Positions 1 to 64,000 of a stretch of DNA of 64,000 nt are shown in pieces. Position 1 is the stretch's first letter. Every line of letters starts with the position of its first letter. Location: the NCBI GenBank assembly GCA_025201845.1, contig MU603956.1, positions 97,826-161,825 of the forward strand, in the 5' to 3' direction. The notes below the pieces were generated by a model. The model saw only the letters and a program-made list of their open reading frames with translations. It was not told the DNA's origin and searched no databases. The DNA is from Martensiomyces pterosporus. Taxonomy: Eukaryota; Kickxellomycota; Kickxellomycetes; Kickxellales; Kickxellaceae. The position numbers were made by a program, and so were the translations under genes.

Positions 1-513
1 GTGAAAAAGCTGGAGGTTGTGCAGAGGGCGGGCGAGACCGTCTTTGTGCCCTCGGGGTGGTGGCATCAGGTGCTGAATAAGGGCGACACAATATCGATCA
101 ACCACAACTGGGCGAACGAGTTCAACCTGCACCATTTATACGCTCGCCTGAGGTCGGACCTTGACGCCGTCGAGTATGCACTGAGAGATGTAAAGGACAT
201 GGACGGGTTCGAGGAGCAGGCGCAGGTGGTGCTGAAGGCGGATAGTGGAACGGACTACAGGGCGTTCTTTGGGTTTGTCAAGCATGTGGCGCAGGTTTAT
301 GTCGATCAAGCGTGCAATGGCCGTGGGCATCAGGGGCTCCTGCAGTTTGACGAGTACTTCCGATCCAGACCCAGCGTTAAGCGTGCGTTGGTGCGGATCC
401 AAAGCGTGCTTGGGCTGCTGAGCGAGGACCCAGCCACAAAGCACATCGAGGGGCTCTCTGGTGAGATCTGCGGGCTGAGGGACACTGTCGCCAGCGCCAT
501 CAGCGAGTGCTAG
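1..513 (+). CDS. JMJD4-type JmjC hydroxylase, C-terminal part (5' end outside window)
   Basis: The reading frame is open from the first base, so the gene begins outside the window; 170 codons remain. The segment FVPSGWWHQVLN followed by SINHNW is the end of a JmjC double-stranded beta-helix. The His of WWHQV matches the distal Fe(II) ligand. The following helical part (FNLHHLYARLRSDLDAVEYAL) resembles the C-terminal extension of the JMJD4 branch. JMJD4 in animals is a 2-oxoglutarate/Fe(II) lysyl hydroxylase acting on the release factor eRF1; that substrate is inferred here from family only. The HxD part of the iron site is not in the window. The GTG at base 1 is not proposed as a start. No intron is seen in this part. 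Confidence 0.8.
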   Translation: MKKLEVVQRAGETVFVPSGWWHQVLNKGDTISINHNWANEFNLHHLYARLRSDLDAVEYALRDVKDMDGFEEQAQVVLKADSGTDYRAFFGFVKHVAQVYVDQACNGRGHQGLLQFDEYFRSRPSVKRALVRIQSVLGLLSEDPATKHIEGLSGEICGLRDTVASAISEC

Positions 514-976
514 GCTACGCCTCTCTCTCTCTCTCTCCAGGCAATGTGCAGCACTAGTGGCAGGCTCGCTCACCGCAAACTGCACGCCCATCGCAACTCA
601 AATCCACCGGACACAGCATGCTGCAAACCCTCTCACAACACGGCGCCAAGTTAGCAGCATTCGCATAGCAGCATCCAATGATGAGCCCCCAACAGACAAG
701 ACCCAGGGGGTGTGTGCGCTGCTTGGGCACACGCAGTCAGGGCTTACTGCCAAAAGTGCACTTTTTCCCACCTTTCTCAAGACCAGCCCAGACTGAGGGA
801 GAAAAGCCTGCTCTCCCTTGTTGTTTGCTTGCTTCTCTAGAAAATTTCACTCCCTCCTCGCCTCGCCTCCCCTCCTATTCCAAGCAGCTGCGCGTGCACA
901 ATTTAGATTCGGCAGAAGTGGTGCACACGGCACAGCGTCCGCAATAAAAGAAAGAAAAAGGGTCTCCATCTTCGCC
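514..976. other. Intergenic: JMJD4 3' side and PMR1 promoter/leader
   Basis: This stretch has no convincing gene. A (CT)n tract lies at about 523-537, just after the JMJD4-like stop. The second half is pyrimidine-rich and should hold the promoter and leader of the downstream ATPase. The upstream in-frame ATG at 818 would add 53 low-complexity residues and is judged to be leader. Confidence 0.5.
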
Positions 977-3900
977 ATGCCAGTGTCGATGGCGGACCAT
1001 TCGTACCCGCCCCCGATGAAATCAGAGATGCCGCGGAGTCCCCTGCGGACGACCAGCGAGTACGCGCTAGAGGACACCGATGCTGTACTGGACTCGCTCT
1101 GCACTCATTCCAAAACCGGGCTGAGCGCACAGAACGCCCAGCAGCGGCAGGGCATTTACGGGCGCAACACCCTCGAACACAGCGAGGACGAGGGTCTCCT
1201 GATGAAGTTTGTCAAAAGCATAGTGACCAACTCCATGGTCATGCTGCTTTTTGGATCCGCCGGCGTGTCCGTCCTGGTCGGCAACTGGGACGATGCCTTC
1301 AGCATCACCCTAGCCATCCTAATCGTCTCCACTGTGGGGTTCGTGCAAGAGTATCGGTCGGAAAAGTCGCTGGAGGCGCTGACCTCCCTGGTGCCCAACT
1401 ACTGCCATGTTGTAAGGGACGGCGAGTCCGTGCGTCTTTTGGCCGACTACCTTGTGCCTGGAGACATCATCAAGTTTTCTACCGGAGACCGGATCCCCGC
1501 CGACGTAAGGATTGTCAGTGCGCACCATTTGGAGATGGACGAGTCGGCATTGACTGGAGAGAGCGAGGCTCTGTCAAAGACTGCCGAGCGCGTTGTCTTG
1601 CAGGGCGCGCCGATGCTGGCCACAACGGAGCTGTCGTTCGCTGACCGTAGAAACATTGGGTTCATGGGCACGCTTGTCCGCAACGGCCACGGCGTTGGTG
1701 TTGTTGTGCGCACGGGCTCTCAGACGGAGTTTGGAAAGATCCACGCAATGATGCAGGACATCGAGGTTCCGCGCACACCCCTGCAGCGAGACATGGATAA
1801 ACTGGGTCAGCAGCTGTCGATTGTGTCGTTTGCTGCTATTGGGTTTATTTTCATCATCGGTCTGATCCAGGGCAAGCACTGGCTGGAGATGTTCACCATT
1901 GGCGTCTCCCTCGCTGTTGCTGCTATCCCCGAGGGGCTCCCCATCGTGGTCACTGTGACTCTGGCCCTGGGCGTGTTTAAGATGGCCAAGCGCAAGGCCA
2001 TCTGCCGCAAGCTGCCGTCGGTGGAGACGCTGGGCGCCGTCAATGTGATTTGCGCCGACAAGACGGGAACGCTGACGATGAACCGCATGGAGGTCGAGTA
2101 CCTCTACTCGCCTGCGGATGGACTGATGCAGCTGAATACTGGCGATTTGTCGACCATTGCGCAGACGCGCTCGTACCTGCAGCTGTTGAAAATTGGAAAC
2201 ATTTGCAATAACGCGAATTCGGACGAGAAGGGTGCGTTCATTGGCCAGGCCACCGACATCGCCATCCTCAACTCTGTCCTTAGAGTCAGGCAGTTCGATG
2301 AGCGCGAGAGGATCGAGCGGCTGGCGGAAGTGCCGTTCAGCTCCGAGACAAAGTACATGCAGGTTACGATTAGCGGAGACTTTGAGTCGTCTATCCCGCA
2401 GCAGCCAGGTAACCTGCGCAATGTGATTTACATGAAGGGCGCCCTGGAGACGATCCTGGAGAAATGCACCACTTTCTTTGGCCCCACCGGAAAGCCCGAG
2501 CAGATGAACGAAAGAGCCCTTGAGGGCATCACCAACCACTCCAACCAGCTCTCGCAGCGCGGGCTCCGAGTAGTGGCTGCTGCATTCGGCATCAGCGCCG
2601 AGGATATGGTGTTTGGCGGGCTCTTTGTCATGCGCGATCCGCCGCGCGAAAATGTTGGCCACACCATAGAAAGGCTGATGAATGCTGGTGTGCGCACCGT
2701 CATGATCACTGGCGACTCGGAAAAGACCGCCGTGTCGGTTGCCCGCAACATCGGCATCCCTGTTGTGAGTGATCAGCGCGGGTGTATGGTGGGGGCACAG
2801 CTGGACAAGATCACCGACTACGAGCTCGCTGAGCACATCAAGGAGGTGTCGGTGTTTGCTCGCGCCACGCCCAAGCATAAGGTCAGGATTGTATCGGCAA
2901 TGCAGCAGGCAGGCGATGTCGTCGGCATGACTGGAGACGGAGTGAATGACGCGCCGGCGCTGAAGCTGGCTGATATTGGAATTTCGATGGGCGAGAACGC
3001 TACGGATGTGTCCAAGGAGGCAGCGGACCTTATTCTGGTCAACGACGACCTCTCGACCATCCTGTCTGCTATTGAAGAAGGTAAGACGCCTTTGCGTGCC
3101 TGTTTGCTTGTGCATGGCCGGAGATGTGTTTTGCTGTTGCAACGTTTCGGTATTGGTGTTTTGTGTGCGAAATTGCACAGGGCCCGGCTTTTTTTTTTTC
3201 GTTTGAATTGCTTATTCATATGATGCATGGTTGCTTTGGCCCGGTGCTGCACAAGCACACCGGCATGGCTGTGCTTCTAAAATGGCTGTGTAGGAAAGAG
3301 CATATTCAACAACATCCGCAACTTTATCACATTCCAGTTGAGCACCAGCGTCGCTGCACTGACACTTGTCGCCCTGTCCACCGTGCTTGGGCTTCCTCAG
3401 CCGCTGAACGCCATGCAAGTCCTATGGATCAGTAAGTACAGCGCTAGCTTTGCAGCCTGCTTTGCTGGCAATCCTTTTCTCCGAGTCCGTTTGCCATTTG
3501 CCTATTTCCGCCGATGCTCAAGGGCCATGGGACCAGCCTTTCATTAGCGAAAGCAGTCACTCTTGTTGAGGCGCCTTGGGTCATGTCTCTATTTCCTCTT
3601 TCCTGAACATGTCGGCTTTTGCTGTGTTGCTGCATTAATTGAACCGCGCCGGCTCCTAATTTTTGCCTTCCTGAATGTTCCTGTCTCACCCTCATGGCCT
3701 TTTTAAATAGACATTTTGATGGACGGGCCACCCGCACAGTCGCTTGGTGTCGAGCCAGTTGATCCCGAGGTCATGAAACAGCCACCGCGTTCGAAGGCGG
3801 CCAACATCATCACACGCCGTCTGGTCACTCGCGTCCTTGTTGCTGCCGCCCTCATTGTCACTGGAACGATGATAATCTACGTCTCCGAAATGCAGGACGG

Positions 3901-4503
3901 CACTGTGACAGCCAGGGACACTAGCATGGTAAGTGGCAGCTAACAGCATGTAGTCAAACAGCGTTCCACCTCGCCGCATGCGAAGGGGGGGGGTGATCTT
4001 TGCTTGCTGCCCACATTCCTAGTGGAGAAAGGGCGAGTGAGAGAGCGCCTCTTGGCACATGCTGAAGCAGTGTCGCAAGATAGTAGGGAAGGGGGATCTT
4101 TCACAATACGTCATACGGTATGCAAACACAAAGCACGCTAATTTCCTTCTCCATGGCGATCTGATGTACTGTGTAGACGTTCACGACGTTCGTGTGCTTC
4201 GACATGTTCAATGCCCTGACGTGCCGCTCGGTTCGGCGCTCTGTGTTCGAGTTCGGCCTGTTTACCAACACCGCGTTCAACTTTGCCGTCGCCGGATCGC
4301 TGCTTGGCCAGCTAGGCGTCATCTACATGCCCTTCCTGCAAAGGGTGTTCCAGACCGAGGCCCTTGGGCTCTTTGACATCGTGAAGATCCTTGTCCTCTC
4401 GTCGTCGGTGCTGTGGGTCGATGAGGCGTTCAAGTGGTGGGAGAGGAGGAGTAGCCGCGGGTCGTCTGAGACCACGGAGGATATACAAATGCTGAATGTC
4501 TAG
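977..4503 (+). CDS. PMR1: PMR1-type secretory pathway Ca2+/Mn2+ P-type ATPase (4 exons)
   Basis: Exons are 977-3080, 3294-3431, 3711-3928 and 4177-4503. All introns are GT-AG and all joins are in phase, giving 928 aa, close to yeast Pmr1. The protein pumps Ca2+ and Mn2+ into the Golgi. Visible signatures are the actuator motif TGES (LTGESEAL), the membrane PEGLP segment, the phosphorylation motif DKTGTLT with the catalytic Asp near residue 361, and the hinge [11 protein letters not shown]. The join EEG/KS between exons 1 and 2 and [11 protein letters not shown] between exons 2 and 3 reproduce conserved Pmr1 text. Exon 4 begins [14 protein letters not shown], also typical. The start at 977 was chosen because upstream residues are low complexity; an in-frame ATG at 989 is an alternative. 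Confidence 0.95.
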
Positions 4504-5717
4504 CCATTCTGCCGCTTTGTTTTATTTTATCTTAGAGACTCGCTTTTCCGCTTGTTGTTTTTCCTTTTCTTTTTTCGACTTGCTACAGCCCCAGTTTCCT
4601 CTCTGCTCCTTCATGCTGCTTTAATTGCCGCGGGCATGTCGTCGCCACATTGCTCTGCTTTCAGTTGATTAGCAGGCGCTTGCTTGCCCAGTTTGGGTTT
4701 TGCAAGACCAGCGTCGGTGATGCAATGTGACATCATCTATGGTGCCCTGGAGACTTCCACGTGCAAGGCTTGCAGGGGGTGGGTGATGTAACCCAGAGCT
4801 GGCTACAGCCCCCAATGCTGTGTAGCAAATGTTACTGCCGCCGCTGACGTGCTTTTTCTGCTGATGTACGAAAGAATGGGTGGAATGGAGGGTGCCCAGC
4901 GGCTTTGTGGCATCCTCCACATCTTAATTCCTCCACATCTCCCGTCCCCCTGACGGCCACCGCAGCCGCCTTGCTGATGTCCAATTGAGTGCTCACATAT
5001 AGCGCACAAAAGCGCCAGGGTGGTCGCCATGGCTAGGCGCTCAGATCTGCTGGTCAACCACAATCCCGCATCTGGCTCAGGGCTCCAGTGCGCCAAGAAC
5101 ACGCAGGAGCGCTCTCATTCTCTCACTGACAGGGCGGGCAGCAGCTTACTGGCCCATGCTCATCGAGCGGGTGCTGGGCTCCTATGCAGCCAGCCTATTC
5201 GCTGAAAAATTGGCGCCTTTGCAGCCAAAGAGGGCCAGGCGAATTTGCGTCCAATGGGGGCGGCGTGCATGCGTGTTGAAGTGGTGCGGTTTTTAAACAC
5301 TCCAAAGCCAGGGGCCGCGCCAGTCTGAGGGCGGCCCTCAGCCAACTGCGTGTTCGCTGGACTGGGGGACGCGAGCACTGTGACGTAGCAACACTTGCAT
5401 CTGCTGTTTCTGGCGCCTCGAACCCTGCTGTGGTGGCCAGCGTTGGATATAAAGAGCGCTCGGGAGGAGAAAGGTTTTATGCACGCATTCTGTCACCACA
5501 AAAACAAGAGGCGCGAGGCAGCAGGTGAACTGCCTGGAGCAGCAAGAATAATTGCATACAAGCCTCAAGCGAAAAGTCACAGGTCGCCAGCCCTTAGGTT
5601 CGCCACCCCCTTCTCCTCCACCCCCTCCCCTTTTATTGCCAATCCATTACATCCCTCTTTCTCCTCTACTCTTTTCCTGCTCCTTATCGCGCATACACTC
5701 TTCTTTTTCGACAGGCC
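4504..5717. other. Intergenic region PMR1-PRO1
   Basis: About 1.2 kb with no supported gene. It contains T-rich sequence right after the PMR1 stop, a G-rich word (GGGGGTGGGTGATG) at 4775-4788 that recurs at about 10922-10935, and a C/T-rich leader (5600-5710) before the PRO1 start. Short open frames here have no recognisable content. Confidence 0.5.
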
Positions 5718-8314
5718 ATGGGGAACAGCAGCAACGAGAGCGCCAGCGGTGGTACCAATAAAAAGGCCAGTGGCCGGCGCGCCGCACGCCGCCTCGATAT
5801 ACTTCACGATCCTCAGTCATTTGATATCGGCGACCACAGCCCTTCTTCCAGCCAAGCGTCAAAGACTGCTGCTCTTTCCGAGAACACTCCATCTGCCACC
5901 ACCTCAGCTGCGCCACGGCAGGAACACGGAGCTGCCAACAGCAAAGAGTCATCGCCCGACGACTACCTGACCATCCAGCCCAGCGCTCCGCTGAAGCTCC
6001 TCCCCTCGCACTTCAAGAACCGGCTCCCTCGCACCCTGCGCCAGAACATGCAGCCTTCAGCAGCCTCGGGCATCAACACCCCAGAGAAGCCCTCGCCTGC
6101 ACTCAACCCCGTTGCCGGCACGTCAAGGGAAATCGGCACCAGCGCACAGCTCGACATGGGCGCTCCTCGCCCCGGCCACGCTCGCACCCCAAGCAACACC
6201 GCCCTGCGTCGCAACGCCAGCACGATCATCACAAATGTAGACAAGCATGGCGGGCCGCGTAGACGGCGCTCAAAGAACAACATGAGATCAAAGAGCAGGT
6301 CCCTCTCCCGTCCGGGCTCGCCCACGGGCTCGGTCTGCAGCGACATCAGTAGCGTTAGCGGCAAGAGCCTGACCATTGTGCTGAAGCTTGGCACCAGCTC
6401 TATCTGCGACCCCATCACGCACATGCCCATGCTGGCGAACCTCTCGCTGATGGTCGAGACTGTCGTCAAGCTCAAGGAGCTTGGCCACCGCGTCGTGCTC
6501 GTCTCCAGCGGTGCTGTGGGTGTCGGTCTGCGCCGCCTCAACATGCCCACGAAGCCCAAGGAGCTCGCAGTCATCCAGGTAGGCTTTCCCCGCGCTTTCC
6601 CTGCTAATTACTCACATCTGGGCTGTTTGGGTGGTGTGTGCGCTGCTCTCTCTTGTTGGCTCATTGGCTGGGACTCGAGCTGTAGGCTGACCTTGTTTGT
6701 TGTCTTTTTTATTTGCCGCTGCTCTGCTTGTAGGCTATTGCGGCCGTAGGCCAGGGCCGCCTGATGGCGCTGTGGGACGACCTGTTCGGCCAGCTGGCCC
6801 AGCCCATCGCCCAGGTGCTTCTCACACGCAACGACTTGTCTCAGGTAAGGTGCCAGAAGGCGGATGCGAACGCTGCTATGGCGGCCGAGTCCCCACGCAG
6901 CCCCTGCTGTTTTGCTGCTTTTTTTTTGCCGCTGTAGCTGGCTCGGCCATCCCCGGGTCGTCCTAGTGACTAACATTGGAAGGAGATCCGCAGCTGCCTC
7001 CATGCCGGTCTCTTGCGCTGCCGCTACTGCCTTCTTGTTCACATGAACAGAGTAGCAGCGCAGTGATCACCTGGATTAAGCAGGCACTGCGTGGTCGTTT
7101 TCTGCGATCGGTTCTTTGGTAAACGACCGCGCCGCTGCCTGCTTCCCACTGGGTCAAGAGCACGTGCTCATCTGGCTGAGGGGGAAAGTCAGCGCTCGCT
7201 ATGCATGTGAAGGTTTGGCTGGGGGGTGAAGGGGCTGCACGGACAGCACTACTAATTCCACAACCTCTGCCTCTTTCAAACGGCTCTCCTGTAGCGCACA
7301 CAATATCTCAATGCCTGCAACACATTTGAGGCGCTTCTCGAGATGGGCGTCGTTCCCATCGTCAACGAAAACGACACTGTCAGCCTGGGCGAAATCAGGT
7401 TCGGCGACAACGACACGCTCTCAGCAATCACGGCCGGCATGGTTCACGCCGACTACCTGTTCCTGCTGACCGACGTTGATTGCCTGTACACCGACAACCC
7501 GCGCACAAACCCTAACGCCAAGCCTGTCACAAGCGTCACGGATATCAACACCCTGCGCTCAGCCGTCGACGTCTCATCTGCGGGCTCCGCAGTGGGCACT
7601 GGCGGCATGGCCACGAAGCTCATTGCTGCCGAACTGGCTACCGCCGCAGGAGTGACCACCGTTATTACGCGCGGGTCGACCCCGCAGAAGGTCATCGATA
7701 TTGTCGAGTACTTCTCGAACCCCGAGGTGCAGCCTGACGCTCCCGTGCCGGCGAACGTCCTGTGCACGCGCTTTGTGGCCATCTCGCGGCCCATGATCGA
7801 CCGCAAATGGTGGATCCTTCACGGCATGTACTGCGCTGGCACCGTGTACATCGACGCGGGTGCCGTCGTTGCCCTGGCGAAGTTCAAGAAATCGCTGTTT
7901 GCTGCGGGCATTAAGCGTGTCGAGGGGTCGTTCTCGTCTAACCAGGCCGTGCGCGTGGTCTACGAGCCAGAGAAGGAGGTCTGCGATACCTTCGACGACA
8001 TCAGCGAGGACGAGGCACGCGTGCTTAATGCAGTCACTCCAATCAAGTCTGAGGTCATTGAGATTGGCCATGGACTGGTGAACTACACGAGTGCCGAGAT
8101 CAGCCGCATCCGCGGGTGCCACAGCTCTGAGTTTGAGAGCATACTGGGCTACTGCGACTCTGACAACGTCATCAACCGCGGAAATATGGTCATCACGATC
8201 CCCGACCACATCCTCGACGAAGTGTTTATCACAAAGCTGCACAACAAGACCAAGATTCGTGCTGAGCAGCGCGCGCCTGTGCCGATCCCGTCTCCCCGTC
8301 TCACCGCCATATAA
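5718..8314 (+). CDS. PRO1: Glutamate 5-kinase with PUA domain and long N-terminal extension (3 exons)
   Basis: Exons are 5718-6578, 6734-6844 and 7295-8314; both introns are GT-AG and in phase, giving 663 aa. The enzyme phosphorylates glutamate on its gamma-carboxyl, the first step of proline synthesis, in the cytosol. The amino acid kinase domain starts near residue 218 ([11 protein letters not shown]), followed by [11 protein letters not shown], the VNENDTVS loop, FGDNDTLSA and the GTGGMATK nucleotide loop. The C-terminal part ([16 protein letters not shown]) is a PUA domain. The first ~217 residues are an unusual Ser/Pro/Arg-rich, apparently disordered extension ending in an RS-like basic patch. 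Yeast Pro1 has about 428 residues and lacks it. Whether translation can also start nearer the kinase domain cannot be decided here. Confidence 0.93.
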
Positions 8315-8488
8315 GCAGCGAGGGGACTGCTGCCCCTCCTGCTTTGCTTTTCTGTCTCTTGAGTATGCAGGGGCACTTATACACGCAGCAGCCACCGCCC
8401 TCTTCACCAAACGGGGGGAGCCTGGAAGAAAGGTTTCTACGTCCCTACTTGTTGTCGTCACCAAGTATACCAATCTGTGTAATTAAAG

Positions 8489-8494
8489 AATAAA
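8489..8494 (+). terminator. Putative polyadenylation signal of PRO1
   Basis: AATAAA lies 175 nt after the PRO1 stop and just before the convergently transcribed SDH5 gene. Confidence 0.4.
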
Positions 8495-8575
8495 ACATAA
8501 GCTTGTGGATGTATTTAAAGACTGCGGCCAGCAATGCCAGCGTCTATGGAAGTGTGCGTGCCCAGCATTCTTTGG

Positions 8576-9070
8576 CTACTTCGCTTCCTCCAAGTCAGGC
8601 ATGCGGGTGATCTTGCTGCCGCGCTTTGAGGCATGGACCTTGAGCTTTTGGAACACTGCCATCTGCTCCACATCCTTGGGAGCAGGGGTCTTCTCCGTGG
8701 CCCAGTAAAAGATGTCCCAGTCGATGTTGCTCAGGAGCGTATCAAGCTCAGCCATCTCCTCGCGAGTTAGCGAGCCCAGGTGCTCGCTGGCAAACGTGCT
8801 CAGCAGCAGATCGGTTTCCAGTATGCCGCGCTTTCTCATCTGGTACTGCAGGCGGCGGCGCATCGTATCCAGGTCCTCTTGCTGGCGTACCTTGCGCTCC
8901 AGGCCGATTTTCTGGACCACGTCCTCATTCTGCTGCTGGCTGTTGTTGGTGAGTGTGTGCTGGGTGGTTGTGAGCAGTCTCAGGGTCTGTGGGGCTGCTG
9001 CACGGGGGGTGGATTGCCGGGCCACAGTGAATGCGCTGCGGAGAGCCAAGTTGCGCATTGGTGCTAGCAT
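8576..9070 (-). CDS. SDH5: Succinate dehydrogenase assembly factor 2 (flavinylation factor), mitochondrial
   Basis: One exon, 164 aa, starting at the ATG at 9070. The longer frame upstream has no family content. The core MRKRGILETDLLLSTFAS followed by LSNIDWDIFYWATEK is the SDHAF2/Sdh5 (Emi5) helical bundle, which promotes covalent attachment of FAD to the succinate dehydrogenase flavoprotein in the matrix. The N-terminus (MLAPMRNLALRSAFTVARQS) is rich in Arg and Ser without acidic residues, as expected for a mitochondrial presequence. The length fits the family. A second in-frame Met is at residue 5. The gene is divergent from PPX1 across about 320 bp and convergent with PRO1. Confidence 0.92.
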   Translation of the reverse strand: MLAPMRNLALRSAFTVARQSTPRAAAPQTLRLLTTTQHTLTNNSQQQNEDVVQKIGLERKVRQQEDLDTMRRRLQYQMRKRGILETDLLLSTFASEHLGSLTREEMAELDTLLSNIDWDIFYWATEKTPAPKDVEQMAVFQKLKVHASKRGSKITRMPDLEEAK

Positions 9071-9391
9071 GGTATGAGCGAAGAAAAGTGCAGCAAGTGA
9101 TAAAACGAGAGGAGCAGAGCAGAGCAGAGCGAAGAGGAGGGCGAGCAGAGGGGCCGATAAGCGCTGGCTGCAGCGATGGCATCCGCATGAGCATGAGCAT
9201 GAGCGCCGAGTTCTGGCTCGATCGCAGGCGAGCCACACGAGCCGCCATACTCAGCATGTGCGGGGGTGGGTGGATGCACACCCATCGAAACGTGTTGCGC
9301 TTGTTCCTCGCTTTCTCTCTTTCCCTCCCTCCCTCCCTCCCCCGCCCCCTTCTATTTTCCTAGCAGGTACCACAGCCGATAAACACCAGAT
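9071..9391. promoter_or_regulatory. Shared divergent promoter region SDH5/PPX1
   Basis: This 321-bp stretch lies between two divergent start codons. It carries a purine-rich run (AGAGCAGAGCAGAGC) near SDH5 and a (CCCT)n tract at about 9324-9342 before the PPX1 start. No TATA box is evident. Confidence 0.5.
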
Positions 9392-10741
9392 ATGTCTGCT
9401 TTTGGCGCGTTCGTACGGTCGCTGTCCAACAACACGGCGCGACTCAACGATCCCTGTCTTGGCCAGCTGGGCAGCAAGCTGACGCTCGTGCTGGGCAACG
9501 AGTCAGCAGACCTCGATTCCATGGTGTCATCCATTTCGCTCGCCTACGCACTCTCGCAGTCGCAGGCCTCTTCGTCGCCGCCACCCATCCCCATCATCAA
9601 CATCAACCGGGCGGACCTGGCCCTGCGCCCCGAGTGCGATCTGCTGCTCCGCGAAACTCTCGTGGCTGAGGGCAGCAGGGGCGTGGAGGACTTGACGTTT
9701 ATCGACGACTTCGATCTGCATGCGGTTCTGCAGCAGTTCAGTGGAGCTTCGACCAGCGATGGCTATGTGGTGCCGGAGCTGGAGGTGTGGCTGACAGATC
9801 ACAATGCGCCGGCCAGCCGCCAGGCGTTCTTGGAGCCCTACGTGAAGGGGATTGTTGACCACCACGTTGACGAAGGCAAGTGCGAAGGAGCAGAGTGGAG
9901 GCAAGTGGAGATGGTCGGGTCGTGCACCACGTTGGTTGCCAGAAAGATCAAGGAGCTCGGGGATCCGGTGGATAAGAGCCTGGCAAGGATGCTACTCGCA
10001 CCCGTCCTCATTGATACATCGAACCTCAATCCAGCGGCAAAGCGGGCGACGAGCAAGGATGTTGCCGTGGTGGAGTGGCTCGACCCCTTGGTCGATTGGT
10101 CTCAACCGGCAGTGGGGATTTCAGCCACTGCACCACAGCCAGTGCCGGAGGATGACGCTCCCGAGGAGTCGCTGGCAGCCGCAAATGCTGGCGAGCTATA
10201 CAAGACGCTCGACAAGCTCAAGGGCAAGGTATCGCATCTCTCCTCCTACGACCTTTTGCGCAAGGACTACAAGCAGTGGCAGGTGGCCGACATGTCTGGC
10301 AAGCCGTGGGCTGTGGGCATCAGCAGCATCAGCTACAGACTGAAGAAGTGGCTCAAGCGTGACGGCAAGAAGGCGATTGAGAGCGCCATACACGAGTGGA
10401 CAGAGACGCAAGGGCTGGACATGGCCCTGGTGATGACCCACGGCAAAGCCAAAAACGCCAGCGGCACCAAGGTGTACGGGCGTGACCTCACTGTGGCTTT
10501 CCGCCAGGACGGCAAGCAGCCAAATGATGTGCAGGAGTTGCTGGTTCGCGGGCTGCGCAGTGCCGAGGTCCTGGGTTTGCAGGATTACTTTGAGGACAGC
10601 AGAGGCGGGGACACGCTGTTTTTCAGCCAAGGGCGCATTGAATCGTCGCGCAAGCAGGTGTTCCCAGCAGTTAAAGGCGTCATCGAAGCTGTGTCGAGCG
10701 AGACAACGCAGCAGGGAAAGCCAAAGAATGCCTCGCTCTAG
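9392..10741 (+). CDS. PPX1: Exopolyphosphatase (DHH/DHHA2 family)
   Basis: A single exon encodes 449 aa. The protein cleaves phosphate from the ends of inorganic polyphosphate using divalent metal. N-terminal DHH motifs are present in order: GNESADLDS (residues 35-43), the DHN of TDHNAPAS (Asp136), and VDHHVDEG (Asp156-His158), all expected metal ligands. The C-terminal half fits a DHHA2 domain, including a conserved segment around KPWAVGISSISY. The length is slightly more than yeast Ppx1 (about 397 aa), mostly from an inserted Ala/Pro/Glu-rich loop near residues 245-265. No targeting peptide is obvious, so a cytosolic location is inferred. Confidence 0.93.
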   Translation: MSAFGAFVRSLSNNTARLNDPCLGQLGSKLTLVLGNESADLDSMVSSISLAYALSQSQASSSPPPIPIININRADLALRPECDLLLRETLVAEGSRGVEDLTFIDDFDLHAVLQQFSGASTSDGYVVPELEVWLTDHNAPASRQAFLEPYVKGIVDHHVDEGKCEGAEWRQVEMVGSCTTLVARKIKELGDPVDKSLARMLLAPVLIDTSNLNPAAKRATSKDVAVVEWLDPLVDWSQPAVGISATAPQPVPEDDAPEESLAAANAGELYKTLDKLKGKVSHLSSYDLLRKDYKQWQVADMSGKPWAVGISSISYRLKKWLKRDGKKAIESAIHEWTETQGLDMALVMTHGKAKNASGTKVYGRDLTVAFRQDGKQPNDVQELLVRGLRSAEVLGLQDYFEDSRGGDTLFFSQGRIESSRKQVFPAVKGVIEAVSSETTQQGKPKNASL

Positions 10742-11272
10742 GAAAGCCTGATATCGGCTAGATGCACGAGCGCCATGCCCGCTTTCCGTCGTATTAGAGC
10801 GCTCTTTTGCGCAATGTCAGTGCTCCCACACCCACTCCCTTGAAAACACAATTTATTTATTTGCGTTTTTGCTGTTATCTGCCGTTCATCTGCACCATCT
10901 TGCTTTATATTGTGTCATCTGGGGGGTGGGTGATGGCACCTGTGACACTCGTTGCTGCAATTACTGAGATGGTGTGGAGATAGCGCGGATGGTTGGTGCT
11001 GGCTTCCATCTGTGCTGATTGTCTCGAAAACGAGGGATGAGGATAACTTGTTTTGCAATATGCCGCATTGTCCTATGCATTTATTTGCAAGTGGTCGTTC
11101 CATTTGGCTTGTGAACACAGGAGGGAGATGGTGGCAATAATGTAGAAGTGGCGGAGGAAGTTACAGAAGGACTAATTAAACAGAAATAGAAAAGCAGATG
11201 AGCATACATTGTGTGTAGGATTTTTGCGTGCTTTTGTCGATGCTACTGCGGATGCTTGGCCTATGGAGCGAG
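10742..11272. other. Convergent intergenic region PPX1 / SERTA-like gene
   Basis: A 3' untranslated region on both sides. It has AT-rich sequence near 10850 (AATTTATTTATTT, containing AATAAA on the minus strand) and a second copy of the G-rich word GGGGGTGGGTGATG near 10922. No gene is supported. Confidence 0.45.
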
Positions 11273-12235
11273 TCAATAAATACAGGGTGATTCCTCGAGC
11301 GAAACCGAGCTGAGGAGGAACAAATTTGCGTACTGCCATGCCTGACCTCCCACGTGGCCGCCAAAGCTAGACTTTTGCCAGCCGTCGTCCTTGGCAGTGG
11401 CATCGGCAGCAGCAGCAGCAGCAGAGTGCTTAGCGGGCGATGCCCCCGGATGGTCAATCCTCATCTGCAGCTGCATTTTGTCTGCTGCTAGGCACATCGA
11501 CTGGATGGAGGCAGACGATGGACTGCGCTTCAGCGTCCCCTGCGCTGGGTCATCGCTCGCATGTGGTTGGTGCTGGAGGCCCGCAGAGACAACCGCAGCA
11601 TCGACCTCGCACTCATACTCCTCCTCATCGTCGCTGTCGTCTGCACTCAGTGAGGGCGACGGCTGGTAGTCCGCTGGCTGTGGCTCCTGGTCATCGTCCG
11701 TTAGCATGCTATCGATGCAGCGGTCAAACCACGACTGCTCAGCCTCGGCCGCAGCCAGGCCGCCATTTTCCTCCCCACCCTCATTGTCAATGTGGAAGCC
11801 GAAATCAACGTGAGCGTCGGTGTCGACGTCCATGGCCAAGTCACTGCTAGCGTCGATTGCCGGCACCACTGATGCCACTGCGCTGATGTTTGGCGATGGC
11901 GCACAGCAGACCCTGCTGCTTATATTGCTGCATTCCGCAGCCGCGCTGCCAGTCTGGCGTGTGTCATGCTGCCATTGTTTGCTTTCGTTGGTGGCATTGA
12001 CTCCTTTGCCGATGGCCGGCTCAGCGGCAGTGCTGACCATGGCCTTGAACGTATTGTACACCAGAACGGTTTTGTACAGGTTGGCCTGGCGGTGCGTCGC
12101 ACGCTGGGCCTGGCGGATGGCGTACAGCTTCTTTACAGAGATGTCCAAGACCACGTCTTTCCGCACGGGCGGGTGGAAGTAGCTGCTTGCCGAAGAGACG
12201 CACTCGGCGTGCGCGGGGATGAAGAAGCGCGCCAT
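11273..12235 (-). CDS. SERTA-motif-like acidic protein, function unknown
   Basis: One exon, 320 aa. Residues ~28-68 read VVLDISVKKLYAIRQAQ followed by LYKTVLVYNTFKAM. This has the spacing and hydrophobic pattern of the SERTA motif (VLxhSxxKL ... VLVxNT), known from animal SERTAD and CDCA4 transcriptional co-regulators. The rest is low complexity: a Ser/Ala-rich linker, an amphipathic acidic stretch WFDRCIDSMLTDDDQ, and a strongly acidic block (DDSDDEEEYECEVDA). These could serve as an activation region, as in SERTAD proteins. No DNA-binding domain is visible. The assignment rests on one short motif; an unrelated helix pair is possible. Confidence 0.6.
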   Translation of the reverse strand: MARFFIPAHAECVSSASSYFHPPVRKDVVLDISVKKLYAIRQAQRATHRQANLYKTVLVYNTFKAMVSTAAEPAIGKGVNATNESKQWQHDTRQTGSAAAECSNISSRVCCAPSPNISAVASVVPAIDASSDLAMDVDTDAHVDFGFHIDNEGGEENGGLAAAEAEQSWFDRCIDSMLTDDDQEPQPADYQPSPSLSADDSDDEEEYECEVDAAVVSAGLQHQPHASDDPAQGTLKRSPSSASIQSMCLAADKMQLQMRIDHPGASPAKHSAAAAAADATAKDDGWQKSSFGGHVGGQAWQYANLFLLSSVSLEESPCIY

Positions 12236-13850
12236 CCTGTGTACCGGAAGAGGCTCGGTTTAAGGCTGTGTGTTAAGTGGTGTGGCTGGGATGCGTGTTG
12301 TAGCTGGGGGTAAATAAACAGCGTGGTGGAGCAAGAAAAGGTGCCACAATGCGGAGGAGAAAAGGGGCAAGAGAGGAAAAGCAGCAGCCGTGGCGTGGCT
12401 GTATTTGTAGCAAATGCGCTGGACTAATGACACGTATGCCGATATGAGAGGAGAGCGGGTGACTGAGTGACTGAGGGCGAAGGAAAAAGAAGGACAATGT
12501 TAATAGGAGCAAGCAAGGCCGGGGGCGGTATGCAAGGTATTTTCCGGGTACAAGGCGAGTCAGGCTTGGTGATTTCCCCTCTGCTGCTTGTCTATTCTTT
12601 GTGCTCACAGTCTAAACGAGCAAAGGGAATCCACGGGGTAGCAGGACAATTGGGGGGGGGGGCAAGTGGCGACTGTGAGGTGTGGTGCGCCTGCTGGTGC
12701 TGCGCGTGGAGCTAAAACGCAGATATGCAAACAAAAGACAATGGGTGCTATATGGCGTGAGCGCTGGTAGGGAATGCGGTTTAAAAGCAAATAGATAAAT
12801 AAACAAAAGCAAGGGGAGGGACCGGGGGCAGGGCTTGCTGGTGCAATGGCAGTAGCTTTATATGCTGCTGGCGAAGGAAGGCGCGCACTGACGGCGCAGA
12901 AGGACGAACGGGCAGAGGGGCAGGAAAGCGAGAGGAGCAGCTAATGAGGAGCAGCACTGACGTGCCAATCTTGCAATGATGGCGATTATATGCAACTATG
13001 ACTCTATTTGCAGCCTGTTTTGCTTGCCGAGATATGCGGGGCTAGGTGGTTGCTTCAAGTCGCACGCATCCGAAAAATACACAGCCTGGATTACACTGCT
13101 CCGAATAAAAAGTGGATATGTGAGTCAGAATTGCTGGCCAGCTTGGTAGAGCGGGCGAATGGTGCAATCAGCAGGAGATATGATACGCTTGCAGAAGAAC
13201 CGAGCTGGGAAAAGAGAGAGAATCCACGCAAGGAGAAAAAGGAAAGGGCGCTGCCAGGGTTGTTTCTTTATACTCTCCTCCCATTAACAAGTGGGCGTGG
13301 GGGCCTTTGGCGCAATCGAGAGAAAATATGCTCAATAAGCTACTGCCACCACAAGTGGTAGTAGTAGCGCCATCTGCGTCCTTTCTTTCTCGGCCCTTCT
13401 TCCTCCCAGTATATCTGCTGTGGATGGGCAGTGGGCAGCTAATTGACAGCCCCCAGGGAAGACGAAGAGCCCTCGGCGACATACAAGAGCACACTCCTTG
13501 TCACGGGACATCTTAATTAAAACATTTGGGCAGCCAGCCCCCTCTCAGCACATGCCCCACATGAATGGCAGTGCCAGAGCGAGCACAGGCGGGTGGGAAG
13601 GGATGCGCGCGCACAGCCTCGCTGGCGACCGCATCTTTGCTCGCGCTCGCCAAACCCCCACTTGCTGCTGCAGGTTGCACACTGAGTGGCGAGAGCAGGC
13701 GCTGCTCCCCTCGGAGCCCGCACACCTCCCCCATACGTCGACGACATCGTACATGAAAACTGCGTTGGCAGCAGCAACAGCAGCTCTATTTGCTGAATGC
13801 ACTCCTCCAAGCGAAAGCCAGGGGCACTGCAGAAAAGCTAGCTTCAGCGC
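12236..13850. other. Intergenic region between SERTA-like gene and HRD3
   Basis: About 1.6 kb upstream of the minus-strand SERTA-like gene and downstream of HRD3. It contains a TGACTGAGTGACTGA direct repeat at about 12461-12475, a poly-G run near 12651-12661 and purine-rich sequence. No open frame has recognisable content. Confidence 0.45.
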
Positions 13851-16554
13851 CTAGCGAAATGGCAAAAACATCCAGGCGGCAGCCAAAAACAGAACGAGGA
13901 AGAAGACGTTCTCAGCTGTGGTGCCCGCATCGTCGTCCTCATCCACGGCTCCTGCCATGTTGTCCCTTTCATCATCGCCCACCCCCTCCTCACCCCAGCC
14001 CTCTGGATCCAGATTGCGGTCGGGGTGGTTGAGGTGCTGCACATCGTTCTGCCCGTGCTCCTCAGGCACCGCCTCTGCCGCTGCGCTCTCCTCCTCCTCC
14101 TCTTTGGACACCGGCTTTGGCGCAAAGAACAGCGGCCCCTCGCCGACATCCTCGCCCGTAGCCCAGCCCCAGAGGTACTTGATGCACAGCCTCGCCAACG
14201 AAAACTGGCCAGCTAATCTGCCATTCTCGTTCACCTCCAAGCTCTTATCGTACCAGCGCTTCGCCAGGTGGAAGTCTCTCTTGACTCCAACGCCGTTTTC
14301 GTACATCCACCCGAGGTTCCACATCGCAAAGCTGTTTCCCTCGTCCTCCGCCGCAATCGTATACGCCGCCGCAGCCCTCTCCACGCTGGGCTTGACGCCC
14401 CTTCCGTAGAAGTAGTGGTCTCCCTGCTTGACTCGCGCATCGGGGACATTCTGGTTAGCTGCGCGGGTCCAGTACGCCAGCGTTTGGAAGTCATACGCCT
14501 CGCGGCTCCTGAACAGGGGTTGCGGGCAGGTGCACGTGCCCGCACTGCGGGCGTTATCGGTGCCATCTGCCCCTCTGCATCCGTTGCAAGCGGCCGCCTG
14601 GGACTTGTCAGGGTACATCCCGCCCACGTGCTCCAAGAGAAACGCCGCGTTTAGCTGCCCGACATCGTATCCCATCTCTGCCGCTCGCATGTACTCGATG
14701 AGCGACACTTGCATGTCGCCCCGCTTATACGCCGCGTGTGCATCGGGCACGGGCGAATGGAGCCAATCTCCTTTCTCTGCCACGTACTTGTACAGCGTGG
14801 TGGCCATCCGGCACGACGCCTCGACAACGATGCCGTTCGCGTACATCTCCGCCAAGTAGTAGTGCGCCAGAATGTGCCCGCTCTCTGCTGCCCTCTTCAT
14901 GTTGGCAATGGCCACCTTGGGCGACGTGTCGATGGTTGCCAGGGCAAAGTTGACCTGTCCGCCCGGGTGCAGCTTCTCTGCCGCCTGCTTAAAGTACTCC
15001 CTGGCCTTCTCGGCGTCAGCAGGCACCTCGACGCCCTCCAGGTGCATCTTGCCCAAGGCATTGAGCGACGCACCGTGCCCCAGGCTAGCGCCAATCTGCA
15101 GCCACCTGAATGCCTGTGCAGTGTTGACTTTGACCCCCTCGCCACGCCAGTTCATTATTCCGAGCATGCCCGCTGCCTCAGCCGCAGTGTGCGCATCCGC
15201 CTGACCCAAGCCCTTGCGGAGCTTGCCGGTGGACGTAAATGTCTTGCCAATAATGTCCGACAAGTACGTCAGCGCGTACGAGAATTTGCGCGGTGCGTAG
15301 CGGTGTCCATGGTAGTACACGTCGGCCAGCGTCAAGCACGACTTGATGTCGCCCTTGCGTGCCTTGAACTGGTGGTACTCCAGCAGCTCGTTAAAATCCT
15401 CCCTTTTAATCACCTTGCGAATCGAATTCGCGCTGGTTCTCACACCATATGCGCCGCCGTACTCATCCGACAAACGCACGCGGTAGCCCGGCAAATGGCG
15501 TCCCAGCGGCGGCCCTGAAGCGTAGTATCTGATCGCCTTGCGCGCCACCGACTGATAGTACCTCAAGGCGTCGCCGCACGACATGGGCGTTCCGATCCCC
15601 GACAGGTGCTTGAACCCCAGTGTGATTTCAGCTGGCGCGTATTCTTGCATGGCCGCAAATGTAGTGTACAGTAGAGACAGGCCGTTGTTCTGCTCGACAC
15701 CGCCCAGCGCAGCCGTGTAGAAGAACCCCAGCATGTACTGCGCCGTCGCATTTCCGTTAATCTCCGACAGCTGCTGGTAGTGCGAGAACGCCGATTCCAG
15801 GTCTACCTGCGTGCCGTACTTGCCATACATCTCCATGTTGGCAAGCGAAAATATGGCGTCCTCATACCCATTCTCCGCCAGCGTCTGCACCACTTGGATC
15901 GCGTTTCGGACATCAGCAGGAAGCTGGTCCCATGGCCGCACGCGCAAACCACGTAGCGCGTTCGTTTTGTCTGTGGACGACTGCTGGAAAAGCTGTGTGA
16001 TGGTGCCAATTGCGCTGCGAACGTAGGGTCGAATTGGCCGAGGGAGCGAGCGCAGAATGTCGCGGTGGCTCATGAATGTGGAGCTTAGCTGTGGCTGTGG
16101 TGTGCGCTGTGCATTGATGACGGATTGGTGCGTCTCTAGTACGCCCATGGCTCTGTCGTATGCATCGCGCCGCTCCTTCATCGCATTCTCTACGTCCCTA
16201 TTGCCGCTGCCGCTGTCGTCGTCATCATCGTCATCATCGTCGCTGCTTCCAAAACCCAGCGGCGTGCCATTCGGCTACAAAGGCAAATTTGAGAAATTGC
16301 AGGCGTGGCTTCAAACAAAGTGGGTTAGCATGCTGAAGTCTAATAGCATGCAAACCGCTACCAAGAATACCTACACTGCCAGCGTCAGTGAGGGCTCTGT
16401 TGTTTCTGCCGTCATGCAAGCTATCCCCACGCACAACGCCCGGCACCTGCTCGCCAACAGAGGCCACGTCATCGCCAGCACCAGCAGCGCCATCGCCGTC
16501 TGCTGCTACGCTTGCCGCCAACGCCAGAGCAAAAACGCACACGGTTAGACGCAT
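13851..16554 (-). CDS. HRD3: HRD3/SEL1L-like ER-associated degradation adaptor (2 exons)
   Basis: Exon 1 is 16554-16375, a 100-nt GT-AG intron (donor GTAGGT, acceptor TTTGTAG) follows, and exon 2 is 16274-13851; 867 aa. Exon 1 supplies a clear signal peptide (MRLTVCVFALALAASVAADG) that the large frame alone lacks, which is why the join is proposed. The body has many SEL1-like repeats, for example AQYMLGFFYTAALGGVEQN, AAGMLGIMNWRGEGVKVN and AMWNLGWMYENGVGVKRD. The C-terminus ends in one hydrophobic segment (NVFFLVLFLAAAWMFLPFR). This is the type I topology of Hrd3, which recruits misfolded luminal proteins to the Hrd1 ubiquitin ligase. An Asp-run (9 in a row) lies early in exon 2, and an acidic stretch precedes the membrane anchor. 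Confidence 0.9.
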
Positions 16555-17112
16555 TCTGACAAGTTAAAAGTACCAAGGGCGTTTCCCTCGCTAATAGAAG
16601 AAAGAAGACTCGGGACGCGAAATGCAAGTGCTGATAAAAACAGATATAGGGAAAACAAAGGAACCAGTGCCTGGAAGAAGAAAAGACGGTGCAAATTCAA
16701 AACACTGGCGGCACTCAGCTTGCGGCCATCAAAGCAAGCCCCAAGTGACGACACACGCGCAAGCCTACAGCGCCGTGTGGCAGGCTGTCCACTGAGGTTT
16801 CGAGACGTAGCTGGGGTGTTAATCCCGCCATCAAATCAGCCCCCTGTAATCTGCCAAGTGTACCACAAATAGCGTAGTACCGGTGCTGGCTTCCAGCGCT
16901 AATATACAGCCACACGGCGGGGCGCCAGCCACACACGTATATGCCACAGAGGCGGCGAGTGCTACACGTTTGAGGGCGGCTTAGATAGCAGGCAACAAGC
17001 ATGCCCAGCCCTGCCTTTAATGCCAGATACCCCGCTTCACTCCTCTCGCTCTTTTTTTTTTTTGACAAGAGTTCTAACGGCTTTTGCGAGTAAACACACA
17101 TATCCCGTCAAC
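16555..17112. promoter_or_regulatory. Divergent promoter region HRD3 / secreted island
   Basis: 558 bp between divergent start codons, marking the left border of the secreted-protein island. No specific element is certain. A T-run (about 17050-17061) precedes the downstream start. Confidence 0.4.
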
Positions 17113-18306
17113 ATGAAATGCGCAAGATGTCTCACACTTTTAGTTCCAATCGGCATCGCAATGCTCCCAGTGCCCATTTACGCGAGGACATCCCTACCCA
17201 TCGCCGGGGTTTTCGAGTGGATCAGCTCGAATGTCTTCAGCAAGTAAGTATGCAGCGCAAACAGCTAACAAGGGGTGAGCGATAAATGCCGCTATTTGCT
17301 GATCCGTGTTTGGTGTATTGCAAGTGCGTGGTGTAGCAAATACATCTCGTCGGAAATAAAGTTGATTGAATCGTGGGCATCCAGGCTAAATGTCCATCCG
17401 CCAGCATTCATGGCTGGCATGTCAGCAGGCAGTGGCATGGGGTGGGTTGGGAAACAAATAGGCAGCCAGCTTGCAGTGCTAAGTAATCAAGCAGCAGCTG
17501 TTCAGAGTGTGCTATCAACAAATGCTGCTGTGAACGACATTCTGCTGCCGTTGACAAATCTGCCCGAGTTTCTAGCAGATGTGCAATCAGCAATTACGGA
17601 CATGGAGTCAAAAGCATACACAGAAATACTGTATGTCCAGAGCGAAATCCAGGACTTTGGGGTTGATGTCTACAATGACATCTATGGGGCGCTTTCGGAT
17701 GTTGGCTTGGTACTGCTGTCCATTTACAATTTCTTCCAAAACCTACTGGGAGTCGTTCTGTCCAGCCCGCTACTCACCACAATAATAGGCGTGCTTAGTG
17801 TGAACCCAATGATTCTAGCATTTGTCGGCTTAGTCGCCTCCGACCCCTTAATGCTAATCAACAACTACGCGGGATGGCAGAGCGAAGTGAGCTCAAGAAG
17901 CGCCAAATTCAGTAGCAACTTTGGCCAAATGTACACTTTCATTTCTATTGGCCTGCCCAGGCTGGAGGGCGGATTGCTAGGTGTGGCCAGCGGAATAGCA
18001 AGCGTTGGAAACGGCGTTGTTGGCAACCCGAACAATGCACCCCAACAGCAGATATTCCAGCTGCTCAGCATATACCCAGTTCTGCTGGGTGCAGAGCTGA
18101 GTATGTTCTCCTCATCTGTAAGCCGGCAGCGAGCCCAAGCACCCAGCACTACGATGTCTACACATATGCCTCAAGCTGGAGAGGGCCAGTATTTCGAGGC
18201 TGAGGCTATTAATTACATGCCTACCGCATCGGCTAATACGAGGCTAAATGAAATTAATACCTACGCGTCTCCTCAGCCCACTGCGCATATATTAAAAGGC
18301 AGGTAG
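17113..18306 (+). CDS. Secreted protein of unknown family, 370 aa (2 exons)
   Basis: Exon 1 is 17113-17243 and exon 2 is 17325-18306, with an 81-nt GT-AG intron whose phases fit (Asn at the join). Exon 1 encodes a signal peptide (MKCARCLTLLVPIGIAMLP, cleavage likely after PIYA). The mature part has long amphipathic and hydrophobic stretches: an Ala/Val-rich segment near LAVLSNQAAAVQSVLS, a hydrophobic pair (VGLVLLSIYNFFQNLLGVVL and LLTTIIGVLSVNPMILAFVG), and a Gly/Ala segment (GGLLGVASGIASVGNGVVG). Few cysteines are present. I recognise no family. It opens a run of five plus-strand secreted genes. Membrane insertion through the hydrophobic stretches is an alternative to full secretion. Confidence 0.7.
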
Positions 18307-18384
18307 CGTTTGGACTATACTGGCTTGTCTTGGCGGCTATCTGCCAGCACCTGTGGAAGCGCAGACACAGCATCCAGAAGCACA

Positions 18385-18390
18385 TATAAA
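18385..18390 (+). promoter_or_regulatory. TATA box of the 140-aa secreted gene
   Basis: TATAAA 93 bp upstream of the ATG at 18478. Two other genes of the island have a TATA box at 81-94 bp. Confidence 0.5.
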
Positions 18391-18477
18391 GCCTTTCTCC
18401 ATATATTTTTGCCTGGGATATTATTGTCTTAATCCACATTCACCCCCACCCCCTTAAAATATACTAGTATACTGAAG

Positions 18478-18900
18478 ATGAACCTGACTTCCGCCCTTGC
18501 CCTTACCTCGCTAGCTGCTCTTTCAAGTGCATTGCCGAGTAGGCGTGGTGACGTTAACTGGAATGTGCCAGTTGCACTTGTTGATGCGCAGGCAACAAGC
18601 TCGCTCCCCATTCTAGTTGCTTCAGTGAAGACAGCAGCTAGGCCAACTATTCAGCTGGTTGCTGGCCCGGCTCAGCCACTGACTCAGATATACGTGAATC
18701 CTAGGGCCGATAGGTCTGATAGGGCTGACAGAGATGCACGAAGGGAGGAGCACAGAAAGGAGTTACAGGAGTGGGCTCACCAGCAAGGCGAAAATGGCGT
18801 CTCCAATGGAACAAACTTTGTCTCCCAGATTCTAACCGGTGTGAGCGGTATAGTGGATTCAGCGCTTGGCCCAGTATATTCGCTCTTTGGCTACAACTAG
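18478..18900 (+). CDS. Small secreted protein, 140 aa, unknown family
   Basis: A single exon with a strong signal peptide (MNLTSALALTSLAALSSALP). It is followed at once by SRRGD, a possible dibasic Kex2 cleavage site. The middle is highly charged (RADRSDRADRDARREEHRKE), with an RxDR-type imperfect repeat predicted as helix. The tail (FVSQILTGVSGIVDSALGPV) is hydrophobic and amphipathic. There is no cysteine in the mature part and one N-glycosylation sequon (NGTN). No family recognised. Its promoter has a TATA box at 18385. Confidence 0.75.
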   Translation: MNLTSALALTSLAALSSALPSRRGDVNWNVPVALVDAQATSSLPILVASVKTAARPTIQLVAGPAQPLTQIYVNPRADRSDRADRDARREEHRKELQEWAHQQGENGVSNGTNFVSQILTGVSGIVDSALGPVYSLFGYN

Positions 18901-18960
18901 AACAGCGTATACTATCCCATTTTTGAATAGGGCACTTGTCAATGCCATTTTACATTTATG

Positions 18961-18966
18961 AATAAA
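18961..18966 (+). terminator. Putative polyadenylation signal
   Basis: AATAAA 61 nt after the stop of the 140-aa secreted gene. Confidence 0.4.
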
Positions 18967-19070
18967 GATATGTGGCACCTATATATGTGCACTTTCCTTG
19001 TAGCTAGAGAGCGGAATAGCGCAGTTTGGAGTAGCAGCAGTGCTGGCAGGAGCACCACAAGGCCTGCTGC

Positions 19071-19077
19071 TATAAAT
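19071..19077 (+). promoter_or_regulatory. TATA box of the first glycine-rich secreted gene
   Basis: TATAAAT 94 bp upstream of the ATG at 19165. Confidence 0.5.
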
Positions 19078-19164
19078 ATTTTCTATTTGAATATATCCTC
19101 TTTCTTTGGCCGTCACCCTGTTCTCTGCTTTCTGCATCATATTATACAAATACAACCTTCAAAC

Positions 19165-20010
19165 ATGCATATTAAGGCGAACACTCTGTTGCCCCTGCTT
19201 GTGGCCTTCAGCAGCTCGGCTGCGCTACCAGCAGGCAATCTTGTACAGAGACAGTTTACTGTTCCTACTGTGTCTGGCAACGGCCAAGGAAACATCAACA
19301 TTATCCTAGGAGGAGGCATATTTCCGACCATTACTTTGGGGGGAATGCTTGCAGGAAGCTCAACGGCTATTGCTGGTGGTGTCTCTGGCACCATAGGTGT
19401 TGGTGGCGGATCACTGCCCACCGGACTGGTTGGAGCCGGCGCTGGAGTTGCCGCAAACCCAAGTAATGTAGCGGGGCAGGTTTCAGGCACCGTCTCTGAG
19501 GGGGGATGGATGCCCATCTTACCAGAATTCAATGCAGGCGGTATTCTTGTTGGAAGCGGAGGCTTTAGTCTGTCAAGCAGCCTGGCAGTTGCTGGTGGAG
19601 TACATGGTGGCGGCCAGGCCACGATAGGCTACGGCGGCATATTTATGCCAATGTCTAACCTAGCAATTGGTGGCGGCGGAAACATTGGGTTTAACATAGT
19701 GAATGGCAGAGTGACATCCTCTAGCTCGTCGCCGACTCCAGCCTCTGCTCCGACATCAAGCACTTCCTCGGGTTCTACCACTACGCCCACTACAACTCCA
19801 GTCACAATTCCTACCACAACTCCCACCACAACCCCTGCTACAACTCCCACCACAACTCCTGCTACAACTCCCACCACAACCCCTGCTACAACTCCCACCA
19901 CAACCCCTGCTACAACTCCCACCACAACCCCTGCTACAACTCCCACCATAACACCTACCACAACACCCACCACAACCTCTACTTCAGCAACCACACCAAC
20001 AACTACCTAG
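19165..20010 (+). CDS. Glycine-rich secreted protein A with C-terminal TTTP repeats
   Basis: A single exon, 281 aa. The start at 19165 was chosen because it gives a signal peptide (MHIKANTLLPLLVAFSSSAA); the frame continues upstream to 18958 without sense. After NLVQRQ the mature protein begins FTVPTVSGNGQGNINIILGG. It carries a ~150-residue module of Gly-rich beta-like segments (LGGGIFPTITLGG, GVGGGSLPTGL, VSEGGW, IGYGGIFMPMSNLAIGGGGN). The same order of segments occurs in the genes at 20562 and 22107, so the three are paralogs. The C-terminus is a Ser/Thr/Pro region with an 8-residue unit (TTTPATTP) repeated about five times, a probable O-mannosylated stalk. The function is unknown; a cell-wall or extracellular-matrix role is a guess from composition. 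Confidence 0.8.
   Translation: MHIKANTLLPLLVAFSSSAALPAGNLVQRQFTVPTVSGNGQGNINIILGGGIFPTITLGGMLAGSSTAIAGGVSGTIGVGGGSLPTGLVGAGAGVAANPSNVAGQVSGTVSEGGWMPILPEFNAGGILVGSGGFSLSSSLAVAGGVHGGGQATIGYGGIFMPMSNLAIGGGGNIGFNIVNGRVTSSSSSPTPASAPTSSTSSGSTTTPTTTPVTIPTTTPTTTPATTPTTTPATTPTTTPATTPTTTPATTPTTTPATTPTITPTTTPTTTSTSATTPTTT
19800..19980 (+). repeat. 24-bp tandem repeat encoding TTTPATTP
   Basis: Near-identical units (ACCACAACCCCTGCTACAACTCCC and variants) lie in frame inside secreted protein A. They are a minisatellite coding for a Thr/Pro stalk. Confidence 0.8.
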
Positions 20011-20561
20011 TTTCATCTTTCATATTCCAAGTTGGCATGCATCCTACCTTGCTCAAGATTTAGTTTAGGACTAGCTCAAAAATAGATTTTTGAGGATTAA
20101 CAAATAATATCATTTGCAGCTAGCGAGAAAACCTTGCTAAGCAACCTGGTATACACTACCACAAACCTCCATTCGCTGCATATTGCATGCTCAGAGAAAT
20201 GCACGGCTGGCTATGTATCCCATTTAACCCAGAATTAAAACCAGCTGCAAACATACAGCCATAGGCGTAGCAGCTGTTTTTAATATAGGTCTGGCTTGTT
20301 GACTACATAGTATTAATACAAGCATATACATGTCACGACTACAGGATGGCGCTCAGCGTTGGAATTGCACTTGGCTGTGCCGTATCCTTGTCGAGAGCAA
20401 TGTATACACAGGTGGTAGAGCAATAAATATACTGCACATATGCTTCCATGTAGGCAGGGGTTTGCCAAGCTCTTGAAATGCCTATAGCCTATGCTTGTCA
20501 CCAGGACATAATAGATAGCTACAGATTTCCAGCATGCAGGCCTACAGACACTTACTCCACT
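20011..20561. other. Intergenic region within the secreted island
   Basis: AT-rich sequence between two paralogs, with no gene seen. An AT-rich word CAATAAATATA lies at about 20421, but there is no TATA box at the 80-95 bp spacing used by neighbours. Confidence 0.4.
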
Positions 20562-21712
20562 ATGCTATTACCCAGCTGCACAGCGCTAATGTACTTGGCG
20601 GCCCTTATCATGTAGATGCACCACTGCTTTCAGAGAAGCATGCTAGCGCTTATGAACCAGATGGGGTTTGGAATGCGCTTAATAGAAGTCAGCATGCAGA
20701 CGTGTTTTCCCGCATTGAATGCCATGTTTCTCCCCAAACCCAAAGAGACTTGCAACCATTGTGGAGACAAGCAAATCCTGAGAAAGTATGTAGACTCCAA
20801 AGCTCGGCTTTGGCCACTAGCTCCTTCGAAAACATACCATCTCAATCACCGATTTCAGCCACAGCTCCAAATAGTAGTGGAACCCCGCCTACGTTGATGT
20901 CAAACATACAAAGCAATATTGCAACAGCTTCAAACACTGGTTACACAACTACAGCTGGGCATCTAGTAGTAGGCGACTCAATAGCAGATAGTACAACAGC
21001 CACGGCATTATCCTCCAATACAGCAGCCACCACAACTGCCACAGTTACAGTGTCTACGCATTATATTGCCAGAGCCCATACAATCGCCCTGTCGGCTAGC
21101 TCAAGTGCAGCCGCAGCTGGCCAGTTACCTCTTAGCTGCGCAAGCCCCCGTCTTTCCTCAGCTGTAAAAATTATTGAGGGAGAGGAAACCCACAGAGCTG
21201 CACACAACATAAGGCTACCACGCAGTGGCAATATGCTGCCCAGAGTTTCAGGCAACGGCATCGTCCAAGGCAGCATTGTTCTTGGGGGTGGTATTTTGCC
21301 AACTCTTATGCTTGGGGGTTTAATTTACGGCTACACGAAAGGAGTAGGTCTTGGCGGCTCAGCAACAGTCGGAATTGGCGGAAATGTGCTGCCTACAGCA
21401 GCATTTGGGGGCGGCGTAGCCGGCGCAGTTAGTCAGCTGATCGTTAACGGGGCAGCTTCAGCAACCGCCCTTGAGGATGGCTGGTTAAATGGTTTTGTGC
21501 CTGCTATGAACAACGGTGCAAGTGTAGGAGGCGAAATCGGCGTGCTCCTGTCAAAAGGTATTCATGCAGTCCTGGGCTGGAATGGTGGCGGGTGGGACAC
21601 TATTAGATATGGCGGCCACTTTATCCCGACATCAACTTTAGCCATCAATATTGGCGGCGACTTTGGGTTTGAGGCCAGCAATGCCAAGACAACATCCACA
21701 GCACCTCCCTAA
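20562..21712 (+). CDS. Glycine-rich secreted protein B (2-exon model)
   Basis: The long open frame starts at 20534 but lacks a signal peptide. I propose exon 1 at 20562-20611 in another frame and a 182-nt GT-AG intron (donor GTAGAT, acceptor AGTATGTAG). Exon 2 is 20794-21712, in phase, giving 322 aa. The spliced N-terminus joins MLLPSCTALMYLAALI to ILQSSALATSS, an excellent signal peptide with an ALA cleavage site. Next comes a Ser/Thr/Ala-rich region, then LPRSGN and the glycine-rich module (VSGNGIVQGSIVLGGGILP, LGGSATVGIGGNVLPT, IRYGGHFIPTSTLAINIGGD) shared with the genes at 19165 and 22107. The module in this paralog lacks a Ser/Thr tail. If the unspliced frame is right, the protein has 392 aa and no evident secretion signal. 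Confidence 0.7.
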
Positions 21713-22106
21713 TCGAGCTTTCCTTCACAAAGATTACATTTGACACGGCAGCCATTCTTTCACAGCCGCCCTTATCTTCACCCGCTGACTGCCCTAGTAT
21801 ACAAAATATACACTGCCTTTCATCTATAGCTTGGTGGCTTATTACTAAGTGCCAATTGACTAGTCTAAACAAAAATGCAGTGAGTATATTCCAGTATATT
21901 TCCACAGCAGCATATTTTCCTATACACTTCCATTGCACATAACAAAAGTATCCTGCGCCAGTTGCAAACCTAAAGCGTATTGCAACCCAGAACTAGCCAT
22001 TTTCTTCTGACTACTAATAGGCTGGTATATAAGCCTATTAGCTGAGAGCATTAGGGAAGAGAAGCGACTAGACATATATTATTCCTGGTTCCCATCTATT
22101 CCTACA
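21713..22106. other. Intergenic region between secreted paralogs B and C
   Basis: 394 bp of AT-rich sequence containing the promoter of the gene at 22107. No gene seen. Confidence 0.4.
22026..22032 (+). promoter_or_regulatory. TATA box of glycine-rich secreted gene C
   Basis: TATATAA 81 bp upstream of the ATG at 22107. Confidence 0.5.
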
Positions 22107-23384
22107 ATGCAAGCAAACGTCCTCTTCCTTCTAGCCTACAATATCCTGCTTCAAGGAGCATTTACTCCTGTCAGTGCTGATGCGGAAGGTAAATATGCTC
22201 AGTCTGTAGAGGGCGTTAACCGGGACATACTACCTACAATCCAAAACCCGTGGAGTCTCGCTCCACCACTTAGCGTGTTTAGCTATGTCGCTTGCCAGAT
22301 TGCTTCTCGGCTTGAAGACGAACTCGAGGGAATTGGCAGTGAAACCGAGTCGGAAATGTCATGTCCTTTCCCCAGCTCATCGCCGTCTAGTTCATCATCC
22401 AGTTCTGCTACGTCTAGCAGTGGCTCTTCCACTTCCCCAACTAGCTCGTCAACATCTGTAACCAGTAGCTCTGGCACCAGCCCAAGCTCATCGTCCACAA
22501 CTGGCTCGTCCACTGGAACTAGCAGCTCGTCCACTGGTACTAGCAGCTCGTCCACTGGCACCAGCAGCTCTTCCACTGGCACCAGCAGCTCTTCCACTGG
22601 CACCAGTAGCTCTTCCACTGGCACCAGCAGCTCTTCCACTGGTACTAGCAGCTCGTCCACTGGTACTAGCACTTCTTCTTCCGCCCCCACATCCACTTCA
22701 TCCACCACCACCACCAGCTCATCTAGCTCCAGTACAACCCCTCCTACTATTGGTGTTACTGCCACTGCTACTGGCAGTGTTGGTGCCACTGTCCGTGTAG
22801 CCCACCCAAGCTTTAGCAGCGAGTATTATAAGCGCGACATCGCTCATCAGATGAGTGTTGAGCGCCAAGGAGTGCTGCCTACACTCTCAGGCAACGGTGT
22901 CGCCCTAGGCAGCATTGTTATTGGCGGCGGCTTGCTGCCTGCACTCACACTTGGTGGAATTATCGGCGGTGGCAACAACGGATTTGCCCTTGGCGGTTCG
23001 GCTACTGTTGCTGGTGGAGGAATAATATTGCCCTCGGTTTCCATTGGAGGCGGTGCAAGCGCTGTTATTAATCCATTCCTTATCAGCGGCACTGTTATTA
23101 ATCCAATGCTTATCAACGGCGCTGCATCGGGCACTATCTTTGAGGGCGGAGCGCTAAGTGGCTTGGTCCCAACTGTCGCAGCAGGTGCTAGCATCAGTGG
23201 CTTGGGCGGACTAATGGTTTCACCCACCATCAACGGCCTCCTTGCTGGAGACGCTGGCGCATCGGTATCGGTTGGGTATGCCGGGTTAATCCTACCTTCG
23301 TCGTCGTTTGTTGCCAACGTTGGCGGCAACTTTGACTTTGCCCTGAGTAACACTCCCCAGCCTACGTCAACCACAACTCACTGA
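22107..23384 (+). CDS. Glycine-rich secreted protein C with central Ser/Thr repeats
   Basis: A single exon, 425 aa. The signal peptide (MQANVLFLLAYNILLQGAF) is followed by a short acidic segment. A Ser/Thr-rich region comes next, with a 7-residue unit (STGTSSS) repeated about eight times, then YYKRD and SVERQ, possible processing sites. The C-terminal half is the glycine-rich module shared with the genes at 19165 and 20562 (VLPTLSGNGVALGSIVIGGG, LPALTLGGIIGGG, LGGSATVAGGG, VGYAGLILPSSSFVANVGGN). Here the Ser/Thr stalk is N-terminal to the module, the opposite order from protein A. The function is unknown. Ser/Thr density makes heavy O-mannosylation likely. Confidence 0.8.
   Translation: MQANVLFLLAYNILLQGAFTPVSADAEGKYAQSVEGVNRDILPTIQNPWSLAPPLSVFSYVACQIASRLEDELEGIGSETESEMSCPFPSSSPSSSSSSSATSSSGSSTSPTSSSTSVTSSSGTSPSSSSTTGSSTGTSSSSTGTSSSSTGTSSSSTGTSSSSTGTSSSSTGTSSSSTGTSSSSTGTSTSSSAPTSTSSTTTTSSSSSSTTPPTIGVTATATGSVGATVRVAHPSFSSEYYKRDIAHQMSVERQGVLPTLSGNGVALGSIVIGGGLLPALTLGGIIGGGNNGFALGGSATVAGGGIILPSVSIGGGASAVINPFLISGTVINPMLINGAASGTIFEGGALSGLVPTVAAGASISGLGGLMVSPTINGLLAGDAGASVSVGYAGLILPSSSFVANVGGNFDFALSNTPQPTSTTTH
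22508..22675 (+). repeat. 21-bp tandem repeat encoding STGTSSS
   Basis: In-frame units such as TCCACTGGCACCAGCAGCTCT, about eight copies with mostly synonymous differences, inside secreted protein C. Confidence 0.8.
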
Positions 23385-24128
23385 AAAGAGCTGCATGCCA
23401 TGGCGTCTGGCCCGAATCGAGCATTCCGCCCACAGTGGCCTGGCGAGACCTCTTTCTACTTCATATGCATCTAGCACATTCCTCTTTCTCTTTCCTCCCT
23501 TCTCCTTTCCCACTACCTCGCTCCCAGCTGCGCACATATGTCAGCCATGGAGCGGGTGAGGGCTTCTCGAACCATGTAGCTTATTCTGGCACCCCAGCTT
23601 CATTCTACTTTTGCTGCACGGTTCGACAATAAACTTCTCCGTAAAAAGCAGGGTGCACGGTGCTTTACGTGGTACATGCGATGCCCAGTCCAGCCCTGGG
23701 TTCCAAAAAAAAACAACTGATTCTGGCACCATTAGCAAAATCACGCATCACGCGGAGACGCAATAATGAGGACTGGGGGGGTTCCGCATGTGCCCTAATA
23801 TTCCAAAGGCCTGCAGAATCACCACACTGCGGTTACGCACATCACGCCATGGCATCCTTTCCGTCCACTATTCCTTTAGTGCTCACGTGCTCTGTGGAAT
23901 ACTGCTTGCGTGCTTGCGGCACTGGGATTAGGGTGGTGCGTCCAAGACACGAATAAATGCGAGCGAGCATGCTGGCCCCGGCGCTCTCGCCATCCACCAC
24001 AGCCATCTTTTCCTTTTCACTCGCACTTTGTATTTGCCTTGTTCTCTACTATCGTATTCCCGCTATCGCTTCTATTTCTACACCGCGCTCAATCGCTACG
24101 CCGACACAAGCCCTAAAGCCACGACATC
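23385..24128. other. Intergenic: end of secreted island and promoter of the 77-aa gene
   Basis: AATAAA at 23628-23633 is a likely polyadenylation signal for protein C. The right part is pyrimidine-rich (24000-24090) and should be the promoter and leader of the following gene. No other gene seen. Confidence 0.45.
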
Positions 24129-24362
24129 ATGACTCTTCCCGTAAAGGCCAAGTCCGCTGGAGCAGCCACCAAGGAGCACCACATCTCGCGCAACGGAGGC
24201 GATTCGCGCGGCCTCCCCAAGAAGGAGGGCGCCGGCAAGCACAACTGGGGCAAGGAGGGCCACGACGATGAGGAGGCCCTTGGAACCTCGCCTGTCTCGC
24301 AGCCAAAGATCCAGACTCTGGACGCTAAGGCGTTCGAGGCAGCAAAGAAGGCGGCCGAATAA
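24129..24362 (+). CDS. Small HABP4/STF2-like RNA- or ribosome-associated protein, 77 aa
   Basis: A single exon. The central segment DSRGLPKKEGAGKHNWGKEG matches the KK-x-GAG-x-HNWG signature of the HABP4/PAI-RBP1 family. It also resembles the short yeast proteins Stf2 and Tma10. In those families the motif region binds RNA or ribosomes, or is linked to stress and desiccation tolerance. The protein is very basic and polar and is probably disordered, with an acidic DDEE after the motif and an Ala/Lys helix at the end. A strong pyrimidine-rich leader suggests good expression. Which of the two families is closer cannot be decided without a search. Confidence 0.75.
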   Translation: MTLPVKAKSAGAATKEHHISRNGGDSRGLPKKEGAGKHNWGKEGHDDEEALGTSPVSQPKIQTLDAKAFEAAKKAAE

Positions 24363-27300
24363 AGCAGCCCTTTGAAAATTACATTCGCTAGGTTCCGCAC
24401 ACACCTTACACACCTCTACCCACCCCCTGTTTGATATAGCGACATTGTATCAGAAGCCCTCTTTTTATTGGCACAAAGAACCACAAAATAAAGTACTCTA
24501 CCACCCCCTCGTCGTCTGCCAAACTACTTTTCAAATGCAAACTCAAACTTCGTCTCTCTGGCATAACCGGGCAGTCTGGGGGTTGAGCTCATGGCAGCAG
24601 CATGCGCTCTGTACTGCTTGGTCTCTAGCAACCGCAGCTTGTGCGTACTGCGGCCCTCCTTTAGCTTTCTAGCATCGCCATGTGTGCAATCAGAGTAGCC
24701 CGCCAGTGCAACAGAGAAGGGGGGAAGAGCAGAAGGCTGACGTCACCAGCAGATGCACAGTAGCAGCAGCACATGCCCCCTGTGCCCAGCTGACGGCATT
24801 GAGCTGGGAGGGGCGAGCGTGTACACTAGGGTGTTCTTGGAGAGAGCGTGCACAACAACGCTCGCGGCGCACACTTGCCCTCTCTTCCCTCCTCTGCGCC
24901 GCTGTGGTTGTTTGTCCGAGCCGCATTGTTTATTTCTTATTGTTCCTTATCTAAAGTCGATGGTGGCTGGGTGGGTGTTATAGTATCATATACACAACGT
25001 TTTCATCGCCCGCGCTGTCTGCTTCGCCTTAATGCCAGAAGAGATCATGCGCTCAAGGGGCAGGCGCGTGTGCAGGTGCACTGCCGCTACAGGCACCTTT
25101 TTTATTACGCAAGTGCTGTCATGCCTCTGTGAGTACCAAGGGCGTGCAGAATCGTAAGCAGAACTGCAGAGAGCCTTGTTTAGCAGCAGTGGAAGCCAGA
25201 AAGCAAAAATGCACTTGCACTTGCCCAAGGCAGACTTGGCTGCTGTAAGCAGAGGGAAAGGGGGCACAGGGTACCGCTGCAGCTTGAAATGGCAGGGTGC
25301 GCCCCTTGTTGCACAAAGCATAGCGGCAAGGAGCCAAGGCGGATCTGCCTGCTCGTGTCCTGGATTGTTTTTTCTTTTGTATTGTGCATGCTCGCACGAC
25401 AACGACAATACATGGACATTGCATGCTGCAATGCCTGGTAATTGTTTAAACAGCAAGAATCGACCTTGGCTTGCAGCCTTTATCCTTGTTTTAAGTGTAT
25501 ACGTGATGAGTGTGCAAGTGCATGTACTGTGTAAATGACCACATGCAGGAGACACTGTACATGCGCTGTTTCTACGTTACTGCTGCCATCCTCTACGCAC
25601 AATCCATTCCTTTTTGCCTGGCAGCATGTATGCAATTGCTCACCTGCTGTATGTGCACTTTACATGCTCTGGATGCAAGGTGAGCCCCTTGTCATCTCCG
25701 GCGGCGAGGCCGCCAATGCCTTTTCTATTTTTACGAAATGACTACGACGCATCGGCGGTCTTTTCTTTCGCCATGCGCACCTGATGTCTTTTCGCTGTCA
25801 TTGTCTTTTTCTTCTGCATGGACACGGGGGCGGACAGGAGTAGCCTGCCGAAGGCTACGGCTTGGTATCCGCTCACGGCTCGATGACCTCGTTCTGCTTG
25901 TCGGGTTTGAAGGCTCTGTTGAACCGGGTTTGTTTGCATGCTTGAGCTGGCGGTGAACGAAAGGGCGGCGGAAGCACTGGTGTGTGCTTTCACATCTGCC
26001 GCACAAGAATGGTGTTTGTCTGCGGCTGGTGATTTGGACATGCACAGATGCCATGCGGCGTGAGCGCGCTACGCTTGAGGGGATTATTCTCATCTGCGCA
26101 ACCCATGTGGCAGGTGGGTGCTGCAAAAGGACATTCTACGGCATGAGCAGCACCGGGCGCTCCACATGGACAGGCTGCATGCTTGTGCTTGCGCCGACAA
26201 AACACCACCATTCCATTCCACTCTATTGCCCTCACATTTTGCCCTTTGCGTGAATATATTTTAATCTGCGCAATTGTTATTTTCGAAAAGCGGGGAGCAC
26301 AGGGTCTTGGTGTTGTGATGCTGGCGCATTGGTAGAAACACGGGACCTTCAGGCAGAATAACATGCAGCTGAAGGGAGCAACCTTGCAACTGTGGCAATG
26401 TGACTGCCAATTGTTCTGCTGCAGGATTAAGCAGCGCGCAAGCAGGAGGCAGTGCTGAGAATAGGGAAGAGGGGGACCCACAGGCGCACATGCGGCAGCG
26501 GTCTAGGCGCATCGATTCATCTTCACATGCGCCGCTGAGGTTTCGCTGCTTGAAACCTGAATAACACCGAACAGGAGCGAGAGCAGGAGCAGGAGCAGGA
26601 GTAGGAGAGAGGAGTATCGCGGCGTATTCGATACAGTAGAAAGACAACCTGCAAATGACTGGCGTAGGCGGACCTTGTGTAGGATACCGGGATTTTCGCT
26701 CGCTCTACCTAGAATTCTTTCCGTGACACGCGGTACCACAGGAGACAGACAAGCAAGGAGGGTAGTGTATGGCCACTATTGTCTGCTTTGTATGCCGGCA
26801 GTTTGGCATTCTCTGCCTGTGCGTTGCCATTGGCTTTGTCTTGTTTTTTTTTTTTTGCGCCAGCGAAGGATTATGTTCCATATATATCCTGCATTCTGAC
26901 ACGGTGGATAATAGCCTCGCGACTTGCAGGGATTCGCAAATGCAGTGTTATGAAGGCGCATCTCGCCAGTCCTAACATTTTCTTTGGCTGGGGCGGTTGG
27001 GCACAGGTCGTCGCCCCACCTCTCTTTCATTATGCAGTGCCGAGCAAAAGACGAGTGCACTGAATAAGCAATGCAATGCTCTCTCTCTGGATCAGCTTGT
27101 GTCGATCAGCGCCTGGCAGCCCATGCCGCTCTCTGCCTTTGCGCCCTGCGGCAGACCTGCGTATCAACAACAGAGCATGCGCGTTCCACTGGCTATACAA
27201 TAGGCACACAAGCGTGCTGCATATTTACTCCTTTTGGAATGCCAGCGATGCGCGGTGGGCGTAAATTAGCGGAGCTTTGTGCACAAATGGACTTGAAGAC

Positions 27301-27892
27301 GGCCAAGGAAGCACCCAACCACTCCTAGCGCCTCTCGGCAGCTGCAGAAAGAGCCACAGAAGACATGCCTTGTGGATTGCTGGTGGGGCCATTGGCCTGC
27401 GCACTTGCGTCTTCCACAAACAATGCACACGACATGCACAAGATAGAAGCGATGGGCGCGGAGCAGGTGTGCAAAACGTGAATGCACTCGTATAAGGCAA
27501 CGCGGTGTTCTCGCTAGCGAGCGTAATGATGTGATGCCATGCGATGCAGGTGCAGTGCGACACGATAGGGGGGGTATGGCTCATAGATGAGGTGGCTACA
27601 ACCGCCGACATGTTTCAGCAGGCGCTATTGTTCGCTGGATCAGTTGGGGAGGACATCGTGTGCTCCACTCGGCTCCTGGCTCTGAAATCCCGCCTCACCA
27701 GCTCAGGCCCTGTGCTGTTTTGTAGGAGGATCAGCAATAGCGCAGGCGCATGCCAGCAAAAGGAGGGCGCTGTCTATTCTTGTCTATTTCCTATTTGACA
27801 TCGCACTCGGCACACGCTGTTAGGATTAATGCGGGACTGCGTGCTAGTGCTGGTTGGATATTTGCATGCAAGCACATCACACGCGCCTCCCC

Positions 27893-28113
27893 GTTCTGTA
27901 AGCGTGCTTGAGTGCAATTTGCACGTCTGTTGAGGGAGGAAAGGAAAAGCTGGCTGGCGTGCTCTGGTTATCATGCACACACATCGATTAGACAAGGAGC
28001 AAAGCCAGCCAAACAACAGCGGCCACTACACCCCATTACTGGGGAACAATGGAGGGTCCGCTTCCCTCTCTGCCCATTCGTAATATTCTTTACCAGCCAT
28101 TATTTGGGTGCTT
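27893..28113 (+). repeat. 221-bp direct repeat, left copy (beside gap)
   Basis: Identical as far as I can read to 28124-28344, at a constant offset of 231, and ending exactly at the first N. Confidence 0.9.
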
Positions 28114-28123
28114 NNNNNNNNNN
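28114..28123. other. Assembly gap (10 N)
   Basis: Ten undetermined bases of round length join two contigs. The flanks are the same 221 bp, so the gap is probably a missed overlap. Confidence 0.97.
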
Positions 28124-28344
28124 GTTCTGTAAGCGTGCTTGAGTGCAATTTGCACGTCTGTTGAGGGAGGAAAGGAAAAGCTGGCTGGCGTGCTCTGGTT
28201 ATCATGCACACACATCGATTAGACAAGGAGCAAAGCCAGCCAAACAACAGCGGCCACTACACCCCATTACTGGGGAACAATGGAGGGTCCGCTTCCCTCT
28301 CTGCCCATTCGTAATATTCTTTACCAGCCATTATTTGGGTGCTT
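28124..28344 (+). repeat. 221-bp direct repeat, right copy (beside gap)
   Basis: Starts at the first base after the N run. Same sequence as 27893-28113. Confidence 0.9.
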
Positions 28345-31300
28345 ATGCCCAAGAACAGAGAAATCAGCGACACTGGGCATGCACAGCGGTTTGGGCAGTT
28401 CCTTTTAGATGGCAATATCTAGCAAATCAGCGAGCTCAGTTGCTGCAAAGGGCGAGCCTTGGGGAAGGAAGCAAGCAAAGAATGCACTGTCTACATTTGT
28501 GCTCTTTGTCCAAGCGCGCAACAAAAGAACCCAGCTTTGTATAGCATTTACTGCGCCCACAAGCGGTGCGCTTGTTCTAACTCGGTGCCCCTCCCCACAC
28601 GCTCCGCTGAGATCGGCGTAGATAGTGGGAGGACGCTCGGCAGACACGCTATCCTGCTCTGGAATGCGAGTACAGTCGGATGGGCATGCTAATACATGTA
28701 GCAGATGTATGTTGTGCATGGCAGTATGTGCGTAGAAATTGGGTGTCCTGCTGGATACGCGGTGCACATGCCTGAGAGAGCACGGCGGCACAGTACCCGC
28801 ACATTACTGCGTGGGAGAAATACACGGTCATACCGGCTCTATGCGGCGCCCCTCCACTCCACACGGACGCTAAGGAAACATGGCAGCAGAATGAGCAGTA
28901 CAGCCAAGCGCACAGGCTACAAAGGCGCAAATAACACGCCTTTGGCCGACCACAAAGCAGCGGCGATGCGCAGGCAGAGACAAAGCAGAAGAGACGCACT
29001 GGGTAACAATGAGTGCGTGCGGCGTGCTTGAGCGCTGCAAGAGAGTGAGAGCGGGGACAGCGGATGGCGAAAGATAGGCGCGGCATGGTGCGGGAGACGG
29101 TGACTGTAATAATGAAATAGTCCCACCCCTTTTTCTCCTCCCTGCCCACCCCTTGTAGCCAACCCTCTCCGGAGCGTCGATGAGCAATTGATGAGGGCCG
29201 ATAACAACATGGCCAGCGGTGATTGGCACGAAGACGTCCCTGCACTCCTCCGTTTTCTCTTGCTGGCGACAATTGTTCGCAAATTTTCTGGCTTCCCTTT
29301 GTTCGAGCGCATGTGCATGTTTCCTTGGGCGCCGCTAGCCCCCGCCCTTTGTCTCACATCTGGCGGTGCTCTATTTACATTTTGCCGGCCAAAGCAAAGG
29401 GATGTGTCTCGCCTCACCTCTCCTTCCGATCCCGCAACTGCTGGAATGAACCTGTGCCGCCAGTCTTGAGCATCGCGTGTGAATAATGCAAACACGGGCA
29501 GCCATGAATGGGTGTCATGGCCAATTGAGCAAAACCGTGCTGAGCATGTGTGGCTGGCCAGGTGTGCTTGGTGAATGCAAGGTGGATCAGGAGATGTGAG
29601 AGACATGTGTTTGCCTGTGAATATGCCTACGACCTGTGTCAAGTATGCTGGACATATCTCAGAGGGGTTTAGGCGTTTCTTGGCAGCTGAGAGCAGGTGC
29701 ACACATAATACCCACACGTACACGCACACACAGGCGCACACTCGGCGGTTACCGCCAGGTCATCGCCCACCCTCTCTTTCGCATTTGCTTGGCACACAGG
29801 GATGAGTGGCATTCACTTTCAGCCTTGTGTAACGCGCGGGATGCGTCTGCATCGCTTCCACATACACTCGCTTCTTGTCTCAGCTCCGCCATGGGATAAC
29901 TAGCCATTGCTATTGCAGTCAATGGCATACGGCATGGTGATGCGGGCCGCACAATCGATGTCGAGTGAAAGAAGGCGCTCTGCAGAGACTTGGATGCGAA
30001 TCGGCCAGCCAGCCAGCCAGCCAGCCTCGCTAAGAAAAAGCGCAGACCCCGTGTATGCTGCCAGGCTTTGAGATCTCATGCGAGGTACACTACTAGTATA
30101 GCAGATGACTTCATGTGGCGAACCAGAGACCGCAAAACAATGCAACTTGCCATACACCCAGAGCACCCAAACTACATTGCCCTAGGTGATTTTTTGGGCG
30201 CATCTTGTGGTGCCTTTCAACAACGAAAACCCTTGCCCATCCTTGCATAAGAGGAGAGTCGACCAAGAGTTGCCAAATGCGTGTCTCGGCTTCCACGGCC
30301 TGGCTGTGGCGCTTCCTGGCTCCACGCCCTTTGTTGTTTGTAGTTGCTTTTGGGGAGCAATCCGAGCATATCCTGAGCGCACAAAAGCGGGCTTCCGGTG
30401 CACACTGGGCGCACTGATCTGGTCGTACACTGGACACAGTTCGCTTTGCTTTTCCTGCTGCTGCCTGGTCCAGAGATTGGGATCATGCCGCATGAAGACA
30501 ACAGTGCAAGAGCGGCATCATCGGCACACTGATACCAGCACACTGACACATGCAGTGTGTCCAGTGGAAAGCAGCAGGGGAGTGTATGTATGTATGTACA
30601 TCGCTGCTGGGCACCGACCCCATGGAGCTGCGCTTTCTCTGAGCCAGACCCACTTGGTTTCCTGCGGTGGGTGGCACTGGGATCCTGCTGCTACTGCTGC
30701 TCCTTTCCCTGGTCGATTTGTCGATTCATCAACCACATCGCATCGCCAGGCTTGGCACCACACGGTCCAGGTCGCCACCGCTCTTCCCTGGCTTGGGGAA
30801 CTCCATGCGTGCTCTCATGGATGGCGGCAAGGGAGGGTAGCTTGCCCCGGGGGAGGTAGCGCATATCGCGTTTTGTTTTATTTTTTGCACGCTATTTCAT
30901 GGCTGGAGCTCACCCGTGCATGCTTGCTGCAATGCGCACTTTGTTCGTTCACTCCATTCGCCAGGGAAAAAAAGCAATCCCTCGTCCGCGCCTTTTGCAT
31001 TTTCTCGTGCGCAGATGCGAGTCCCTCATCGTCCCATCATGCCATTCCCTCTTGCCGGCGCTTGTCCTTGGCTCGTCTGGATATCGATATCGATCTGAGC
31101 ACGCCTTTCGGCTGCCGCCTGGAAAATCGAGGGGAGAGGGTTTCGCACACACCCCCGCCATCCCGCCGACCACCACTCCCCTTTTTTCCTTTGGCCTGCT
31201 GGAACAACCAGCTGGGCTGCGATTGGCTGTTCTACGCCGCCTTTGTAGGGCGGAAGAACGGAAGGCGCCCAGCGTCTCAGCAGTGTGCTGGTGTGTCACC

Positions 31301-31459
31301 AACCCGTCTTCCCCACCCACCCACCCCCTCCCAGTTATTTGCTGGCGTGCAAGAACGAGGCTGTACGAAGCGCGCGAAGCGGGGGGCTGGGCAGGCGATG
31401 GAAAGCGCGTGAGCGCATTTCAGAGCCTGGAAATAGCAAGGCACGCCTCGTTGCCTGCT

Positions 31460-31465
31460 TATAAA
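31460..31465 (+). promoter_or_regulatory. TATA box of the CBM21/PP1-subunit gene
   Basis: TATAAA in a clean context, followed by about 400 nt of C/T-rich leader up to the ATG at 31876. The implied 5' leader is long unless it contains an intron. Confidence 0.4.
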
Positions 31466-31875
31466 GACGTTGGACGTCTCCGCTGCCGCTCCGCCTCCCT
31501 ACGACCCCTTTCTTTTCTACAAGAACACACCACTCCACACTCACATACCTACAACGATCCACACCGCATTCACATCCTCACTCTCTGTACCTTATACCTC
31601 GCTATATATATTTGTTTCTACCCTTTCCGTACTCTATCCGTGCTCCCTCTGTCTGTCTGCTCCTTTCTGCCTTCTCTTGCCCACCACTACCAGTCTGATC
31701 CCACTCCCTCTGCACTATTTGCCACTCCTCTTTATTATAAACAGAGCGCCATCTCCCCTTTATTCTTCGGCTCTATTTGCCTCGTATGTAAAAAAAAGAA
31801 ACTTCCCTGCTCGCTCTCTGAACAGCCATCTAAACACAGCACACTGCCTTATACACACAAAAGGCTATCCTCATC

Positions 31876-33717
31876 ATGTACATCCCAGCTTCAAAGGCGC
31901 CATATGCGCGCAGTGGGCGCGGCGTGGTGCTGAGCCGCACCTCTGCCACCTCAACTGCCACCCTGGAGAAGGATGCCAAGCAGGCAGCCTTCTCTCTGAT
32001 GCTCCAAACGCCATCAAAGCGGGCGCAGCAGCGGATGGCCCAAAAGCCCTCCTACACACCACCAGCCGTTGTTCGCAAGGACTCTGGCGAGATTGTCCGG
32101 CCATGTCTGCGCCGCAGAGCCAACACCGAGCCCGCTACATGTGCCGATGGCACCGCCACTTCATCTACAACATCCTCTTCCTCCCTCTACCCAAGCATCC
32201 GCCCTCCTCGGTTCGTGCATTTCGGTGCTGAGCTTGAGCGTGTGCGGTGGTTCCTCAAGGGCCAGTGCCCAAAGTCCGTGTGCTCTGATGCCACACCCGA
32301 CAGCCATGCTGTCGCTGACGACGAGTGCCAGCAAACCCGCCTTGGCAGCCCTGTGGCACAGCTGCAGGGCACCTCGGCAGGCGAGCAGCCAGCTACAGTC
32401 CGCCTCACATCGCTCCGGCGCCCGACCCCCTCGTTTGCCATCTTCGAGACCTCGCCCGTTGTTCTGGAGCGTGTTGAGCTCGCATGCAGCAAGCGCTCTT
32501 CGGCAGCGCTGCGGGGCACAGTCAAGGTCCACAACGTTGCATTTGAAAAGGTGGTGGTTTTGCGGTACTCGTTTGACCACTGGAGGACAACCGAGGAGTG
32601 TCAGGCCACCTACACCAAGACGCTGGCTGACGCTGAGGGCGGACGACCCGGGGTTGACCGCTTTTCCTTTACCCTGCCCCTGGCGGCCTCGGCCACTGTG
32701 GATTTGCCAGCAACCATAGCCATGTGCGTGCGCTACGACGTAGGCGGGTGCGAGCACTGGGACAACAACTGCGGGTCGAACTACATGTTCAAGATCACCC
32801 ACCCGGCTGTTCCGGCCATCGCTGACGAGGAGGCGGATGCGGACGCGGTGTTTGCAAGGGCTGCTAAGAGCTCAGAGTTCCGGGCTCCCCCGCGCCTCAC
32901 CTTCAACAGCTTTGCCGCTCCTTCCCCAACTGCAGCTCAGGATGGGGTGAGCTCTGCCGCTGCTCGCCGCCACTCTGTTGCTTACTCAGCGCCTACGCCG
33001 GCAGACACCCGCCGGTACATGGCAAAGTCTGCGGCTCTCTTCGGTGCCCCTTCCGCCAGTGCTTGCCATGCTGAGCCATCATCCCCACCGCACAACCAGC
33101 AGCAGCAGCAGCAACAGCAGATGGGCATTGACAGCGCCAGCTGCTCACCCTCATCATCTCAGCCAACGGCTGCACACATTGTGCCTTCTGCCAGCAACAA
33201 TCAGTTGAGTGCACACAATGCGTCTGCGGGCAATGCGGCAATTGCCGCACAACCACCGTACATGCAGCAGCAGGCATTCAGCACACTGCCCCCTTGCTCC
33301 TCGATGCAGACCGAGCTTCCGCTATATCAGGATGTGGCCTGGTGCGGTGGCGATTTCGCCGCCTACCCTGCTACCGCCATATGCTCTTCATCCTACAGCG
33401 GCACCTTCGGCATCGACAGCGCAAGCATGCTGTCTGCCGCTGAGTACATGCTTGCACCGTCGCCGGTGCCGCTTTCGCCTACTGCTGCCTCTCCAGTCGC
33501 TGTCCCCAACCGGCCGTCAATGCCTGCCTCACCCGTGTCGTCACCCATGCGCACCAACAGCGGAGGCGTGTCTGGGAGGGCGGGATCACCGCTGGCCACA
33601 CCCATGCGTACGGGCAGTCCCATTAGCCGTCCAGTGTTTTCCCCAAATGGCTCGGTGCGCACAGGATCGCCCTTGGCCTGGTCTCGTAACACCACGGCAT
33701 CTGCACTTCAGTGCTGA
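31876..33717 (+). CDS. Glycogen-targeting regulatory subunit of protein phosphatase 1 (CBM21)
   Basis: A single exon, 613 aa. RFVHFGAELERVRWF (residues 112-126) contains an RVxF-type PP1-docking motif in the form usual for Gac1/PPP1R3 proteins. A CBM21 domain follows at about 187-310: ELACSKRSSAALRGTVKVHN, YSFDHWRTTEE, DRFSFTLPL and the glycogen-contact segment CEHWDNNCGSNY. Such subunits bring PP1 to glycogen and activate glycogen synthase. The C-terminal half is low complexity, with a poly-Gln run (residues ~409-415) and several S-P-x-x-TP/SP sites (for example GSPLATPMRTGSPIS) that could be phosphorylated. The long gene-free upstream region suggests complex transcriptional control, which is an inference. 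Confidence 0.88.
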   Translation: MYIPASKAPYARSGRGVVLSRTSATSTATLEKDAKQAAFSLMLQTPSKRAQQRMAQKPSYTPPAVVRKDSGEIVRPCLRRRANTEPATCADGTATSSTTSSSSLYPSIRPPRFVHFGAELERVRWFLKGQCPKSVCSDATPDSHAVADDECQQTRLGSPVAQLQGTSAGEQPATVRLTSLRRPTPSFAIFETSPVVLERVELACSKRSSAALRGTVKVHNVAFEKVVVLRYSFDHWRTTEECQATYTKTLADAEGGRPGVDRFSFTLPLAASATVDLPATIAMCVRYDVGGCEHWDNNCGSNYMFKITHPAVPAIADEEADADAVFARAAKSSEFRAPPRLTFNSFAAPSPTAAQDGVSSAAARRHSVAYSAPTPADTRRYMAKSAALFGAPSASACHAEPSSPPHNQQQQQQQQMGIDSASCSPSSSQPTAAHIVPSASNNQLSAHNASAGNAAIAAQPPYMQQQAFSTLPPCSSMQTELPLYQDVAWCGGDFAAYPATAICSSSYSGTFGIDSASMLSAAEYMLAPSPVPLSPTAASPVAVPNRPSMPASPVSSPMRTNSGGVSGRAGSPLATPMRTGSPISRPVFSPNGSVRTGSPLAWSRNTTASALQC

Positions 33718-35382
33718 GCACGAGCGGGGGGCTCCATTCCAAAATACCGAGATCCAAAATGTGGTTCCAATACACCCTATTACTATACAGTACTTTCTTT
33801 TGCATCCCAGTTGGGCTTATTTATATATTTATTTGAGCACTATGTTACATAAATAAACGCATGCTACCTTAGCTCTGCTACTTTCTCTGTGTCCTGGCAT
33901 CCCTTTGTAGGCAGTTCTAGCCAGTGAATCCGGGGGCACCCTCGCTGACCCTCTCTCTACCTGCTGTGCCGTACCCAGGACGAGGAGCGAAAGCGAAAGC
34001 CAAGCCATCACATACCCATTCTACGTCTCTATGCAAAAAACATCTGCCTTGCTTCATTCTACATGACCCTGCCCTTCGTCTCGTGCTTGAACTCAACTCT
34101 AAACATCAAGCCAGTTGGCGCTGACACGCAGTCTTTGTCTGAAATGAAATGGAATTAAATGTATGCGTGTCACCTGAACGCCAGACATGGACGCTGTTCA
34201 GCAGCGCATGGCCCAGCAAGAGCACACCAAGATACAAGCGACGAAAGCTGTGCATTTCATTTCACCTCCTCTTTTGTTCTCTACTGTCTTGCGGAGCAGC
34301 TGTTCTTGCGTTCTACACGTGAGATGTAGGTGATGCGAGCAAGGATGACTGATCTTGTCTTTGCACACCACACATAGACTTGTCTATTGTTTCTCGGAGC
34401 GTGTGCCCTTGTGCCCCATCTACATGGGGACCTCTTCATTCTTTCCAAGAGCACGGCCAGGCAATTCAAGCATTTTGCCACATCCCTGTTTTCTTGTCCT
34501 AATTGTCGAGCACCACATGCTTGCCGCTGGGCCTCATTATAGCCAGCGAGGGAAACCTGCCTCTTGCTCTACCGTAGGAATGTACGCACTCGCTTGCTCT
34601 ATCATGCGACAGCTACTGTGTGCATTTTTCACGCGGATGCAATGGCGCGCAATTCCGCCCCTCCCTCGCTCAGTCTTTTGCCCCCTTGTGGCACCAGCTG
34701 GGAGTGGAACAGAGCTGCTGATTCCACCGCACTGAATGCCATGGCCGCTGGCAACCTTGCTTCACACGGTAGCCCACTCTTTGCCGTTCTGATCCTGCAC
34801 CGATCGCGTTCCATACACGCTGTCCCTTGCCATGCTCGGAGCTTGCCGGCCAGAGATGCCGCCAGAAGAAGCAGAAATGCGCATAGCCTTGCTTAGCTCA
34901 GCGACGCTGCCACCAAGGCAGGTAGCCGGTAACTCGCCGAGGTGTCTCCGCCAAGTAATCAAGCCGCTAAGACACGGGTCGCGAATCAGCAGATTAGCAG
35001 TGGTTCATTGAAGCCGGGTCCAACGACGGTGTCGGCTGACCAGTAACGTAGAGGGGGCACTCTGGACATCCCCGGCCGGCAGCGCACTGGCCTGATTTCG
35101 CTGTGGAGGATCATCTCGGATGCCTGCACGAGTATTCCGCGCCCATGTCGATCTTGTAGCACACACGCGAATTGCACATGCACTAGCCGTTGGCCTCCTG
35201 TTTTTTTTCTTTAGCGGACGGGGCGGCGTTGGTTGTCGTGCGCTCTCTTTCTTTATCCTCCTCAGCTCCTGGTCTGAACCGTTTCCCCCCCCCTTACACC
35301 TGCTTTTCTTTCTTTACCACCTCTCTTCACAGAAACAAGAACCAAAAAAAAGGACGAACACAGCCACGCTTTCCAGCACAGT
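33718..35382. other. Intergenic region CBM21 gene / uridine phosphorylase
   Basis: AATAAA at 33852-33857 probably ends the CBM21 transcript. No gene is recognised in the remaining 1.5 kb. C/T-rich sequence from about 35240 to 35335 marks the leader of the next gene. Confidence 0.45.
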
Positions 35383-36432
35383 ATGCCGAACGAACAAATG
35401 AGCAGCGCAAACAAGCCCCTCAGCGCCGAGGGCAGAACATACCACGTCGAGACTCGCCACGGTGAAGGTAATAGGAAGAAGAAGAAGAAGAAGAAGAAGA
35501 AAAAACACCCAAGCAAAGGCACGCTGATTGCTCCTGGTATCAGCAGCGTATATTTACTCAGCAGCCACCCATTGTTGTCTGATTGATCTGTAGTGGCCAA
35601 CCGCATTGTCACTGTTGGCGACCCGCAGCGGGCGCGCACGATGGCCAAGTTCATGGACAAGGTTCTCTTTGAGCACACATCGCACCGCGGTTTCCTGACG
35701 ATCACCGGGCTCTACAAGGGCCTGCCGCTCTCGATTGTGGCCATCGGCATGGGTCTTTCGATGATGGACTTTTTTGTGCGCGAAACCCGCATGGTGGTCG
35801 AGGGCCCCCTGTCGATCGTGCGGTTTGGGTCGTGCGGGTCGATTTGCGATGCGCAGACGGGCGACGTTATTGTCGCCAAGAGCGCCTTTGGGATCTCGCG
35901 CAACTTTGACTACTTCAACGATCCCAGGGACACGCATGTCAGCCAGGATCCGTACATCCTGTGGAAGCCCGTTGCAAGCGACGATACCCTGACGAAGCAC
36001 GTTGCGCAGGCCATTGCCAAGAGCATTGGCGAGGAGCATGTGTTTGAGGGATCCGTGGGCAATGCCGACAGCTTCTACGGGTCGCAGGGCCGCCTGGGCA
36101 CCGATTTCTGCGACGACAACGAGCAGCTGCTGGAGACAATCCACAAGAGGTACTTGGATGCCGCGGCGCTCGAGATGGAGAGCCATATGCTGTTCCACCT
36201 GGCCCAGGTGTCGACTGGAAACAAGGGCGACTTGCCAAGGTCCATCAAGGCTGCGTGTGCGCTCGTTGTGTTTGCCGACCGCACGGGCAACTCGTTCATC
36301 ACCCCCGAGAAGAGCAAGGAGGCCATTGAGGTCAATGCCAAGGCCCTCTTTGATGCCCTCGTTGCGGACCTGCCCTCGCAGGATGGCCTGCATCCAGCAG
36401 CCGGCAGTGTGTGGGAAAATGAGCTGGCGTAG
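35383..36432 (+). CDS. Uridine phosphorylase-like NP-I nucleoside phosphorylase (2 exons)
   Basis: Exon 1 is 35383-35467 and exon 2 is 35594-36432, with a 126-nt GT-AG intron; the join encodes VANRIVTVGDP. The product has 307 aa. The GDPQRAR segment is the phosphate-binding loop of NP-I phosphorylases. IVRFGSCGSI is the second glycine-rich strand, and AAALEMESHM supplies the Glu-Met-Glu that contacts ribose. These features fit uridine phosphorylase, which splits uridine to uracil and ribose-1-phosphate in pyrimidine salvage. Specificity against a purine substrate cannot be proven by eye. The intron holds a (GAA)n run. The gene is convergent with the KilA-N reading frame. Confidence 0.85.
35475..35503 (+). 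repeat. (GAA)n microsatellite in an intron
   Basis: About eight GAA/AAG units followed by A-rich sequence inside the uridine phosphorylase intron, 7 nt after the donor. Confidence 0.85.
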
Positions 36433-36883
36433 ATCACCCCCTTTGCTAGTCCTTTTATAGATCACCAACAGTAGATATTCAGCATACACTTTGCCATCCA
36501 TGCCAAACCAGCATTCTACTACAGTCCTACGTCTAAGCCATCCCCCTCCTGCAATTTTGGCACCCGTGAGGCTCATCGCTACCGCCGCTCACCTTCCTAA
36601 GCGCAAGGACCCTTGTCTTCAGCCATGCTGGGGTGGCATATTCAAGCTGCGTTCTTCGTTTTGCATTTCTTTATCTGCTCTATTTCTACTGATTCTCACA
36701 TCGTAACAGCCACGCTTGGCAACCGCCTTGATGTTTGATGGCATATCGATGATACATGCACAATAGCGTGTGTATATTCAAGGGAGGGAGGGGGTTTGCG
36801 GAGGAACAAGTATTAACAAGGGAAGATAAGTAAAAGAAATGGCTGGCATGCTAAAGCAGCAGCAAACACGGCATAGCAGTGGA
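36433..36883. other. Convergent 3' region
   Basis: 451 bp between two convergent stops. A short G-rich patch (GGGAGGGAGGGGG) lies at about 36782. No gene seen. Confidence 0.4.
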
Positions 36884-39800
36884 TCATGTAGTGGGCTGCC
36901 GATCCTTGGCATGCTGCTGCTGGCCAGATGGCAGTACCGCAGGCTGTGGCGCTGGAGAAGAGGGCTTCACAGAGCTCCGGAGATGCGGGACTGGCTGCTG
37001 TTTCTGCTGCACCGTGATGGTAGCAGCAGTGTTGCTGGGATTCGAGCCTACAGGCGTTGCTGGTCTAGACATTGGCGAAGAATGCTGCTGCTGCTGCTGC
37101 TGGCTCTGGGGAGAGGGCCGTGCAGCAGGGCGCTGTTGGTGGTGTGCTGCAGTGACAGATCGCATCACAGGTCTTTGTCCTGGTGCCGCGGCTCCGGGTG
37201 CATGGCTCGCAGGCGAGTGAGTGGGCCGGTTCCCTGGGCGCTGCGGGCGAGGAACAGCGCTGCTGGGCATTGAGCTCCGCATGCCAGGAGAGTGAGGTCG
37301 CTGATGGCCATTCGCAGCCACCGGTCGACGCATGGGTGTGCCTGCGCCTGGTGCCACCGGTCTTGCAGCGGGCGGTCTGCGCTGCTGGTTTATCCCATTG
37401 GGGTGAGCGGCCGAGGGCGACGATGGCCGAACACCACTACCGCCATTCATCGGAGATGTGCCATTCGGCGGCGGTCGCCTGAGCACAGGCCGCTTGATCT
37501 GAGGACCTACAGGCGATCCCGCACCTCGCGTGTCTCCAGCTCCATTGGCTGGTGGTCGCTGCGGCATCCGGTGCGCGCTGCCGTTCATAGGGCGCATCAT
37601 TGGGCGCCTGGGAGGCCCACTGTTCGGTCCTGTGGTGCCAGCAGGCGACGGTGTGTTTGGCGCCGGCCTCACGCCAGCAGCAGTTCCATGGGGAGGCTGG
37701 TGCGACTGGGGCAGCTGCGGTCTGCTGACAGGAGTCTTGTGCTGCTGCGACTGCTGAGAGCCAGGGGGCGGTGGCGTAGCACGACCTGGCATTCCTGGAC
37801 GCACAGTGGGTGTCCGCTGAGCAGAAGAGGCTCCGGCAGACAGTGGCGAATAGCCCTGTCTGGCACCTGGCTGCGAGTTGTTCACCAGCCGACCCTGCGG
37901 AGATGGACGCGGCGGACGCTGCTGCTGTGGGCGAGAGACCGCAGGAGTGGTCTGTCGCTGCATTGGGCGGTTCATGGTGGCCGGCGATCTACTCACGCTG
38001 CTGCCATTCGCCCTGCTAGGACAAGAAACGGGTGCCGCCGACTTTGCCTGCGCTGCTGCTGACGGCGAACTGGTGGAGTTACGGTCAGCATTTGCTGTGG
38101 CTGCAGTGGCCGTTGACGACGGCGCACTACTGCTCGCTGCTGCAGGAGAGAGGGCGGTAGCCTCCGCTGCTGCCTGCCGTTGGTTCTGCGCAAGCGTGGC
38201 CATGCTCAGGGTGTGGTTGTAGATAGCGCTGGCTAGTCTCAGCACAACCGCAGCATCGGGAACGGACGACCCCTTGTTCCGCGCTCTGCCTCCCTTCGTG
38301 GCGGCCGCAGCCTGCTTGGACAGCGGCTTTCCACGCGGTATGCGGATCACTCGAGCACGCTTGCGAGCGCCACTCGGCCCACTGCCCTCGTCCTCATCGC
38401 CACCAACCTTTGCGCGCTTGCTACCGCTGTTGGCGTTACGGTACAAAAGGTAAGGAGCAACCGCCTGCTGCCGACCAGTGCTCTTTGCTGCTGCTGCTGC
38501 ACGCAAACGGAGCAGCAGGCTAGCCTTGGCATTGCCCGTGAATCCAAACGCCTCCATTGTTTGTGCCAGTCGAGCGTTCAGGCTGCCACCGGACTGCGCT
38601 GGGTGAGCGGACTTGCGATCCACTGTCTCGGTGATGCCAGCGCTGTCTGCTGTCATTGGAGTGTGCAGTGAGGACGCTGAGGAGGACCTCGACATCGTCA
38701 TAGCCGCACTGGAGAGCCTCTTGTGGCCAGGTGGAGATGGCGGTGGCGGCGGCGATGGCGGAGTAGAACAGCAGATCATGTCCACGTCGTTGTCGCCGCC
38801 TGGGATCACCATGCTCATGTCCAGGTCGTCGTTGTCGCTGCCTGGCTCGTCGCAGTCCATCGAGTCGTCAAAGTGCGTGTCCATCGAGGGCGGCAGGGGC
38901 TTTGTCGTCAGCGTCGACGAAATGGCTGCTGAGAGCTCCTGTGCATCGACTCCCCCGGGGTTAGATGTGGGGGAGCTGGTCGCCTTAGATGCTGCCAATG
39001 TGGTTACAAGGCCACTGGCAGCGGCTGACACGCCAAGGGATTCCGATGTCGGGGGTGCAGTGCTGTTGGAGTTGGCTGAGGGTCCAACAAGCGTGGGCTC
39101 ACTAACAAGAACAGACGCCAATGAAGCAGGCGGCTTCTGGGGCGATCCGTCGCTTGGGCTTTTCGGTCCACCGCTAGCCTTCGCTTGACGTGCGCTCTTC
39201 GCTGCACTGCTCACTGGCTGCTCGCCCTGGCCCTTTGATGCCAACGGCGAGCGCGAGGGCGTGCATTTTGTGGTACTAGCTGGTATAGTGCCCTGCGGCG
39301 ACTCGTTGTCCGTCGCCGGATGCGAGCGCTCTGCAGGCGACTGAGACTGCGACTGAATTGGGGACGGAGCCAGCGGTGCTTCATGCGCAGCAGATGTGCC
39401 CAGCATCGGACTCTCGGCGCTAAGCAGCTGGAGGAACGACTGCAGCTGCCTGTCATCCGAGCCAAAGATGGCCTTGGCGGCACCAGCAAAGTTAAACGAC
39501 CCGGATCTGGTAGCCAACGACTGGATGATCGAAGGCGAGGGAGTGCCGCGCGCTGTGGCGCCAAACGTGCTGGACCGCGAGATGCTCTGCGTGGGCTGGT
39601 GGTGGCTGCGAGGACCCTGGCCAGCGGTGGCCGAGTTGACCAAATGCTGGAACTCGATACCAAGGCCAGTCTCGCGTGCAGCCGCAGCCGCAGCGGCGGC
39701 AGCAGCAGCTGCCGCATTGACCACTGCGCTAGTGGCTGATGACGCCCCTGCACTGAGCACCTGCTGCTGTGTGATGTCTGTCGTGTCAGCGCTGACCATA

Positions 39801-41470
39801 GCGTTGGCGCCAGCAGCAATTGCTGGCTGAGGCGAGGCAAGAAGCACGCTGGTGGGGTCGGTGAAGAACGGCGTGATCAGGTGGCGGATGAACGACGTTG
39901 GCAGGGGCGCGGGGAAGTACGCCTCCAGGTTGTCGTTGAGGAAAGGGCCTAAGCGGTGGTTCAAGGAGCACGTGGCAGCCAGTGCGCGCGCCCTAGGCAG
40001 CGGAATCCACGTTCCGTAGAGCTTGCTTTGCGGTCGCCGCCACTTGAACCGCCCGACCTCGAGGCTCAGCACAATGCTGCGCTCCTGCTCCGACGCAACA
40101 CCGCCAGCGAGGAGGAGCGACGATGCGTTGACGTAGCCGTTCTCAACCAGCCGAAGCAGCCGGTGTCGCCGGACGATCCATTTGCCTTGGCAATCAGCTG
40201 CAGGCTCGGTGGTGGTCATCACCGTCATATATACAGGCACAGTTTCGACGATGGTAAGCACTATCCGAGGCGACACGGGCACCTTTGTCGCCACCATTGC
40301 CGTTGGCGGGATGTCTGCAAAGGGATCTGGCAAAATGACCTTGCTGCACGAGGCGGAGGACGCCTCTTCATGCTCGTCTGTGTTTCCGCTAGGCGCCTTG
40401 GCCAACTCCAGCGTGTCGGGATCAAGGGGCTTGGATACACTGGTCGCCCTTGACTGCTGCTGCTGCTGCTCCTGCTTTTCGCCCTTCACAGGCTTTTCTA
40501 CGTCTCCTTGCTCTTGCTTCACACTCGGTTTGTGCGAGGCAGATGCTGTCGATGACGACCGCGATACGACAGAGGCCGGGGCCCGCTGGTCGCTGACACT
40601 GCTGGAGGCTGTAGACACCTTTGAGGGAGAGGTGCCTGCAGCGGCTGCGCCATTCGCCTTCTTCTCCTCCGCAGCCGATGGTGGCGACGACTCGGAGGCA
40701 TCCGCGGCATACTTGGAAGAGTTCTTCGACAGGGCCAGGAGCTTTTGTGTGAGCTTCGAGGACAGGTCGTCGTGCGCGGCATCCCCCAGGCACTTGCCGC
40801 CGTCGCCACTGCAATTAATACTACGGCTATTTACATTAGCTGTTGAGCTTTGGCTGGCCATGCGAGTAGGATCCTGCTCCTCCGTCGCGAGGACACCAGA
40901 CATTCTGGCATGTGTCGGACACTGCAAATTGTCGTCATCAGAGAAGGGCCCTCCCACCGAGGGATTGGAGTTCGTCCAGAGCTTGTCCAGCTCGTTGACC
41001 GACATCAGCTCGGCGTCCATCAGGTCGTGGAAGCTATTGAAGTCAAAGCTGCCGCCTGCACCCAAGTCCGAATCAATATCGTGCTCGGCTTTGATATAAA
41101 GCGCGGCGCCGGTCGTGTTAACTGCTGTTGCTGTTGTTGTTGCCCTCGCCGCAGCCGCTCCTGCTGACCTCACAATTATTGAATCTGACGAAAGCAATGG
41201 CTGAGCAAAGGGTGCCTTTTCAGCAGCTGCAGCTAAAGGCTCCAGTTGCCGCTTGGCACCGGCTGCTACTGCTACTGCTGTTGTTTGCTTGCCGGCTGGG
41301 GGCAATGTGCCAATTACAGCCGAGGGCATACTGGGGCAGTCCGCTGTTTTGGCTGCTAATGCCACCAGGGGTCTGCGTAAAGGAGAGGCAGTGCTGCTGC
41401 TGCTTGCTGGGTGTGTGTCTGCTGTAGCGTCGTCTACTCGTTCCACGCGATCGAGAGAGCAGTTGTCCAT
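36884..41470 (-). CDS. KilA-N/APSES-domain nuclear protein (possibly the 3' exon of the GDS1-type gene)
   Basis: An uninterrupted frame of 1528 codons from the ATG at 41470. Residues ~400-520 form a KilA-N/APSES-like DNA-binding domain: VRRHRLLRLVENGYVNASSL, LLAGG, ERSIVLSLEVGRFKWRR, LYGTWIPLPRARALAATCSL and LGPFLNDNLEAYFP. The rest is Ser/Ala/Thr-rich. It has a Gln run near 334-338 and a very Pro/Arg/Gln-rich tail from about residue 1150 (RPQQQRPPRPSPQ, repeated RPxxR). The tail resembles a disordered activation or scaffold region. It is probably a transcription factor. The ATG at 41470 may lie in an intron: a 154-nt AG-free, pyrimidine-rich tract ends at an acceptor at 41435, in phase with the upstream gene. 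See the findings. Confidence 0.75.
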   Translation of the reverse strand: MDNCSLDRVERVDDATADTHPASSSSTASPLRRPLVALAAKTADCPSMPSAVIGTLPPAGKQTTAVAVAAGAKRQLEPLAAAAEKAPFAQPLLSSDSIIVRSAGAAAARATTTATAVNTTGAALYIKAEHDIDSDLGAGGSFDFNSFHDLMDAELMSVNELDKLWTNSNPSVGGPFSDDDNLQCPTHARMSGVLATEEQDPTRMASQSSTANVNSRSINCSGDGGKCLGDAAHDDLSSKLTQKLLALSKNSSKYAADASESSPPSAAEEKKANGAAAAGTSPSKVSTASSSVSDQRAPASVVSRSSSTASASHKPSVKQEQGDVEKPVKGEKQEQQQQQSRATSVSKPLDPDTLELAKAPSGNTDEHEEASSASCSKVILPDPFADIPPTAMVATKVPVSPRIVLTIVETVPVYMTVMTTTEPAADCQGKWIVRRHRLLRLVENGYVNASSLLLAGGVASEQERSIVLSLEVGRFKWRRPQSKLYGTWIPLPRARALAATCSLNHRLGPFLNDNLEAYFPAPLPTSFIRHLITPFFTDPTSVLLASPQPAIAAGANAMVSADTTDITQQQVLSAGASSATSAVVNAAAAAAAAAAAAARETGLGIEFQHLVNSATAGQGPRSHHQPTQSISRSSTFGATARGTPSPSIIQSLATRSGSFNFAGAAKAIFGSDDRQLQSFLQLLSAESPMLGTSAAHEAPLAPSPIQSQSQSPAERSHPATDNESPQGTIPASTTKCTPSRSPLASKGQGEQPVSSAAKSARQAKASGGPKSPSDGSPQKPPASLASVLVSEPTLVGPSANSNSTAPPTSESLGVSAAASGLVTTLAASKATSSPTSNPGGVDAQELSAAISSTLTTKPLPPSMDTHFDDSMDCDEPGSDNDDLDMSMVIPGGDNDVDMICCSTPPSPPPPPSPPGHKRLSSAAMTMSRSSSASSLHTPMTADSAGITETVDRKSAHPAQSGGSLNARLAQTMEAFGFTGNAKASLLLRLRAAAAAKSTGRQQAVAPYLLYRNANSGSKRAKVGGDEDEGSGPSGARKRARVIRIPRGKPLSKQAAAATKGGRARNKGSSVPDAAVVLRLASAIYNHTLSMATLAQNQRQAAAEATALSPAAASSSAPSSTATAATANADRNSTSSPSAAAQAKSAAPVSCPSRANGSSVSRSPATMNRPMQRQTTPAVSRPQQQRPPRPSPQGRLVNNSQPGARQGYSPLSAGASSAQRTPTVRPGMPGRATPPPPGSQQSQQHKTPVSRPQLPQSHQPPHGTAAGVRPAPNTPSPAGTTGPNSGPPRRPMMRPMNGSAHRMPQRPPANGAGDTRGAGSPVGPQIKRPVLRRPPPNGTSPMNGGSGVRPSSPSAAHPNGINQQRRPPAARPVAPGAGTPMRRPVAANGHQRPHSPGMRSSMPSSAVPRPQRPGNRPTHSPASHAPGAAAPGQRPVMRSVTAAHHQQRPAARPSPQSQQQQQQHSSPMSRPATPVGSNPSNTAATITVQQKQQPVPHLRSSVKPSSPAPQPAVLPSGQQQHAKDRQPTT

Positions 41471-42018
41471 ATGCGGTGCGGCATAACAAGCAAGGGAGAG
41501 AAGAAAGGCGGGGCGTGGAGGGAAAAGAGCGGTGTATTAGGGTGGATTAGTGCACGCGCAGATAGAGGGGCAATTACAGCAATAGTAATAAGCACTTGTG
41601 AAAGCGGTGTGGGTAGTGCGTATGCGCGGGCGAGCGAGGCAAGAGCCGAAAATTCAGAAAAGCACAATAATATAAAGGTCGCGCGCTGTTTGTACAGGCG
41701 AGAAGGGGAAGGAGCAGAGGGGCTGCGACATCAGCTTGCCCCGCACGACATAAGCAATTGCTTTGCCCCCAATAAAAGTCAAACAAAGAGAGAGTGAGCA
41801 ACCACGGCACGAGAACAAGCGGTGTCTGAGAGTGGCTGCTCTGGCTTGAGCGCGATTTGTTGGCTGGGGTATTCCAGCCAGTGAGACCGCTTCCTCCATG
41901 CAGGCACACAGCCAGCAGGCGGAGAAGAGCAAAAGGCAAGCAATCAGGCGGGAAGGGGGCGAGAAGCGCGGATTAATGAAGAAATGAAGAATGAGCGAGT
42001 GAATGCATGCATGCTTAC

Positions 42019-44412
42019 CGTGCTGGTGTAGAGAAAAGACCCCGGTCTGGTCCGGCCTCTGGAAATCGGGGCGTGCAGGCACGACAGAATCGCCGCTGTT
42101 GAGCACTGCTGCTGCTGCAGCAGGAGCCGCAGTGGCAGCAGATGCTGCGGCAGTAGTGTCAACAGGAGACGTGCTGCCCTTCCCGACGATCGGAGAAACA
42201 CCAAAAATGCTATCCAGCGGCGGCGACATCAGGCCACGAGGCAGGAGCAAAGGCGAGGCTGCTTGAAGCTCGCCGATGGCTGGGTTGTGGCCGCGACTGC
42301 TGCGATGGCGGTGGTCGTGGTCGTGGTCGCTATCGATAATGCTGTCGGGATCGCGTGGGTGGAACGACGGCGATGTCGCTGGGGGGTAGGGCGTTCGATC
42401 TGGAGAAGCCGAGGCCCTGGGTGTTGTGTGAGGAACAGGCGGCAGAAGCATCGCTTCGCCTGATGACAATGTGTTGTCGCTCCGAGATCGCGATCCTCCT
42501 CTTGCATTTCTGCTGCTGCCACCAGCTGTGCTGTCGGAGCAGCTGTGTATATCGCTGCGGCTGTTCTCGACGCCACTGCCTTCGCCCATGCCAGCATCTT
42601 CGCCATTTACCGATTCTAGTCCATCGTCGGCATCGCTGCTGCTGCTGCTGCCGCCGCTGATGTTGCTGTCGCCTGAGTTGCTTCCTTCGACCTCGGACCC
42701 CTCTTCGCCAGAAGTGTAAGTTGGCCGCCACTTGCCAGCGCCAACCTGCTTGCCTCTTCTATCTCGTATTCGAGAACTGCTGCCGTTGCTGCTGCTATTT
42801 GTAACTGTGTCACCATGGCTCGCAGATCGCCGTGCGCGCGGGCCAACAACAGCCGATGTGGGTGTGCCTGTGGGTGTAGCACCCGAGCCTGTAGATCCGC
42901 CTTCAGAGGAGATACAGCGGGCTTTGCGTCTTGGGTATGCCTGAGCAACAGCCGAGCGGACCGACTTGTATCGCTTTCGCGCATAAGGGTTGGCGTCGGA
43001 TTCGCCGGCAGAGTCGTCGTCGTTATCGCCCGAGTCAGAGGCGCCCAAAGAGCCGCTGTCATAGGACGTTCGCCGCGACCGCGAGTTAACGTTAAGGCTG
43101 GCGCTCAAGCGGCTGCTGCTTCTACTATGCCGGCCGCCTGTGCTCTCGCTTTGCAAAGTAGATCGCTTGGCAACACACAGCGTCGAACTGTCGTCAGCGC
43201 TGACTGCGCGCCTGCTCCTCCGCTTTGCAGAGTCAGAAACCGCAGCAGTAGATGCAGTAGCAGAGAGTGATATGCACAGATCGGGCTCCACCGCTACTGC
43301 GGGGACCATGCACCGGGTCTTTTTTGCAGACTTTGAGCGGCGGGGTGTGTTTGCTGCTGACTGCGTTGGGATAATGCCAGCGTCGACCTTGCGCAGGAAC
43401 TCCTCCTGCTCGTTGCCGGAGGCAACGTAGTAAAAGTATTTCCGAGTGTGCTTTTCGTGCGCAACACGGCCAAGTATCGGCGGCCTTGGCGGTACGTGCT
43501 CGAGGATGCGCTTGAAGTGCTGCGATATGCGCGAAGAGACTGTGGCGTAGGGGGTTGCGCCGCTAGAGTTCGGGGGACCAAGTGACGTGTGCAAGGTGCA
43601 AACACATGGGTTTGTTAGCAGACAGGGGCTTCTCAGTGTGGCACTTGCGCCCAGCCAGTGCGAGTGAAGCTGCGCCTTTTGGCAGCCAGTGCAAGCGCCC
43701 TGGACAGGCGGGCACGGGTGCTCCGGGGAAATTGTGTGCGTTTGGGCAAAATGGGCGATCGCGGAAATAAGAACATTTTCAAAAGCGGGTGGGGGGAGAG
43801 GACCCAAGCAGGCGCTCCGAGTGGTTGAACGGGCTCGGCGCGAGGGAAAATGAATTTGAGTAAGCACATGCATCTCTCATGCAAGGAGGAGGGGTTTCTA
43901 AACCACTTCCCCACCTCCACCAGATCCATCTACGGCCAGAGCAGAGACAGCGCACATTCACTGCACAGCGCAGCAGAGAAGGGCTGGCGATCGAGAGAAG
44001 CAAAAAAAGAAAAAAGCAAGGCAGCCAGCAGAGGATAACCCGCGCGCTGCTGCTGCTGCTGCTGCTGCTGCCTTGTCCAGCCCGCATTAACAAGTAACAA
44101 AGTGATGGGGAAGGGAGTGCGCAAAGCTTACCCTAGCAGCGTGAACTCGTGTTTCATAATACATGTGGCCAGCTCCTTTGGCGAGCTGGGCTTGTTATTT
44201 CGCGCAACCAACGCCTTGAGTATCGCGACAAAGACCTTGTCTCTGGCGTCGTCAGCATGCAAGCGATCAATGTCGTAGCCTCGGGGCTGAAAGTTGTTTT
44301 CCGACTGATCCTCGTCCTCCGATGTGTGCACTGGCTGTTCTGTGTCTGCTGCCGCTGCTGCGACACGCTTTATGTCCTCGATTACCGCCTTTAGCTCCGA
44401 CGGCGAGATCAT
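42019..44412 (-). CDS. GDS1-type winged-helix protein (2 exons shown; 3' end unresolved)
   Basis: Exon 1 is 44412-44132, a 569-nt GT-AG intron (donor GTAAGC) follows, and exon 2 is 43562-42019. The join gives ...KHEFTLLG then GATPYATVSSRISQHF, which continues as RPPILGRVAHEKHTRKYFYY. This is the winged-helix domain of yeast Gds1-like proteins (residues ~57-155), nuclear factors of unclear role. The remainder is Ser-rich with acidic (GDNDDDSAGESD) and Arg/Lys-rich patches. Exon 2 ends at a good donor (G/GTAAGC at 42018) in phase 1. Reading through it would continue to a stop at 41654 (729 aa), but that tail is Cys/Leu-rich and looks like intron. The next exon may be the KilA-N frame that lies 585 nt on. 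Confidence 0.75.
44049..44073 (-). repeat. (CAG/CTG)8 trinucleotide repeat in intron 1
   Basis: Eight consecutive CTG units on the plus strand inside the first intron of the GDS1-type gene. Confidence 0.85.
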
Positions 44413-46697
44413 TCCTGTTTACCAAAGAACACCGCTGCTGCCGATGCTACCTAGCATACAACAAGGACCAGACAACAAGCGCGTGCTGCCAATGTGGTGT
44501 TTTTCTGCGTCTGGAACGAGGGGCGCCAGCAATAGTGTATGCGAGTAAGGGAAAGGCGCACGGCGTGGCTGCTTATGCTGCTGCTGCTGCTGCCACTGCC
44601 TGTGTTTATGTCTGCGCGTATTGCCTGTTTACTTTTGTGTTTGCTTTCGGAGCAACAAGAAACCAAGCCAGGGGTAGAGTAGAGAAAGGCAAGGTCCTGA
44701 TGCTGATGGGCTGGCTGGCTTGCTGGCTGTGCTGCGCCTGTTGCTGCAGTTTTTCGTTCCGTGGGTGCAGCGCTGTTCGTCCGTTGCTGTTGTACACTGT
44801 TTGTTTTTCGGTCAGGCAGGCGAGCAAAAAAAGCGAAATAAGGATACCACGAAAATAATACAGTACTGAGGGACGCAAAAAGGGCGGCGAGAGAACAGGG
44901 GGCGAGAAAGAGGAAGCAAACAAGAGCCCAAGGCGAGATGGCTGGTGTTGAAGGGCCAGAATTGGAAGGAGAGGGGAAGAAAAAAAAAAAAAAAGAGTAC
45001 AAAGATTGGGGGTGGAAGAGGCAGGCAGTAGGCTGTAGTAGCCGATTCAAAGAGTCTACCCGATTTAGACAGCCTAGTAGCACGCACTGTACGCTGCTGC
45101 TGCTGGCTGGCTCTAATATGTTGCTGTTGCAACCAGAAAGGAGCGAGGAGCGTGAACACTTCCCGCTGTTTACTCTAGCAAATAATATGGACAAATAAGT
45201 TCGAGTCCGTGAGAAAGGCGCCCTGTTTACCTAGCTGCTGCTGGGATTGCGATCCGAGAAACAAGGTGGAAAGGGCTTCAATCAGGGCGGCCGCTAGAGA
45301 GGGATTGGTGCCAATGCGTCAAACAACCTACGGACCGGAGTGGCTAACTGCCAGCGTTACTACGGGCGGACCGTTGGGAACGAGAGAAGCGAGGGATTAT
45401 GCGCTGCGCACAAATAAAGCGGGTTAGAGATTAGCTCAAGATGAGAGAGAGGTCGGGGTGCTGGTGGCTGCTGCTCTGATCTCTCGTTGTGTGGACTGTT
45501 GTTCAATCGCAGCGGTACTGGTGGTGATGATGGTACCCCGTAGCTGCTGCCTTGTGCCTGTGTGTGGGCTTGAAAATGGAAATACAAACGTTTTTTTTTT
45601 GGGGGAGGGGCTCCAGGCAAGAGCGGCCTTATATCGCTCAGATGCGGCTGGTGCAAAACCTTGGGCCACAGACTTGCTCTTTTGCAGCCCACTCTTGTTG
45701 GGACACCCACTCTTTCTACTAGCAAGGCCAGGCGGATGACTGCTTTGCAAGCTCCCACTGCACTCTCTGCATCTATGTGTAGAGCATCTCTATCTCCATC
45801 GCCTCGTGCTGTTCTTGATGCCCTGGGCTTATGCTCATGCCTTGCTGGTCGGCTGCCAACCAGCCAATAGGCTGCCGCAGCGCTTGGCCTCAGCATTGCT
45901 GTCAGAAAATTTTTTTGCACGCAGTGGCTGCAGCTGCTGCCTGGGACGGTCAGGCGGCCCACAGACCCTTCCCCCTCGGACAGACTCGGGTGGGCAGGGG
46001 AGGAAAAGCGGAGCGCCCATTTGGGAACGCCGTCCTCGTCTCCCACCCGAGCCCAGGGCCGCTCCGCCTGCTGCTCGCTGTGTGCGCGTCGTTTGGGGGA
46101 ACATGGGCGGAAAGCTGCAAAGGGTGGCCCATGCGGCGGAGCACAGAGCCGCTACTGTCTTTGCTTGCCTGCAGCCTACATGCCTCGGCTGCCACTCGCT
46201 TTTATTGTAGAGTGCTGCCAAGGCAAGGGCTGCCTGTTTCGCCCTATAAATGCTCCAGGTGGTCGGCCGACGCCCACTTCAGCATAAAGCGCTGAGGTAT
46301 TAGGCGTAAGCAAGGGTCAGGCGGGTGGTGGGAGCGGGACTGCTTTTTTTATGTGCATCACCCAGCATCCCCATGGCCCCACCCCGTGTCGCTTGTTAAG
46401 CGGCCGCCGCTGCTGCTGCTGTCCGACGATTACACGAATATGACGATAAACAAGTCCAGGCTTCCCACTGCGGAGCCCTAGTGCCTGTGTGCTCCCACCA
46501 CCCCGTCTCTGCGCGGGCTAATCAAGCCATGCGTGCGCCTTTCTGCGTCTGAAAGCCACTGCAACGCCTTCCTCCCCCGGCCTGTGCTGCCCGTGTGTCT
46601 TGAGAGCCTCTTCTGGCAGTCAGCAGCGGCAAGCTGTCCTTTTCCCGCTCTTTTCACCACTGCAAACCCAATTCTACACACCCTTGTTCGTTGAGCT
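44413..46697. promoter_or_regulatory. Divergent upstream region, GDS1-type gene / PMT gene
   Basis: 2.3 kb between divergent starts, with no convincing gene. It has a (CTG)n-like run near 44576-44595, an A15 run near 44979-44994, and a (GCTG)n patch. Long minus-strand frames here (44451-45194, 45360-46046) have non-protein-like composition. Confidence 0.45.
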
Positions 46698-49076
46698 ATG
46701 ATGGCTCTGCCTACGCGCTGGTGGCGAAAGATCCCCCATATGCGCTTGCGCAACCTCATGCTGGCTCTTTTGACATGCATATCACTCTGCATCCGCATGC
46801 ACAACGTCGCGGGCGATAACAGAGTGGTCTGGGACGAAACGCACTTTGGCCGATTTGCAAACAGCTACATCAGCGGCAACTTCTACCTGGATGTCCACCC
46901 GCCCCTGGGTAAAATGCTGATTGCTGCTGCATTCAAGTGGCTCGGTTACACAGGATCTTTTGACTTCAAAAGCGGCCAGGAGTACCCACCCGATGTCCCC
47001 TATGCCGAGATGCGCAGGATGCAGGCCGTTGTTGGCGCACTGCTGGTTCCCGCTTCGTTTCAGCTCTGCAATGGCCTAAGGTTTCCGCCTGCCGCTGCCT
47101 GGCTGGCTGCTGTGTTCGTCGCGTTCGATAATGCGCTGGTGGGGATTTCGCGCATTTTCGTGCTGGACAGCTTCTTGCTTTTGGCCAATGCAGCCGCTTT
47201 GCATGCCTTTGTTGGCTCAAGAGCCGTGGCACATCGGGCTTGGTCGCTGGCATGGTCCCTCCGCTTGGCATATCTGGGCACTGCGCTGGGCCTTGTTTGC
47301 AGGTAAGGCGCCTCTTGTCACCACAGCCGCTGTTGTTTGGGCTGTCTACTCTGAGTTCAGCGCACCCACATCCTTCTTGCTCATTGCAGCGGTATTACTT
47401 GCGCTTGTAGCATAAAGCTGGCTGGGCTCTTCACGACAGCGCTGATTGGGGTCTACGTGGCAGCCGGCTTGCTGCGGCTTCCCATAGAGCAGCCAAGCAT
47501 GAGCAAGGTAAGCAATTCAGCCATCGCCAATTTAGCACTGAACTACAACCAGATTTCGGATGCAGCTGCCATATAAATGCCTGCCCTGCAATATACCCGC
47601 TGGTGCCACTCTGAACCATGCAGATAGACTCGATATGCTGCCATCTGGATAGCGCACTTTTTGTACTTGGCTGTGCTTCCGGTCGCAATATACTTTGCTG
47701 TATTTCGCATCCACTTCCTCCAGCTGACAAACTACACGCCGGACGCCGACTTGATGGGCTCAGAGTTTGTTGCGAGGATGAGCAGCTCTGCTCTTCAGAT
47801 GCAACCCGAGTTCATACACAATGGCTCGTATGTTGTGTTGAGAGCTAACAACTATCCATACGAATATCTCACCTTTCATACCATCCATCACTATGGAGAA
47901 GAAGGGCTTATCATATCCACTGGCCGCAAGTTTTGCATTGAAGACTACTTTGGAATCAGACTGGTCAGCAGTGGCACACAGGTGACGACAAGAGACTCTA
48001 GAATTCGAAGTGGCGATTTGGCAGCACTGCAAATACCAAACACCCATGAGTTTGTTGCTGCCGTTGATGGCCACCTGCCTGATGGACAGGACCTGCTTGT
48101 GCATTACAGAGAGGTCCTTGATAGTGACGATTTCGCTTCTACTGGTGCAGCATGGACCATTGTGCCAGTGTCCTCCTCGGGTGCCTATGGCACGGATGGC
48201 GACTGTATGCGGCCGATTGCGACGAAATTCAAGCTGCTCGCAGCTGAGCACAACTGCGAGTTGGCAATCGACTACCACCACCGCGTGGCAGCGGAGAAGG
48301 ACTCGGGCCTTGAAACTCGACACTTTCTTTCGTGCTCCAGTGCGGGCACAGTGTGGAACATCGAGCACCAGCTAGCTGCAGACAAGCCAAATGCCAACAT
48401 ATCTCGCATGGTCTCGCGTAATTTTGTCAAGGACACAGTTGCACTGAACCCCCTAATGCTCCAGCTGAACAGCATGCTTGTCAGCGACCCCGACCTGCTT
48501 AACGAAATAGAAAGCGCGCCTTGGGATTGGCCATTTCTAGCAAAACCGATAAAGATGGTTTCCTGGTCAGGTAGCAGACCGAAATACATGCTAGTTGGAA
48601 ACCCGCTCCTTTGGTGGGGATCATCTGCTGTCTGCATGTTCGTCCACCCGCTGGCCAATATCCTGTCCATGGTCGTCCGCAAGCGGTCTCACGGCATGGT
48701 TGCTGGCTACAGACCCGCATGGGGCGTGAACTTTTTGTGGTGCGCTTGGGCTATAAACTACCTTCCCTTCTTTGCTCTCTCACGCGTCACCTACTTGCAC
48801 CACTACTTGCCAGCCCTGCATAGTGCTCTGCTGCTGCTCGCTGTCTATGTCCACAAAGCCATTGTGTGGTGTCTGCAGGCATGTGTTCCTGAAATATCGC
48901 CTGCACGGCGGCTACAGATGGAGCACCATATCTCCGCTGCTGCTGCCTGTCTGGCCATTGCATCCTATTACTTTGCACACCCGCTCACAGTCGGTTCAAG
49001 TGACCCTTGTAGCTACTACCGCTACAGACTGCTTCCTGGCTGGAGTGTCTGCGAGCGAGACTACCACATTCATTAG
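46698..49076 (+). CDS. Protein O-mannosyltransferase, PMT2-like (3 exons)
   Basis: Exons are 46698-47302, 47390-47507 and 47628-49076; introns of 87 and 120 nt are GT-AG and in phase; 723 aa. The enzyme transfers mannose from dolichol-phosphate-mannose to Ser/Thr in the ER lumen. The first luminal loop has the catalytic-region motif VVWDETHFG with DVHPPLGKML, a wording closer to the PMT2 branch than to PMT4. Many hydrophobic helices follow. The MIR region is recognisable (GLIISTGRKFCIEDYFGIR), although divergent. The C-terminal membrane part has NPLLWWGS and SRVTYLHHYLPALHSA, typical of PMTs. Exon 3 (TRYAAIWIAHFLYLAVLP) restores a conserved helix. Confidence 0.9.
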
Positions 49077-49171
49077 CCATACCAGGTGCCAAACCTGCCT
49101 CTCACTGTGAGCATATCTATATTGAGTGTAATATGATGAGCTGCTGTCATGTGAGAACGGAAATCCAAATT

Positions 49172-49453
49172 CTATATATGCGGGATGGTGACTCCGGCAA
49201 ATGCCAGTATCCCCTGCAGGGCCCTGTACCGCTGGATAATTGAGTCTGCAAACCTCTGTGGCACTGTGCTGTTCAGTGCATTGATGGCCACGTCGATGTC
49301 ACGCTGGATAGTGTGTAGCAGCACCTCGGATATCTGCTCAATGCCAACCTCTCCAAGAAGCGTGTCAAGTGCTTTGTCCACATTGCACCCCTGGTGTGCA
49401 CTTGCCAATGTCCCGATGCCGAGAAAAAGTGCAGCGTACTTTGCAGCATTCAT
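49172..49453 (-). CDS. Small secreted protein of a 93-aa pair, copy 1
   Basis: 93 aa from the ATG at 49453; a longer frame to 49540 lacks the signal peptide at its start. The signal peptide (MNAAKYAALFLGIGTLASA) is followed by HQGCNVDKALDTLLGE, then amphipathic helices ending SIIQRYRALQGILAFAGVTI. It is paralogous to the gene at 49825-50106, with the same length, strand and arrangement and with shared ALD-LL, II-RYR and LQ-I positions. There is one Cys in the mature part and one N-glycosylation site (NST). I recognise no family. Its stop is 95 bp from the convergent PMT stop. Confidence 0.75.
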   Translation of the reverse strand: MNAAKYAALFLGIGTLASAHQGCNVDKALDTLLGEVGIEQISEVLLHTIQRDIDVAINALNSTVPQRFADSIIQRYRALQGILAFAGVTIPHI

Positions 49454-49824
49454 GTCTGGCACGTCTTCTAGCTGTATGAATAAAGGTTGGTATATTAAGA
49501 CCGAAAGAAATGAAGCAGAGAAGCAGTGGAATCCATGCAATATGATGGCTGCAATGAGCTGTAGCAGCTCTGCTGTTCTAGACCAACAAACTAGAAGCCA
49601 AAGCCAAAGCCATGCTGCTCCCTAAAGCCGCTAAATATACATGCGGAATACACAGGTGAATCCTCTTGTGGCTCGCCACAAGGCTATTGAGAAATGCACC
49701 CTCCTATATCCTGATTGGAAAATACCGAGCATGCGCAAATGAATGGTGCTGTGGGTGGCTATATTGCTGTCAAGTCAGTGGTGGTGTTTATTAGGCACCG
49801 TTTACTAGAATAGAGAGTGAAGGT
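49454..49824. other. Spacer between the 93-aa paralogs
   Basis: 371 bp of AT-rich sequence expected to hold the promoter of copy 1 and the 3' region of copy 2. On the minus strand a TATA-like word lies near 49632-49640. Confidence 0.35.
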
Positions 49825-50106
49825 CTAGATGGGTGGCAGGTTGATTCCAAGATTCGGCGGAATGAGGGCTTGGATACCGCGATAGCGACCGATGATGTCT
49901 TCGGCTAGCTTGTTTGGATCGGTTCTGTCCAAATCAACACGCAGTGTGTCCACGCCCTTCTGAAGGGCTATTAGCATCTGTGCAGCGAGAATGTCTGTGG
50001 TATTGTCGCTGAGCAGAACGTCCAGTGCCTCCTGAGGCGTGCAGGAATAGTGTCCGCTGCTGAGGGATGCCATGGACAGCAGCACGGAGATGCACACAAG
50101 CTTCAT
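49825..50106 (-). CDS. Small secreted protein of a 93-aa pair, copy 2
   Basis: 93 aa from the ATG at 50106, with a signal peptide (MKLVCISVLLSMASLSSG). The mature part HYSCTPQEALDVLLSD, then AEDIIGRYRGIQALIPP and a final NLPPI, aligns along its whole length with the neighbour at 49172. Identity is perhaps a third of positions by eye, so the duplication is not recent. A TATAA on the minus strand at 50211-50215 lies about 105 bp upstream. It has one Cys in the mature part, predicted all-helical. Function unknown. Confidence 0.75.
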   Translation of the reverse strand: MKLVCISVLLSMASLSSGHYSCTPQEALDVLLSDNTTDILAAQMLIALQKGVDTLRVDLDRTDPNKLAEDIIGRYRGIQALIPPNLGINLPPI

Positions 50107-50785
50107 TTCAAATGCACAGTCTATGTATGTTCTAGCGGAAATTGCTGCAAAAACTAGCCGAGGTAGCAGAGGCAAGAGCAGCAAGCTAGCAGCCTGCTCA
50201 TGTAGCTTCCTTATAGGGGTTCTTTGCGTTGCAAAGAAGCAAGATGGTGGTGTGTGTGCTTCAGTGGATGCATCGCTCTATCCTCTCATATTGACGCCAT
50301 GCTTGCGGCGTTCATGCCGCTTTTGCAGGGGACTAGCGGCAGCCAACTCCTAAGCAAGTTTCAAATCCGCCGTTGCATTGCTTATCAGATACATTCGCAA
50401 CATGCTGCATCTGATACCCCCGCTGAGTGCGTGTGGCACCACGGCTCGGCTTTGGAGCCGTGGACTAGCGCCTGCGCTTACTAATAAAACCCGCAATCCT
50501 GAGAAGATCCTGGCTTGGATGGGGAGGGGCGGTTGCCGCAAACACGTCAACAATGGATGGGCTTGTTGGGCTTGTGCATACGACCCACTTTGTGCCTCGC
50601 TTGCGGCAATAAAACAGGCTGAGCTGTTATCTGTCCGTTTGCTTGGTGGAATGCATCCATCGTTTGCGAAATAAAAGGATCAACCCCCCGCCCCTAGCTC
50701 TCCTTGCCACACGCAGCTCTCTATTGCCCCGCTCTCCATTTCGGCTTTTCTCTTTGTAATTAGGCGTGGCTCTAGACACCGCACC
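50107..50785. promoter_or_regulatory. Divergent promoter region, 93-aa gene / HPP gene
   Basis: 679 bp between divergent start codons, with the minus-strand TATAA at 50211-50215. Pyrimidine-rich sequence precedes the HPP start. No gene seen. Confidence 0.4.
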
Positions 50786-51736
50786 ATGAATTTCATACTA
50801 ATTCGGCTCAAGCAGTGGGTCCAAGCTCTGCCTGGTCGGCCAGGACACCGTGGCCTGTGGCTGCCGCACTCGGTCAGCGACTACCTACACCGCATGCTTG
50901 GTGCCCAGCGGTACAGGGGCGAAGTAAAACCTATGCCGCCGGTGTTAACATGGTCCCTGTTCTCCGGCGTAACGTCATTTCTGGGCATGGCGACGATCGG
51001 GCTGATACAGAAGTACGGGTCCGCGATTTCAGACCACCACCTGCCGTTCGCCATCGCCCCGTTTGGCGCTACTGCTGTGCTTATATTCGCAGTACCAGCG
51101 GCGCCGCTGGCGCAGCCCCGCAACGTCATCCTTGGCCACCTTGTTGCGGCACTAACGGGCATATTTGTCTTTGAGATATTCAAGCACGTGGACGATAGCC
51201 TGCACTGGCTGCCTGGGGCGCTGGCTGTGGGCATTGCCATTGCGCTCATGGGACTCATCAACTGCTACCACCCGCCGGCCGGCGCGACCGCTTTTCTCGC
51301 TGGGTTCTACTCGCCCGATGTGGAACGCGTGCGGTGGTGGTACCCGCTGTACCCTGTGCTGGCCGTGGCACTGATCATGGTCGCCATATCGGTCATACTG
51401 AACAACATCTGCCGCGTCTTTCCCGTGTACTGGTTTACGCCTGCAAAGCCGCCGGCCCCCGAGCATGTGTCACATGCTAGTAAAGAGACGCCAGAGGCCA
51501 AGCAGCCAGATAGCCGCGATAGCCCTTCAGGCACTGTTTCCTCCTCATCCTCTGTTGTCTCCGCAGCAGAGCTGGAGGTTGGTAATAGCGGCGACGCCGA
51601 GATCGAGATTGAGCGCCACATTAATGAACACATCGGCAACGAGTACGAGACCGAGAACGCGTGGCTACTTGCGCGCATCCACGAACTGGAGCATGAACTC
51701 CACGAGCTGCGCACACGACACCCCAGGCCCATCTAG
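50786..51736 (+). CDS. HPP-family integral membrane protein
   Basis: A single exon, 316 aa. About five hydrophobic helices lie between residues ~52 and 215. The family-naming motif appears as NCYHPPAGATAFLAG, and PFGATAVLIFAVPAAPLAQPRNV is the other conserved block. Some HPP proteins in cyanobacteria and plastids transport nitrite; others are uncharacterised, so a transport role is inferred and the substrate is unknown. The C-terminal ~90 residues are cytosolic-looking: a Pro/Ser-rich linker, an acidic block, and a short coiled coil (LLARIHELEHELHELRTRH). AATAAA is at 51790-51795. The gene is convergent with the RNase H gene 73 bp away. Confidence 0.88.
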   Translation: MNFILIRLKQWVQALPGRPGHRGLWLPHSVSDYLHRMLGAQRYRGEVKPMPPVLTWSLFSGVTSFLGMATIGLIQKYGSAISDHHLPFAIAPFGATAVLIFAVPAAPLAQPRNVILGHLVAALTGIFVFEIFKHVDDSLHWLPGALAVGIAIALMGLINCYHPPAGATAFLAGFYSPDVERVRWWYPLYPVLAVALIMVAISVILNNICRVFPVYWFTPAKPPAPEHVSHASKETPEAKQPDSRDSPSGTVSSSSSVVSAAELEVGNSGDAEIEIERHINEHIGNEYETENAWLLARIHELEHELHELRTRHPRPI

Positions 51737-51809
51737 AACTAGCGACAATGTGTCTAATAATTTGCTGGTACACATTAAAACCACCCTACAATAAACTGTC
51801 CTCCAAATG

Positions 51810-52955
51810 CTATAAAAGTGCGCCTGCCTTGGCCAGCATATCTGCAATCTCGTTGCCACGAATGCCAGCGTGTGAGGGCAAATGGTGGATAAACAGGGTG
51901 TACCCTCTGCCTGACAGGTCCCGGATGCACTTGTGTAGGTGTCGAAAAGCGGTGCGGTTAGCCACCGGCCTGCCCTTGGCAGTCAGCCAGTCCGTCTGTT
52001 CCCAGGTTTCCAAGTAGATGTTGACCCCATCGACGACGTACCTGCTATCTGAGCACACCCAGATTTCCCTTGCTCCGCCACCGTCCGGCGTGGGCTCCTC
52101 TTCGTCTTCTTTTTCTTGCAACACGGCTGATAGTCGGTCAAGCGCCAGAACCATTGCGTATATTTCGGCGCGCGCATTCGATTGGTGTCCACGAAGACGC
52201 TCGGCTATCGGTGGAACATCGATGTTCTCAAAGTATGCTCCAATGCCCGCCGTGCCCCGGTCTGGCAAATACGCGCCATCGGCATAGACGATGAGCCGCC
52301 GAACGTCGGGCTTAGGAATCAGCTCTGCCAAATGGTCGACGGAGAGTATAGAATGGTTGGGAGGCCGGTGGTGCACAAGGTCGCTTCCGGTGTGAGCCAC
52401 TGCCGCTGATGACGGACCTGGCGACCGCAAGGGGGAAGCCGGTGTCTTTGCTGGCTTGCTAGGAGTGCTAGGCGATGGCGCTGGGAGAACGTCCAGCGAA
52501 TACTGTTCCAGCGAAGTGCGGATGAACTCGCGTACCCCAGGGTGAGTTGCCGAGTGATACAGGTTGCTCCATCGTCGTCTAAGCGATTGGCGCGCATACT
52601 TTTCGAGCGCATCGATCGCCTGGCCAGGTATCTTGCACGTAGGCGGGATGATATGCGAGTACGGGGCCAAGGGGGAGTACTGGTCGTCTACGCTGATTAC
52701 TAGAGTGCTCTCGGGCAAGCCAGGCGACTTGGGCTGTGTGATAGATGAAAGCAAGTGGGTAAATTGAGCGGCATAGCTCTGGCAGACTATGAACTCGGCT
52801 AGAAACGCGCCGATGCTGCTGGCGCAGGCTACTCGTTGTTGGTCGACGCCTAGCGATCCCCAGATCTCACGAATAGCCTCGCTGGGCATCCGACTGATAT
52901 CCACGTTGCGCATGTAGACGAATGTCCATGTGTCGCCGCCCCCTGACATCATCAC
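51810..52955 (-). CDS. RNase H1-type domain protein with unrecognised N-terminal region
   Basis: One frame, 381 aa. The C-terminal half (residues ~220-381) is an RNase HI fold with all four acidic residues visible: Asp226 in VYADGAY, Glu264 in NARAEIYAM, Asp303 in CSDSRYVVDG and Asp372 in GNEIADMLA. His362 and the WLTAKGRPVANR segment are of the RNase H1 type. It would cut RNA in RNA-DNA hybrids. The usual N-terminal hybrid-binding domain is absent. Instead there is a ~155-residue region (TWTFVYMRNVDISRMPSE ...) I do not recognise, then a Pro/Ser linker. The N-terminal region could come from a retroelement; this is only an impression. The start may also be further upstream if an exon is missing. 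Confidence 0.8.
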   Translation of the reverse strand: MMMSGGGDTWTFVYMRNVDISRMPSEAIREIWGSLGVDQQRVACASSIGAFLAEFIVCQSYAAQFTHLLSSITQPKSPGLPESTLVISVDDQYSPLAPYSHIIPPTCKIPGQAIDALEKYARQSLRRRWSNLYHSATHPGVREFIRTSLEQYSLDVLPAPSPSTPSKPAKTPASPLRSPGPSSAAVAHTGSDLVHHRPPNHSILSVDHLAELIPKPDVRRLIVYADGAYLPDRGTAGIGAYFENIDVPPIAERLRGHQSNARAEIYAMVLALDRLSAVLQEKEDEEEPTPDGGGAREIWVCSDSRYVVDGVNIYLETWEQTDWLTAKGRPVANRTAFRHLHKCIRDLSGRGYTLFIHHLPSHAGIRGNEIADMLAKAGALL

Positions 52956-54555
52956 CGACCCTGGTGTTAATCGATGTATGAGTAAAAGTACAAGTGCAAG
53001 AAATATGGCTGTTCAGAGGTGGGGAGGGTGCTTTCGCAGGCCAGTAAACGCACTCAAAACAATCACTGATGCTTCTCTGACAGTCGGTGCATAGCGAGCA
53101 TGTATGGATGCAATCAGGTGATTTCGTACAAGGGGACCTGAGCGTGCATGGCGTGCATCTCAGGGTTCATTTTTAACAGCTCAGCAGGCGGGCAGTTCCT
53201 GCACTGGTTCTTAGTTGCCATGCACGGGCTGGGCTTCTTCCCGTACATTCACTCGCTCCTGTATTGCAAAATGATGATCGCAACTCGCAAAGCCTCGCAA
53301 GAGCGCCAAGCGGAGGAGGCTTGCTGCTGAGCAAAGTGATCCTCCGCCACCCCCGCTTGCTCAGCCCCACGAGCGCAGTTTTACTAACCAAGCTGCGCCC
53401 AGTACTGGCTAGCTGGGGGTTTCAAGGAAAATCAAGAAATGCTAAGACGCCTGCGGCTGTTCTTGCCTCTGCCGCCGCAGCCATGGGTTGGCCAATCGCT
53501 CGACCGCCCAAATCGGCGAAGGACGCCACTTGCGATCTGTGCAGAAAATACGAGCACCTAGAAACAGCTAATTGCCATTATATGGACATCCCATGAGAGG
53601 AGAAATGGCGGCAGGGGTCTGCCTTGAACAAAACGAAATCAACCCAGCATTATTATACCTTCTTGGCATGGTGCTTCTTTCGCAAGCAGCAGTGCGGGAA
53701 GCTGTGAATAGACACTCAGAGAAAAGAGGAGCGAAGGAGCCCCATTGTGCGTGGAGAGGTTGTCACATTTCGAGGCGTCCGGGATGTGAGCTAGATTTCC
53801 CTTTTGTTCATATTGCCTTCTCACACACCCCCGGGCATTGCGCACATCCCGCCCACTTGTAGCTGCCTGCTTTCTGCGCTAGCATCATTCCCCTCTTGTG
53901 TGCTTTGTTTGTTTCACAAGCACTCCCTGCTCAGGGAATAGGAGGGCAGGGCAACGTACTAGTCAGTTGATGCGTGCTAGCACAGAAACGTTTATGCACG
54001 CACCAGGCATCTGTTTCCCGCTTGGCTGCGAGAGAGGGGCCAGTGAGGTGCTGGTGGGGGGAGTCTGGGGGGAGGGAGCAAGCACTGGCATCTCCGCCGC
54101 TAATGAGGCTATGGAGCAGCCCTCAATTTGCGTCATTCTACTATATTTAGCCCAAATACTACTGCTCCCTCTTGCACTCGCTGTGCTAGCACCTCTTTTC
54201 CATATAAAGCGAGGGACGCTTTCGCTTCCAAAAGCTGGCCCCGCCATCCAGACGTTTGCCTACACAACAAAAGGAACAGCCCCTCCTCTTTCCTTGGCGC
54301 TTACTATTTCTTGTAGCCGCACTACCTTTCACACACGGAACCTAGTTTGTTGCTTTGTACTAGGCTTTTGGGCACACGACCTGCTTCTCTCCTTGCCTCT
54401 ACTGCCTACCGCATCTGTGGCCCTATATTCTACACTATTTCAGGCTACATCATCGTCTGGCTAGCCTGCGTTCTGACCTTGACTGTGCAGCAACACCCAC
54501 CAACACCCTTCCTGACACACTATCTGCTGTTAAGAACAGCCGCATACAACCATAG
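52956..54555. promoter_or_regulatory. Divergent upstream region, RNase H / PanE-type gene
   Basis: 1.6 kb between divergent starts. A frame at 53898-54464 has no recognisable content and is left out. A TATA-like word (CATATAAAG) lies at about 54200. Nothing else is supported. Confidence 0.4.
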
Positions 54556-55792
54556 ATGGAGCTGAAAGCAAAAGTCCTTGTAGGCAAGTACCCCGCTGCG
54601 CCATCCATGAGCAGAGCACCGCTCAATCCCCGATATACCCCCTGTCCCCCTCCAAGCGACACACCACAAGCTAATTAGCCATTCACCCATGCAATCCACC
54701 ACGTCTCCTTTGGCTGTATATTCTTCTTGCTGTAGTTGGCGGTGGCGCCATTGGCGGTCTATTCGCCTGGAGACTGAGCCTCTGCCGCAACGTAATCGTC
54801 TCCGTCGTCTGTCGCTCCAACTACCAGGCAGTCGCGGAGCATGGCTACCTCATCAACTCTGCACAATTTGGAACCGCCATCTACCGACCCAAAGGATGTA
54901 AGTGCAAGACAGTCCCAGCATGCAATAAACCCCAATATACATGCACCACGCCCTGCAACTGCACTGATATGAAATACATACATCCACATTGCTTTCTGCC
55001 GTAGTGTACAAGTCCGTGTCGGAGGCTGCCATGTACGGTGGGCCCTTCGACTACGTCATTGTGGCGCTCAAGGCGCTGCCCAACATCTACGACAGCTCCG
55101 AGGTGATTGCACCTGCCGTGAGCGACAGCACCATGGTTGTGCTCTTCCAGAACGGCATCAGCATCGAAGACCCCTACGTGAAGCGCTTCCCAACCACGCC
55201 GATCGCAAGCTCGGTTTCGTTCATCAGCGTCAAGCAGACGGCGCCCGGTGAGCTGCGGCATGGCGGGTTCTCCCTCTTGGCCGCGGGCATGCACAACAAG
55301 CCCACGCCAAGCAACACGGACAAGCTGCGCTTCCTCCTCGATGCATTTGAGTCCCAAGGCGTATCTAGCCTGTTTGAGACCGACATACAGCCGTATCGCT
55401 GGCAGAAGCACATCCTCAACGGGTCCACCAACCCGGTCTCGGTCGTTTGCGGTGGCTCGAGCTGCCAGGAAATGGTCAACAACGACTACTGCTGCAAGCT
55501 GCTCGAGGAGCTGATGGCCGAGATATTTGTCCTGGGCAAGAAAGTCACGGGAAAGTCGTTCCCTGGCGTTGATGGAATCGTCGACCCCCAAACCGCCACC
55601 GACTACATCAAATCTATCCCAGTCCCAGTGTACACGTCGATGCTTGTGGATTCGCAGTGCAAGCGCCCAATGGAGCGCGATGTCATCCTCAAGAACCCCA
55701 TCGAGCTTGCCGAAAAGCACGGCGTCGATGTGCCGCACATGAAGGCGCTCTATGCTCTCCTCACCATGATCGAGGAGGGCTACTCCAAGTAG
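54556..55792 (+). CDS. 2-dehydropantoate 2-reductase (PanE/ApbA family), 3 exons, first intron GC-AG
   Basis: Exons are 54556-54583, 54736-54897 and 55005-55792; 325 aa. Exon 1 has only 28 nt (MELKAKVLV) and ends at a GC donor in otherwise perfect consensus (TAG/GCAAGT). Joined to exon 2 it restores the NADP-binding loop KVLVVGGGAIGGLFAWRLS. The second intron is GT-AG. Other family marks are FDYVIVALKA, VVLFQNGI, the catalytic-lysine segment WQKHILNGSTNPVS and the C-terminal RPMERDVILKNPIEL. The enzyme reduces ketopantoate to pantoate in pantothenate/CoA synthesis. Eukaryotic members are sometimes of other or unproven specificity. A related gene begins the opposite strand at the right edge of the window. 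Confidence 0.88.
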
Positions 55793-56564
55793 CTGCCTGT
55801 GCTGCCTCTCCTTACATACCAAGTACATATTTATCTCCAGCTGCAACTGCATCTCCTATCCTTTTCGTGTATCCTGAAAGACAAACTGCAAGTGCATGCC
55901 ACATAGCATAGCATGGCCCAAATAAATACTCAAATAGCCAGATATCGGAGTCCCAAGTAGCAGTGATAGCAATGTACAAATGGGTAGATATAACATGTAA
56001 GACATTTGTGCACCATTCCAGTGGTGGCAAAGACAGGAGTATACAATGCCACACACATTTGGGGGTAAGCTCTGCAGATAGCACGTTCTTTACGAACTAG
56101 GACACTTGGGAAGCAATTCAAAAAGCGAACTTGGCGCACTTTTAGAAAGTAGTGAAAGGCAGGCGTAGAATGCAAACAAGCTGAAGAGCTGTAGGACTGG
56201 CAGTGGATAAGTGGCTTTTGACACTTGCAATGCACCACGAGCGAGACAAAACAAAATGTGGCAACTGCGAAAGCGCGGCCAGCCTTCGCTTTTCCACGGT
56301 TCGAGTTCAAACTGGGCGTTTTGTCTCTTGCGACCTCGTGCTATAACTAGCTCGTGCACAGCACTGCCTCGTATCTTGAACGGCCACTGTGGGCACAATC
56401 GCCGGGTATCTTTGGTGTTCTTTTTTTCACCGCCACATCTCGTAGCAGCACACAAATCCAGTTTTCATCAGAAAGGTTTCAAAGCATTTCTTGGCCAAAA
56501 AAAAGGATGGGGGGGTATGTTACTGCAAATAAAGAACCGCGTGTTCCTCGATGTGCCACGTTCA
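55793..56564. other. Convergent intergenic region
   Basis: 772 bp between the PanE-type stop and the bZIP stop. Short frames only; no gene seen. AATAAA occurs at about 55921 on the plus strand. Confidence 0.4.
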
Positions 56565-59500
56565 CTAGTAAAGGCCATTAGCGAACTTGTCCGCCGTCAC
56601 CCATCGGCTGCCAACAACCTCGACATCGATTCTCAGGTACTTCTGTCTGCTGCCCAGCGCGCCGTGATGCTTGCCATTATTCCTGGCCGCCATCTTGGCG
56701 TACTCCTCCCATGGCGGCAGCACAGCAAGGTTTTCGCCATCTGGCACGCCGTCAACAACGACAGGAGAGTAGAACGACATCCTTGGGCGACGCAGCAAGG
56801 CTGCCCCACTGCCTCCAGCCTGGGTGGGGATCAGGTCAGAGGTCATCTTGGACCCGTCCCCAACAGCAGCCGAATTCATCACATCTGGCTCTCCCTCAGG
56901 CACCACATATGAAGAGGGGCCACGAAGAGCGATTTCTGAGAGCAGAGTGTCGTCAACATCGTTTGTCTTGTCCATGTGTGCAGCGCTGCCCTGGTGTTTC
57001 GATGAACCAGCACGAATCACACGCACCGCGCTGGGCTTGTACACCTCGCTGCCGTCAAACCCACGCAGCTCGTCCATATTCATATCGCCGCCAAACAGCA
57101 CATGCTGGACACTGGGGCAGTACAGCATGGCATAGTCAAGCTGCTGGCCAACAACACCTCCTGCTTGGCTGCCCTGGCGTGGAATGATCGAGAGAGATGA
57201 TGAGCCGGCTGCATTAGGTGGGCTACCAAACTCGGCATGGCGCCTTGCGTTTTCCGATGGCAGACCCGCCGATGCCAAAGACAGGTCGCCAGCAAATGGT
57301 CCGTTCAAGGGAACGTGTTGGCGAGCGAGTCCTTTTTTGATCCAAGCGTGCAATCCAGCGCTCTCCTCCATCGTCATAGGCCGCATCCTAATGCTGCCTG
57401 CCTCACTCTTATCGGCACCGGTCCGAGTGCCCTCGCCACCGCTGTTGCTGCTGTTGCTGCTGTTGCTACTTGCCGGCGGCACCTGCCCGTTACCATCCTC
57501 CATATGCTGAGTGAGTGCGGAGATCGACCTGCGAACGCGCTCAATAAGCGGCGAATCAGAAGCAGATGCGCTGCTGCCATGACCGCTGGCGGGCTCCCTC
57601 TTCTCCTTGTCGCTACCAGAAATAAGCAGCCGGGGTTCTGTCGGCGGCAGTGCTCGGATAGGCAGGATGCCAGCACTCTGCGAGCCACCGGTGGTGATCT
57701 GGTTATCCGAGGTGTAAAGAGAAGGGAGGGTGAACAGGGAGAACGAGAAGAACACAGCCATCAACAAGGCACTAGCAGTGCGCTGCCTGTTGATGCTAGA
57801 AGTGCTGCTTGGGCCATGCTGCTGCTGGTGCTGCTGAGCCTTTGGCGCGCCAATAGGCAGTGTGACGCGAGGCTTGATGCTACGAGGACCAACACTGCTA
57901 GCTCTCGAGGAGTTGGCTGTGGCCTTAGCAGCAGCACCGGACAACAAAGGCACGGCGCTTTGCTGAGTGGTAGAAATTGGGCTGCCATCAACCTCCATCG
58001 CGTCTGACGCCTGGGTGCCAGATCCGTTGCTTTCGCTCTTGGTTTGCTGCGCGCTCGACGGTTCGGCCGAATTGGCTTCTTGCTGCTTCCCACTCGAAGA
58101 CCTGCCTGAGGTATTTGTGGCAGTAGCTGACGAGGAAGATGACGTAGCAGTGGCAGTGGATGCCGAAGCAGCGGCCGCCGCACGCACCGACTCGTTCTCA
58201 CGGCGCAGCTCATCACGCTCCACCGCCAATGCATTAAGCCTGCTTTCCATCTCAGCAAGACGCCTGGCAAGAGAGGTGTTAGATTCGCGCAAATCCTCTA
58301 CCTCGGACTCCAGCTTAGTCAGGTACTCGCGCTTGCGCTTCCTGCTCAGCAGCGCAGCAGCCCTGTTCTTGATCAGTCGCTCCTGGCGTTTCTGCACAAC
58401 AGAGTCTGCAGAGCTTGGAGCAAGCTGAGCGGCTGGAGCTGGAGCTGGAGCAGCTATCGCTTGGGGTGCTGGCGAGGGCGAGTGTGCAGTTGCTGCTCCG
58501 TTAGCTGCAGAAGCATTGCCGTTAGGAGCGAGTGTCCGCCCTTGCGGCTGCTGTCTGTTTGCAGTAGGCGAGTGTGCCTGTACGATACGACGCAGTGGCT
58601 GCTGGGTGGCAGCAGGAGCCGGCGCAATACTCGTTGCTCCTAGGTGCTTTTGCTCTGATTTGACCTGGATAGGAGACTGCTTCTGCGCCATCTTTGCCAA
58701 TACGCTAAGACCCGGAGGCGTGTTTGATCCTGACCGCGATGCCGGCTGCGAGCTTGAACCATTTGCCCCGGCTGTGCTATTCGCCGCTACGGTTGGTACA
58801 CTATTTGCGCTTGTGCTTGCGCCACCTTGAGGCTGACGAGGAGCAAGAGCCACCATATGCCGTACGCCGTTTGTAGAAGCGTTGGTAGAGCTGCGTGGAG
58901 GAGAGGGAGCCAGAGGGCGACGCGTAGGCGGAGGCGACGGCGAGGCAGTCTGGGGCTTTGCAGAATTCGCAACCACGGCAGTAGCGACGACACCACTCGA
59001 CGAGCTGGCCGCATCCGGCTTACTGCTGCGATTACGAGCGAGCGACTGCGCCCTACTGTTTATGCCTGCGACTTCTACTGCCTGTGATGCATGCCCACCA
59101 TCACTCGGTTTCAAGCCCACGGGGGGCGAGGGCGACTTGCGTGAGGAAGCTGGACGCCGCTGCCTCTTACTCGGCGGCGGCGGCGACGCTGAGGGAGACG
59201 ACGAGGGCAGCGATGAGGAGTCCAGGCTGAATTCGGAAGCAATAGGGGAGATGAGTGAAAGGGTCTTCTGTGGTGCAATGTTTGCCATTGGCATCGCCAG
59301 ATTTGTGAATGGAAGCGCGGTAAGCATGGAGATCTCGGACGCTGCAGAAGAAAGCAAGGTGGACTCGTCGGCACTAGCTCCATTGGCAGTCTGAGTGCCG
59401 GCTCCCTGAGGGTTTGGTGCGCAGAATCCGGCAGCTGATGAGAGCATGGACACCAGAACGTCCTGCGACAGCGTGCTAGAGCCAGTGATATCTGTATTGG

Positions 59501-60446
59501 TGGCGGCGGCGGCGGCAGCAGCAGCAGCAGATGCCATCGCAGCGACTGTCGAGCTGTCGAACAAATCAATGCCAGAGCTCGAGGGCGAGTGCGACTTTGA
59601 GTGCAGAGACACCGGTGCCGAGGACACGCTAGTGGCTGCAATTGAAGTGATAGGCAGCACTGAGGGGCTGCTAAATGTAAAATCAGGCACAGGCGACAAG
59701 CGATGCGCACCATTGGTGGTGGTGCTTGTGGTGGCGGCAGAAAAGGGAGCCACGGCATCAGTGCTCGCAGCCCTGGGCCTTTCCGAGGTAATGGCGTCCA
59801 TGGCATCCGCATTGACGAACTGCTGCAGCCACCCATCAAGAGCAGCAGCATCAGCGGTATTAGCAGGCTGTGTGGCTGCGTCGATGGCAGTACTGCCAGT
59901 AGCATCCAGCGAAGAAGCAGCAGAAGTGGCAGAGAAGCCAAGCGCACTGGAAGCCAAATGCGGGAACATCAGCTCCTGCGAGCTCGTAGCCAGCCATTCC
60001 TGCGCCGCCGCCAGTGGGTCACTAGCTCCGTCATCAATGGGGCTATGCGTTGCCGAGTGTGGCATCATGGGTGGCACCGCACCGCTGTTGTATTCGCCGC
60101 TGTTGTTGCTTCCAGAGCTCATCGACCATGCAGGGGACAGCGACCCGCCGCCAGGGATGGGCGAGTTGCCAGTAGCAAAGACGCCTTCAGGCGACACAGA
60201 GACAGCAGCAGCGAGCGCTTCCGAAAGCTGCTGCGAGTACTCCTGCAGGTCAGCAGCGGTGATTGCCGAATCGAATGCTGGCTCGCTCTTAACGATAAAC
60301 GGCTCTACGCCATTTGCCGCTGTGCTTGCTGAGAAGGGCTCTGAGGCGGTGCTGGTGTCGGGCGAGACGGAGTAGCTGCCAGCCTTCGTGCTCCGCGGCA
60401 GCAGCTTCGTGGCCGCACGCTGCTTATTCTTCTGCGTGGCAGGCAT
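56565..60446 (-). CDS. Membrane-tethered ATF6-like bZIP transcription factor
   Basis: A single exon, 1293 aa. The first ~680 residues are Ser/Ala/Pro-rich and contain probable activation regions. A basic region and leucine zipper follow at ~685-745 (KRQERLIKNRAAALLSRKRK, then REYLTKLESEVEDLRESN). The basic region has the KNRxxAxxSRxRK spacing of the ATF6/CREB3 group. Near residues 888-910 is a single hydrophobic stretch (ALLMAVFFSFSLFTLPSLYT) preceded by basic residues. Some 30-40 residues beyond is EPRLLISG, a candidate site-1 protease site (R-x-L-x). The last ~330 residues would be luminal and hold two conserved-looking islands (YAMLYCPSVQHVLFGGD; YLRIDVEVVGSRWVTADKF). The layout suggests an ER-anchored stress factor released by proteolysis. 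This is inferred, not shown. Confidence 0.8.
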   Translation of the reverse strand: MPATQKNKQRAATKLLPRSTKAGSYSVSPDTSTASEPFSASTAANGVEPFIVKSEPAFDSAITAADLQEYSQQLSEALAAAVSVSPEGVFATGNSPIPGGGSLSPAWSMSSGSNNSGEYNSGAVPPMMPHSATHSPIDDGASDPLAAAQEWLATSSQELMFPHLASSALGFSATSAASSLDATGSTAIDAATQPANTADAAALDGWLQQFVNADAMDAITSERPRAASTDAVAPFSAATTSTTTNGAHRLSPVPDFTFSSPSVLPITSIAATSVSSAPVSLHSKSHSPSSSGIDLFDSSTVAAMASAAAAAAAAATNTDITGSSTLSQDVLVSMLSSAAGFCAPNPQGAGTQTANGASADESTLLSSAASEISMLTALPFTNLAMPMANIAPQKTLSLISPIASEFSLDSSSLPSSSPSASPPPPSKRQRRPASSRKSPSPPVGLKPSDGGHASQAVEVAGINSRAQSLARNRSSKPDAASSSSGVVATAVVANSAKPQTASPSPPPTRRPLAPSPPRSSTNASTNGVRHMVALAPRQPQGGASTSANSVPTVAANSTAGANGSSSQPASRSGSNTPPGLSVLAKMAQKQSPIQVKSEQKHLGATSIAPAPAATQQPLRRIVQAHSPTANRQQPQGRTLAPNGNASAANGAATAHSPSPAPQAIAAPAPAPAAQLAPSSADSVVQKRQERLIKNRAAALLSRKRKREYLTKLESEVEDLRESNTSLARRLAEMESRLNALAVERDELRRENESVRAAAAASASTATATSSSSSATATNTSGRSSSGKQQEANSAEPSSAQQTKSESNGSGTQASDAMEVDGSPISTTQQSAVPLLSGAAAKATANSSRASSVGPRSIKPRVTLPIGAPKAQQHQQQHGPSSTSSINRQRTASALLMAVFFSFSLFTLPSLYTSDNQITTGGSQSAGILPIRALPPTEPRLLISGSDKEKREPASGHGSSASASDSPLIERVRRSISALTQHMEDGNGQVPPASSNSSNSSNSGGEGTRTGADKSEAGSIRMRPMTMEESAGLHAWIKKGLARQHVPLNGPFAGDLSLASAGLPSENARRHAEFGSPPNAAGSSSLSIIPRQGSQAGGVVGQQLDYAMLYCPSVQHVLFGGDMNMDELRGFDGSEVYKPSAVRVIRAGSSKHQGSAAHMDKTNDVDDTLLSEIALRGPSSYVVPEGEPDVMNSAAVGDGSKMTSDLIPTQAGGSGAALLRRPRMSFYSPVVVDGVPDGENLAVLPPWEEYAKMAARNNGKHHGALGSRQKYLRIDVEVVGSRWVTADKFANGLY

Positions 60447-61131
60447 TTGGCAGACGGCGTATGTGTGTATGAATCGGGGTTTGGAGAGGAAGCAGAGGAA
60501 GCAGAGTGTGCTGAAATTTAAAAGGCGGAAATGAAGCTGTGGAGGAGAGAGAAAGCTGCAGCCTTGTCGCAGCGCCGCTGGCGTGTGTTATTGGCTCTTT
60601 CCTATTTTAGCACAAATGTATGCGCCAAGGGGAAGCAGTGGTCTGTCGCTTGCTTTGTTCTCTTCAGGAGTGCGTAGAAAAATCGAGCAGAAAACCCAGC
60701 AAGAGCGGAAATGGGGCACGCCAGGGTTGTCGCGCCCTTTTGTTGTCTGCGCCTGGGAATGAAAATGGCGGAGAGCACGGCAACCTGCTGGCCAACGTTG
60801 GGCCTGGGCCAAGTCAGCCTGCAGTGAGAGGGACCGCGGGCGAATAGGCAACCTCCATCCCAGATTGCCCGCCTGGCTGCAAATCGTGATTTATTTTTGC
60901 GCCAGGCCAAAGGAAGCATGAGGAACCTTGATGACACTACTATAAACGAGCGCCTGGGGAAATCACCTGGAATAGAGCAGAGATTTGCTACGTAATGCGC
61001 CCAGGAATCTGCCACATTTCAGCGCATTTGTGCGCACATGAAAAGGGGAGCTGGAAAGGAGAACCAAAAAGTATATTGTTGCAGCCAGGTATGAAAAACG
61101 AAGGAATAGCATAATGTAGAACTCCCTGGTT
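60447..61131. promoter_or_regulatory. Upstream region of the bZIP gene, downstream of coronin
   Basis: 685 bp with no gene seen. It should contain the promoter of the minus-strand bZIP gene and the coronin 3' side. Confidence 0.4.
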
Positions 61132-63189
61132 TCACTGTAGACTGTCCGCCGCCTTCTCCGCCGCCAGCGCCAGCTCACTGGCGGCCGCAATAGTCGACTG
61201 CAGCTCCTTCTGAGCCTTCTCCGCAGCCAGCTCCTGCTCCCTGGCCTTCGCCTCTGCCCTCTGCAGCTTCTCCTTGTACTCCTCCGCCTGGCTACTGGCC
61301 TTCTCCAGATCCCCGCGCAGCTTATCAGCATCGTCCACAGCTGACTTCAGCTTGGCCTCCAATGCATGCAGCTGGTCAGCCGTGATTGCTCCCTCAAGCT
61401 TGCTCTGCAGCTCGCCACGAGCCTGCTCGCCTTCCAGCAGCTGCTTCTCGGCCAGCAGCAGCCTATCCTGCGCCTGCTTCTCCCTGGCCTGAGCATCGCC
61501 GGCCGCCTTGCGCGCCACAGCCAGCTCCTCGCTGACAGCGCTGATCTTGGCGCTGAGCGAGGATGACTCGTCGCTCTTTGCCTGCGCCGACTTTTCGAGC
61601 TCGCTGATGGTCTGCGCCGCATCGGCGTATTTTTTCGCTGCCTCGTCGAGCTTAGCCTGCAGCTGTGCGTTTTCTTCCCGCAACTTGTCCGCCTCAGCGG
61701 AGCCAGCACTGCCACCAGCAGCAGGTGCACTACGAGCAGCAGCAGCAGGTGCTTCTGGTTTCAGCTCCGGCTCAGATGCTACCGGTGCTGGCGCTGGTGC
61801 TGGGGACCTGGATGGTGCTGGAGGAGGAGCAGGCGACTTCGAAACAGGAGTAGCCGGTGTAGCCGGGGTAGCCGGGGTAGCCGGGGTAGCCGGAGACGCA
61901 GAGACCGCAGGCGACGAGCGGACAGGCGACGGTGCTACAACAGCCGGCGCAGGAGCTGCAACACTGGCCACGCTGACATTGGATCCAACGACCAACGGAC
62001 CGTTACTAAAGACAGTCTCCAAATCCACAGTGGCCGGCTCGGCATTCTCCCCAGCAAAGTACTGATCAGCCTTCAGCGCAGCCTTTCCCGACGGAGCGGG
62101 CGGGTAGATGTCGGCCTGGAACGACTCTGCCTTCCTGGGCACACGGAACGAGATGGGCTCGACGAGGGAGCTTGACGAGACCTTGAAGAACCGCATGACC
62201 TCGCACTTTGACACGTCCACGCCTCTCTTTGGCATGGCGCCGAGTCCGCGCTGAGGCTCGGGCGACTGGTACTCGGACAAATAGTGCAGCTTGTCGTTTT
62301 CGTACTCATAGTACCTAATGTTTCCGTCGCCCTTTCCGGCCACATACAGCATGCTCGTTCCCTCGTCATAAAAGGGCATCAGCATGCCGGAGGACAAGTC
62401 AATGTCTATCTTGCTCAGGGGCTTTGATAGATCCTCTGCATTCCACAGGTAGACCTCGCGGTCGCTCGACCTGGCGAATCCCGTGGTAACGAGGCGTGGT
62501 TCGGCGCCCAGCCAGGCGACACGCGACCCCTTGACGCCCTGGTGGCTGTCTCCCTGCTGCACAACCTCGCCCGAGCGGGCATCAAACACGCGCAGCTTCT
62601 TGTCACGGCAAGTAGCCGCCAGCAAGCTTCCATTGTGGCTCCACTCAATCGACAGGATGTTGTCCTTGAATCCCTGCAGTACCTGCTTCGCCTCTCCTTG
62701 CTGCACATCCCAGATCTTCACGGTGTAGTCCGAGCTGGACACGGCCAGGACGCTCTCTGCCACGGGGTTCCATGCAACGTGGCCGACCTTTCTGCCATGG
62801 CCAGGCAGCACCAGGAGGGGTTCTGTGACGTCCTCCTCGCGCTCAGCCAAGTCCTCGGGCACCCTCCAGACCATCGCCTTGTGGTCCTCCGCCGCAGACG
62901 CAATGATGTCGTCATCAAACGGAGAGAATGCAGTGTCGAGCACGGCTCCAGCGTGCGCGCTGAACAGCGGGAAGTCGCCGCGCAGCTTGCCGACCATCGA
63001 ATGCGGGACCACGCAGAACGCGCCGCCGCCGCCGGCGTTCCAGTTGGCTGCCAGGTACTTTGGGTTGGCCGACACAAAGTTGGTGTCCCAGGCACTCAAA
63101 GAGATGCGCAGGTTCTCGTAGCACTCATCGCGCTTATACGCTGTACCGTAGACGTGGCGGTACTTGCTGGGCCGGACGATAGAAAACAT
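61132..63189 (-). CDS. CRN1: Coronin
   Basis: A single exon, 685 aa. The N-terminus MFSIVRPSKYRHVYGTAYKR is the conserved coronin signature with the basic actin-contact residues. Seven-bladed WD40 propeller repeats follow to about residue 400 (FSPFDDDIIASAAEDHKAMV, VSSSDYTVKIWDVQQG, ATCRDKKLRVFDARSGE). A Pro/Ala/Thr linker with a run of PATPATPATP comes next, then a ~165-residue coiled coil (from EADKLREENAQLQAKLDEAA to the end). The C-terminal coil in coronins drives oligomerisation and Arp2/3 binding. The protein bundles actin filaments and regulates their branching at cortical patches. Length is close to yeast Crn1 (651 aa). Confidence 0.95.
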   Translation of the reverse strand: MFSIVRPSKYRHVYGTAYKRDECYENLRISLSAWDTNFVSANPKYLAANWNAGGGGAFCVVPHSMVGKLRGDFPLFSAHAGAVLDTAFSPFDDDIIASAAEDHKAMVWRVPEDLAEREEDVTEPLLVLPGHGRKVGHVAWNPVAESVLAVSSSDYTVKIWDVQQGEAKQVLQGFKDNILSIEWSHNGSLLAATCRDKKLRVFDARSGEVVQQGDSHQGVKGSRVAWLGAEPRLVTTGFARSSDREVYLWNAEDLSKPLSKIDIDLSSGMLMPFYDEGTSMLYVAGKGDGNIRYYEYENDKLHYLSEYQSPEPQRGLGAMPKRGVDVSKCEVMRFFKVSSSSLVEPISFRVPRKAESFQADIYPPAPSGKAALKADQYFAGENAEPATVDLETVFSNGPLVVGSNVSVASVAAPAPAVVAPSPVRSSPAVSASPATPATPATPATPATPVSKSPAPPPAPSRSPAPAPAPVASEPELKPEAPAAAARSAPAAGGSAGSAEADKLREENAQLQAKLDEAAKKYADAAQTISELEKSAQAKSDESSSLSAKISAVSEELAVARKAAGDAQAREKQAQDRLLLAEKQLLEGEQARGELQSKLEGAITADQLHALEAKLKSAVDDADKLRGDLEKASSQAEEYKEKLQRAEAKAREQELAAEKAQKELQSTIAAASELALAAEKAADSLQ

Positions 63190-63834
63190 TTAGCACACTT
63201 CTTTGCTGATGCTGTCTTTGCTGCCCCCTATTTACAGCCAGCCAAGCAGAAAGAGACCAGGCGGTGTGTGAGATGCATGAAGCCGGATGAGGCTGGTGGT
63301 TGCCGCGCATTCGGCGCTTCTACAGTCGCTTGCGAATGTCATTGTGCAGGTTATGCGCTGGCGCTTCCACATCTTCCAGCAGCCGTCACAAGCAAGAAGC
63401 CCCTCTGGCCCGTAGCAAGAGCGGCTCGCTGCGCTGCTGCTGCAACGTGCACAGAACGTTACCTTGGTGCTTTCGGAATGGGAAATTGCCTCAAAGAGGG
63501 AGGGAGATGAGGAGGTAATGTAGGTAGAATATAGAGCAATAAAATAAACGCAATGCCTGTGAAGAGAAAAGGCGGCTGCAGTGTGGTTTGCACTCCAAGT
63601 GCCCTGTAGAAACGACAGCGCTGGAGCAGGGCAGTGCATGAAAGCCATTTTGTGGAACCAGGGTTAGGTTTCAGCCCTGCTCCTCTGCTCTTGTTCCCAC
63701 TGGCACACGGAAAGAGGAGCAGGGAACACAGCGCATAGACCAACACGACATGCACAGGCCGACAGGGCCACTCAGCCGCTGCTTTGCCAAAGACTGTATT
63801 TATTAGACCTGGAAACACTGGTTTGCATCTTGGA
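63190..63834. other. Intergenic region coronin / second PanE-type gene
   Basis: Contains the coronin promoter and the 3' side of the next gene. The minus-strand frame 63459-63818 has no recognisable content. Nothing else seen. Confidence 0.4.
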
Positions 63835-64000
63835 TTAGTTCAGGTATCCCTTCTCGACCATCACCAGCAGCGCATACACGGCCTCCATGTACGGCGTGCT
63901 GACCCCACGCTTCCTAGCGGCCTCGATCGGGTTTTTAAGGATAACCACATGCTCCATCGGGCGCTTGGCCCGGAAATCCATCAGCATCGACGGGATAACA
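63835..64000 (-). CDS. PanE/ApbA-family reductase, C-terminal end (5' part outside window)
   Basis: The last 54 codons of a minus-strand frame that runs off the right edge, with stop at 63837-63835. The visible sequence (VIPSMLMDFRAKRPMEH, VVILKNPIEAARKRGV, VYALLVMVEKGYLN) aligns without gaps to the C-terminus of the reductase at 54556-55792, sharing SML-D, KRPME, VILKNPIE and YALL-M. It is therefore a second member of the 2-dehydropantoate reductase family, about 8 kb away on the other strand. Its start and NADP-binding site are not in the window. Confidence 0.85.
   Translation of the reverse strand, partial: VIPSMLMDFRAKRPMEHVVILKNPIEAARKRGVSTPYMEAVYALLVMVEKGYLN

What the first reader, a model, noticed from the sequence alone, without database searches (positions are those of the whole stretch)
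19165..23384. New-looking family of glycine-rich secreted proteins in tandem
Three neighbouring genes encode a signal peptide plus a ~150-residue module with the same ordered segments: SGNG-x-GSI-x-GGG-xLP, LGGSATVG-xGG, a Gly/Ala segment, an EGG/EDG-W or related step, and YGG-xFxPxSxLA-xNIGG. I know no described family with this layout. The alternation of Gly pairs with short hydrophobic strands suggests stacked beta-turns or a beta-solenoid-like fold. Tandem copies on one strand suggest a lineage-specific cell-wall or extracellular-matrix family. The island also uses more A/T-ending codons than its housekeeping neighbours.
Basis: partly seen in the sequence, partly recalled or inferred. Interest (0 to 1): 0.75.

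Follow-up and report, generated by a model that had tools for sequence, protein, structure and literature searches.

The report
Kickxellaceae glycine-rich secreted protein family
Three neighbouring genes of the fungus Martensiomyces pterosporus belong to a small, apparently undescribed family of glycine-rich, probably secreted proteins shared with its relative Coemansia; it may be a surface or wall protein, but its fold and function are unknown.

Summary
The three modules are real and homologous (36-46% identity; E 9e-10 to 2e-25) and the only copies found in this Martensiomyces pterosporus genome. Pfam, NCBIfam, PHROGs and PDB sequences gave no meaningful match. A profile search found five Coemansia relatives. 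The tree splits g1-like from g2/g3-like modules (97/99), each side holding both genera, so that duplication is old; the g2/g3 split is undated. Two Coemansia gene models join the module to homologues of genes flanking the array here, suggesting conserved gene order. The module is Cys-free, 23-27% Gly, poor in charges, and made of degenerate repeats with five conserved Pro columns. Both AlphaFold2 jobs failed (pLDDT 35 and 37), so the beta-solenoid idea stays untested. Hydrophobic N-termini fit signal peptides in g1 and g3, not g2. Low GC3 is confirmed, but the spacers are AT-rich too. Best reading: a new family of secreted structural surface or wall proteins; function inferred, not shown.

The parts
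19165..20010 (+). g1: 281-aa ORF, putative signal peptide, module, Thr/Pro-rich tail
   Evidence: groups with Coemansia P0005 and P0006
19165..19233 (+). putative signal peptide of g1 (hydropathy; end set by eye)
   Evidence: best 9-mer hydropathy 2.41
19249..19722 (+). module of g1
19790..19977 (+). 24-bp minisatellite (7.8 copies) coding for the Thr/Pro-rich tail of g1
20534..21712 (+). g2: 392-aa ORF, Ser/Thr-rich N-terminal part without clear signal peptide, module at the C-terminus
   Evidence: database protein P0002 equals its last 159 residues
21218..21700 (+). module of g2; conserved Pro columns at module residues 8, 28, 59, 95, 137
22107..23384 (+). g3: 425-aa ORF (418 aa in the public model GQ54DRAFT_303252), putative signal peptide, stretch with two Cys, Ser-rich linker, module
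22107..22178 (+). putative signal peptide of g3 (hydropathy; end set by eye)
   Evidence: best 9-mer hydropathy 2.21
22504..22678 (+). 21-bp minisatellite (8 copies; also seen as a 63-bp period) coding for the Ser/Thr/Gly linker of g3
22830..22835 (+). dibasic KR ahead of the g3 module, possible kexin site
   Evidence: a pair also lies upstream of the module in P0003, P0004 and P0006, none in g1 or g2
22866..23366 (+). module of g3
23062..23124 (+). 30-bp tandem duplication inside the g3 module, at the place of its 10-residue insertion
18478..18900 (+). g0: 140-aa ORF with putative signal peptide; a homologue is joined to the module in the Coemansia javaensis gene model P0006; a GTGAGC donor at 18841 could join it in frame to the g1 module here

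Best explanation
A small family of secreted structural proteins of Kickxellaceae. The chain enters the secretory pathway by an N-terminal signal peptide (g1, g3), may be cut by kexin at a basic site ahead of the module (g3, P0003, P0004, P0006), carries an O-glycosylated Ser/Thr-rich stalk (tail in g1, linker in g3), and presents a Cys-free, charge-poor, Gly-rich repeat module that packs or self-associates through beta-strands at the hyphal or spore surface or in the wall. Shown: homology, repeat architecture of the profile, presence in Coemansia, two old subfamilies. Inferred: secretion, kexin cleavage, glycosylation, beta structure, self-association and location.
For: Modules homologous beyond composition. 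Relatives in five Coemansia records, E 9.7e-49 to 1.8e-8. Repeats: profile self-alignment 58.1 against a maximum of 32.6 in 100 column shuffles and 41.0 in 100 three-column block shuffles. Five Pro columns, Pro in 6 of 6, 7 of 7, 7 of 7, 6 of 7 and 6 of 7 rows with a letter. Of 24 invariant columns of the 7-row alignment 14 are Gly, 4 Ser, 2 Pro, 2 Thr, 1 Leu, 1 Tyr. The three modules have 0 Cys, 23-27% Gly, 0-6 basic and 2-6 acidic residues; GRAVY 0.43-0.91 in the 5 sequences measured. Hydrophobic N-termini of g0, g1, g3 and P0006. Ser/Thr-coding minisatellites in g1 and g3. Hydropathy alternation at 180 degrees: z at least 1.0 in 6 of 7 modules (at least 2.7 in 3), -0.4 in g3; at 100 degrees z -0.6 to 1.6.
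Against: Both AlphaFold2 models are without confidence. Of the 7 N-termini scored, g2, P0003 and P0007 show no hydrophobic start. Of the 7 family proteins scanned for KR/RR, g1 and g2 have none upstream of the module and P0005 begins inside the module, so it cannot tell (P0007 was not scanned). Taken one at a time, P0003, P0004 and P0006 do not show the internal repeat clearly (2, 3 and 15 of 60 block shuffles reach the score). No hydrophobic GPI-type tail is visible in the three ORFs, so wall anchoring is unexplained. No expression or localisation data.
Confidence: 0.5

Rival explanations
1. The module is a secreted binding or effector-like domain (for a glycan, a competing microbe or a host) held by a mucin-like stalk, not a structural material.
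For: Stalk-plus-domain layout of g1 and g3; several putative secreted proteins side by side (upstream gene, g0, g1, g3) in one AT-rich island (the N-terminus of the upstream gene judged by eye); long branches, median end branch 0.83 changes per column.
Against: No Cys and few charged residues in the three modules; the invariant columns are mostly Gly (14 of 24), as in structural repeats rather than binding pockets (inference).
Confidence: 0.25
2. The module is a disordered or low-complexity Gly-rich segment with no fold.
For: pLDDT under 50 at all 161 residues and at 206 of 207.
Against: Segment order and five Pro columns with spacings 20, 31, 36 and 42 in g2-module numbering are kept across genera; homology far above composition-matched shuffles. 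Low pLDDT is to be expected from alignments of only 7 and 8 sequences.
Confidence: 0.15
3. Some gene models are wrong (not exclusive with the above): g0 and g1 are one gene (g0 exon joined to the g1 module), and the long N-terminal part of g2 is not translated.
For: The C. javaensis model P0006 joins a g0 homologue to a g1-type module; here a GTGAGC donor lies directly after the last residue of g0 aligned with P0006, in phase with acceptors ending at 19248 and 19254. P0002 begins at Met-234 of the g2 ORF.
Against: In-frame joins are not rare: the scan gave 21 donor-acceptor pairs from 4 donors in g0. g1 has its own Met and hydrophobic N-terminus, and AATAAA follows the g0 stop (by eye). Fused models are a common annotation error (recalled). 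The g2 N-terminal part shares a two-Cys stretch with g3: 0 of 1000 shuffles reach the score with the unspliced g3, 5 of 1000 with the public g3 model.
Confidence: 0.3

Closest known systems
Ustilago maydis Rep1 repellent (passages of PMC4617103)
   Same: Secreted repetitive fungal protein with kexin processing and a surface role; a works-like analogy only.
   Different: Rep1 has 12 repeats of 34-55 aa separated by Kex2 sites and is cut into separate peptides; here no KR or RR lies inside the module. No sequence comparison with Rep1 was made.
SsGsr1 of Sclerotinia sclerotiorum (abstract and passages of PMC10269696)
   Same: Gly-rich repeats plus a Ser-rich region in a fungal surface protein; minisatellite-coded repeats.
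   Different: 11-aa repeats, near-identical and in tandem, and a GPI anchor; here the repeats are degenerate with anchors 20-42 residues apart and no GPI-type tail is visible. No sequence comparison was made.
Hydrophobins (Pfam PF01185, PF06766)
   Same: Would be a functional counterpart if the module coats surfaces.
   Different: Hydrophobins have an eight-Cys pattern (recalled); the three modules have no Cys.

Membership tests
Any Pfam-A, NCBIfam or PHROGs family | profile match above the curated cut-off, or a significant E-value, in the module | tested here: not met
   Pfam: 0 families up to E 1 for g1, g2 and g3; of 7 module-bearing rows scanned, 1 row with one hit, 16.9 bits against a cut-off of 23. 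NCBIfam: g1 one and g3 two hits of 15-17 bits against cut-offs of 180-625, g2 none. PHROGs, 7 rows: one hit, E 0.18.
Proteins of solved structure | sequence match in the module | tested here: not met
   g3: two hits, E 7.2e-4 and 0.34, both within residues 87-245, the Ser/Thr-rich part; profile A3: one hit, E 0.55. g1 and g2 were not searched singly.
Hydrophobin | eight-Cys pattern (recalled) | tested here: not met
   0 Cys in the three modules
Hydrophobin | hydrophobin genes absent from this genome (would make a replacement plausible) | tested here: inconclusive
   no match, but none of the 14 control genomes matched either
Kex2-processed repeat proteins (Rep1-like) | basic kexin sites between repeats | tested here: not met
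   no KR or RR inside the module of g1, g2, g3, P0003, P0004, P0005 or P0006 (P0007 not scanned)
Beta-solenoid proteins | regular beta coils in a structure | tested here: inconclusive
   mean pLDDT 35.4 and 37.3
GPI-anchored wall proteins | hydrophobic C-terminal GPI signal | tested here: inconclusive
   C-termini of g1, g2 and g3 are Ser/Thr/Pro-rich and not hydrophobic, read by eye; no predictor, gene ends not verified

The most novel reading that the evidence does not exclude
A Kickxellaceae-specific self-assembling material protein with a new Gly-Pro repeat fold, for instance of the spore surface or of the lenticular septal cavity that characterises the group.
Probability: 0.1. Interest if true: 0.65.

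Novelty: new variant of a known kind. Interest (0 to 1): 0.4.

Why it matters
The structural proteins of walls, spores and septa of these early-branching fungi are poorly known (own knowledge). A clade-restricted, old family with conserved neighbours and a distinctive module gives a concrete target for that question and a candidate for a new Pfam family. If the module folds into or assembles as regular beta structure, it may be a new repeat fold. At present it is a new uncharacterised family, not a mechanism.

Tried and rejected
Structure prediction of the g2 module (7 rows) and of P0003 (8 rows) failed; no fold search was made because low-confidence models give meaningless matches. Single-protein homologue searches: g3 found only its own public protein among 7998 scored candidates and missed P0006 and P0007, which lie within its length limits; g2 found nothing up to E 1 among 1436. 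The profile search worked, but it takes only proteins of about 92-292 aa. Prokaryote and virus collections: 10 and 24 stretches matched a pattern, none was a relative; one and two patterns were used, so this is weak. Absence of hydrophobins could not be shown.

A shared N-terminal two-Cys domain of g2, g3 and P0007 is only partly supported: g2/g3 0 or 5 of 1000 shuffles, g2/P0007 12 of 1000, g3/P0007 673 of 1000; against P0003 147 (g3) and 505 (g2) of 1000. Signal regions of g1 and P0006 are not alike (742 of 1000). Internal repeats one sequence at a time: 0 of 60 block shuffles reach the score in 4 of 7 modules (g1, g2, g3, P0005), but 2, 3 and 15 of 60 in P0003, P0004 and P0006.

Paper searches: 5 of 5 papers listed; none; 15 of 249; 4 of 4; 15 of 346; 8 of 13; 12 of 321; 10 of 19. 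In the titles and abstract openings listed I saw no description of the family; the library is open-access only. Passages were read of PMC10386755, PMC6492006, PMC10269696, PMC6339444 and PMC4617103, no paper in full.

Rows dropped: P0007 (module incomplete) from A3, the tree and the repeat tests; P0002 (part of g2) from all alignments.

Full report
The window lies in a genome of 17.4 Mb held in 216 contigs. Residues 262-425 of the g3 ORF match the public protein GQ54DRAFT_303252 of Martensiomyces pterosporus at 100%; the species belongs to Kickxellaceae. The public model has 418 aa, lacking seven residues near the N-terminus of my 425-aa reading. This fits a 21-nt intron at 22189-22209, which is so short that I doubt it.

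Observation. Three + strand ORFs, g1 19165-20010, g2 20534-21712 and g3 22107-23384, carry the module. In the alignment g3 is 43% identical to g2 and 36% to g1. Local scores beat 500 of 500 shuffles for each of 3 pairs, z 22.1 (g1/g2), 15.4 (g1/g3) and 27.7 (g2/g3). Whole-genome searches with the g3 and the g2 module each return exactly these three places up to E = 1.

Known families. Pfam gives nothing for g1, g2 or g3; NCBIfam, Pfam by row, PHROGs and PDB sequences give sub-threshold hits or hits outside the module.

Relatives. The profile of the three modules against 5.8 billion proteins gave 6 proteins at E up to 1 among 7996 scored candidates: the window's own g2 part (P0002, 5.1e-70) and five Coemansia proteins, P0003 (9.7e-49), P0004 (3.0e-37, partial), P0005 (1.1e-32, partial), P0006 (2.5e-25) and P0007 (1.8e-8). 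No relative outside Kickxellaceae appeared. The search depends on shared five-residue words, a limit on candidates and a length window, and single-sequence searches missed relatives, so absence elsewhere is not proved.

Evolution. A tree of seven modules (P0002 and P0007 left out) has one well supported inner branch of four, 97/99, between g1, P0005, P0006 on one side and g2, g3, P0003, P0004 on the other; the order inside each side is open. Each side holds both genera, so wherever the root lies the Martensiomyces copies are not one clade, and at least this duplication predates the separation of the genera (barring transfer). Whether g2 and g3 split before or after it is unresolved.

Gene order. 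P0006 (C. javaensis) begins with a 100-residue homologue of g0, the ORF just upstream of g1 (score 175 against a shuffle maximum of 57, 0 of 1000; 22 of 28 identical in the core), followed by the module. P0007 (Coemansia sp. RSA 988) holds an incomplete module followed by a homologue of the small HABP4/PAI-RBP1-like ORF downstream of g3 (34 of 89 identical, E 1e-15; the Pfam match, E 0.0017, is below its cut-off). These are fused gene models or true fusions; either way they suggest the same neighbours in Coemansia. This is inferred from proteins; no Coemansia DNA was available. In the window a GTGAGC donor stands directly after the last g0 residue aligned to P0006, in phase with acceptors ahead of the g1 module; the same scan gave 21 in-frame pairs from 4 donors, so phase alone proves little.

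Architecture. The three modules have no Cys, 23-27% Gly and few charges; 14 of 24 invariant columns of the 7-row alignment are Gly. The profile aligns with itself off the diagonal: 58.1 against maxima of 32.6 and 41.0 in two sets of 100 shuffles. Five columns hold a conserved Pro at g2-module positions 8, 28, 59, 95 and 137, spacings 20, 31, 36 and 42, often after a Gly pair and a Leu, Ile or Val (by eye). Single sequences show the repeat less clearly: 0 of 60 block shuffles reach the score in g1, g2, g3 and P0005, but 2, 3 and 15 of 60 in P0003, P0004 and P0006. g3 has a 30-bp tandem duplication inside its module; g1 has a Thr/Pro tail and g3 a Ser-rich linker, both coded by minisatellites. 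g1 and g3 have hydrophobic N-termini, g2 does not. A KR or RR pair lies upstream of the module in g3, P0003, P0004 and P0006, not in g1 or g2.

Structure. The models contain strands and no helix, but cannot be trusted. The fold question stays open.

Composition. GC3 of g1-g3 is 0.42-0.49, of g0 and the ORF upstream 0.49 and 0.53, of 12 other ORFs 0.59-0.77; four stretches between the island's ORFs have GC 0.40-0.44, five other stretches taken as spacers 0.52-0.55. The island as a whole is AT-rich. Relatives with matching neighbours in Coemansia argue against a recent foreign origin.

Mechanism. The best-supported reading is a secreted structural surface or wall protein whose charge-poor Gly-rich repeat module packs into or assembles as beta structure on a glycosylated stalk. 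Functional analogues, not tested as relatives, are the Rep1 repellent (passages) and SsGsr1 (passages). Kickxellaceae have septa with a lenticular cavity (passage of PMC6492006); a link with it is speculation.

Verdict. A real, apparently undescribed, clade-restricted family with old paralogues; fold and function unknown.

Noticed in passing
17113-18306 +: Upstream gene with a hydrophobic N-terminus (by eye) and a plausible GTAAGT intron (366 or 350 aa by the two models with that donor); no Pfam match up to E 1 for its main ORF and one place only in the genome up to E 10; part of the same AT-rich island.
   Followed up: partly
18478-18900 +: g0: one place only in the genome up to E 10; a stretch of 28 residues is 79% identical to C. 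javaensis P0006, more than the module; an RR pair ahead of it in both suggests a kexin-released peptide.
   Followed up: partly
24129-24362 +: Small HABP4/PAI-RBP1-like protein (Pfam E 0.0017, below cut-off) whose homologue is joined to a module in Coemansia sp. RSA 988.
   Followed up: partly
22189-22209 +: The public g3 protein lacks seven residues here, which fits a 21-nt intron; the frame is open either way, so it may be an annotation artefact.
   Followed up: no
36887-41536 -: Open frame of 1550 aa without a Pfam match up to E 0.001.
   Followed up: no
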